In this document: piece by piece, positions 1-39,164 of the stretch | Position numbering within the stretch: the stretch's first letter is position 1 | Layout of the letters: each line of letters begins with the position of its first letter | Assembly: GCF_000210715.1 (NCBI RefSeq) | Contig: NC_021038.1 | Span: 606,519 to 645,682 of the forward strand | Reading direction: 5' to 3' | Length of the DNA: 39,164 bases | Origin: Fretibacterium fastidiosum | Lineage (GTDB): Bacteria > Synergistota > Synergistia > Synergistales > Aminobacteriaceae | Program-made: the position numbers and the translations under genes | The notes under the pieces: model-generated | Seen by the model: only the letters and a program-made list of their open reading frames with translations | Told to the model about the DNA's origin: nothing | Databases searched by the model: none

Positions 1-241
1 CAAAGTGAAGAGGCACATTTTTCAGGCTCCTCTGAATGAAGAACCGCGCCAAATCGCCAGGCTCCTGCTCCCATAGAACGGCGTCCGGATACACTGCCAA
101 ACCCACAGGCAAAATTTTTAACGTGTGACGGAGACCGGTTTATGCGTTTTCTGCCGCACCCGACGGATGCAAGGTCAAAGTTGGCTTGCCTATACAACGA
201 CGGGCTGTCGTTGATCAGTGATAATGTCACCCTATAAGTGG
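1..241. other. Degraded sequence at the left edge, no intact gene
   Basis: I see no complete gene here. On the minus strand positions 2-139 stay open for 46 codons without a convincing start and run off the window edge. The translation reads protein-like (it includes LAVYPDAVLWEQEPGDLA), so it may be the tail of a truncated gene or an insertion-sequence remnant, but I cannot name it. It lies directly beside two transposase fragments, which fits a zone of repeated insertion and decay. Confidence 0.25.
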
Positions 242-367
242 TCAGAGCCAGAGCTCCCTGCCGATCGTCGATGGACTTCGGCCCAGGGTACCGGCAATCT
301 TGCGGATTCCACATCCCTGAGCACGAAGACACAGTATATTTTCTCGTTTGTCCGCGTTCATCAGCAT
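242..367 (-). pseudogene. IS30-family transposase, N-terminal helix-turn-helix fragment
   Basis: About 41 codons on the minus strand encode a helix-turn-helix of the kind that opens IS30-family transposases: an acidic/basic first helix (NADKRENILCLRAQG) followed by IRKIAGTLGRSPSTIGREL. In intact IS30 transposases this DNA-binding segment is followed by the DDE catalytic domain, roughly 300 residues in all. Here the frame ends at once after REL-WL and no DDE domain follows downstream on this strand, so this is a decayed remnant. It lies 115 bp from an unrelated IS5-type fragment in the opposite orientation. The family assignment rests on the motif only. Confidence 0.5.
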
Positions 368-476
368 AGCGCGGGGGCAAAAAAAGCAGCCCGGATGAGG
401 AAGCCATTGGTCGCAGCCGTGAGGTCTCAGTACCAAAATTCATGCGACAGTTGATGCACTGGGAGACCCCACAAGC

Positions 477-832
477 TTTTTACTGACGCCTGGCCAGGCT
501 CGTGATCTTGCAGAAGCGGCTCAGCTTCGGCCCGAAGTAGGGGAGTAGAAACGGTAACTTGCGAACAAGGGTTACGATGCTCAAGAACGGGTTATTGGCC
601 TCCTGGAGAAGTCTGAGAAGAAAGCTATTATCCCGTCTAAGAGCAATGTAAAAGAACCGCGTATTCGTATTTTGATGAGTAGGATAAAGACTTTTACGGA
701 GCCCGTCATTTGATTGAGAACTTTTTTGCACGCTTGAAACAATATCGAGCAATAGCAACACGTTACGACAAGAGAGCTGTTAATTTCCTGGGCACTGTTC
801 ATCTAGCTGCTATTGTAGTATGGCTTATTTGA
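477..832 (+). pseudogene. IS5-family (IS427-like) transposase, C-terminal remnant
   Basis: The plus strand carries broken pieces of an IS5-type DDE transposase. A first piece (about 477-660) reads LTPGQARDLAEAAQLRPE, then after internal stops NKGYDAQERVIGLLE and the conserved segment PSKSNVKEPR. After a frame change a second piece (710-829, stop 830-832) reads LIENFFARLKQYRAIATRYD and ends HLAAIVVWLI. In this family the segment after K-x-YR-x-IATRYDK is the C-terminal catalytic region containing the last acidic residue. Stops and at least one frameshift make it inactive. A related C-terminal scrap is present at 19122-19214 on the other strand, so the element was once multicopy. Confidence 0.7.
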
Positions 833-1059
833 TGACACGCCCTAATAGGATACATCGCTTTCCCCCTCCTTAGGCCTCATTACAAACCAGAGAGGAGTAT
901 AACGCCTTGATTTTAGGCGAAAAAATGATAAACTTAATGACGTAGAATGAAAGGATATGGCATATCAATTTGCATATAGCCAACTTTTATTCTCGTTCTT
1001 TTTTGGAAATGCGATAAGACTCTTATTTTACGTAATTAGTTGTGAAAGGATGTGAGATT

Positions 1060-4000
1060 ATGGACATCGCCAATTACGATATTGAGAAGCTGATCGGTAA
1101 CTTCACTCAAGAAGCAGAGAATGCTCAAAATTTGCTTTCGAATCTTCTCAAAGGCGTTACCAATGGCCAACCTCCAACTCTAGACGAAATTTCAGAGTTG
1201 GGATCTGTTTTGAAAAATTTACACGCAAAGTATCAGAACGTTCGTTCTGTTGCGTCATCAATACTTGATACGACAGAACTCCCTGAAGCAGGTTGTCCTG
1301 TCAAGGAATATCTGGAGGCCATACAGAAGAGTCAAAGACAGCAACTCAAGACAAAACTTGAGGAAGTAGGCGGCCTGATCAATCGTTTTACAGCGATTAC
1401 ATCGCAGAATGAAGATAGCGTTGCAGTTCTAAAACCCATTCAGGATGATGCTGTCAATATATTTAGAAAAGTTGAGAGTTCGGCAGATATTGATGCATGG
1501 ACACGAGTTATCGAGTCTGCTGAAAAATACCGTTCCTTTATTCGTGCTGTTGATATGAGTGAGAAGCAGTTAGACTCTCCAGAAGGTATTACGCTTTTGG
1601 AAGATTTGATGAAATTTTATCCACCTGCTGTTGTCTTTAATATTAACCGTGGCAGGTATTATATTACAGAAAATAAGACGTTTCTTGTCGAAGGTGGGGC
1701 TTCAAAAAAAATTGAGACAACAGAACCCTCTGAGCATGTTGATGATGTACTATATGCAAAAAATCCATTAAAAAAATGGAATTATACGACGAAAACTTTT
1801 GAAGGCGATATTATAAAGGATGGAGCACGAAGAGGTATTAATGTCTTCATACTCCCGCTGTTTACAAATTTTGCCCTTTTGACTGCAAGACAGGTTCGAA
1901 AGATGTGTGCCTTCTATGGCTATGGCGGTAAATTTACACCAAATCACAATAATATTCCTCAAGCCCTAGACTGGTTAACGGAGAAAGGGTGTTTTGCCGT
2001 CTATGAATTTGGTACGCCAGCTCAAGATATTTACTGCCTGACCCATGGGGCTCTTAGCTGCATGTCTAAAGAGACGATACGTAATCGTAAATGGCCTGTT
2101 TCCATTGGAAAGTATGTTTTGACCGGGGAAGAGAGGATAGAAAAATCGCTTGCCCAAAGAATATTCAGCAATAATGAAACATTGCTGAAGGCACTTTATG
2201 CCCTGAAATCAACGATGAACGACAGGCAGTTTAGAGATAAAGTCATGCCTTCCATCGTCTGGAAAGATACCTGCTTTAGTCTTACCGTGCCATGGGGAGA
2301 TGTGGATCATCGTTGCTGCCTTATGGATTCCTTTGAAAAGGCGAATGCAGTTGTCGAAAGGGATGTCCTGGTTCTTTCAGATGAAGACATCGGTGAGAGG
2401 GAAGAAAAACTTGCCATGGGACGTACATGCCTTATTCTCAATCGCAACGGCCTCCGAGCCTGCGGCGCGAAGACTTCAGAGGCCGTGACAACTGATGAAA
2501 GCATGACGCAATTTTCCGATGCGAATTCTGGAGATGTGAATCGAACCAGCGTGAATCCTGAAAGCACGGTGGAGCAGGGGGAACCTGTGTCAGCAGCAGT
2601 TCAAAGGGCTTCAACGCAGGGAGCAGTCAGTCTGCTTTCTCCAACAGAGCCTCATAATATAAGTGAAAATGACTTTAATGATGTCTTGCATCCATCAACA
2701 GGGGCAAAGAAACTTGATGATGCACTTGTAGAAGATCACACAAAGACTGTAGCTGACGTATGTCGACAGATTTTGAATATTAACATCAAACCATCTGATG
2801 AACAGTTTGAAAAGCTTATCCAGTTGCAGATAGAAGAGATTGGGCCTTGGAACAGCACGGAGAGCATCGAAGACCGAGCTCTCGTTCGTGCCGTTCTTCT
2901 TGCTAAAGCCGCATCCCTGGAAAAGGGTTACTCAAAGAGTAAGCAACTCTATGAGCAGCTCATCCTGGCATCTGGAGTTCCTTTTGACAATTTACACTAT
3001 ACTGGTACAGTACTTTCCAATGCTTTTGAGAATGATACTGCTCCTGGTAAATCGGCGATAGAGGGAATGCAGCTTGCTGCATGGCTCCATGCGCTTATTT
3101 TTCCATGGCAGGCACATGATTATACACTACGGGCCCGGGCAAAGCGGATATTGAGCGATTATGATACGATTTATCCTTCTTACGCTACGATTAAGCCTCT
3201 ATTCAGCGAGTTTTGTGCCGTTGCTGCAACTCTCCCTGGAGGATTTACAGACACTGTACTTAGTTTTCTTGGAGATAAAGCAGAGCGAAAAAAGTTCTTA
3301 GAGAAGTTCCAGCAGAAGGCTTCTATACTCATGAATGCCCCTTCTCTCAAGATAAGGATAACCGGGCTTCCAAATTTTGTGCAAAATTGCTTTGGCAATA
3401 ATAGTGATCTGGCAAATTGCATGGGCATTATTGCGCAGAACAAGGTTGAGGATAAGGAACTTGTTCAAGCTGTGCTTTCCGAGTACTGTGATTCTTCAGA
3501 GACAGTAATATCGGAAGACCTGATCAATATGAAGCTTGATCGGGAGTGGGATATTGCACGGAGCCGTAAGAATAAACCTAAAATGAAATTGGCTTTTGAC
3601 GCCCGACGTAAGGTCTTTGACGCATTTTTGGAACGCCTGACACTTATGATGGAATGGGGTAACATTGAAGAGGTCGATGATAATCGCTGCAATCACCTGC
3701 GTAGTTTGCGGGCTAAAACCCTCAACGATGTTAATGCAATCTTCATGAAGAGTGAAGAGTTGAAAGCTGCACCGGGCAACGTCTTTGTCTTGAAAATGCT
3801 GAAAGTCATTCACGATCGCCTTTCGGGGCATCATGTGAAGCCGCTCTTCATGGATCTTTTGACTACAAGATTCATACCACTTGATAACGAAGGTAATCCC
3901 ATATTGACGACCGAACAATGTGCTATTCCATACTATGAGCCATGGCGCAATGTGCTTCGTCATATCGCTTCACCTGCACGAAGTTTGAATGAAGCACGGC

Positions 4001-6360
4001 AGGGGATATTTGATAATTCTGCGCCAGATGAGACGACAACATTTGATAACCTGAATCAGCTGGAACTGATAGACAGGGCTGAGGGTAAGGAAATTCAGGT
4101 TCACGATGATATTACTGCTGTTCAAAATTCTGCTGAGAAACGTCTGGACAGTTTTAAGGGGCAGCTCGAACTGGCTTACACTTATGGCCGTATTCGTGAG
4201 GATGATAAGGAAAACCTGACGAATATCCAGATGCGTTATAAGCCGGATTTTTTTGATGGGCGAAATTTTGGTTGTTGGCGACAGTTCCTGAACGCTCTTG
4301 AGCAAAAAGTTACTGATTTGACTGCAGAGCGAAAAAAACAATTGAAAAATGATATTAAGATTCGTAGGGCAAATCTCGACGAAAAACAAAAAACGTTCTC
4401 AACACTGGACAAAGCGGAGAAGTTGCTTGATGAGGATAACTTTGCCGTTGCGGAAGAATACATCAACCGCTTCGATTATGGCGAATATGAGTTGACGAAA
4501 GAACTTCAGACTGTCATGACTTCCGGGGACAGCTTTAGGGATTTTCTGTCCGACGAATCCTTTGATCCGCTTTATGACCTGTGCAGCAGAAACAGTTCCA
4601 GAAAACTTGGGGATTTCTCTAAAGATTTGGATAAAGCCAGACCCAAGGATTGGTCAAGTCGCCTGAAAACGAGCAGCGAAAAACTTGTTGAGGCCTGGCC
4701 CTCCCGGCGTGGCAAGACAACCACTGACCAGATTAAGACGCTTTTTTTCTGTCTCGGCTTTAACGTGATTAAAGCTGAAAAGATCGATTGTGATCAAAAA
4801 GCGCCTGATCAATTTAAGGTGTTTGTTCAGAAAAGCCCTCGTAATGCCTCTGATTATGACCATCCCATAGCGGCCTTTGGTACCAAGATGGCCTCGCCGC
4901 TCTCCGTCGTGATTTTGTACGGAAATCACATGGCTGACGGAATTGTAAAGACTGTTACCGCGCTTAACCTTAACCCCAACGGAATTGCAGTTGTCCTTGT
5001 AGATTACTATCTTGATCGGGGGACACGTAGACAAGTGGCCGAAATATTTCATACTCAAACATCCGGTCAGAAACCATTTCTTCTCATCGATCGAGTTCTG
5101 GCCCTGCACCTGGCCCTGCATCTTCCTACGGAGCGTTTGTCGATACTTTTAAAGTGCACACTCCCTTATACTATCTATCAACCCTTTGTAAGCGGCGTTG
5201 GTGCTGTTTCCGACGAAATGTTCTTTGGGCGCAGAAAGGAAATTCATGATATTACAGATCCTAATGGGGCTTCCATTGTATACGGCGGTCGCCAGTTAGG
5301 AAAAACAGCATTACTTCAGCGTGCGGAGAATTTGCGATTCGCCCCTGAGAACGGAGCCTTCGCTGTACTCAGTACAATCAAGGAATTCCATAAGGAAGAG
5401 CAGGTTGTGGAGCATGTCATAAAGGATATCGTTGAAAAAACAAACCTTCCCATTACACCTTGTGCATCTTTGGAAGACATGTGCCGACAGATCAGCAGCT
5501 TATTCAGGCAGGAGAAAATTGCTTCATTCCTGCTTCTTCTGGACGAAACGGATAACTTTCTCGAGAGCATCGGTTCGGTCGATTACAACCCGCTTCTTCC
5601 GCTGGTGAATCTGAAGCGCGAGACGCAGAATAACTTTAAATTTGTACTTGCAGGCCTTCATAACGTCTGCAGGGCTAAGAATACGTTATCCTCCAATAAC
5701 GTGTTTGGACAGCTGGGGACACCTCTGTGCATTCAGCCGCTTTCACCTGTTGATGCGATGGATCTTATCTCACGCCCACTGCACTATTTGGGGTTCCAGG
5801 TTGGGGATGCTCACCTTCAAACGATTTTGATAAACACAAATTATTACCCTGGTATTCTTCAGTTCTTTGGCTATACTCTAGTGCAGACGCTCACGAGTAA
5901 ATACGCCCAATATTATCATGCAACAAACAATCCGCCATTTGTACTGAACGATATGCAGCTTGGAAATGTTATGGCCGACGAAAGTTTGAACGACAGCATT
6001 CGTTCTAGATTCCACCTCTCCCTGAATCTCGACCAGCGTTATTTTATGCTGGCTCGATGCATTGCCTTGCTCTACTATACTCAGGAGGAGTATCTTGTTG
6101 GAGATCAACATGGCTTTACGCAGAAACAAATTTCAGATTGTGCAAAGGAGTATCAAATTTACTGTCTTGAACAGCTCTCATCGGAGACTACCATCAATCT
6201 TCTTGATGAGATGGTTGAGATGGGTATCTTGGGGCGTCCAGAAAGCGGAATCTATCGTCTGCGGCGGCGTTCCTTCCTTAATATTATCAGCCATGATGAC
6301 AGCAGTCTGCTTGATGATATCGACAAAGCCAATAATCCTGAAGAGGCGGTTCAATCATGA
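1060..6360 (+). CDS. Very large P-loop (STAND-like) ATPase of a putative defence module
   Basis: The 1766-residue product is not one I can name. The C-terminal third holds a P-loop NTPase. It starts with a linker (PYTIYQPF) and an EMFFGRRKEI motif that resembles the GRxxE lead-in of STAND/AAA-type ATPases. Walker A follows at about residues 1409-1416 (GGRQLGKT), then Walker B at about 1491-1496 (LLLLDE), and finally a long helical region that looks like a winged-helix/sensor tail. The N-terminal 130 residues are predicted helical. Residues 260-340 include a helix-rich, winged-helix-like stretch (LTARQVRKMCAFYGYGGKF), and the middle is charged and coiled-coil-like. The ATG at 1060 is chosen over the upstream GTG (1042) because AAAGGA lies at suitable spacing. 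It overlaps the next gene by ATGA, so the two are translationally coupled. Base composition is visibly AT-richer than the genes to the right, and IS remnants flank it, indicating horizontal transfer. A role in phage or plasmid defence is inferred from architecture, the HEPN partner and the island context. Confidence 0.85.
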   Translation: MDIANYDIEKLIGNFTQEAENAQNLLSNLLKGVTNGQPPTLDEISELGSVLKNLHAKYQNVRSVASSILDTTELPEAGCPVKEYLEAIQKSQRQQLKTKLEEVGGLINRFTAITSQNEDSVAVLKPIQDDAVNIFRKVESSADIDAWTRVIESAEKYRSFIRAVDMSEKQLDSPEGITLLEDLMKFYPPAVVFNINRGRYYITENKTFLVEGGASKKIETTEPSEHVDDVLYAKNPLKKWNYTTKTFEGDIIKDGARRGINVFILPLFTNFALLTARQVRKMCAFYGYGGKFTPNHNNIPQALDWLTEKGCFAVYEFGTPAQDIYCLTHGALSCMSKETIRNRKWPVSIGKYVLTGEERIEKSLAQRIFSNNETLLKALYALKSTMNDRQFRDKVMPSIVWKDTCFSLTVPWGDVDHRCCLMDSFEKANAVVERDVLVLSDEDIGEREEKLAMGRTCLILNRNGLRACGAKTSEAVTTDESMTQFSDANSGDVNRTSVNPESTVEQGEPVSAAVQRASTQGAVSLLSPTEPHNISENDFNDVLHPSTGAKKLDDALVEDHTKTVADVCRQILNINIKPSDEQFEKLIQLQIEEIGPWNSTESIEDRALVRAVLLAKAASLEKGYSKSKQLYEQLILASGVPFDNLHYTGTVLSNAFENDTAPGKSAIEGMQLAAWLHALIFPWQAHDYTLRARAKRILSDYDTIYPSYATIKPLFSEFCAVAATLPGGFTDTVLSFLGDKAERKKFLEKFQQKASILMNAPSLKIRITGLPNFVQNCFGNNSDLANCMGIIAQNKVEDKELVQAVLSEYCDSSETVISEDLINMKLDREWDIARSRKNKPKMKLAFDARRKVFDAFLERLTLMMEWGNIEEVDDNRCNHLRSLRAKTLNDVNAIFMKSEELKAAPGNVFVLKMLKVIHDRLSGHHVKPLFMDLLTTRFIPLDNEGNPILTTEQCAIPYYEPWRNVLRHIASPARSLNEARQGIFDNSAPDETTTFDNLNQLELIDRAEGKEIQVHDDITAVQNSAEKRLDSFKGQLELAYTYGRIREDDKENLTNIQMRYKPDFFDGRNFGCWRQFLNALEQKVTDLTAERKKQLKNDIKIRRANLDEKQKTFSTLDKAEKLLDEDNFAVAEEYINRFDYGEYELTKELQTVMTSGDSFRDFLSDESFDPLYDLCSRNSSRKLGDFSKDLDKARPKDWSSRLKTSSEKLVEAWPSRRGKTTTDQIKTLFFCLGFNVIKAEKIDCDQKAPDQFKVFVQKSPRNASDYDHPIAAFGTKMASPLSVVILYGNHMADGIVKTVTALNLNPNGIAVVLVDYYLDRGTRRQVAEIFHTQTSGQKPFLLIDRVLALHLALHLPTERLSILLKCTLPYTIYQPFVSGVGAVSDEMFFGRRKEIHDITDPNGASIVYGGRQLGKTALLQRAENLRFAPENGAFAVLSTIKEFHKEEQVVEHVIKDIVEKTNLPITPCASLEDMCRQISSLFRQEKIASFLLLLDETDNFLESIGSVDYNPLLPLVNLKRETQNNFKFVLAGLHNVCRAKNTLSSNNVFGQLGTPLCIQPLSPVDAMDLISRPLHYLGFQVGDAHLQTILINTNYYPGILQFFGYTLVQTLTSKYAQYYHATNNPPFVLNDMQLGNVMADESLNDSIRSRFHLSLNLDQRYFMLARCIALLYYTQEEYLVGDQHGFTQKQISDCAKEYQIYCLEQLSSETTINLLDEMVEMGILGRPESGIYRLRRRSFLNIISHDDSSLLDDIDKANNPEEAVQS

Positions 6361-7493
6361 CAGACTTTGAGGAATTTTGGTGGAATAATATTACCGGGCC
6401 ACACTCCGTCGTGACAAAAACATCAGAGCTTTTATCAACAAAATTTGCGGTTCTCTTGTTGGTACCTGGTGATCTCCCATGGCGCCACACCATGCGCAGC
6501 GCTATCGATGCGGAGTTTAAACGGAGAAGTAGCATGATGGATATACTGATCAGGCCTATTGATGTGAAGGATGAGTACCTTCAGGATATAGCGCCAGGCC
6601 AGTTCATCCTTCGAAACTACGCCTCCGAATCTGTAAAAAATGAGTATCGTGTCGGTTCTGGCATGAGTATGCAGGAATACATCAAGAGAAACAGCGTGTT
6701 GAAAAACACAATCCTGTGGTTGAAGGGATTCAATAATGCGGAGCAGGTGAAAGACTGGGTGAACTTCTGCAGTGATTATGCCACAGGAGCTGTTGTGGAT
6801 GGGTTATTCATCCTTGAAGTTCAGGATAATATGAGGCTTCCAGCTCACAGTTCAATACCAAAAATCAACTTCAGCGAATACGTGGACAGTTATAATTTGC
6901 TGCTTTTCTGCAGCTTTCTGCTTGATGAACAGAAAGAACTTACTGCCCAGTGGAAAAGTTATATCGCTGCGATGGTATCAAACCTGTGCGAGACGGATGC
7001 GGAAGTTGCTGAACGGATGATTCTTGAAACAAATTTTATGAACGAAGAACCTCTGGATGTATTAAGCCGTATCGCAAAGGAGCCTGATTTTGTACGCCGC
7101 GGCGAAGGAGCACAGCACGCCTTTGCTCTCCTTCGTAACAGAAATAATCTTACACTTAAGAAGCGTCTTTGGAGTGCGCAGGTTCAAGTACTTTTCCCTG
7201 TTATTGAGCTTGAGCGCGTAGAGATCGTCCGGCAATGGCATGCTGAAATAGCGGCGGCGCTTGCAAAACATCCTGAGCAACGAGGATATGGCAACGGTAG
7301 TAACGAAGCCATTGATGATCTATGTGACATTGAGTTGGGGCAGCTCAATCACATGATCATTAATCATATGCTGGAGATACCCGCCCCTGAGATAAGGTCC
7401 CGCATTGCTTTGTTGCGCACCTGTCGTAATCTCCTTGCTCACGGCGAATGTTGCTCAGCAGCACAAACCGGGAAGTTATTGAACGCATCGTGA
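6357..7493 (+). CDS. HEPN-motif protein, partner of the large ATPase (3' end probably frameshifted)
   Basis: The 378-residue product is translated through an ATGA overlap with the ATPase gene, so the two probably act as one system. I recognise no family for the N-terminal part, which has a hydrophobic strand (KFAVLLLVPGDLPWR) and a mostly helical body. Near the C-terminus the helix LRTCRNLLAHGE (about residues 353-364) contains R357-N358-x3-H362. This matches the R-x4-6-H catalytic signature of HEPN domains, which in toxins, Abi proteins and CRISPR effectors act as ribonucleases. The frame ends only 16 residues after the histidine (CCSAAQTGKLLNAS), which is unlike a natural helix end. In the other two frames the DNA continues with plausible protein (LLSSTNREVIERIVRK, then EEISNLQAAMFDNFLYLK) up to a stop at 7573-7575. 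I infer two indels after codon 364. An intact shorter form cannot be excluded. Confidence 0.75.
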   Translation: MTDFEEFWWNNITGPHSVVTKTSELLSTKFAVLLLVPGDLPWRHTMRSAIDAEFKRRSSMMDILIRPIDVKDEYLQDIAPGQFILRNYASESVKNEYRVGSGMSMQEYIKRNSVLKNTILWLKGFNNAEQVKDWVNFCSDYATGAVVDGLFILEVQDNMRLPAHSSIPKINFSEYVDSYNLLLFCSFLLDEQKELTAQWKSYIAAMVSNLCETDAEVAERMILETNFMNEEPLDVLSRIAKEPDFVRRGEGAQHAFALLRNRNNLTLKKRLWSAQVQVLFPVIELERVEIVRQWHAEIAAALAKHPEQRGYGNGSNEAIDDLCDIELGQLNHMIINHMLEIPAPEIRSRIALLRTCRNLLAHGECCSAAQTGKLLNAS

Positions 7494-7574
7494 GGAAATT
7501 TCAAACTTGCAGGCGGCGATGTTTGATAATTTTCTGTACTTGAAGGACATCCACAACAGAAGAGTAGACACGTG

Positions 7575-7652
7575 ATGATGACGTTTCGTGTTGAAGACGC
7601 CACGGCGGTGGACATCACCATCATTGACGAAGTGGAAAACCTGCTGTACTAG
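7575..7652 (+). pseudogene. Truncated start of a possible third gene of the defence operon
   Basis: A 25-codon frame (MMTFRVEDATAVDITIIDEV, then ENLLY and stop) opens at an ATG that overlaps the TGA ending the restored HEPN frame (TGATG at 7573-7577). Such overlaps usually mark coupled genes within an operon. The frame stops exactly where sequence leading into the ISL3 transposase remnant begins, so I read it as the 5' stub of a third operon gene cut by that insertion or by a later deletion. It is too short to assign a function, and the ribosome-binding site is weak. Confidence 0.35.
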
Positions 7653-7669
7653 GGTGTGTTCACTCAAAA

Positions 7670-8716
7670 ATGGCCAAAGTCCCAAGGGTCCACTGCGACT
7701 CCTGTGGCGTCTGCCTGGTCCCCGTCCCCTGGGCGCGCGAGGGCAGCGGGTTTACTTTGCTTTTCGAGGCGTTGGTCCTCTCCCTGGCTCCTGCCATGCC
7801 CATCAAGACCCTGGCGAAGGAGCTGAACATGCACGACACACGCCTCTGGCGCGTGATCAGGCATTACACGGAACAGGCCCTCGAGCGGAGGGATCTGTCA
7901 GGGGTCCGCAATGTCGGATTCGACGAGACCGCGAGCAAGCGAGGGCACGATTACGTGTCGGTCTTCGTGGACCTGGATACGTCAAAGGTCATCTTCGCCA
8001 CAGAGGGTAAGGACTCGAGCACTTTGGGGCGATTCAAGACATTTCTCGAGAAACACGGCGGCCGAGGCGAAAACATCGAGCGGATGTGTTGTGACATGTC
8101 GCAAGCCTTCATCAAAGGGGCGCGAGAACACTTCCCGGGTGCGAAGCTGACGTTCGACAAATTTCATGTCGTGAAGGTGGTGAACGATGCAGTAGACAGC
8201 GTCCGTCGCGAGGAGCGCAAGGAGGACCCGAGCCTGGCGCACACCCGTTATCTTTGGCTGAAGAACCCTCAAACCCTGACGGAGAAGCAAAAGGCCTGGC
8301 TGGGGGAACTGAGTCTGAGGAAGCATAATCGGAAGACCGCGCGTGCCTGTCAGATGAAGCTGGGTTTCCAGGATATTTTCAGGAGATTTCGCCTTTGAGA
8401 AGAAGGGGAGCTGTTACTGAAGCGATGGTATTTCTGGGCTACGCACAGTCGTCTAAATGCGATGGTTGGAGCAGCGCGCACGATCAAGCATCATTGGGAT
8501 GGAGTCCTTCAGTGGTTTGAGTCCCGTATCAACAACGGCATTCTTGAGGGAATCAACAGTTTGATCCAAGCCTGTAAGGCGAGGGCCAGGGGCTGCAGGA
8601 GCAGGGAGAACCTCATCTCAATGATTTACCTCATCGCAGGGAAACTACAGATAGGGCTATCCCTTAAAATAGCGAGAAGCTACAAAATGAAGGAGGCGCC
8701 CTGGGGCGCCTCCTGA
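7670..8716 (+). pseudogene. ISL3-family transposase, truncated and interrupted by an in-frame TGA
   Basis: This is a DDE transposase of the ISL3 family. Visible family landmarks are VPWAREGSGFTLLFEALVLS, the first catalytic Asp in NVGFDETASKRG, the second in CCDMSQAFIKGA followed by LTFDKFHVVK, and the C-terminal block KRWYFWATHSRL, WFESRINNGILEGINSLIQ and IYLIAGKL. Two lesions are seen. The N-terminal zinc-ribbon region of about 90 residues is missing before MAKVPRVHC. A TGA at 8396-8398 interrupts the frame, which otherwise runs on unchanged to 8716. A single C-to-T change of a CGA codon would explain the TGA, and no hairpin follows it, so selenocysteine insertion is unlikely. The coding end runs into the hairpin at 8691-8714. 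It marks the right border of the acquired island. Confidence 0.85.
8691..8714 (-). terminator. Rho-independent terminator downstream of the yqeY-type gene
   Basis: A perfect 10-bp stem (AGGAGGCGCC / GGCGCCTCCT) with a four-base loop is followed on the minus strand by the T-rich run TTCATTTTG. It is placed 30 bp after the stop of the yqeY-type gene. The same hairpin lies inside the 3' end of the ISL3 transposase frame on the other strand, so the element probably landed in or next to this terminator. Confidence 0.65.
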
Positions 8717-8746
8717 CGAAACGGGTGGGGGCTGACTGCGGCCCCC

Positions 8747-9199
8747 TTAACGGTTCAGGTATGCCGTGACGCGGTCCTTGACGCGCGCGCCGTCGGCGCG
8801 GCCCGCCGCCAGGGCCAGCACGGCCTTCATGAGCCTGCCCATGTCGCGGGGCCCGGAGGCCCCCGTGTCCTGGGCGGCCTGACGCACCATCTCGTCCAGG
8901 GCTGCGTCCTCCAGCTGGGCCGGGAGGTAGGGCTCCAGGACCGCCGCCTCCGCCAGCTCCGCCTCCGCCCGGTCCCGCGCCCCGCCGGCAGCGTACTGCT
9001 CCGCGGCCTCTTTGCGCTGCTTGATCAGGCGTCGGATCACCGTGTGCACGTCCTCGTCCGCGATCTCCGCGCCGCGCCCCTTGTCGGCCGCGAGCTTCTG
9101 CAGCTCCGTCTTCAGCATCCGCAGGGAGGAGAGGCGCCTCTCCTCCCTCGCCTTCATGGCGGCCATCAGGTCGGCCGCGATCCGATCCGTCAGCTTCAT
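8747..9199 (-). CDS. GatB/YqeY domain protein
   Basis: The product of 150 residues is a free-standing YqeY/GatB-tail protein. It opens with MKLTDRIAADLMAAMKAREE and a conserved RLSSLRMLKTELQKLAADKG helix, and the middle reads EDVHTVIRRLIKQRKEAAEQ, all typical of YqeY. The same fold forms the tRNA-binding C-terminal tail of the GatB subunit of Glu/Asp-tRNA amidotransferase, but the catalytic part is absent, and the cellular role of free YqeY proteins is not firmly known. ATG 9199 is preferred over GTG 9208 because GGAGG then sits 8-9 bases upstream. It follows rpsU on the same strand, the usual neighbour of yqeY in many bacteria, separated by a terminator-like hairpin. Confidence 0.9.
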   Translation of the reverse strand: MKLTDRIAADLMAAMKAREERRLSSLRMLKTELQKLAADKGRGAEIADEDVHTVIRRLIKQRKEAAEQYAAGGARDRAEAELAEAAVLEPYLPAQLEDAALDEMVRQAAQDTGASGPRDMGRLMKAVLALAAGRADGARVKDRVTAYLNR

Positions 9200-9220
9200 C
9201 GCGATCACCCTCCTTTCGCG

Positions 9221-9248
9221 AAAAGAAAAATGGGGGCCTCAGCCCCCA
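9221..9248 (-). terminator. Terminator/attenuator between rpsU and the yqeY-type gene
   Basis: On the minus strand a 7-bp stem TGGGGGC / GCCCCCA with a four-base loop is followed by ATTTTTCTTTT, a textbook intrinsic terminator. It lies 13 bp after the rpsU stop and 22 bp before the yqeY-type start. Read-through would be needed to express the second gene from the rpsU promoter, giving rpsU higher expression. Confidence 0.75.
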
Positions 9249-9260
9249 TCGACACGCGAA

Positions 9261-9458
9261 CTAACCTGCGTTCCTGCGCCTCATGCTCTTGCGCTTCCGC
9301 GCCGCCTCAGCGCGCTTGAGTTTCTTGGCGTCGCTGGGCTTCTCGTAGTGCTCGCGCTTGCGGGCCTCGCGCAGCGTCCCCACCTTGGCCACTTCCTTTT
9401 TGAAGCGCCTCAGCGTATCCTCAATGTTCTCTCCTTCTTTGCGGGTGACAGTCGTCAT
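9261..9458 (-). CDS. rpsU: 30S ribosomal protein S21
   Basis: The 65-residue product is the small basic ribosomal protein S21, which binds the 30S subunit near the anti-Shine-Dalgarno end of 16S rRNA and helps initiation. The sequence shows the family core: an N-terminal strand ([20 protein letters not shown]), the middle helix with [18 protein letters not shown], and an Arg/Lys-rich tail ending KSMRRRNAG. The length is normal for bacterial S21. ATG 9458 is preceded by an AG-rich ribosome-binding site (AGGAAGGGGGG). Upstream in-frame codons read through unlikely sequence. It lies between a HIT-family gene and a yqeY-type gene on the same strand. Confidence 0.97.
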
Positions 9459-9486
9459 GAACAGATCCCCCCTTCCTCTTCTCCGA

Positions 9487-9825
9487 CTAGCCCGGAGGCC
9501 AGCCGAAATTGCGTCCCGACAGCAGATGAATGTGAAGGTGAGGTACCGTCTGACCGCTTCCTTCTCCCGTGTTGATGACCATGCGATAGCCATCCTTCTC
9601 AAGGCCAAGCGAGAGCGCGACCTTCACAGCGGCGCCCATCAGGGCGCCCCAGACGGCCGAATCCTTCACCTCGGCCGAAGATGCTACGTGACACCTTGGG
9701 ATCACCAGGAGATGCGTTGGAGCCTGGGGTGCAACATCACGAAAGACCACGACGTCCTCGTCCCGATAGACGAAGTCCGTCGGTATCTCGCCGCCTGCGA
9801 TCTTGCAGAAAATACAGTCGCTCAT
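9487..9825 (-). CDS. HIT-family (HINT-type) nucleotide-binding hydrolase
   Basis: The product of 112 residues belongs to the histidine-triad family, close to HINT purine nucleoside phosphoramidases. It starts [20 protein letters not shown], the usual zinc-ribbon-like CxxC opening of HINT proteins. It has the [12 protein letters not shown] strand and ends with the histidine triad HLHIHLL, whose middle His is the catalytic nucleophile in the family. ATG 9825 fits the family N-terminus and has an upstream AAGGGGGTGG. Earlier in-frame codons would add 25 unlike residues. It is the first gene after the promoter at 9922-9950 and is followed by rpsU at 28 bp, so the two are probably cotranscribed. 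The physiological substrate is not evident. Confidence 0.93.
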
Positions 9826-9921
9826 GATTTCCACCCCCTTTTGCAGAGCCTGCAGCCGAACGCGACCGGCGCTTTCGTAAAACGTTACGAAACGAGCCAT
9901 GCCACCTTTGCAGGATGTACA

Positions 9922-9950
9922 ATTTTATAACATATTCGCGCAAGATACAA
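9922..9950 (-). promoter_or_regulatory. Probable sigma-70 promoter of the HIT-rpsU-yqeY group
   Basis: On the minus strand TTGTAT (9950-9945) is separated by exactly 17 bp from TAAAAT (9927-9922), about 100 bp before the HIT start codon. This AT-rich patch stands out from the GC-rich surroundings. The divergent M20D gene has only a weak -10-like TATAGAAT (9982-9989) with no clear -35. Confidence 0.5.
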
Positions 9951-10029
9951 TAGAACGCGGGAGGCAATCTGCTCCGGATGATATAGAATGGAATCCATTT
10001 GAAATCGTGCGAAAGGCGGAGGGTATGCG

Positions 10030-11217
10030 ATGAAGGGCGTGAGCGTGCGGGATGAGGCGCGGGAGCTGAACGGGGAGATGGTGGGCTGGCGTCGCCACAT
10101 CCACCTTCATCCGGAGGTTGGGTTCGACACCGGGGGCACGGCGGCCTTCGTTGCCGAGCGGCTGAACGAGGCGGGCGCCGTGGAGGTCCGGACGGGGGTC
10201 GGGAGGAGCGGCGTCACCGCGGTGATTCGGGGCGCCCGACCCGGGCGCACGCTGGCGCTGCGCGCGGATATGGACGCCCTGCCCGTCTCCGAGGAGACGG
10301 GGCTGCCCTTCGCGTCCGCGCACCCCGGGCGGATGCACGCCTGTGGGCACGACGCGCACACGGCCATGCTGCTGGGGGCGGCCGTCCTGCTGGGGCGGCA
10401 TCGGGAGGACCTTCAGGGCGCCGTGAAGCTGATCTTCCAGCCGGCGGAGGAGATCGGGATGGGGGCCATGGCCATGATCCAGGACGGCGTCCTCGAGGGC
10501 GTGGACGCCATCGCCGGACTGCACACGGGCAGCCTGTGGAACGGCGCCGATGCGGGAGAGATCGGCTTCAGGCCGGGAGCCGTCATGGCCGCGGCGGACA
10601 CCTTCACCATCGATGTGAGCGGGAAGGGCGGCCACGGGGCCCAGCCGGACCGCTCGGTGGACCCCATCTCCATCGCCTGCCAGGTCTATGCTACTCTCCA
10701 GACCGTCATCAGCCGGGAGACGCCGCCCCTGGCCCCCGCCGTGCTGACCGTGGGGAGCTTCCAGGCGGGGTCCGCCCCAAACGTCATCCCCGACTCCTGC
10801 ACGATGAAGGGCACCATCCGCTCCCTCTCAAAGGAGACGCGCAGCTCGCTGCAGGACCGCATCCGGACCATCGCCGAGGGCGTCGCTGCGGCCATGCGCG
10901 GCAGCGCCAGGGTCGCCTTCACCTATGGGCCGCCCCCCGTGGTCTGCGACCCCGACATGACGGAAAAGCTCGTCCGCGCCGCGGGCGCGGTCGTGGGGCC
11001 GGAACACGTGCGCCCCATCGACGAGCCGGCCATGGTGAGCGAGGACATGGCCTTCTACATGGAGAGGGTTCCGGGCGTGTTCTTCTCGCACCCCTCAACC
11101 CTCGGCGGCGGACTGGACTTCCCCCACCACCACCCGAAGTTCACCGTCAACGAGGACGTGCTCTGGACGGGGGCCGGGACCTTTGCGGAGCTGGCGCTGA
11201 CGTGGCAGGAGGCGTAG
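10030..11217 (+). CDS. M20D-family amidohydrolase (N-acyl-amino-acid/hippurate hydrolase type)
   Basis: The product of 395 residues is a cytoplasmic dinuclear-metal amidohydrolase of peptidase family M20, subfamily D, which removes acyl groups from N-acyl amino acids or related amides. The sequence opens with WRRHIHLHPEVGFDT. The metal site is visible as MHACGHDAH (residues 102-110) and QPAEEIGMGA (Glu140/Glu141 include the catalytic base). The dimerisation lid contains GKGGHGAQPDRSVDPI, and the last metal-binding His lies near the C-terminus in FPHHHPKF. Length is normal. ATG 10030 has GGAGGG six bases upstream. An earlier ATG at 10024 runs into a stop after two codons. It stands alone, divergent from the HIT gene. 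Which acyl amino acid it acts on cannot be told from the sequence. Confidence 0.92.
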   Translation: MKGVSVRDEARELNGEMVGWRRHIHLHPEVGFDTGGTAAFVAERLNEAGAVEVRTGVGRSGVTAVIRGARPGRTLALRADMDALPVSEETGLPFASAHPGRMHACGHDAHTAMLLGAAVLLGRHREDLQGAVKLIFQPAEEIGMGAMAMIQDGVLEGVDAIAGLHTGSLWNGADAGEIGFRPGAVMAAADTFTIDVSGKGGHGAQPDRSVDPISIACQVYATLQTVISRETPPLAPAVLTVGSFQAGSAPNVIPDSCTMKGTIRSLSKETRSSLQDRIRTIAEGVAAAMRGSARVAFTYGPPPVVCDPDMTEKLVRAAGAVVGPEHVRPIDEPAMVSEDMAFYMERVPGVFFSHPSTLGGGLDFPHHHPKFTVNEDVLWTGAGTFAELALTWQEA

Positions 11218-11279
11218 GGGGCGCGCCCCGCGGGACGGGACGATGACGGCGGACGGGCCGGGCGAAAAGAGAGGCGCGC

Positions 11280-11445
11280 TTCAGGCCCCCCTTTCAGGGG
11301 AGGCGTTGGCGTCCGTTTTTTTGCCCCCCTGATCCTAAGCGACCTGCACAGTATGCCCCGTTTCCGGGGCACAGCTCACTGCGTTCGCTGGCAGTCTGCT
11401 TATGTAAGGAGGGCTGCCCCGAAGGGGGAACTGAGGGGTTGTGAT
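11280..11445. repeat. Palindromic interspersed repeat pair downstream of the M20D gene
   Basis: The gap before the next gene holds two arms of the repeat family also seen at 30178-30440. The left arm (about 11284-11310) has a CCCCTTTCAGGGG palindrome followed by AGGCGTTGGCGTCC. The right arm (about 11410-11445), in inverse orientation, has GCCCCGAAGGGGGAACTGAG followed by GGGTTG. A T-run (about 11319-11325) after the left arm may serve as a transcription terminator for the M20D gene. Confidence 0.45.
11350..11374. repeat. Short palindromic repeat shared with the ends of the 19.2-19.6 kb element
   Basis: AGTATGCCCCGTTTCCGGGG plus CACAG, built around the hairpin GCCCCG-TTTC-CGGGGC, is a near copy of the inverted ends at 19261-19281 and 19589-19615 (AGTATGCCCCGCTTCTTGGG followed by CAC). 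It may be a solitary end left by the same mobile or repeat family. Confidence 0.4.
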
Positions 11446-11511
11446 GAGGTTATGGTGCTCCGACCTGAAGAAGGACGGCGCGAGAAGGCGTTTTGCGAGG
11501 AGGTTTTTGGG

Positions 11512-11955
11512 GTGCGGCGATCGTTTATTCTTGTCGTTTTCGCGTTTTTGTTGGGGATTTGGGCGTTTTGGGGGATGACGGCGTCTGCTGCGGAGAGGCG
11601 TTTTCCCTCGATCCGCTGTGCCGTCGATGTCCCGGAGGGCTGGGAGGTCGAGGAGGACGAGGAAAACGCTACCGTGAGCATGACGGCCCCGGATGAGGAT
11701 GCGGCCGTCATGCTGACGGGGATCGACGAGCCGGGGGTGTCCGTTTCGGAGTTTGCGGAACGGGTTGCCCAGGAGGTGGGGGCCGATAAGCCGGAGCCAT
11801 CGGGGGGCGGGTATCGGTTTTCCTTCACGGACAAGGATGGATTGTCCTGCCGCGGGATCGTCATGGGCGACGAAACGTTTGTCTCCATGGTCACGCTCAT
11901 CGGTCAGCATCAGGCTTTTGAATCCATCGTCCGTTCTATTCGAGGTCTGGATTGA
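11512..11955 (+). CDS. Small exported protein of unknown function
   Basis: The product of 147 residues begins with a clear signal peptide: RR at the N-terminus, a hydrophobic core (FILVVFAFLLGIWAFWGM) and a likely cleavage site near ASA-AERR, so it should be exported. I see no lipobox. The mature part is acidic (EEDEENATVSM) with alternating strands and helices. The pattern, ending FESIVRSIRGLD, recalls small PsbP/YbbD-like folds, but I do not recognise a family. GTG 11512 is chosen because AGGAGG lies eight bases upstream and it gives a good signal peptide. Longer in-frame starts would run back through repeat sequence. It is 49 bp upstream of the exported clostripain-family protease on the same strand, which suggests cotranscription and perhaps a helper or inhibitor role. 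That link is inference only. Confidence 0.75.
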   Translation: MRRSFILVVFAFLLGIWAFWGMTASAAERRFPSIRCAVDVPEGWEVEEDEENATVSMTAPDEDAAVMLTGIDEPGVSVSEFAERVAQEVGADKPEPSGGGYRFSFTDKDGLSCRGIVMGDETFVSMVTLIGQHQAFESIVRSIRGLD

Positions 11956-12004
11956 CCTGCCGGGGTCGTTCGGGGAGGGGTTGGAGCCGGATGAGGGATA
12001 AGTC

Positions 12005-14098
12005 ATGAGGCGGGCTTCGGCACGTTTTTTTCTGTTCTGCGCGATGTTGGCGTTTTGGGGTTGTCCTGTTTTGCACGCCGCGCCGGCCGCAAAGGCAAAG
12101 GAGACCTGGGCGGTCTATTGGTACCTCTGCGGGTCCGACCTGGAGTCGGAAAACGGGTTTGCGACGGGTGACCTTGCGGAGACGCTGGAGGTCGCCCTGC
12201 CCGACAACGTGAAGGTGGTCGTGCAGGCCGGCGGCTCCAAAACGTGGGACAACGAGCTTGTGGACGCCTCCGGTCCGTGCCGTCTGGAGCGTTCCGGGGA
12301 TGAGATCGGCGTCGTCGGCAAGGCGGGGCGGGCGAACATGGGCGCCCCTGAGACCCTGAGGGATTTTCTGCGATTCTGCGAGAAGAACTATCCTGCCGAT
12401 CACAAGGTGCTGATCCTGTGGGACCACGGCGGGGGAAGCAGCGGAGGGCTTTGTTACGACGAAACGCACGGCGGCGACGCCTTGTCCTTTGGGGAGCTGA
12501 GGGAGGCGCTGGAGGCGGTCTACGGCGACGAGCCGGATAAAAAGCCGTTCGAGCTGATCGGGATCGACGCCTGTTTGATGGCGACGCTGGAGATGGTCGG
12601 CGTCTGTGCGCCTTACGCGGGGTATCTTGTGGCCTCGGAGGAGACGGAGCCGGGCTGTGGGTGGAAGTACGACGGCTGGCTGTCGGCCCTTTCCGCGAAC
12701 ACGGCGATGCGTGCCGCGGAGCTTGGGCGCGTCATCTGTGACTCGTATTATGAAGGGTGCCGGGAGCATGGGCTGGAGAAAAACGTCACGCTGTCCATGA
12801 TCGATCTTCAGAAGGCCGACGACTTGAACCTGGCGGTGTCCTGCCTTGGGGCTATGGGGATGACCTCGGTCCTGGAGGACCCCTCCGCGTTTTACGCCGC
12901 ATTCGCCCGGGGGGCGAAGAGCGCCGAGAGCTACAGCGCCGGGATGGTGGATCTGGCGAGCCTGGCCTCCAGGAACGCGCACCTCTTTCCGGAGGCTGCC
13001 GAGGCGGTGATCGAGGCCGTCCGGGAGAGTGTGGTCTATCAGGTGAAGGGGGCCTACCGAAAGGGATCGAACGGAATTTCCGTCTTTATTCCCTCCGCTC
13101 CGGAGCCCGACGCCTACGACCGGTTTGAGGACTCCGCTTTGGCGTCGGGGATGCGGGGGCTCTATTACCTTTACGAGCCCCTGCTGCGGGGGGATTTTTC
13201 AGACAAGGCGGTGCAGTTCGTTCAAGATGTCGCCGATTTTTTGAACTCCCTCGACGCGGAATCGGAGGGGCCGGTGAGCGCAGATCGGCCGGGGCATTCG
13301 GCCTCGCCCTGGGACGCCTCCGCGTTGGCCCAGGGGCTCCATCTCCCCTCGCTGGGGCGTTGGGACGCCGCCGCGCTGGCCGCAGGTCTCAACTTCGCCG
13401 AGACCTCCGGCATGAATTTGGACGACCACCCGGTCGAGTACGTCGAGCAGGACGGCGAGACCTACGCGTGTCTCAACCTCGGGGCCGGGAAGGCGGCCCT
13501 GCTGGATCGCGTCACCTTTATCCTCGCGCTATGCGACGACGAGGGGACCCCGTCCGTGCTTCTGGGCGAGGATTCCGATCTTTCCGCGGATTGGGACGCG
13601 GGGCGTTTCATGGATAACTTTCGGGGGGTCTGGGGCAGCCTCGACGGGCATTTGGCCGCGATGTCCGTCCTCTCGGTGACGGACGACTACGTCCTTTATG
13701 AGGTCCCCTTTCTGATGAAGGGCAAGCCTTACAACCTCACGGTGGCCTACGATTTCGACACGAAGGCGTTCCGGATGCTCACCGCCAGACCGGATGAGGA
13801 GGGGGGCCCCCCCGGCAGGGGGGAGCGTCTGCTGGTCGAGGGCGACGAGATCACGCTGGTCCTGCATAAGCTGGACCTCGAAAAAGACGAGCTGGTTGCG
13901 TGCGAGGGCGATACGCTCACGATCGGCAAGGGGTCCAAGTTCAAGGAGACGGTGCTTCCCGACGGGTTTTATGCCTTTATGTTCACCATGACCGACTACA
14001 GGCAGAACGTCTATTATTCGACGGCCTCGGGCGTGCAAATGGAAAACGGGGTCCCGACGGTTTTTTCTTTGGATGATGAGAAGAAGAAGGAGAAGTAA
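12005..14098 (+). CDS. Exported clostripain-family (C11) cysteine peptidase
   Basis: The product of 697 residues is a secreted cysteine peptidase of family C11, which typically cleaves after Arg or Lys. It has a signal peptide ([20 protein letters not shown]). The GC dipeptide followed by PVL is not a strong lipobox. The catalytic domain begins [17 protein letters not shown]. His141 lies in [12 protein letters not shown] and the nucleophile Cys190 in [15 protein letters not shown], the usual clostripain dyad. Residues after about 400 form a poorly conserved C-terminal region. It includes a linker with two similar units, [10 protein letters not shown] and [10 protein letters not shown], followed by strand-rich sequence to the end. 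Such tails often hold propeptide or adhesion modules. GAGGGATAAGTC precedes ATG 12005. It follows the small exported protein and suits a protein-degrading lifestyle. Clostripain itself is heavily processed; whether this one is cannot be seen. Confidence 0.88.
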
Positions 14099-14218
14099 GG
14101 GGGAGTGGTTTCCCTGATGCCCTCCTTCCTGACGGTGTCTCATAACGCGATGGGGTATTCCATTGGTGCTATACTGCAGGTGGCAGGAGGCGTAGGGGCC
14201 GCCCTGAGGAGCGGGCCC

Positions 14219-15025
14219 ATGAGGAAGGACGGAGGGGCTGCTGTGGAGGACATTCGGGAGGCGGTGCGCGCGGCGTACAGCGCGGCCATCGAGGGACGGG
14301 AAGCGGGGTGCTGCACGGACCCCGACGCCGTCACGGACATGACTCAGGGCAACTACCGTGCTGCGGACCTCGCAGGGACGGGGGAAGCGGCGGAGCAGTC
14401 CTTCGGGTGCGGGGACCCCGTCCGCGCGGCGCTCCTCAAGCCGGGGGAGCGCGTGTTGGACCTGGGGTGCGGCGCAGGGCTGGATCTGATCCTGGCAGCC
14501 CGGGACGTGGGGCCGTCGGGCCATGTCTATGGCCTGGACATGACCCCCGCCATGCTGGCCCGCGCCCGAAAGAACCTCGCGAAGCTGGGCCTGAGGAACG
14601 TCACGCTCCTGAAGGGCCACATCGAGACGCTCCCGCTCTTCGATGGCGGGGTGGACGTGCTGCTCTCCAACTGCGTGATCAACCTCTCCCCGGATAAGGA
14701 CGCGGTGTTTGGCGAGGCGTTTCGGGTGCTGGCGCCCGGCGGCCGCTTCTGTGTTTCGGACGTCGTGTTGCTGCGCCCCGTTCCGGAGATGCTGCGCAGG
14801 AGCAAGACGGCCTGGAGCGGGTGAATCGCCGGTGCTCTTCCGTCGGAAGAGTATCGGCGAAAACTTGAGGTGGCAGGGTTCGTTCAGGTCAGCGTCAGGC
14901 CGACGAAACCCCATGAGATCAATGCGGATGTCGTTCGACAGGAGGCGGGAAGCCTGAGCGCGGAGGACGAGGCGGCCCTTGCGGGGCTCTCCGCCAGTGC
15001 GCTCATCACGGCGATACGGCCCTAG
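14219..15025 (+). CDS. ArsM-like SAM-dependent methyltransferase, probable selenoprotein (UGA = Sec202)
   Basis: Read through the TGA at 14822-14824, the frame encodes 268 residues resembling arsenite methyltransferase ArsM, which methylates As(III) using SAM. The SAM motif is [11 protein letters not shown] (Asp81 region). Arsenic-site thiols appear as Cys31-Cys32, Cys64 (FGCGDP), Cys152 (LSNCVINL) and the UGA at residue 202 in WSG-U-IAGALP. In the Cyanidioschyzon enzyme the As-binding cysteines are 72, 174 and 224. The last two are 50 apart, exactly as Cys152 and position 202 are here. After the UGA the frame continues as good family sequence ([13 protein letters not shown]) to TAG 15023-15025, which overlaps the stop of the convergent kinase gene in CTAG. 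A 16-bp hairpin directly follows the UGA. GTG 14243 is an alternative start with a strong GGAGGGG. If UGA acts as a stop, the protein would lose its third thiol ligand and C-terminal domain. Arsenic as substrate is inferred. Confidence 0.82.
14826..14860 (+). promoter_or_regulatory. Probable bacterial SECIS element
   Basis: Immediately after the UGA codon (14822-14824) the mRNA can form an uninterrupted 16-bp stem, T14826 to A14860. It includes two G-U pairs and has a three-base loop GUC (14842-14844). The loop begins 17 nt after the UGA and its first base is G. Both agree with the known model for bacterial SECIS elements, which lie inside the coding region and bind SelB. The hairpin also encodes conserved-looking residues ([12 protein letters not shown]), so its structure is under a double constraint. 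Confidence 0.75.
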
Positions 15026-16293
15026 CCCATCAGGGCGAACGAAACGTCGTTGACGTTGGTGCCCGTGGGACCGGTGATCACGAGGGAGTCCACGGCCTTC
15101 AGCGCAGTCCATGCGTCGTTGTCCCGCAGGACGGCCTCGACGTCCATCCCTCTGGCGCCCAGCGCTTCCGCCGTCGTCCCGTCCACGATGCCCCCGGCCG
15201 CGTCCGTGGGGCCGTCCGTGCCGTCCGACCCCACGGAGACGACCACGACGTCCCGAAGCCCCCGTATGCCGCGGCACGCCGACAGGGCCAGCTCCTGGTT
15301 GCGCCCGCCCCTGCCCTTCCCCGTCACGTGCACCACGGTCTCGCCGCCCGCGATGACGACGCAGGGCGATGCGATGGGGCGCCCGCTGGCGCGAACCTCC
15401 CGCGCGATGGCGGCCAGGAACGCGCCGGCCTCCCGCGCCGTGCAGGAGAGCGTGGAGGTCAGGAGCAGCGGCGTGTAGCCCAGGGCGGCGGCGGCCCTCC
15501 CGGCCGCCGCGCAGAGCGACGCCACGCTGCCCGCCGCTACGGCCGTGGCGTTGTCCAGCTTTTTGGGCGTTTCGCGTTTCAAGGCCTCCGTGAGGCGGGG
15601 ATGGAGCGCCAGCCCGTACTTCTCCACGACGCGCAGGGCGTCCTCCGACGTGGAGGCGTCGGGGCAGGCCGGCCCCGACGCGATGCTGTCCAGGCGGTCC
15701 CCCAGCACGTCCGACAGGGCCACCGTCAGGACGCGGGCCGGCGCGCAGAGCTTTGCGAAGCGCCCTCCCTTCACGGCAGACAGGTGCTTGCGGACCGCGT
15801 TGACCTCCACGATGTCCGCTCCGCAGGCCAAAAGCTGGCCCGTCACGTCCGCCAAGTCCTTCAGCGTCACGCCCTCCGCCGGCAGCTCGAAGAGCGCCGA
15901 CCCGCCGCCCGATACGAGGAACAGCACCGTATCCTCCGGCGACAGGCCCCTCACGCGCCTCAGGAGCGCCTCCGTCCCCCGGACCGCGTTCTCGTCCGGC
16001 ACCGGGTGACCCGCCTCAAAGGCCTTGATCCCCCGCATCTCCCCCAGCGAATGGCCGTATTTGGTGATGAGGACGCCGCCGGCCAGCCGATCCCCCAGCG
16101 CCTCCGAGGCGGCTTGCGCCATGCGCCACGCCGCCTTGCCGATGGCGGCCAGGATCACCCGTCCTCGCCCCGTCTCCCTCAGCCGGGCGGCGAGCTCTCC
16201 ACGCCCCAACGCCTCCCTCACCGCCGCTTCGGGCAGCACGGCGTCGATGGCCCGCCTCACGATCTCCAGCGCATCCTCCCGCAGCTTATCCAT
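15022..16293 (-). CDS. Glycerate 2-kinase (MOFRL-type, GckA/TtuD family)
   Basis: The product of 423 residues is a class II glycerate kinase, which phosphorylates D-glycerate to 2-phosphoglycerate for entry into glycolysis. The N-terminal DUF4147 part shows [16 protein letters not shown], the glycine-rich [12 protein letters not shown] and the [18 protein letters not shown] segment. The C-terminal MOFRL part shows [20 protein letters not shown] and [16 protein letters not shown], all hallmarks of the family. ATG 16293 gives GGAGG at nine bases; GTG 16302 would abut the Shine-Dalgarno sequence. The stop overlaps that of the convergent ArsM-like gene in CTAG. In amino-acid fermenters it may serve serine or glycerate catabolism; it is not in an operon here. 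A perfect TATAAT lies 49 bp upstream. Confidence 0.93.
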
Positions 16294-16341
16294 CCCGCGC
16301 ACCTCCCCGACGGCCTGGGACGAAGTGTCCCACGTTTCTTC

Positions 16342-16347
16342 ATTATA
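16342..16347 (-). promoter_or_regulatory. -10 element of the glycerate kinase promoter
   Basis: A perfect TATAAT on the minus strand lies 49 bp before the ATG. No good -35 is seen at 17 bp. A small hairpin (GGGAC / GTCCC, about 16318-16332) lies in the presumed leader. Confidence 0.4.
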
Positions 16348-16457
16348 GCCTGAAATGACAAGGACACGCGCGACATCCCGTTGCGTGCTCCACGCATCGG
16401 TGCGGGGCCTTCGTCAGGCTGATTTTTTTCTGAGCGGATCAGCGGGCACTCAACGGC

Positions 16458-17633
16458 TTACCGCAGCTCCTGGACGGCCTTTTCGATCCTTTCGCAGGCC
16501 TCGACGAGCTCTTCGTAAGCGGCCGCATACGAGAGGCGCAGGTAGCCCTCACCCTCCGACCCGAACGCACTTCCCGGAACCAGTGCCACTTTTGCGTGGT
16601 CGAGCATGTACTCGGCGACCTCAGCGGACGAGCGGCCCAGGCTCTTGACGTTGACGAAAACGTAGAACGCGCCCTTCGGATTGTTGCAGCTCAGGCCGTC
16701 GATCGCATTGATCGCCTTGACGACGTAATCCTTGCGCCTTTGATACTCGCGGCGCATCGCCTCGACGTCCTCGTCGCATTCGCGAAGGGCGACGACCGAC
16801 GCATCCTGGACGAACGACGGCGCACACGTTACCGTGTATTGATGAATGCGCACGCACGCCTGAACGATCTCGCACGGGGCGCACAGGTAGCCAAGGCGCC
16901 ATCCCGTCATCGAGTACGCTTTGGACATGCCGCCCAACGTGATCGTCCGCTCCTTCATCCCTGGCAACGACGCGATGCTCACGTGCTCCACTCCGTCGTA
17001 GACGAGCCGTTCATAGATCTCGTCCGACAGGACCAGCAGATCGTGTTTCCGTGCCGTATCGGCAAGGCGGTCCAGGGTTTCGCGCGAAAAAACGCCTCCG
17101 GTCGGGTTGCTTGGATCGACGAGGACCAGCATTTTCGTTCGGCTCGTTATCTTGCTCTCGAGCTCCGCGAAGTCCACCTGGTAGTCGTTTTCTTCCTTAA
17201 GGCTGTACGTCGATGGAACCGCTCCCAGGGATTCCGGAACGTGGATGTAGTTCAGCCACACCGGATTGGGGACGAGGACCTCGTCGCCCGGGTTCAGAAA
17301 CGCCGCCATGCCGGCAAAGGTTCCTTCTCCGACGCCGACGGTAACCAGGACTTCGGACGGGTCGTACCCCACGCGGTTCTTCTCGCGCATCTTGTCGGCG
17401 ATTGCCGTCCTCAGCTCTGGCGTCCCATAGTTCGACGTGTAAAAGACGTGTCCCTGAGCCAGGCTCTCGTCCGCTGCGCGCTTGATCCTCTCCGGCGTGT
17501 CAAAATCCGGACGGCCGATCTCCAGGTGGATCACGCGCTCACCCGCCTGCTGCATCTTCGTCGCCTTCTCCATCATCTTGCGTATGCCGGAGAAGGGCAA
17601 AGAGTTCATCCGTTCCGCCGCAGCGTAGTTCAC
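16458..17633 (-). CDS. Class I/II PLP-dependent aminotransferase
   Basis: The product of 391 residues is a fold-type I aminotransferase related to aspartate/aromatic aminotransferases (AAT I gamma group). Seen motifs are VIHLEIGRPDFDTPERIKRA (substrate-carboxylate region), YTSNYGTPELR, VDPSNPTGGVFS, SDEIYERLVYDG with the ring-N Asp, and GGMSKAYSMTGWRLGY, in which Lys238 should bind PLP. RLSYAA near the end supplies the carboxylate-binding Arg. GTG 17633 is preferred: GGAGGA stands seven bases upstream. The alternative ATG 17669 would overlap the transporter gene. It follows the DAACS symporter by only 19 bp on the same strand, so the operon probably imports an acidic or neutral amino acid and transaminates it. 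The exact substrate cannot be read from the sequence. Confidence 0.93.
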   Translation of the reverse strand: MNYAAAERMNSLPFSGIRKMMEKATKMQQAGERVIHLEIGRPDFDTPERIKRAADESLAQGHVFYTSNYGTPELRTAIADKMREKNRVGYDPSEVLVTVGVGEGTFAGMAAFLNPGDEVLVPNPVWLNYIHVPESLGAVPSTYSLKEENDYQVDFAELESKITSRTKMLVLVDPSNPTGGVFSRETLDRLADTARKHDLLVLSDEIYERLVYDGVEHVSIASLPGMKERTITLGGMSKAYSMTGWRLGYLCAPCEIVQACVRIHQYTVTCAPSFVQDASVVALRECDEDVEAMRREYQRRKDYVVKAINAIDGLSCNNPKGAFYVFVNVKSLGRSSAEVAEYMLDHAKVALVPGSAFGSEGEGYLRLSYAAAYEELVEACERIEKAVQELR

Positions 17634-17652
17634 CGTCGTCTCCTCCCTTCCG

Positions 17653-18990
17653 TCAGCTGTTGTAGACATCGCGGTTCAGCTCCCCCTCTTTGGCGTTCAC
17701 GATCACGTTGACCGCCGCGTCACCGATGACGTTCAGCGTGAGGAGCGACATCTCGACCGGGCGGTTGATCGCGACGACCAGCGCGTAGCCGACCAGGCAC
17801 GCCTCGGTCGTAAACCCCAGGCCGGCCATGACCGTGAAGATCATCGTCGTTCCTGCGACCGGAATGGCCGGCGTCCCCGCGGCTGCGCATATCGTCAGGA
17901 CCGCCATGATGACGAGCGTGGCCGGCGTTATCGGGATGCCTGCACTCGTTGCGATGAACGTCACCGCCACCATGTGCATGATCGAGGTTCCGTTCATGTT
18001 GATCGTCATGCCCAGCGGAAGCACGAAGCTCGTTATCTCCTCGCTGCATCCGAGTTCGTCGAGGTTCGTGCGCATGTTGATCGGCAGAGTTGCCGCCGAC
18101 GAGTTCATCGCGAAGCCGAACACGCCGACCTTCGCCATCTTCTTGATGAACTTGAACGGGTTCAGGCCGGTCAGCAGAAGGATCCCTATCGGGTAGACCG
18201 TCAGGAGCACCAGGAAGAGCGTGAAGATAGCGGTCCCCATGTAGGCGGCGGCCGGTTTCAGGTATTCAACGCCGTAGACGGCGAAGGTGCGGGAGATCAT
18301 GCAGAAGATCGCAAACGGCCCCACCCTGTTGAGCAGAAAGGTCAGCCACATGTTGATGACGTCGCTGAGGCCCTCCAGAACGCTTTTGAGCACATGGGCC
18401 TTCTCTCCGAGCTTGTTCATGCAGATCCCAAGGATGACGGCGACGACTACGACCGCAAGGATCCGCGTGTTGACGCCCATGACGTTGATGATGTTGTTCG
18501 GTATGGCGTCGACGATAACGCCAAGCGGGTTGTACGGGGCGATCTGAGCCGTCTTCGTGACCTCGCCGCCCGGAAGAACCACCGTAAACCACCCCATCCC
18601 CCGGGCCCCGTAGGCGATCGCTCCCGCTATCAGGCACCCGACGGCGTAAAAGCCTAAGAAACCGATCAACGAACGGATGGCAATGCGTCCAAGCTTCGCG
18701 GCCTCGGAGATGCTGCACATCGCGAGGCTGATCGAAACGAGGACCAACGGAACGATGGCAAGCTGGAGGCCGTTCATGAACACCTGCCCGATGATGTAGA
18801 ACAGTCCGAGCGATCGGACGCCTTCGGGGCGCGTGATGTCCTGAAACAGCAGGCCGTTGATGAGCTTCCACGTCCCCTCGCCGCCATTTGACAACAGGTA
18901 TTCCCTCAGAAACAGGCACCCGATGCCGACGGCAAGACCACAAACGAGAGCAATGAGCATCTTGTGAACGATCGTGGTTTTTCCCTTCAT
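17653..18990 (-). CDS. Dicarboxylate/amino acid:cation symporter (DAACS/GltP family)
   Basis: The product of about 445 residues is a membrane symporter of the DAACS (glutamate transporter, SLC1) family, importing acidic or neutral amino acids or C4-dicarboxylates with Na+ or H+. Many hydrophobic segments are evident. Diagnostic motifs are NSSAATLPINM (family SSSAATLP, hairpin HP1), GMTINMNGTSI (TM7, family NMDGT) and AAGTPAIPVAGTTMIF (HP2). The Asp of NMDGT is Asn here and the HP2 loop differs from GIPGAG, so substrate or cation coupling may differ from GltP. ATG 18990 has AGGGGGA seven bases upstream. ATG 18999 and longer starts are poorer. The aminotransferase gene follows 19 bp later and is probably cotranscribed. 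An AT-rich stretch upstream (19030-19080) probably holds the promoter. Confidence 0.93.
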   Translation of the reverse strand: MKGKTTIVHKMLIALVCGLAVGIGCLFLREYLLSNGGEGTWKLINGLLFQDITRPEGVRSLGLFYIIGQVFMNGLQLAIVPLVLVSISLAMCSISEAAKLGRIAIRSLIGFLGFYAVGCLIAGAIAYGARGMGWFTVVLPGGEVTKTAQIAPYNPLGVIVDAIPNNIINVMGVNTRILAVVVVAVILGICMNKLGEKAHVLKSVLEGLSDVINMWLTFLLNRVGPFAIFCMISRTFAVYGVEYLKPAAAYMGTAIFTLFLVLLTVYPIGILLLTGLNPFKFIKKMAKVGVFGFAMNSSAATLPINMRTNLDELGCSEEITSFVLPLGMTINMNGTSIMHMVAVTFIATSAGIPITPATLVIMAVLTICAAAGTPAIPVAGTTMIFTVMAGLGFTTEACLVGYALVVAINRPVEMSLLTLNVIGDAAVNVIVNAKEGELNRDVYNS

Positions 18991-19121
18991 TTGCTGCATC
19001 CCCCTTGGGTATGGTTTTGTAACCGCCATCCCCAATATAACAGGGCTTTTGCTTTAAGGAAAATTGATTTTTTCTTTGTGAAATATTCAAGAAATTTATC
19101 TGAGGCATGTCATCAATTAGG

Positions 19122-19214
19122 TCAGGTCACAATGGCAACGAGATAAACAGCAGCCGGGAAATTAACAGCTCGCTTGTCGCAACGTGTTGCTGTTGCTTGA
19201 TGTTGTTTCACTAC
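19122..19214 (-). pseudogene. IS5-family transposase, C-terminal remnant
   Basis: About 30 codons on the minus strand read VKQHQATATRCDKRAVNFPA and end AVYLVAIVT-stop. They match the C-terminus of the IS5-type fragment at 710-832 (KQYRAIATRYDKRAVNFLG). Nothing upstream in this frame continues the transposase, so this is an end fragment only. It abuts the inverted-repeat element that begins at 19238. Confidence 0.65.
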
Positions 19215-19237
19215 TTTACGACAGGGCGACGGGAAAG

Positions 19238-19633
19238 CCCACGACTTTAGTCGTGCCCATAAAGCGGGGCATACTATGGGATGATGCGTCGCTTCGCGAA
19301 ACCTGCGGTCCGCAACGTCGCCAACGAGCGACGTTCGCCTTTGCTTTTGTTTCTCTGGTATACTGTATTTGGCAACGTGGGGTGAAATCCCGTGCCAACC
19401 TGTCCCCTTTTTGGGGCACAACGTATCTTGAAAACTGGATATATCGGGTTGTTTGGGGAGTCCCAAACGTAAAATATCCAACGCCAAAGAACAAACTCAG
19501 AAAACTGGGATCAAAGAGTGGGGGCATCCACTCTTAAGGGAGAAGACGTAAGACCGGACGTGTCCGGCTGTCTTTGTCGATCTTAGAATCCCATAGTATG
19601 CCCCGCTTCTTGGGCACGAATTTATTCGTGGGA
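19238..19633. mobile_element. About 396-bp element with inverted, hairpin-bearing ends (IS200/IS605-like or non-autonomous)
   Basis: The two ends are inverted copies of 44-45 bp. The left end (19238-19281) has CCCACGACTTTAGTCGTG, then CCC and AAGCGGGGCATACTATGGGA. The right end (19589-19633) is its reverse complement apart from a few changes. The subterminal hairpins differ in sequence (CACGACT-TT-AGTCGTG against CACGAAT-TT-ATTCGTG) but keep full pairing, so the structure seems selected. Short hairpins of this kind are typical of IS200/IS605 ends and of small palindrome-associated derivatives. The interior has no convincing gene but several hairpins (for example GTCCCCTTTTTGGGGCAC and ACCGGACGTGTCCGG), so it may specify a structured RNA. 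A related end lies alone at 11350-11374. Confidence 0.55.
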
Positions 19634-19730
19634 GTATGTCAACGTTCACAGACCTTCCAATATGCGGCAATGGCCCCGCCGATTGCCGCCGCCGAAACAG
19701 GTATGTCAACGTTCACAGACCTTCCAATAT
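19634..19730. repeat. 30-bp direct repeat duplicating the 3' end of the AlbA_2 gene
   Basis: A 30-bp sequence starting GTATGTCAACGTTCACAGAC occurs at 19634-19663 and again at 19701-19730, separated by 37 bp. The second copy contains the last codons (YWKVCER-stop) of the minus-strand gene ending at 19706. The first copy is a duplicate lying outside the gene and touching the end of the inverted-repeat element at 19633. It looks like the scar of an insertion or recombination event. Confidence 0.8.
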
Positions 19731-21106
19731 CCATTCCTGTTGGAGCCTACCCGCTCAACGTATCCGTTTTTCCGTAGATAGGATACATTGTTTTGAATCG
19801 CGGTTTTGCCAAGTCCCGTTATCCTCATCAACTGCGGATGTGTGATGTTGGGGTTGTTCCTCATCTCGGCCAGTATGCGCTGCCGAGTCGGATTCAGCGT
19901 GTTATCCCCCACATTATCCCCCATTTTCCCCCCGCTCCTGTCACCTGCAGCAGGCAGCATTCTGTTCAGAGGAATGGTCACGATAATGGAGTTCTCCCTG
20001 AATTCAAAGGCTTCTCTGCCGTAAACCTGTGTAATTTTGGGAACTCCGCGGCCGGACCTCTCGCTGATGTGCAACTGAAGAAAGATGTCGGACAGGCGTT
20101 TGTTGACCGGAACGGAATCACCGGTGTAAAACCCCTCCAGGGTTTGCGCAGGGGCCAGCGTTCCGCGCGACAGTATCTCTATCCTGTCATTGAACACCGT
20201 GAACATCGGGGCATTCCCAGTCACCCAGAGATTGTGGACGAATGCGTTGATCACGGCTTCACGGAAGGCATCCTGATCGAACAGCGGAACCTCCCGGCGC
20301 TCGACGATGCGATCCTTCTCGTCTGCCTGCATGATGTTCAGCACGTCACCATACTCCAAAATTTTTTCCAGGGAGATCAGCAGGCAGGTATTCCCAAATT
20401 CCCGCACGGAATACAACGGATCTGCCTTGGTTCTCCCCATGAAGATCGACACTCTGATGGGGATTTTACTGTCATCGGACAGCAGTTGCGCGAGCAGATT
20501 ATACGTCCCGTCCTTCGTCAGCAGACCCAGGTTCTTCTTGAAATTTCTCCGGTTAAGGACGATGCCTCTGTCCTCGTAGTAAAAGAACAGCTTCCGAAAG
20601 GATAGTTCCTGTATGTCCGCCTCGGTATTCTCCGTTGTCGGCAGCCCGTTTTTAAGAACCGAGAAGAGGGCCGCCTCCCGCTCAGGATGTTTACTCAGGT
20701 TGACCTTGCTGGAGCCTATGCGGATATACCTCACGTTGTCAAAAGCAACGGGAGACTGTTTTGCCGCGGGAATCTCGAGGACAACGACCCGCCTGCGATT
20801 CAGCGTCACATCGTGGAAGGAAAAGTTCAGATCCGGAGTGAGCTGCCTTGCCAGGTAGTGTTCCAGGGGCTCGTTTTTCACGTCCTGCCGGTGAGCAAAA
20901 CGGGTGCCAACAACGTCGTGCGTAACATTATCAATGCCCCAGATGAGATAGGCGTTTCCCTTCCCATTCATGGCTGCGGAATTTGACAAGGAAGAGATGT
21001 ATTCCCCAATCCCATGGGCATCGTACCAGTTCTCCTTGAACTCAAACCATTCTTCCTCGGATGGATGAGCCGTCAGCTCCCTGACAATTTCCCTGTAATC
21101 TTTCAT
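19706..21106 (-). CDS. Schlafen/AlbA_2-domain, RecG-like ATP-binding transcriptional regulator
   Basis: The product of 466 residues has the common three-part layout of COG2865-type proteins. The N-terminal AlbA_2 (Schlafen-like) domain (about residues 1-145) includes EEEWFEFKENW, LIWGIDNVTHDVVGT and RYIRIGSSKV. A GHKL-like HATPase_c_4 domain (about 265-375) includes FREAVINAFVHNLW, DRIEILSRGTLAP and SERSGRGVPKI. A C-terminal winged helix (LMRITGLGKTAIQNNVSYLR) follows a Gly-Asp-Asn-rich linker. Family members are usually annotated as helicase-like or DNA-binding regulators; the ligand is unknown. ATG 21106 has AGGAG seven bases upstream, better than GTG 21112. The linker is encoded by tandem GTGGGGGATAA-type units that also appear upstream of the gene. 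It sits between mobile-element scars and the LysR gene, so it is probably accessory. Confidence 0.88.
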   Translation of the reverse strand: MKDYREIVRELTAHPSEEEWFEFKENWYDAHGIGEYISSLSNSAAMNGKGNAYLIWGIDNVTHDVVGTRFAHRQDVKNEPLEHYLARQLTPDLNFSFHDVTLNRRRVVVLEIPAAKQSPVAFDNVRYIRIGSSKVNLSKHPEREAALFSVLKNGLPTTENTEADIQELSFRKLFFYYEDRGIVLNRRNFKKNLGLLTKDGTYNLLAQLLSDDSKIPIRVSIFMGRTKADPLYSVREFGNTCLLISLEKILEYGDVLNIMQADEKDRIVERREVPLFDQDAFREAVINAFVHNLWVTGNAPMFTVFNDRIEILSRGTLAPAQTLEGFYTGDSVPVNKRLSDIFLQLHISERSGRGVPKITQVYGREAFEFRENSIIVTIPLNRMLPAAGDRSGGKMGDNVGDNTLNPTRQRILAEMRNNPNITHPQLMRITGLGKTAIQNNVSYLRKNGYVERVGSNRNGYWKVCER

Positions 21107-21158
21107 GTTCACGCTCCTGGGTTGTCCTGTTGACCCCCTGCCGCTTATCCTACCACAT

Positions 21159-21191
21159 GTGGGGGATAACGTGGGGGAAAAGTGGGGGATA
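21159..21191. repeat. Tandem G-tract repeat upstream of the AlbA_2 gene
   Basis: Three tandem units, GTGGGGGATAAC, GTGGGGGAAAA and GTGGGGGATA, lie 50-85 bp before the start of the AlbA_2 gene. Three runs of five G could take part in a G-quadruplex on the plus strand. The same units, in the opposite orientation, encode the linker of the protein at 19899-19932. The upstream copy may be an operator. Confidence 0.6.
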
Positions 21192-21349
21192 TTTTCAGGA
21201 AAACAGGAGAACCACCTGCGTAACTGCGGTATATAGTGGTTCTGATTTTAATCGTTTGGCCATCCAGGGGAGAGCGACGTGCGGCGGTGGGGCCGCGTGC
21301 CCCCTTTGGGAGAGCCTTCCGGCAGCCGTTCGCTCTCGCTCACGGGCCG

Positions 21350-22273
21350 TCAGTCCCTCCCGCCAAAGACCTCCCCGATCTTTATCGGGAATTTCAGGTC
21401 CCCCAGGTATTCCTCGACGGCGCTCTCAAAGAGGGCTACGACCCTGTGGCTCGCCAGTTTTGGAGCCTGCCGCTTTATTTTGTAAACGCTGCGGTTGGGA
21501 GGGGCGCTTTCTATCTCGCTGACGTAGAGGCGTCGCCTCCTGGAGAGCTCGGCAATGACGGATTCCGGGGCGATCACCCAATGGTCGGGCTGGCTCCACA
21601 ACCTGTCGAGCATCGCCACCGTATCCACCGAAACCCTTGGGCGGTACACGCCTCCTGCGCAGATCCCGCGCCAAATCTGGTAATTGTCGTCCCAGCTCAT
21701 GAAGATCTCCTTTGAGGTATCGAGTTCGTTCATGCGAACGACCGGCTTCGAGACGGCCGGCTCGTCCGTTTGCGCGAGGTAGAGCCTTTCCTCAAATATC
21801 TTGTCGGACCGGATGTTCTTGTACGGCAGGTTGTGATAGACGAACGCCAGGTCGATGTCGTGATTGGCCAGGAGCCCGTACAGTTCCCTGGACTGATGGG
21901 TATGGACGGTCAGGTTCACCTGCGGTTTCGTCTTGAGAAACCCCTCGTACAGGGGCGCGAGGAGGACGACGTTCATGCTGTCCGTGCAGCCGATCGACAG
22001 GGGAACCCTGTCCTCGGCACCGCTGAGGTTTTGCGTCTCCTTCCACAGCGAGACCCATCGCTCGGCGACCGGGATGAAGTCCAGCCCTCGCTCGGTCAGC
22101 TCGACTTGCTTGCATCCTTTTTTGCGAATCATAAGGGGAAAGCCCAGCTCCGCCTCGAGGGAGTTCAGCCTGTGCGTGACCGTCGGCTGGGTCAAAAACA
22201 GCATCTTTGCGGTTTGCGTAACGCTTTTTGTGTTGACGACCGTGAGAAAGGTCTCTATGTCCGCAAGGTTCAT
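21350..22273 (-). CDS. LysR-family transcriptional regulator
   Basis: The product of 307 residues is a LysR-type regulator. The N-terminal winged helix-turn-helix is plain (MNLADIETFLTVVNTKSVTQ then TAKMLFLTQPTVTHRLNSLE, with the ELG-x-PL-x-IR-x-K hinge). It is followed by a periplasmic-binding-like effector domain from about residue 85 (LSIGCTDSMNVVLLAPLYEG). ATG 22273 has GGAGG eight bases upstream and matches the usual LysR N-terminus; an upstream in-frame start would add 15 residues. It is divergent from the RraA-pxpBCA operon with a 154-bp AT-rich gap, the classic layout for a LysR regulator controlling the adjacent operon. The effector is presumably a substrate or intermediate of that pathway. 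Confidence 0.93.
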   Translation of the reverse strand: MNLADIETFLTVVNTKSVTQTAKMLFLTQPTVTHRLNSLEAELGFPLMIRKKGCKQVELTERGLDFIPVAERWVSLWKETQNLSGAEDRVPLSIGCTDSMNVVLLAPLYEGFLKTKPQVNLTVHTHQSRELYGLLANHDIDLAFVYHNLPYKNIRSDKIFEERLYLAQTDEPAVSKPVVRMNELDTSKEIFMSWDDNYQIWRGICAGGVYRPRVSVDTVAMLDRLWSQPDHWVIAPESVIAELSRRRRLYVSEIESAPPNRSVYKIKRQAPKLASHRVVALFESAVEEYLGDLKFPIKIGEVFGGRD

Positions 22274-22297
22274 TCGATCCGCCTCCCCATCCCAAAC

Positions 22298-22330
22298 ATA
22301 AATTTCATTTATTATCATAGTAAAATTTAT
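22298..22330. promoter_or_regulatory. Candidate LysR operator between the divergent genes
   Basis: The inverted repeat ATAAATTT (22298-22305) and AAATTTAT (22323-22330) is centred between the LysR gene and the operon start, in an AT-rich patch unlike its surroundings. The position and dyad symmetry fit a LysR-type binding site, though the exact T-N11-A box is not certain. Confidence 0.45.
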
Positions 22331-22334
22331 TCAT

Positions 22335-22363
22335 TTTTCAATCAAAAACTTTCACTATATTAT
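22335..22363 (+). promoter_or_regulatory. Probable promoter of the RraA-pxpBCA operon
   Basis: TTTTCA (22335-22340) and TATTAT (22358-22363) are 17 bp apart, immediately downstream of the inverted repeat and about 65 bp before the first start codon. The -35 is weak, as expected for an activator-dependent promoter. Confidence 0.4.
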
Positions 22364-22427
22364 ATCTGCATCGATACCGCGGCAGGCTTCTTGCCGCCGC
22401 CAATTCTATTGCACGGGGGGACGGGTT

Positions 22428-23108
22428 ATGCCAGCAGGTTGCAGGATCAGGAGAAATTTTGTGAGGCCTTCCAGGGAGTTGGTCGAGGCGTTTCGCGGCA
22501 TACCGGTGGCGAACATCGACGACAACATGGGGCGGATCGCGGCCGTGGACGCGGGCGTTTATCCGTTGAACCCAAACGTCAGTCTGCTTGGCGTGGCGTT
22601 TACCGTCAACGCTCCGGCCGGCGACAACCTGCTGTTTCACAAGGCTCTCGACATGGCGGAGCCGGGCGATGTGATCGTCCTCGCGAACAAGGGCAGCATG
22701 AGCCGCTCGCTGTGCGGCGAGATCATGAGCAGCTACGCCAGGAGCCGCGGGCTTGCGGGGATCATCATCGACGGCTGCGTCCGGGACAGCCGAGCCCTCG
22801 CGAGACTCGACTTTCCGGTATACGCGAAGGGGGTGACGCCCAACGGCCCCTACAAGAACGGTCCGGGCGAGATGAACTTTCCCGTCTCCTTTGCCGGTGT
22901 CGTCATCCATCCCGGCGATATCGTCATCGGCGACGGAGATGGCGTGATCGTCGTGCCCCCGGAGATTGCGAGGGAGATCGCTGGAAGGGCGCGCGAGTAC
23001 CATGCCGGGGAGGCTCGCCAGCTCGAGGGGATCCGTTCCGGAGGCGGATGGCCGCGCCCGTGGGTTGACGAAAAACTCAGGGAAGTCGGCTTCGAGTTCG
23101 TGGACTGA
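22428..23108 (+). CDS. RraA-like / HMG (4-hydroxy-4-methyl-2-oxoglutarate) aldolase-type protein
   Basis: The product of 226 residues has the RraA fold (formerly annotated dimethylmenaquinone methyltransferase). Members include divalent-metal-dependent class II aldolases/decarboxylases acting on 4-hydroxy-2-oxo acids, and the E. coli RNase E inhibitor RraA. Seen are VANIDDNMGRIAAVD, GDNLLFHKALDMAEPGDVIV, CGEIMSSYARSRGLAGIIID and the GCVRDSRAL motif whose Arg-Asp pair binds substrate and metal in the aldolases, then GDIVIGDGDGVIVVP. The full motif favours an enzyme rather than an RNase E regulator. It is the first gene of the operon, eight bases before pxpB. Its substrate is unknown; a hydroxylated oxoglutarate-type intermediate would fit its neighbours. 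Confidence 0.85.
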   Translation: MPAGCRIRRNFVRPSRELVEAFRGIPVANIDDNMGRIAAVDAGVYPLNPNVSLLGVAFTVNAPAGDNLLFHKALDMAEPGDVIVLANKGSMSRSLCGEIMSSYARSRGLAGIIIDGCVRDSRALARLDFPVYAKGVTPNGPYKNGPGEMNFPVSFAGVVIHPGDIVIGDGDGVIVVPPEIAREIAGRAREYHAGEARQLEGIRSGGGWPRPWVDEKLREVGFEFVD

Positions 23109-23115
23109 GTGAAAG

Positions 23116-23850
23116 ATGCAGGACGTTGCGATAAAACAGGCAGGGGATTCCGCAGTCCTCGTTGAGTTCGAGAACGAGATTGGGATCGAGACCAACGCCA
23201 AGGTCCGCTCGCTGATGTTCTCGCTCGAACGGCGCCCTTTCGCCGGGATGCGCGAGTTGACTCCGGCCTATCGCTCTCTGCTGATTCAGTACGATCCCTG
23301 CGCTGTAAAGAGCGGTGCGGTGAGGGAGTTCGTAGGTCAAAGCCTTGCGAACCTCCGGAGCGTGACGCTTCCGAAACCGGTGATCACGGAGATCCCGGTG
23401 ATCTATGACCCGGAGTTTGCGCCCGACATAGAGGAGATAGCGAGGATTGAGGACAAGACGGTCGAGGAGGTCATAAGGATACACAGCGGCAGCGATTACT
23501 TCGTCTACATGCTGGGCTTCGCGCCCGGACACCCGTACACGGCGCGTTTCGAGAACCCGTTCTCGTTCAAGCGCCGCGAGAGTCCGCGCGTGCGCATCGA
23601 CGGGGGCAGCGTTGTCGTTCAACTCGCGTTGAGCAACATAATCCCCTTCGACCAGCCGTGCGGCTGGAACATCATCGGGACAACGCCGGTCCTTGTCTGC
23701 GACTATCGCAGGGAAAACCCTTTTCTGCTGAAGGCGGGGCAATGGATCCGCCATATCCCGATCGACCGCGACGAGTACTTCGACATCAAACGTCGGGTCG
23801 AGCTCTCCGAGTACGTCTGCAGGACGTACGAAAAGGAGGGGACCCCATGA
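23116..23850 (+). CDS. pxpB: 5-oxoprolinase subunit PxpB (KipI/YbgJ family)
   Basis: The product of 244 residues matches PxpB, one of three subunits of the bacterial ATP-dependent 5-oxoprolinase PxpABC, which opens L-pyroglutamate to L-glutamate. Family marks are the opening KQAGDSAVLVEFENEIG, the signature YMLGFAPGHPYTARF, PRVRIDGGSVVVQ and the closing CGWNIIGTTPV. In Bacillus the homologue KipI also binds a histidine kinase, but with pxpC and pxpA beside it an enzyme subunit is the better reading. The usual GxPxAG-type text is altered (DGGSVVVQ), so the substrate may not be plain 5-oxoproline. It overlaps pxpC by ATGA. Confidence 0.88.
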   Translation: MQDVAIKQAGDSAVLVEFENEIGIETNAKVRSLMFSLERRPFAGMRELTPAYRSLLIQYDPCAVKSGAVREFVGQSLANLRSVTLPKPVITEIPVIYDPEFAPDIEEIARIEDKTVEEVIRIHSGSDYFVYMLGFAPGHPYTARFENPFSFKRRESPRVRIDGGSVVVQLALSNIIPFDQPCGWNIIGTTPVLVCDYRRENPFLLKAGQWIRHIPIDRDEYFDIKRRVELSEYVCRTYEKEGTP

Positions 23851-24869
23851 TCATCGAGAATGGAGGGATTTTGACCACGGTCCAGGACGGCGGGCGGTTC
23901 GGGTACGAATCGTTCGGCGTTTCGTCGTCTGGTCCGATGGACAGGCGATCGTTTGAGATTGCCAACCTTCTAGTCGGCAACGATCGAAGTGAGGCGTGCC
24001 TCGAGGCAACCGTGATCGGGCCTTCGATCTCATTCGCCGAGAACGCGGTCATGGTCATTGTCGGGGCTGATATGAGCCCGGTCCTGAACGGTGCTCCGGT
24101 TCCCAATTGCCGCGCCTTCGCCGTGCGCCCCGGTGACAGGTTGAGGTTGGGCGCCGCCAGGATCGGATGTCGCGCTTACCTGGCGTTTGCGGGCGGGGTG
24201 GACGTTCCCCTCCTGATGAACAGCAGGAGCACGATGGTCGGCAAGGGCTTTGGCGGATACAGAGGCCGCAGGCTGAGGCAGGGCGACGAGGTCCGCCTGC
24301 TGAAGGACGTCTCCGGCTTGCCCAACCTGGCCGGCCGGGTCGCCGAGCCGGAACCGATCCCATCCGGTGAGCGCGCGCTGAGGGTGATCTTGGGGCCGCA
24401 GGACGACAGGTTCACCGAAGAGGGGATCGCGACGTTCCTGAACTCGCGCTACACGATTGGCGCGGACTTCGACAGGCAGGGCTACCGGTTGGAGGGGCCG
24501 AAGATTCGGCACGTCACCGACGGCAACATCATCTCGGACGGCATCGTGTTCGGCTCCGTTCAGGTGCCGACCTCCGGAGACCCGATCGTCATGATGGCCG
24601 AACACCAGACCGTCGGCGGCTACGCGAAGATAGCGACCGTCATCACCGTGGACCTGCCGGTCCTCGGACAGTGCAAGGCGGGCGACGCGGTTCGCTTCGT
24701 GAGGACGAGCGTCGAGGAGGCGGAGCGCCTGGCCGAGGCGAGCCGCCGTGAGCTTGATGCACTGGCCGCAAGGATCGGGCGGGGCTTTGAACGTCCGGCG
24801 CGTCGTTCTTTCAAGGTCACCGTGGACGGGAGGGCGTACAGCGTCAGCATCGAAAGAGAGGAGGATTGA
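23847..24869 (+). CDS. pxpC: 5-oxoprolinase subunit PxpC (KipA/YbgK family)
   Basis: The product of 340 residues is the biotin-dependent-carboxylase-like PxpC (AHS2/KipA family) partner of PxpB. Seen are GILTTVQDGGRFGYESFGVS, SGPMDRRSFEIANLLVGND, the AYLAFAGGVDVPLLMNSRST segment, the hallmark ILGPQDDRFTEEGIATFL and the late SGDPIVMMAEHQTVGGYAKI. AHS1-AHS2 pairs are related to urea-amidolyase carboxyltransferase domains. ATG 23847 overlaps the pxpB stop by four bases, so the two subunits are translationally coupled and probably made in equal amounts. Length is normal. pxpA starts four bases after its stop. Confidence 0.9.
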   Translation: MIIENGGILTTVQDGGRFGYESFGVSSSGPMDRRSFEIANLLVGNDRSEACLEATVIGPSISFAENAVMVIVGADMSPVLNGAPVPNCRAFAVRPGDRLRLGAARIGCRAYLAFAGGVDVPLLMNSRSTMVGKGFGGYRGRRLRQGDEVRLLKDVSGLPNLAGRVAEPEPIPSGERALRVILGPQDDRFTEEGIATFLNSRYTIGADFDRQGYRLEGPKIRHVTDGNIISDGIVFGSVQVPTSGDPIVMMAEHQTVGGYAKIATVITVDLPVLGQCKAGDAVRFVRTSVEEAERLAEASRRELDALAARIGRGFERPARRSFKVTVDGRAYSVSIEREED

Positions 24870-24873
24870 AGCG

Positions 24874-25635
24874 ATGTTTCGGATAGACTTGAACAGCGAC
24901 ATGGGTGAAAGCTTCGGAGCGTACACCATCGGCGGCGACGAGGAGGTGATAAAATTTGTCACCTCGGCGAACGTCGCCTGCGGCTTCCATGCCGGCGACC
25001 CGATGGTGATGGACCGCACGGTCAAAATGGCAAGGGAGCGGGGCGTTGCAGTCGGCGCGCACCCCGGCTATCCCGACCTTCAGGGCTTTGGACGCAGGAA
25101 GATGGCGCTCACCCCCCTCGAGATAAAGAACGATGTGAAGTATCAGATCGGCGCTTTGAAGGCCTTTGTTGAGGCCGAAGGGATGAGGCTCCAGCACGTC
25201 GCCCCGCATGGTGCGCTCGGCAATCTCTGCCAGTACGACCGCGACGCGTCGCGTGCGATCTGCGAGGCCGTTCGAGAGGTGGACGATTCACTGATCGTCT
25301 ACTACTGCGCCGGCGCGGTCCTTGGAGAGGAGGCGGCGAGCGCGGGGCTCGACGCAAAGGCCGAGATATTTGTGGACAGGGCTTACCAGGACGACCTGAG
25401 CCTCGTCCCGCGCAAGACGCCGGGCGCGATGATCACCGACGAGGACGTCGCGATCGCGAGGTGCGTCCGCATGGTCAAGGAGGGCAGGGTGACGGCGTTG
25501 AGCGGCCGCGAGCTCGAGATCAAGGGCGACACGCTTTGCGTACACGGCGACGGTCCGAAGGCCCTCGATTTCGTCAGAAAAATCCGCAAAGCCTTTGAGC
25601 GCGAGGGAATAGCGGTCTGCAATTTCCAATGCTGA
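24874..25635 (+). CDS. pxpA: 5-oxoprolinase subunit PxpA (LamB/YcsF family)
   Basis: The product of 253 residues is PxpA, a LamB/YcsF-family protein with a glycoside-hydrolase/deacetylase-like barrel. It is the third subunit of 5-oxoprolinase. Motifs include the start RIDLNSDMGESFGAYTIGGD, ANVACGFHAGDP, GAHPGYPDLQGFGRRKM, HVAPHGALGN (family VKPHGALYN), FVDRAYQDDLSLVPRKTPGA and CVHGDGPKALDF. ATG 24874 is preceded by GAGAGGAGG at about ten bases. The order B-C-A with near-zero spacing is the usual gene cluster. The 3' end lies 38 bp before the dehydrogenase start. Confidence 0.93.
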   Translation: MFRIDLNSDMGESFGAYTIGGDEEVIKFVTSANVACGFHAGDPMVMDRTVKMARERGVAVGAHPGYPDLQGFGRRKMALTPLEIKNDVKYQIGALKAFVEAEGMRLQHVAPHGALGNLCQYDRDASRAICEAVREVDDSLIVYYCAGAVLGEEAASAGLDAKAEIFVDRAYQDDLSLVPRKTPGAMITDEDVAIARCVRMVKEGRVTALSGRELEIKGDTLCVHGDGPKALDFVRKIRKAFEREGIAVCNFQC

Positions 25636-25673
25636 GCGATATGAAAAATGTAAAGAACGGAGGTTCCAATCCC

Positions 25674-26648
25674 ATGTCCCCTGAAATCGTCGTCCTCGAC
25701 GGATACACGGAAAACCCCGGTGACCTGAGCTGGGGAGAGTTGGAGAAGCTTGGTGCGCTGAAGGTCTATGACCGCACGAGCCTGACCGATGAAGACGAGG
25801 CCATCGCGCGCATTGGCGGAGCGGAGATCGTGCTGACCAACAAGACGCCGATAACGAAGAGGGTCATCGATGCCTGTCCGAACGTGAAGTTCATCGCCAT
25901 GCTGGCGACCGGGTACAACGTCGTCGATGCGGCTTATGCGAAGGAGCGCGGCATCCCGCTGTCGAACGTCCCCGCCTATGGGACGGCCTCGGTCAGCCAG
26001 TTTTCGATAGCGCTCTTGCTTGAGCTATGCCACAGGATCGGGCTCCACGACCAGACCGTCCACGAGGGCCGGTGGGAGCGCTGCGCCGACTTCTGCTACT
26101 GGGAGACCCCGCAGATAGAGCTCGACGGCAAGACGATCGGGATCATCGGCTTCGGCAGAATCGGCCAGCGTGAGGGCGCGATCGCGAGGGCGATGGGCAT
26201 GAACGTCCTCGCTTACGACCTCTATCCCAACGACTCAGGCAGGCAGATAGCGGAGTACGTCGATCTGGACGCGCTTCTCGCCCGGTCGGACGCAATCACG
26301 CTGCACTGCAACCTGACGTCCGAGAACGCGGGCCTCATCTGCAAAAATACGATCGCAAAGATGAAGGATGGCGTGCTGATCGTCAACAACGCGCGCGGAC
26401 AACTCGTCAACGAACGCGACCTTGCCGACGCGCTGAACAGCGGCAAGGTCGGCGGCGCGGCCCTGGACGTCGTGTCAAGCGAGCCCATCCGCGGCGACAA
26501 CCCCCTGTTGTCAGCGAAAAACTGCGTGATAACGCCCCACATCTCATGGGCCTCCCTTGAGAGCAGGCGGCGCATCATGGAGTGTACGCTCTCGAACGTC
26601 AAGGCCTATTTGGAGGGCAGGCCGGTGAACGTCGTCAACGGGCTGTGA
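25674..26648 (+). CDS. D-isomer-specific 2-hydroxyacid dehydrogenase
   Basis: The product of 324 residues is an NAD(P)-dependent dehydrogenase of the D-2-hydroxyacid family, close to hydroxypyruvate/glycerate dehydrogenases, interconverting 2-oxo acids and D-2-hydroxy acids. The Rossmann signature GIIGFGRIGQREG is present. Catalytic residues lie in NNARGQLVNERDLADAL (Arg), LDVVSSEPI (Glu) and ITPHISWAS (His). ATG 25674 has ACGGAGGT at eight bases and gives the normal N-terminus. It is the last gene before a terminator, so it belongs to the RraA-pxpBCA operon. Together with an RraA-like aldolase it suggests that the pathway releases a 2-oxo acid that is then reduced. Confidence 0.92.
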   Translation: MSPEIVVLDGYTENPGDLSWGELEKLGALKVYDRTSLTDEDEAIARIGGAEIVLTNKTPITKRVIDACPNVKFIAMLATGYNVVDAAYAKERGIPLSNVPAYGTASVSQFSIALLLELCHRIGLHDQTVHEGRWERCADFCYWETPQIELDGKTIGIIGFGRIGQREGAIARAMGMNVLAYDLYPNDSGRQIAEYVDLDALLARSDAITLHCNLTSENAGLICKNTIAKMKDGVLIVNNARGQLVNERDLADALNSGKVGGAALDVVSSEPIRGDNPLLSAKNCVITPHISWASLESRRRIMECTLSNVKAYLEGRPVNVVNGL

Positions 26649-26687
26649 CGTTTGCCGTCAGGACGCTGACAGGACGGGATATTACAG

Positions 26688-26726
26688 GGCGGGGATGTCT
26701 GTTTCGACAGGCGCTCCCGCCTTTTG
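26688..26726 (+). terminator. Rho-independent terminator of the pxp operon
   Basis: An outer stem GGCGGG / CCCGCC encloses an inner CTGT-TTCG-ACAG tetraloop hairpin and is followed by CTTTTG. It lies 40 bp after the dehydrogenase stop codon. Confidence 0.6.
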
Positions 26727-26782
26727 CTGCATTTGAGTGGATCAACCGGAACGGTCCGCAGGGCTGGCGCGGGAGCGTACTG

Positions 26783-26791
26783 TGATAAAAT
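26783..26791 (+). promoter_or_regulatory. Extended -10 promoter of the TAXI-TRAP genes
   Basis: TGATAAAAT is an extended -10 (TGN plus TAAAAT) in an otherwise GC-rich stretch, about 155 bp before the receptor gene. No -35 is evident, as is usual for extended -10 promoters. The rest of the 26649-26945 gap shows no gene. Confidence 0.45.
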
Positions 26792-26945
26792 AGAGACGCT
26801 TTAGCCTGATGTCACCAATACCGCTACGCCACAAATCGATGCCGTGCGGTCCCCTTCCTCGGCGGGCGACGGTTCCCGCGGGAGGAAGGAAGGCCGCTTC
26901 GGCGAAGGCGCGCGCATCGCCGCGCGAGAGAGGGGAGATCGCACG

Positions 26946-27959
26946 ATGAAAAGGTCCTTTCGTTTCGCTTTCCTGATCCTGGCCACCCTGGCCCTTGCCG
27001 CAGGGCCGGCGGCCGGCGTCGATAAGGCCGGATGGCCCGACCAGCTGCGCTTCATGGCCGGACCTCCCGGCGGCAACTGGTTTGCGCTGGGCACGGCCCT
27101 GGCGGACATGTGGACGGGCGCGGGCCTGCCCCAGACCACCAGCAGCTCGGGCGGCGGCGTCGCCAACATCGTGAACGCCAACAACGCCAAGGGGGACCTG
27201 GGCTTCTCCGTGACCTCCATGGTCGGTGCGGCCACCCAGGAGGGGGGCGTGGACTTCACCAAAGGCCAGAAGATGGAAAACGCCGTCATCATGGCGAACC
27301 TCTACACCCAGTACACCTACTTCATCATGCGCCGGGACTTCGCCGAGAAGAACGGCGTCAAATCCCTGGGGGACGTGATCGACAAGAAGCTCAAGATGCG
27401 CTTTGCCACGCTGAAGCCCGGCACGTCGTCGGAGTTCGTCGTCAAGGCCCTGTTCGACAAGGGCTATGGGTTCGACTACAAGAAGACCTTCGAGGAGTGG
27501 GGCGGCACGGTGGAGTATGCGTCCTACGAGGGCGGCGCGGACCTCCTGGCGGACAACCATCTGGACTGCTTCGCGTTTTCCGTGGGCAAGGTCGCCTCGA
27601 TCGTCATGAACATCGAGAGCAAGCTGGACGTCGTGCTGCTGCCCGTGGGGCAGGAGGCGCTGGACAGGCTTTCCGCCGCCTACGGTACGGAGACCTTCAC
27701 CATCGACCCCGGCATCTACAAGGCCGTCCCGGAGGGAGCTGAGCCCGTCAAGACCGTTGGAGACTACACCTGCATCGTCATCCGCAGGGACCTTCCGGAA
27801 TCCCTGGTGTTCGAGCTCAACCGCGCCCTGTGGGAGCACAGGGACTCCCTCGTCGCGGCCGTGAAGGACATGGAGGAGCTGGACCCGGCAGCGACCGTCC
27901 CGGCCAGGGTGCCGTCGCACGCTGGTTCCGAGGCCTTCTGGAAGACCGTGGCGAAATAG
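26946..27959 (+). CDS. TAXI-family TRAP transporter solute-binding protein
   Basis: The product of 337 residues is a periplasmic receptor of the TAXI type (TRAP-associated extracytoplasmic immunogenic protein). A signal peptide is clear (FRFAFLILATLALAAGPAAG). The mature protein opens with LRFMAGPPGGNWFALGTALA, the typical TAXI start, followed by SSSGGGVANIVNANNAKGDL and ATLKPGTSSEFVVKALF. The family binds small carboxylates such as 2-oxoglutarate or glutamate, but the ligand here is not deducible. ATG 26946 has GAGGGGAGA upstream. The TRAP membrane component follows on the same strand after a hairpin-containing gap, so the two form one Na+-driven transporter. Confidence 0.93.
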   Translation: MKRSFRFAFLILATLALAAGPAAGVDKAGWPDQLRFMAGPPGGNWFALGTALADMWTGAGLPQTTSSSGGGVANIVNANNAKGDLGFSVTSMVGAATQEGGVDFTKGQKMENAVIMANLYTQYTYFIMRRDFAEKNGVKSLGDVIDKKLKMRFATLKPGTSSEFVVKALFDKGYGFDYKKTFEEWGGTVEYASYEGGADLLADNHLDCFAFSVGKVASIVMNIESKLDVVLLPVGQEALDRLSAAYGTETFTIDPGIYKAVPEGAEPVKTVGDYTCIVIRRDLPESLVFELNRALWEHRDSLVAAVKDMEELDPAATVPARVPSHAGSEAFWKTVAK

Positions 27960-27988
27960 CGCGGCCCGCGTCCGAGTCGGGGCCGAAG

Positions 27989-28025
27989 GGGAGAGGGGGA
28001 GAGAGCCGTGTTCTTCCCCTCTCCC
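27989..28025 (+). terminator. Intercistronic hairpin (attenuator) between TRAP receptor and permease
   Basis: A 10-bp perfect stem GGGAGAGGGG / CCCCTCTCCC, followed after GAA by ATTTT, lies between the two cotranscribed genes. It would let the receptor be made in excess over the membrane protein by partial termination or mRNA stabilisation. Confidence 0.5.
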
Positions 28026-28083
28026 GAAATTTTCTGCGGGCCTGCCCTGCTGGGGGCGCCGCCCGCCGAACGGGGATGATACC

Positions 28084-30099
28084 TTGAGGAAATTAAGCGG
28101 AAGGACGAGGACGTTCGTCTACCTCTACGTGCTGCTGATGGGGTTGTTCCACCTCTACACGGCGGCGGCGGGAAACTTCGAGGCCTACCTTCAGCGCAGC
28201 ATCCACCTGGCCTGGGTGCTGCCGCTGGCCTTCGTGCTCTACCCCATGACGAAGCGCTCGCCGATGGACCGCGTGCCGCTCTGGGACTGGGCCCTCGCAG
28301 CCCTGGCCGCCGCGCCGGGGCTCTACTCCACGATCAACTACACCGCCATCACGGAGCGCATCCAGCAGATCGACCCGCTGACGACGACGCAGCTCGTGCT
28401 GGGGGCGCTGCTCGTCGTCCTGCTCCTGGAGGGCACGCGGCGCATCGTGGGACTGCCCCTGGCGCTCATCGCGGGCCTGTTCGCCGTCTACATGCTCTAC
28501 GGCTACAAGCTGCCGGGCCTGATGCGCGGCTTTCAGTTCTCCTGCTCGGAGGTCGTCGAGGGGCTGTTCCTGACGGACGAGGGAATCTTCTCCATGCCGC
28601 TGGGCGTCTCCGCCACCTTCGTCATGATCTTCCTGATCTTTGGCGCCTTCCTCGAGAAGAGCGGCGCAGGGGACTGGTTCATGAGCGTGGCGCAGGCCTT
28701 CACCGGCGCCACGCCGGGGGGACCGGCGCAGATCGCCGTCGTGAGCTCCTGCCTCTTCGGCTCCATTAGCGGCTCGGCCGTGGCCAACGTCTACGGCACG
28801 GGGACCTTCACCATCCCGCTGATGAAGAAGATCGGCTACGCCCCCGACTTCGCCGGGGCGGTGGAGGCCGTGGCCAGTTCGGGGGGCCAGATCATGCCGC
28901 CCATCATGGGGGCGGGCGCGTTCCTGATGGCGTCCTTCCTCGGCGTGCCGTACCGCGACGTCATGATCGCGGCCCTCTTTCCGGCCCTGCTCTACTACGG
29001 CGCGCTCTTCGTCATGGTGCGCCTGCGCGCGCTGAAGAAGGGCCTCAAGGGGCTTCCCCCCGACGAGTTGCCCTCAAAGATCGAGGTCTTGAAGCGCTTT
29101 TACATGATCGCGCCCCTGGTGGGCCTCGTGGCGTTCCTCCTCGCCGGCTACACCCCCATGAGGGCGGCCCTGATCGGCATCGGGCTGGCCTGGTTCGTGG
29201 CGTTCTTCAACTTCAGGCCGGACAGCTCGCCTTCGGAAAAGCACTCCGCCTGCGTCGCGGCGGCGATCTCCGCGGCCCTCGCGGCGCTTTTGGCCCTGCG
29301 GCCTGAGCTCACCGAGAGGGTGAACGCCAACCTGCTCTTCGTCCTGATCTGCGCCTTCCTCCTCGTCGCCTCCAGGTTCAACCCCGGCATGAACGTGCGC
29401 GACGTCATCGACGCGGTGGAGAGGGGCGCGCGGGGCATCCCGCTGGTGTGCGTGGCCTGCGCCTCGGCGGGCATCGTGCTGGGGGCCGTGTCCCTGACGG
29501 GGATCGGCGGCAAGCTGGTGGGCTTCATCATCTCCCTGGCGGGGGACGCGCCCTTCCTGGCGCTGGTGCTCGTGATGCTCATCGCCACCTTTCTGGGCAT
29601 GGGCCTGCCCACCACGGGCGCCTACATCCTGGCGGCGGCCCTGGGCGCGCCCATCCTGGTGAAGCTGGGGTTCCTGCCCATCGCCGCGCACATGTTCGTC
29701 TTCTACTACGCCATCATCTCCAACATCACGCCCCCCGTCGCTCTGGCGGCCTACGCGGCCAGCTCCATCGCCGGCGCAGACCCGAACAGGACCGGCTTCC
29801 ACGCCATGCAGCTCGGCTTTATGGCCTACGTCGTGCCCTTTGCCTTCTGCTACGATCCGGGGCTCCTCATGCAGGGCGGCCCGGCCGCCGTCGGCTGGGG
29901 GCTCCTGAGCGGCGTCTCCGCCGTCGTCGCCTTCGCCAGCATGTGGATGGGCTACATGAACGGACCACTGAACCTCCTGACGCGCCTCGTCCTCTGCGTC
30001 GCGGGGGTGCTGGTCCTCTCCGTGTGGCCCGCCGTCACGGCGGTGGGGCTGGCCCTGCTGGCCGCCGTCTGGCTCTTCACCCGAAGGGCGCACCGATAA
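28084..30099 (+). CDS. TRAP transporter permease, fused small and large subunits (DctQM-type)
   Basis: The product of 671 residues is the fused membrane component used with TAXI receptors. The N-terminal part (to about residue 165) has four hydrophobic segments equivalent to DctQ. The remainder is the large DctM-like unit with the conserved GVSATFVMIFLIFGAFLEKSG, SISGSAVANVYGTGTFTIPL, GGQIMPPIMGAGAFLMA and GLPTTGAYILAAALGAPI segments, typical of the 4TM/12TM fusion family. The start is taken as TTG 28084 (GGGGATGAT just upstream), because no ATG occurs before the first membrane segment. It imports a carboxylate using the Na+ gradient together with the preceding receptor. Confidence 0.93.
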   Translation: MRKLSGRTRTFVYLYVLLMGLFHLYTAAAGNFEAYLQRSIHLAWVLPLAFVLYPMTKRSPMDRVPLWDWALAALAAAPGLYSTINYTAITERIQQIDPLTTTQLVLGALLVVLLLEGTRRIVGLPLALIAGLFAVYMLYGYKLPGLMRGFQFSCSEVVEGLFLTDEGIFSMPLGVSATFVMIFLIFGAFLEKSGAGDWFMSVAQAFTGATPGGPAQIAVVSSCLFGSISGSAVANVYGTGTFTIPLMKKIGYAPDFAGAVEAVASSGGQIMPPIMGAGAFLMASFLGVPYRDVMIAALFPALLYYGALFVMVRLRALKKGLKGLPPDELPSKIEVLKRFYMIAPLVGLVAFLLAGYTPMRAALIGIGLAWFVAFFNFRPDSSPSEKHSACVAAAISAALAALLALRPELTERVNANLLFVLICAFLLVASRFNPGMNVRDVIDAVERGARGIPLVCVACASAGIVLGAVSLTGIGGKLVGFIISLAGDAPFLALVLVMLIATFLGMGLPTTGAYILAAALGAPILVKLGFLPIAAHMFVFYYAIISNITPPVALAAYAASSIAGADPNRTGFHAMQLGFMAYVVPFAFCYDPGLLMQGGPAAVGWGLLSGVSAVVAFASMWMGYMNGPLNLLTRLVLCVAGVLVLSVWPAVTAVGLALLAAVWLFTRRAHR

Positions 30100-30177
30100 C
30101 AAAGCGCGTTTAACGAAACGGCATTTGCCGCCTCGCTGATGAAAGGTATGAAAGGGGAAGTGGCCCGAAAGGCTTTC

Positions 30178-30440
30178 GCCTCCCCTGTAAGGGGAGGCGC
30201 CGAACGGAGTGAGGTGGAGGGGTTAGCTTCATACCCAACGACAACCCATCGTGCAAAGGGCCAACAACCCCTCAGTCTCGCCCTTGCAGGGCTCGCCAGC
30301 TCCCCTTCCAGGGGAGCCTAATAAACCGGGGGCTTGAAAAACGCGCCTCTTCTTTTTGCCTCCCCTGCAAGGGGAGGTGGTTCGCACTAGCGAACCGGAG
30401 GGGTTGCTTCCCACACTCAACAACACCCCCCCTTCGGGGG
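30178..30440. repeat. Cluster of palindromic interspersed repeat units
   Basis: The gap between TRAP permease and the CorA-type gene holds three related units. Unit 1 (30178-30222) begins CGCCTCCCC-TGTAA-GGGGAGGCG and ends GGAGGGGTT. Unit 2 (about 30264-30317) is the inverse form, AACCCCTCAG through CTCCCCTTCCAGGGGAG. Unit 3 (30358-30408) repeats the first orientation, with CTCCCCTGCAAGGGGAG and ending GGAGGGGTT. A last hairpin, CCCCCC-TTC-GGGGGG, follows at about 30426-30441. The units share a hairpin head and a GGAGGGGTT tail, the pattern of a mobile REP/MITE-like family. No gene is seen in 30100-30459. Confidence 0.7.
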
Positions 30441-30459
30441 GCCGAAAGCATGCCGCGCC

Positions 30460-31443
30460 TCACAGCATCCTTCGCATCCAGAGCCACAGGGTCGCCACGG
30501 CGCTGAGGGCCAGGGCGATCAGGGAGACCCAGAAGAAGCCGTTGGGGCTGTCCATCAGCGGCAGCCGCACGTTCATCCCCCAGAAGCTGGAGACGGCGGC
30601 GGGGATGGCCAGGATGATCGTCACGGAGGCCAGAAACTTCATGACGATGTTCAGGTTGTTGGAGATGATGGAGGCGAAGGCGTCCATCGTGTCGCCCAGC
30701 ACGTCGCTGTACACGCGCACCATGTCGTAGGCCTGGTCGTGCTCCACGATCACGTCTTCCAGCAGGTCCTCGTCCTCCTCCCGCATCTTCACCAGTTCCT
30801 GATACTGCGGGTTCTTCAGCACGCGCAGCAGCTTGTCGATGGCCACGCGGTTGCTGCGGATGGACCCCGTGAAGTACGTCAGCCCCTTCTCCAGGTCCAT
30901 CAGCCGGAACAGCTCCTCGTTCTGCAGGGACTGGCGCATGGTGTGTTCGATGCTGTTGGACATGCGGTTGATCTCGCTCAGGTATTGAAGGTAGGCGCCC
31001 GCCGTCCTGTAGAGGATCTGCAGCAGAAACCGCGTGTGCTTCCAGGTGCAGAAGCCCCTGACCCCGCCGGCGGCTCCCGGCAGGATCACGTTCTCCTCGA
31101 GGCAGACGGTGATGAAGGCGGACTCCGTGATGACGATGCCCAGGGGCAGCGTGTCAAAGCTGAAGCTCTCCGGGTGCTTCGGGATGTTGAGGACCATCAG
31201 CAGCGAGGTGTCGCACCCGCTGTCCTCGTCCGCCTCCTCCACGTCGATGCGGCTCGACTCCTCGACGTCCATGGCCGCCGTGAGGAAGTCGAGGGGCACC
31301 GCGGCGATGCGCGCCACGTCCTCCAGCTCCTGGCGCGTGGGCGCCACCAGGTTGATCCAGCTTCCGTGGCGCAGCGTGTCGAGGCTGAGGTCCTCGTGTC
31401 CGGGGTTCTTCTGGTTGGTGTTCGTCCTCAGGACCGAGATCAT
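30460..31443 (-). CDS. CorA-family divalent-cation channel
   Basis: The product of 327 residues is a CorA-type Mg2+/divalent metal channel of the CorA-like (YfjQ/TmCorA) branch, a pentameric inner-membrane protein. The large N-terminal cytoplasmic part is rich in acidic and helical sequence (SSRIDVEEADEDSG, the long helix around MREEDEDLLEDVIVEHDQAY). The two C-terminal membrane helices flank the invariant GMN signature in SSFWGMNVRLPLMDS, and the C-terminus is basic (WMRRML). GGGGGAG precedes ATG 31443. It is convergent with the TRAP genes across the repeat cluster, and nothing suggests cotranscription with the pilin-like gene upstream. Confidence 0.93.
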   Translation of the reverse strand: MISVLRTNTNQKNPGHEDLSLDTLRHGSWINLVAPTRQELEDVARIAAVPLDFLTAAMDVEESSRIDVEEADEDSGCDTSLLMVLNIPKHPESFSFDTLPLGIVITESAFITVCLEENVILPGAAGGVRGFCTWKHTRFLLQILYRTAGAYLQYLSEINRMSNSIEHTMRQSLQNEELFRLMDLEKGLTYFTGSIRSNRVAIDKLLRVLKNPQYQELVKMREEDEDLLEDVIVEHDQAYDMVRVYSDVLGDTMDAFASIISNNLNIVMKFLASVTIILAIPAAVSSFWGMNVRLPLMDSPNGFFWVSLIALALSAVATLWLWMRRML

Positions 31444-31515
31444 GCGGCTCCCCCCTTGTTTAGGATGCGCGCCCGACGGGGGCGCGCCGATCGATCCCGT
31501 CGCGGCAGGGCCGTT

Positions 31516-32073
31516 CTACCTCGCGACCGGAGGGTGGTCGGCGGTCCGAATCTGCCCCTGTCCCGACAGGATCAGGAAGTGGCGCTTCCCCTCCGCGTCG
31601 CGGATCAGGGTGGTCATGGCGGAGCTGAAGGTCCCCCATTGGGGGGCGTAGTGGGAGTCCACCGTCGCGCTGCCGACCCCAAGCCACTGAAAGGTGCAGC
31701 CGCTGCGCGCCGGGAGCCGCTCCACGCTCCGCGGCTTTTCCCAGCGCACCTGAAGGCATTGTGCGTCCTCGTCAACCCCCAGGCCGAAGGGCCGTCCCGA
31801 AAGGTCCGCCCTGGCGACGACGCCGTAGAGCCACCGCATGGCGCGGTCCGCCTCTTGGGCCGCCGTCGGCCTTCCCCAGATCGCCCCCACCGAGAGCACG
31901 GAGCCGCTCAGGGCGGCCAGGATCGTGAGGACGATCAGGACCTCTGCTAGCGAAAAAGCGCGGCGTGCGCACCTCATCGGCCGCATGGCGCACGTCACGC
32001 GGCAAAAGGCCGGCCCGTCCCCGAAGCGGCGCACCTCCCGACTCGTCATCCCCAAAGACACCGCTCCTGCCAT
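31516..32073 (-). CDS. Lone type IV prepilin-like / pseudopilin protein
   Basis: The protein carries an N-terminal prepilin methylation-type motif: basic leader RCARRA, then FSLAEVLIVLTILAALSGS, with a Glu at position 5 of the mature helix as in class III signals. Ala instead of Gly precedes the Phe, which prepilin peptidases tolerate less well. The mature part of about 145 residues is GspH/FimT-like in size, and the last part (HFLILSGQGQIRTADHP) reads as the usual C-terminal strands. The long frame starts at ATG 32073, giving a 40-residue leader. ATG 31986 (MRPMRCARRAF) would give a normal 10-residue leader and is my biological preference, although neither has a strong ribosome-binding site. 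No assembly ATPase, platform protein or peptidase lies nearby, so it depends on genes elsewhere. The exact start is uncertain. Confidence 0.72.
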   Translation of the reverse strand: MAGAVSLGMTSREVRRFGDGPAFCRVTCAMRPMRCARRAFSLAEVLIVLTILAALSGSVLSVGAIWGRPTAAQEADRAMRWLYGVVARADLSGRPFGLGVDEDAQCLQVRWEKPRSVERLPARSGCTFQWLGVGSATVDSHYAPQWGTFSSAMTTLIRDAEGKRHFLILSGQGQIRTADHPPVAR

Positions 32074-32233
32074 GTGCCTCCACGCCCCTCCCTTTTCCGC
32101 CTCCGCTCGCCCTTTGCGGCCGCGCGAACGTCCGTATTATATAGTATAGCGTATAGCGCGCAGTGAATGTGAAGGGCCGGGGGAGGGCGGCCGGCGGCGC
32201 CTGCAGCGCGGCCCCTTTGTCTGCAAGGTGCGG

Positions 32234-33169
32234 TTACGATGCGTTGGGGGAAAGGGCGCGCCAGCGCTCAAATTCCGCGTCGGTGGCCAGCACGCGGTGC
32301 GCGCCGCCGGCGTCGTGGAGCGTGCCCTGAGCGTACTCGATTCCCTCGGCTCTGCGGTCGTAGTCCACGGCGTGACGCTTCTTCTCCTTGACGGGGTTCG
32401 GCAGAGGGATCGCCGACAGGAGCGAGCGCGTGTAGGGGTGGATGGGGCGAGAGAATATCTCCGTCGGAGTCCCCGTCTCCAGGAGGCGCCCCTGGTGCAT
32501 CACCCCGATCCGGTTCGAGATGTACTTCACCATGGACAGGTCGTGTGCGATAAAGAGGTAGGAGACGCCGGTTCGCTGCTGTACCTCCTTCAGAAGGTTC
32601 ACCACCTGCGCCTGGATCGACACGTCGAGGGCTGTGATGGGCTCGTCGGCGATGATGAGGGAGGGCTCCATCACCAGCGCGCGGGCGATGCCGATGCGCT
32701 GGCGTTGGCCTCCTGAAAATTGGTGGGGGTAGCGGTTGGCGTGCTCGGCGGACAATCCCACCGTCTCCAGGGCGTCGTACACCTTCTCCCGGCGCTCCCT
32801 TGAGCTGCCGTAGAGGCGATGGATGTCCAGCCCCTCGGCCACGATGTTGATGACCTTTTTGCGCGGGTTCAGACACGCCATGGGGTCCTGAAAGATCATC
32901 TGCACCTGCGTGCGCAGGCGCCTGAGCGCTGCCGCGGAGAGGCGGCCCGATATGTCCGTTCCATCCAGGACGACGCGCCCTGAGGTCGGCGCATAGAGGC
33001 GGATGATGGTCCTCCCGATGGTGGATTTGCCCGATCCGGACTCGCCCACCAGGCCGAAGGTCTCTCCCCGGTCGATGTGGAAGCTCACGCCGTCCACCGC
33101 CCGCACGACGAAATGACGCGACACCCTGAAGTGCTGACGCAGGTCTTCTACCTCCAGGAGCGCGCTCAT
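32234..33169 (-). CDS. oppF: Oligopeptide ABC transporter ATP-binding protein OppF
   Basis: The product of 311 residues is the second nucleotide-binding subunit of the peptide importer. Seen are Walker [16 protein letters not shown], the Q-loop [16 protein letters not shown] (the NPR form is typical of OppF/DppF), the ABC signature [17 protein letters not shown], Walker [20 protein letters not shown] and the switch His in [12 protein letters not shown]-terminal OppF/DppF extension is present ([19 protein letters not shown]). Its ATG overlaps the oppD stop by four bases. It is the last gene of the operon. Confidence 0.93.
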
Positions 33170-34248
33170 GCCCTCACCTCCGCCTCGTTTTCCCGCTGCA
33201 TGGCCTTAATGCGGCGGCGCAGTTCCTCCGGCATCTCCACCCTGGGGGCCCGTGGGTCCAGGAGCCATGTCGCGGCGCTGTGGGTGGAGCTGACCTGGAA
33301 CACCGGCGGCTCCTCCAGAAAGTCCATGCCGAGGGCGTAGGGGTTGCGCGGGGCAAAGGCGTCGCCTCGAATGGGGTGGAGCAGGTTGGGCGGGGAGCCG
33401 GGGATGGCGAACAGCTTTCGGTCCCGGCCGTCGGGATCCGGAATGGAGGAGAGCAGGCCCCAGGTGTAGGGGTGGCGCGGGTCGTAGAAGATGTCGTTCA
33501 CGGTCCCGCTCTCGACGATCTTTCCGGCGTACATCACATCGACGCAGTCCGCGATCTTGGCGACGACGCCCAGGTCGTGGGTGATGTAGATCACGGACAG
33601 GCCACGCTCGCGCTGGACGTCCTGGATCATCTCCAGGATCTTCGCCTGGATCGTGACGTCCAGCGCCGTCGTCGGCTCGTCGCAGATGAGGACGTCCGGG
33701 CTGCAGGAGAGGGCGATGGCGATGACGACCCTCTGCCTCATCCCGCCGGAGAGCTGGTGCGGGTAGCTCTTCATGTAGGCTTCCGCCTCCGCGATCCCCA
33801 CCCGGCGCAGGAGCGCCGCCGCCCTTTCCTCCGCCTCGCGCCGCGGCGTGCCGAAGTGGTGGCGCATCCCCTCCGTGAGCTGTGCCCCGATGGACATCGT
33901 CGGGTCGAGCGACGTCATGGGGTCCTGAAAGACCATGGCGATTCGTTTCCCCGCCAGCTCCCGGCGGATTTCGGCCTGGGACATGTCCATGATGTGCCAG
34001 ACGCCTCCGTCGGGAGGCGTGAAGTCGATCGTCCCGCTCTCCAACTTGCCGTTGCTGCTCAGGATGCCCATGACGGCCTTCATGGTGACCGACTTTCCGG
34101 AGCCGGACTCCCCGACGATGGCCAGCGTCTCTCCGCGGCGCAGGTCGAGGTCCACGCCGCGAATCGCGTTCACGCGCCCCGCCGTCGTGCGGAAGCTGAT
34201 GTGCAGGCCGCGAATGCGAAGCATCGAAGGGCGTTCCCGATTCTCCAT
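33166..34248 (-). CDS. oppD: Oligopeptide ABC transporter ATP-binding protein OppD
   Basis: The product of 360 residues is the first ATPase of the importer. Motifs include Walker [21 protein letters not shown]-loop [16 protein letters not shown] (the DPT form is typical of OppD/DppD), signature [17 protein letters not shown], Walker [19 protein letters not shown] and [16 protein letters not shown]. The C-terminal region contains the oligopeptide-transporter motif around [16 protein letters not shown], but I do not see the usual run of Fe-S cluster cysteines. ATG 34248 has AGGAGGTG upstream and follows oppC after two bases. An open frame upstream in the same phase overlaps oppC and is a shadow. 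Confidence 0.93.
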
Positions 34249-34250
34249 GA

Positions 34251-35261
34251 TCACACCTCCTGCATCCTTGGGTCGAAGGCGTCGCGCAGGCCGTCGGCCA
34301 GCAGGTTGAAGCTCAGCATCAGGAGCGCCAGTACCATGGCCGGGAACACCAGCATGTGGGGGTGCATCAGAAAGGACTTGTAACCGTCGTTGATCAGGGA
34401 CCCCAGCGACGCCATCGGCGCGGGGACCCCAAGCCCCACGAAGGACAGGAACGCCTCGGAGAAGATGGCGTTGGGGATGGAGAACATGGACATGGTGACG
34501 AGCTGCCCGAAGATGTTGGGCAGGACGTCCCGAAAGATGATGGCGAAGTGCCCTGCGCCCAGCGTGCGGGACGCGAGGACGAACTCCTGCTCCCGAAGCT
34601 TGAGCATCTGCGCCCGCGCGACGCGGCTCATGCCGACCCATCCCGTGATGAGCAGGGCCAGGATGATGGAGTTCAGCCCGGGCGGCATGACGAGCATCAG
34701 GAGCGTCACGATGATGAGCGTGGGGATGCCGTTGACGACCTCGAGGACGCGCTGCATGATCATGTCCGTCGCCCCGCCGAAGTAGCCGGAGGTCAGCCCG
34801 TAGCTCATGCCGATCAGCATGTCGATGAGCACCGCGACGAAGGCGATGTAGAGGGAGATGCGCGTCCCCATCCAGGTTCGCGTCCACTGATCGCGGCCGA
34901 AGGTGTCCGTTCCGAACCAGTAGTAGACGTCGTCCAGCCCTTTTTGCCTGTATCGGTTGACGCGCCTCTCGCCTCCGTCGAAGACCCCCAGCCTCTCGAT
35001 GACGGGGATGCGGGGGGCCAGGTTCTGGTGGAGGATGTTGACGTCGTTGTAGGCGTGTTCGTTCATGCCGGGGCCGAAGGCGGCGAGGACGGCGATGACG
35101 AGGATCGTCACGGCCCCGAAGACCGCGCCGCGGTTCCTGGCGAAGCGGGACAGGACGTCCCGCCAGAACGGCTGACTGGCGCAGTCCCTGTCGATATGGG
35201 CGGCGCCGGTGACGTCGATGCGCTCAAACTCGTGTCCCGGTTCGATGATGGGTTCAGTCAT
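34251..35261 (-). CDS. oppC: Oligopeptide ABC transporter permease OppC
   Basis: The product of 336 residues is the second membrane subunit. It has a cytoplasmic N-terminal tail, a first helix (GAVTILVIAVLAAFGPGM), a large external loop typical of OppC with YYWFGTDTFGRDQWTRTWMG, and a binding-protein-dependent transport domain containing the EAA-like loop RTLGAGHFAIIFRDVLPNIF. ATG 35261 (GGAGGG eight bases upstream) overlaps the oppB stop by eight bases. An alternative start six codons upstream is poorer. It pairs with OppB in the inner membrane. Confidence 0.93.
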   Translation of the reverse strand: MTEPIIEPGHEFERIDVTGAAHIDRDCASQPFWRDVLSRFARNRGAVFGAVTILVIAVLAAFGPGMNEHAYNDVNILHQNLAPRIPVIERLGVFDGGERRVNRYRQKGLDDVYYWFGTDTFGRDQWTRTWMGTRISLYIAFVAVLIDMLIGMSYGLTSGYFGGATDMIMQRVLEVVNGIPTLIIVTLLMLVMPPGLNSIILALLITGWVGMSRVARAQMLKLREQEFVLASRTLGAGHFAIIFRDVLPNIFGQLVTMSMFSIPNAIFSEAFLSFVGLGVPAPMASLGSLINDGYKSFLMHPHMLVFPAMVLALLMLSFNLLADGLRDAFDPRMQEV

Positions 35262-36195
35262 GGCGCTTCCCTCCCGCAAGCCGAATCCTGGGGTCGATGA
35301 CGCCGTAGAGCAGGTCTACCACCAGCATCAGCCCGATGTACAGCACGCAGTAGACGAAGGTCAGGCTGATGACGACGTTGTAGTCGTTGGACTGTATCGC
35401 TGTCACCAGAAGGCTGCCGACGCCCGGAATGGAAAATATCTTCTCCACCACCATACTGCCCGTCATGAGGTTGACGATGAGGGGCGCGAGCACCGTGATG
35501 ATGGGAATGAGGACGTTTCGCAGGGCGTGGACGAAGTTCGTTCGGAACGGAGAGAGGCCCTTGCTTTGGGCGAAGAGCATGTATTCGCTCCCCAGAGCCT
35601 CCAGCATCTCCGACCGGGCGAAGCGGGCGATCTGGGCCAGGGTGAACATGCTGAGGGCCAGCGTGGGCAGGACGGTGGAGGCGGCGGGGCGGTTGACCTT
35701 GTACAGGGTGGGGAACCACCCCGCCTTGAAGCCGAGGTAGTAGAGCAGGACGAAGGCGAACACGAAGGAGGGGACGCTCACGCCCAGCACGGAGACGACG
35801 GTGCTGAACGTGTCCGCGATGGAGTTGTGGCGCAGCGCGGCCAGCACCCCCAGCAGCAGGCCAAGGACGGCCCCCACGAACACGGCCTGAAGGCCGATGC
35901 GGATGGAGATGGGCAGGCGCGCCCGGATCATCTCGGTCACCGGGACGTTCTTCTGGATGTTGTAGGAGACGCCCAGGTCGCCGGTCATCATCCGCCCGAC
36001 GTATCGGGCGAAGCGAATCAGCACCGGGCCGTCCAGCCCGTACTTTTCCCTGAGGACCGCCACCTGTTCCGGACTCAGCTTTTCGTCGTTGAAGGGCGAG
36101 CCCGGCATCAGCTCCAGCATGAGAAAGAGCGCCAGAACGATGGCGAAGAGCGTGGCCGCGGCGGTCAACACCCGTTTGACAATGTATGTTTTCAT
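35254..36195 (-). CDS. oppB: Oligopeptide ABC transporter permease OppB
   Basis: The product of 313 residues is the first membrane subunit, beginning MKTYIVKRVLTAAATLFAIV with the usual LMPGSPF motif in the first external loop. It shows GDLGVSYNIQKNV, several membrane helices, the EAA-like loop LSPFRTNFVHALRNVLIPII and the C-terminal DLLYGVIDPRIRL typical of OppB/DppB. ATG 36195 has GGGGATGAG upstream and gives the standard N-terminus. A longer open frame extends into oppA in another phase and is a shadow. A terminator-like hairpin separates it from oppA. Confidence 0.94.
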   Translation of the reverse strand: MKTYIVKRVLTAAATLFAIVLALFLMLELMPGSPFNDEKLSPEQVAVLREKYGLDGPVLIRFARYVGRMMTGDLGVSYNIQKNVPVTEMIRARLPISIRIGLQAVFVGAVLGLLLGVLAALRHNSIADTFSTVVSVLGVSVPSFVFAFVLLYYLGFKAGWFPTLYKVNRPAASTVLPTLALSMFTLAQIARFARSEMLEALGSEYMLFAQSKGLSPFRTNFVHALRNVLIPIITVLAPLIVNLMTGSMVVEKIFSIPGVGSLLVTAIQSNDYNVVISLTFVYCVLYIGLMLVVDLLYGVIDPRIRLAGGKRHD

Positions 36196-36206
36196 GATCT
36201 CATCCC

Positions 36207-36245
36207 CGAAAAAGACGAAGGCCGGCGGACGGCGTCCGACGGCCT
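36207..36245 (-). terminator. Attenuator hairpin between oppA and oppB
   Basis: On the minus strand AGGCCG-T-CGGAC, loop GCC, GTCCG-C-CGGCCT forms an 11-bp stem with one mismatch, followed by TCGTC and TTTTTC. It should terminate part of the transcripts after oppA, giving more binding protein than permease. Confidence 0.6.
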
Positions 36246-36269
36246 CCCTGTCTTCGGCAACGGAGGCCT

Positions 36270-37880
36270 TTATGGATTGACGGCCTTCGTCGCGTGCTTG
36301 AAGAGGTTGCCGATGCTGGCGTGCTCCTCGATGCCCGTGAGGTAGGCCTTCTGCAGCAGGGCGCTGTTCTTTTGGTACACGGGGAGGACCGCCGCCTCCT
36401 TCAGAAGCTCGGCCTCGATGTCCTTCATGAGTTGCCAGCGCGCCGCCGGGTCGAGGGCCGTCTTGCCCGAGCTGGCCTCCTTGATCATCTCGTCGTAGTG
36501 CGCGTTGGTCCAGCCGATCTTCGTCTTGTTGCTCACGAACTGGTCCAGGTAGGTCATCGGGTCCGCATAATCGGGGCCCCAGCGGGTGAGGGACAGCTCG
36601 TACTCCCGGTCCCGCTCCCTCTGCAGGCGCGCCTTCTTGGCCATGCTCTCGAGGTTGATCGTAAGACCGGGCAGGTTCTTCTGAAGCGCGTCCTGAAGGT
36701 ACGTCGCCACGCCGATGGCGGATTCCGTGTCCTCGACGAGGAGCGACAGCGACACGCTCTCGAAGCCCAGGGCCTTCTTGGCGGCGTTCCAGTGCTCCAG
36801 CGCCTTGTCCTTGTCGTAGTGCAGGTAGGTCGGCGCGCCGTCGCGGAAGTCCTTGCCGTCCGGGCCGGTGGCGAGCATGGAGGGGACGAAGTAGTCGGCC
36901 GGGTGGGAGCCGTCCTTCAACACACCGCTGCACAGCTCCTGCTTGTCGAAGCCCATGGCCAGGGCCAGGCGGAAATCCGGGTTGGCGAGAAACTTGTTCT
37001 TGTGGTTGCACAGCACGTACCACAAAAAGCTGCCGTCGATGATGCGGCACTCGGGGTCGTCCTTGAACTGCTCCACCAGCTCGCCGGTGAGCGCGATCTT
37101 GTCTACGTCTCCGTTCTGGTAGGCCAGGAGGGCGCTCTGCGCGTCCTTGATCACCACGAAGGAGACGCCGTCCACCTTGACCTCATCCCTGGCGTAGTAG
37201 TAGGGGTTGCGCTCCACGGTGGAGAGGGAGCCGCCCTGATCCCAGTAGGTCAGCTGGAACGCGCCGTTGGCGAGGACGTTCTCCACGCCCTGACCGTACC
37301 GGTCGCCCTGGGCCTTGAAGAAGGCCTCGTTGGCCGGGTAGAAGGAGGGGAACAGGAGGAGCGAGAGGAAAAAGGGCACGGGGTGGTCCAGCTCGACCGC
37401 AAGGGTCCGGTCGTCCAGGGCCTTCACGCCGAGCGTCTCCGGGTCCGCCCCCCTGTAGGCGATGGCCTCGGCGTTCTTGATGCCCGACGTGTCCGCCATG
37501 AGGAACTGCGTCTCGCTCCCCGTCCTGGGGTCCGCGAGGCGCCGCCACGCAAAGACGAAGTCCTGCGCCCTGACGGGCTCGCCGTTGGACCACTTTGCGT
37601 CCTCCCGGATGTGGAAGGTGTAGGAGAGGCCGTCGGGGCTGACGTCCCAGGACTCCGCAATGGCGGGGATGACGTTGCTGTCCTTGTCGAACTGCGTCAG
37701 GCCCTCCATGGTGTTCTCGATGATCGTGTAGGACGTCCCGTCCGACACGATCTGAGCGTCCATCGTCGTGAGCTCCGTTTCAACGCCGTAATTGACGATC
37801 ACCTTTTCCGCCGCGAGCGCCGCGGGGCGCGGGGCCCAGGTCAACGCCAACGCAAGCAACGCTGCAAACCATCGTCTCAA
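36270..37880 (-). CDS. oppA: Oligopeptide-binding protein OppA (SBP family 5)
   Basis: The product of 536 residues is an extracytoplasmic peptide-binding protein of family 5. A signal peptide is evident (RRWFAALLALALTWAPRPAA, cleavage near LAA-EKV) with no lipobox. Family text includes LTTMDAQIVSDGTSYTIIEN, MEGLTQFDKDSNVIPAIAES, VSPDGLSYTFHIREDAKWSN and the OppA-specific DFVFAWRRLADPRTG, then YADPMTYLDQF near the end. The start is TTG 37880, preceded by AAGGGGAG at seven bases. No ATG is available before the signal peptide. It heads the oppABCDF operon, and the OppA-type motifs favour longer peptides over dipeptides. Confidence 0.94.
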   Translation of the reverse strand: MRRWFAALLALALTWAPRPAALAAEKVIVNYGVETELTTMDAQIVSDGTSYTIIENTMEGLTQFDKDSNVIPAIAESWDVSPDGLSYTFHIREDAKWSNGEPVRAQDFVFAWRRLADPRTGSETQFLMADTSGIKNAEAIAYRGADPETLGVKALDDRTLAVELDHPVPFFLSLLLFPSFYPANEAFFKAQGDRYGQGVENVLANGAFQLTYWDQGGSLSTVERNPYYYARDEVKVDGVSFVVIKDAQSALLAYQNGDVDKIALTGELVEQFKDDPECRIIDGSFLWYVLCNHKNKFLANPDFRLALAMGFDKQELCSGVLKDGSHPADYFVPSMLATGPDGKDFRDGAPTYLHYDKDKALEHWNAAKKALGFESVSLSLLVEDTESAIGVATYLQDALQKNLPGLTINLESMAKKARLQRERDREYELSLTRWGPDYADPMTYLDQFVSNKTKIGWTNAHYDEMIKEASSGKTALDPAARWQLMKDIEAELLKEAAVLPVYQKNSALLQKAYLTGIEEHASIGNLFKHATKAVNP

Positions 37881-37967
37881 CTTGAATCTCCCCTTCGTAA
37901 ATCATTGTGAACACCCTGTGAACGACCGCGATAAGACAATGGGCCGCCCGTCTTGCGGCCCTCCTCG

Positions 37968-38016
37968 CGCCCGCAGACGATGGGGATTTGAACCCGATCG
38001 GACTTCCCTGCGAGCG
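37968..38016 (-). ncRNA. Structured leader at the 5' end of the opp transcript
   Basis: Just downstream of the extended -10, the minus strand folds into a 9-bp stem CGCTCGCAG / CTGCGGGCG (one G-U). It encloses an asymmetric internal loop and a second stem CGAT-c-GGG / CCC-c-ATCG capped by TTCAAAT, a sequence like a tRNA T-loop. A further hairpin GGGCCGC-AAGACGG-GCGGCCC follows (37941-37961). I match it to no known riboswitch. It could be a protein-binding or RNA-based control element of the peptide transporter. Confidence 0.4.
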
Positions 38017-38022
38017 GATTTC

Positions 38023-38031
38023 ATTATAGCA
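38023..38031 (-). promoter_or_regulatory. Extended -10 promoter of the opp operon
   Basis: TGCTATAAT on the minus strand is a perfect extended -10, about 145 bp upstream of the oppA start. The -35 is poor. Transcription would begin right at the leader structure. Confidence 0.55.
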
Positions 38032-38112
38032 TACGCTTATAGCGCTGCCTGTAAGGCGCGTTAAATAAAAACAGAGCTTGGGCTCAGGCAGCCTGTGGCG
38101 GGCTGCACAAGC

Positions 38113-38141
38113 TTGTTTTTGTGTGCGGAGAAGGTTATGTT
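38113..38141 (+). promoter_or_regulatory. Probable promoter of the ParA-type gene
   Basis: TTGTTT (38113-38118) is 17 bp from TATGTT (38136-38141). If used, the transcript begins after the ATG at 38137, which supports the downstream TTG start. Confidence 0.4.
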
Positions 38142-38199
38142 AAGCTATGGAGGCCCTGCTTTGGGCCGACAGTTTGGGAACGAACGGAGGAACGCGGAC

Positions 38200-38847
38200 T
38201 TGGAGAAATTTGCGGTGGCGGTCATCAACCATAAGGGGGGCGTTGGGAAGACCACGCTGTCCCTCATCCTGACCCAGATGGCGCTCATGAAGCGGAACAG
38301 GGTCCTGGCCGTGGACCTGGACCCCCAGCGCAACTTCACGGACGCCCTCTCCTTCATCCGGGGCTACTTCAAGGAGAGCCTGAGGGTGAAGGGGGCCCTT
38401 GCCCCCGAGGACGCCGGGGCCCCGGAGGACTGGATCGTCCTGGACTGCCCGCCGTCGCTGGGGTCGATCTCCAGGGTCGCCCTGAACTTTTCCGATATCG
38501 CGCTGGTCCCCGTGCGGCCGGACCTCTTCTCGCTCTCCAACCTGGGCGTGCTCTACTCCGTTGCGCGGGAGTGCGGCAAGGACAGGAGCCAACTGCCGCT
38601 GATCAAGGTGGGGTATGACGCCACGCGCCTCGCTCAAATGGCGGAGGAGGTCATCGCCGGCAAGGGCTATCCCGCGGCGGCCAGCCTGCCCCTCAACCGC
38701 CTGATCCCCTACAACATCGCGTCCGGCCGCATCTGGTCCATCGGCCTGAGCGCGGAGTCCCGCGCGCCCTACGAACGAATGTTCGCGCGCCTCGTGACCG
38801 CCTATCGGCGTATGCTGGAGGGGGACTTCAATACGGCCTGGCAGTAG
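38200..38847 (+). CDS. Orphan ParA/MinD-type ATPase
   Basis: The product of 215 residues is a deviant-Walker P-loop ATPase of the ParA family. VAVINHKGGVGKTTLSLIL holds the deviant Walker A (KGGVGKTT with signature Lys), VLAVDLDPQRNFTDAL the switch I region and WIVLDCPPSLGSIS the switch II Asp. The family positions cargo such as plasmids, chromosome origins or chemotaxis clusters. No parB-like partner gene or parS-like repeat is seen nearby, and the protein is shorter than plasmid ParA with no N-terminal helix-turn-helix. TTG 38200 with GGAGGA at eight bases gives the standard family N-terminus. ATG 38137, with its own GGAG, is possible but overlaps the probable promoter. Its function is open. 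Confidence 0.88.
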   Translation: MEKFAVAVINHKGGVGKTTLSLILTQMALMKRNRVLAVDLDPQRNFTDALSFIRGYFKESLRVKGALAPEDAGAPEDWIVLDCPPSLGSISRVALNFSDIALVPVRPDLFSLSNLGVLYSVARECGKDRSQLPLIKVGYDATRLAQMAEEVIAGKGYPAAASLPLNRLIPYNIASGRIWSIGLSAESRAPYERMFARLVTAYRRMLEGDFNTAWQ

Positions 38848-38908
38848 GGGCCAGGGGCGCCCGGGTCCGTTTCACGTCTTTTCTCACCTGCGGTGACAGA
38901 GCTTCTTT

Positions 38909-38949
38909 GTGAAGTGATATAATGGGAGAGCACTTTTTGAAAACTTCAC
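38909..38949 (+). promoter_or_regulatory. Promoter region with flanking inverted repeat before the last gene
   Basis: A perfect TATAAT (38918-38923) lies 55 bp before the permease start, with GTGACA (38893-38898) as a possible -35 at a long 19-bp spacing. GTGAAGT (38909-38915) and ACTTCAC (38943-38949) form an inverted repeat around the start region and may be an operator. Confidence 0.45.
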
Positions 38950-38978
38950 TATTTCTTGCAAGGTGAGGCTGATAGCTG

Positions 38979-39164
38979 ATGCTGCGCTATATCCTACGTA
39001 GGCTCCTGATGATGATCCCCGTGCTGATTGGCGTCACGTTCATCGTCTTCTTCATCCTGGCCTTGACGCCGGGCGACCCGGCCGCCATCATCCTGGGCGA
39101 CGGCGCGACGCCGGAGCTCCTGCAGCGGACGCGGGAGGAGCTCGGCCTCGATCGGCCCATCGCC
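38979..39164 (+). CDS. Peptide/nickel ABC transporter permease (OppB/DppB type), 5' part only
   Basis: The first 62 codons encode MLRYILRRLLMMIPVLIGVT and continue with one membrane helix and the LTPGDPAAIILG motif of DppB/OppB-type permeases, then TREELGLDRPIA as in the first external loop of the family. The gene runs off the right edge. AAGGTGAGG is upstream of ATG 38979. It is not the same gene as oppB in this window: the loop motif (LTPGDPA against LMPGSPF) is closer to the dipeptide/nickel branch. It probably starts a second peptide-type importer operon. Confidence 0.9.
   Translation, partial: MLRYILRRLLMMIPVLIGVTFIVFFILALTPGDPAAIILGDGATPELLQRTREELGLDRPIA

Follow-up and report, generated by a model that had tools for sequence, protein, structure and literature searches.

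The window, the whole 39,164-nucleotide stretch of Fretibacterium fastidiosum DNA analysed here, contains an arsM gene flanked upstream by a gene for a clostripain-like peptidase and downstream by a convergent glycerate-kinase-like gene on the reverse strand (15022-16302). The arsM frame runs from ATG 14219 to TAG 15023-15025 and is open apart from a single in-frame TGA (Table 1). With the TGA read as selenocysteine (Sec), the frame encodes 268 amino acids without a further stop, in agreement with the first-pass annotation of this stretch. The same annotation had the gene end in a CTAG common to both genes; the stop of the convergent gene, CTA, indeed lies at 15022-15024, and the two stops therefore share these four bases.

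The start of arsM is more likely GTG 14243 than ATG 14219, although the latter is also possible. The GTG is preferred because Synergistota relatives begin with M-x-DIREx at the matching place and because ggagggg lies ~5 nt upstream of it. The product predicted from GTG 14243 has a mass of ~27.3 kDa at full length and ~20.3 kDa if it ends at the UGA, both computed with Cys in place of Sec. The gene boundaries proposed earlier, 14219-15025 with a product of about 28 kDa, are therefore kept at the 3' end and probably need to be moved at the 5' end. Among the neighbours of the window's arsM we looked for an arsenic operon or other arsenic genes and found none, and the F. fastidiosum genome gave no match to Acr3. 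Elsewhere in the window, an ORF at 7670-8398 was judged by eye to resemble a truncated ISL3-type transposase.

Table 1. Positions of arsM and its elements in the window
Feature	Positions	Strand	Basis or remark
arsM, probable selenocysteine form	14243..15025	+	likely start GTG 14243; 260 aa; Sec194 (=202 from ATG 14219)
Cys64 codon, putative first arsenic ligand (CmArsM Cys72)	14408..14410	+	alignment to 4fr0; Cys in 10/10 Sec forms
Cys152 codon, putative second arsenic ligand (CmArsM Cys174)	14672..14674	+	alignment to 4fr0; Cys in 10/10 Sec forms
UGA codon, probably read as selenocysteine; third arsenic-ligand column	14822..14824	+	TGA in ten Synergistota species; aligns with CmArsM Cys224
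Coding region 3' of UGA (66 codons)	14825..15022	+	C-terminal similarity in Synergistota Sec relatives; dN/dS
Bacterial SECIS-like hairpin	14826..14860	+	core 14834-14852 conserved: 8 bp, G-first 3-nt loop; fold z -6.3

Family assignment and arsenic-ligand columns

Read through the UGA, the arsM product matches the arsenite methyltransferase model NF008823 with 286.9 bits (cut-off 263), over positions 5-268 of the 272 in the profile. Its similarity to the Synergistota Sec relatives continues past the UGA to the C-terminus. The full-length match and this similarity, together with the dN/dS values given below, bear out the earlier remark that the sequence after the TGA is family-like. Residues 64, 152 and 202 align on Cys72, Cys174 and Cys224 of Cyanidioschyzon merolae ArsM (4fr0), the established As(III) ligands of that enzyme. 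The three arsenic-binding columns thus hold Cys64, Cys152 and, in place of the third Cys, the putative Sec. The 50-residue spacing between Cys152 and position 202, on which the first-pass annotation had relied, is correct and corresponds in the alignment to that of Cys174 and Cys224. Both cysteines are present in all ten Sec forms described below; gaps at column 64 in some of the Cys rows result from the trimming of long frames and not from loss of the residue. The As(III) ligands of the human homologue are among the subjects of PMC3877260.

The F. fastidiosum protein resembles the Cys-type ArsM enzymes (Cyanidioschyzon merolae 4fr0/4kw7; 5evj) in its methyltransferase domain and in the three arsenic-ligand columns. 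It differs from them in its third ligand, which is Cys224 there and predicted to be Sec here, and in its length (260 amino acids versus ~380). An ArsM-like methyltransferase domain with Sec (UxxG) is also found in the NCBIfam fusion selenoproteins NF041537 (AhpD), NF041536 (DUF2284) and NF047649 (UXPK-star), but these carry an additional Sec domain. The arsM product scored 147-169 bits against the three fusion models, far under their cut-offs of 460-575, and its assignment to a fusion selenoprotein was rejected.

The in-frame UGA in relatives and the selenocysteine machinery

Relatives were collected from a scan of public genomes and of two genome sets, 83 from the family and 188 from the phylum. 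Ten Synergistota species, F. fastidiosum and nine others, have TGA at codon 202 and no other stop. Its presence in nine other species argues that the TGA at this codon is not due to chance. The third-ligand column could be read in 43 other relatives, from Synergistota, Chloroflexi, Actinomycetota, Gemmatimonadota and other groups, one more being too short at this column; 42 of them have Cys there and one has Thr. With the exception of this Thr, the column is as the first-pass annotation had expected. The UGA of F. fastidiosum arsM is therefore in frame and aligned with Cys, and homology is conserved on both sides of it, as in a bacterial selenoprotein. The ten Sec forms constitute one clade (ultrafast bootstrap 100, SH-aLRT 100), and the Sec/Cys label changes once on the ArsM tree, compared to a mean of 9.4 for shuffled labels. 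The median dN/dS is 0.11 before the UGA and 0.26 after it, or 0.23 when the SECIS codons are left out. With dN/dS at about 0.24, purifying selection acts on the 3' part of arsM, which hence is not a dead tail.

Two of the relatives deserve separate mention. Genome G013 encodes ArsM in both forms, Sec (L041) and Cys (L055), a natural pair for comparison. In L047 (genome G016, match 1501-2277), a Cys-type arsM has one TAA inside, perhaps because the gene is broken or the assembly faulty.

The F. fastidiosum genome, 2.73 Mb in one contig, encodes the selenocysteine machinery that the first-pass annotation had proposed to look for. It contains a tRNA-Sec with the anticodon UCA (selC, 73 bits), selA (545 bits), an adjoining selB (327 bits, or 354 bits with a C-terminal part in the same frame) and selD (341 bits). 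The selD gene (L035 1501-2436; G000:C1:2473247-2474182) has its own in-frame TGA, corresponding to the known selenoprotein form of selenophosphate synthetase. Matches to selA were also found in the tested genomes with Cys forms, with a fragment only in G016. Given these selA matches, the distribution of the Sec and Cys forms of ArsM is not accounted for by a loss of the Sec machinery.

The hairpin 3' of the UGA

Bacterial SECIS elements lie just 3' of the UGA and have G among the first loop bases. In F. fastidiosum arsM, arms at 14826-14841 and 14845-14860 pair over 16 bp around a GUC loop (14842-14844), with a predicted fold of -30.2 kcal/mol against a mean of -13.6 for shuffled sequences (z -6.3). 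One base lies between the UGA and the hairpin, and 17 nt lie between the UGA and the loop. The 16 bp, the loop and its distance had been described correctly in the first-pass annotation; the stem is conserved in its inner 8 bp only. A hairpin that follows the UGA directly and whose short loop opens with G is consistent with a SECIS, an assignment made from these features. At the gathering threshold no Rfam family matched in the window, a result that does not count against a SECIS.

Across the ten Sec genes, the inner 8 bp is conserved as a block, with all eight pairs kept in eight genes and seven of eight in L040 and L060. The loop has three bases with G first (GUC, GUU or GGC) and lies 17 nt past the UGA in every one of them. 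The outer 8 bp is particular to the F. fastidiosum genome, so the full length of the hairpin here is partly incidental, and the 16-bp hairpin was rejected as one conserved unit. The core falls in the codons GCT-CTT-CCG in 10/10 Sec genes, and GCT and CTT are otherwise uncommon within the same genes (4/42 and 2/33, respectively, in F. fastidiosum arsM). The Cys forms mostly have GCC or GCG and CTG or CTC at these codons; their core pairing has a median of ~4/8, and the hairpin is not kept as a block. Changes in the core are one-sided, indicating sequence constraint and not covariation. Two near-identical Cys-type arsM genes, L068 and L071, have 7/8 core pairs with a CGC loop; this may be the remnant or the beginning of a SECIS, or a chance resemblance.

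Decoding, substrate and relation to known selenoproteins

The family, the ligand columns, the conservation of the UGA and of the SECIS core, and the Sec machinery are established at the level of sequence. We consider it very likely that the gene encodes an ArsM of the PRK11873 type in which Sec takes the place of Cys as the third arsenic ligand. SelB and tRNA-Sec would decode the UGA through the hairpin just 3' of the codon. The first-pass annotation had put Sec at this ligand. The alignment of column 202 with Cys224, the Cys in this column of relatives, the TGA and the SECIS-like hairpin in ten species and the presence of the sel genes support that interpretation, and Sec most likely replaces the third ligand in the F. 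fastidiosum enzyme. In the proposed mechanism, Sec would be inserted at the UGA, and As(III) would be held by Cys64, Cys152 and Sec202 in an As(S,S,Se) site. The bound As(III) would then be methylated from SAM to MAs(III), perhaps further. Selenium may alter As(III) or selenium-thiol chemistry, as the first-pass annotation had supposed. It may let the site hold arsenic more strongly, or make the residue more reactive as a nucleophile or as a redox partner.

A UGA is a stop by default, and for some ArsM enzymes two cysteines are said to suffice. The gene could accordingly encode a truncated enzyme of ~193 amino acids that lacks the third ligand, its remainder decaying. This is highly improbable in view of the TGA that ten species share at this codon, the purifying selection on the 3' part, the conserved hairpin and rare codons past the UGA, and the Sec machinery in the genome. 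A sequencing error is also conceivable, as the TGA is a single base away from the Cys codons TGC and TGT. Its probability is close to nil, however, because nine further assemblies, including the single-contig genomes G136 and G137, have the same TGA. Both explanations were rejected on the conservation of the TGA in ten species and the selection after it. Missing sel genes, a natural end of homologues at this position and a TGC or TGT error were all looked for, and none was found.

The evidence on the substrate points in two directions. The window's arsM has no arsenic neighbours and the genome has no Acr3, which argues against arsenic; Sec might then be inserted into an enzyme that acts mainly on a metalloid other than arsenite, such as a species of selenium or antimony. 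On the other hand, all three arsenic-ligand columns are kept and the match to NF008823 is full. In addition, the gene directly upstream of arsM in the Sec genome locus L012 (804-1151) encodes a regulator of the ArsR/SmtB type with the motif ELCVCD, which favours arsenic. A substrate other than arsenite is decidedly unlikely, and arsenic is the presumptive substrate. An As(S,S,Se) site might also have given the Sec-ArsM enzymes of this Synergistota clade an activity of their own, such as faster anoxic methylation or selenium methylation, but this is rather doubtful; in one genome at least (G013), such an activity would exist separately from a Cys paralogue.

A Sec-containing ArsM is itself not new. 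An ocean survey names ArsM with PRK11873 as a selenoprotein family (PMC2398784), and a later study counted 41 ArsM selenoproteins in 39 organisms and called Synergistetes selenoprotein-rich (Peng 2016; PMC5029168). A 2026 review lists the selenoprotein arsenite S-adenosylmethyltransferase with NF008823, a UxxG motif, WP_011987699.1 and the reference Fomenko 2007 (PMC13188914). The novelty implied by the first-pass annotation is unsupported, since ArsM selenoproteins were already catalogued in 2007-2016; the F. fastidiosum gene is genuine but mostly ordinary. It shares the family model with the catalogued enzyme, and its motif, UIAG, fits UxxG. As the review gives the motif only, we infer that Sec occupies the same column in both. 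No difference from the catalogued Sec-ArsM is established, and the Synergistota branch has one common conserved hairpin. Our analysis adds this branch, a well-supported single clade, to the known ArsM selenoproteins. Natural Cys relatives are available for comparison, so the contribution of selenium at an arsenic ligand is directly testable. Annotation that ends at the UGA shortens genes of this kind. A threonine/serine dehydratase-like gene is absent beside the window's arsM copy; such a gene adjoins the Sec arsM of several related genomes, in L011 (1926-2909), L056 (398-1429), L059 (2425-3417) and L060 (2225-3298).
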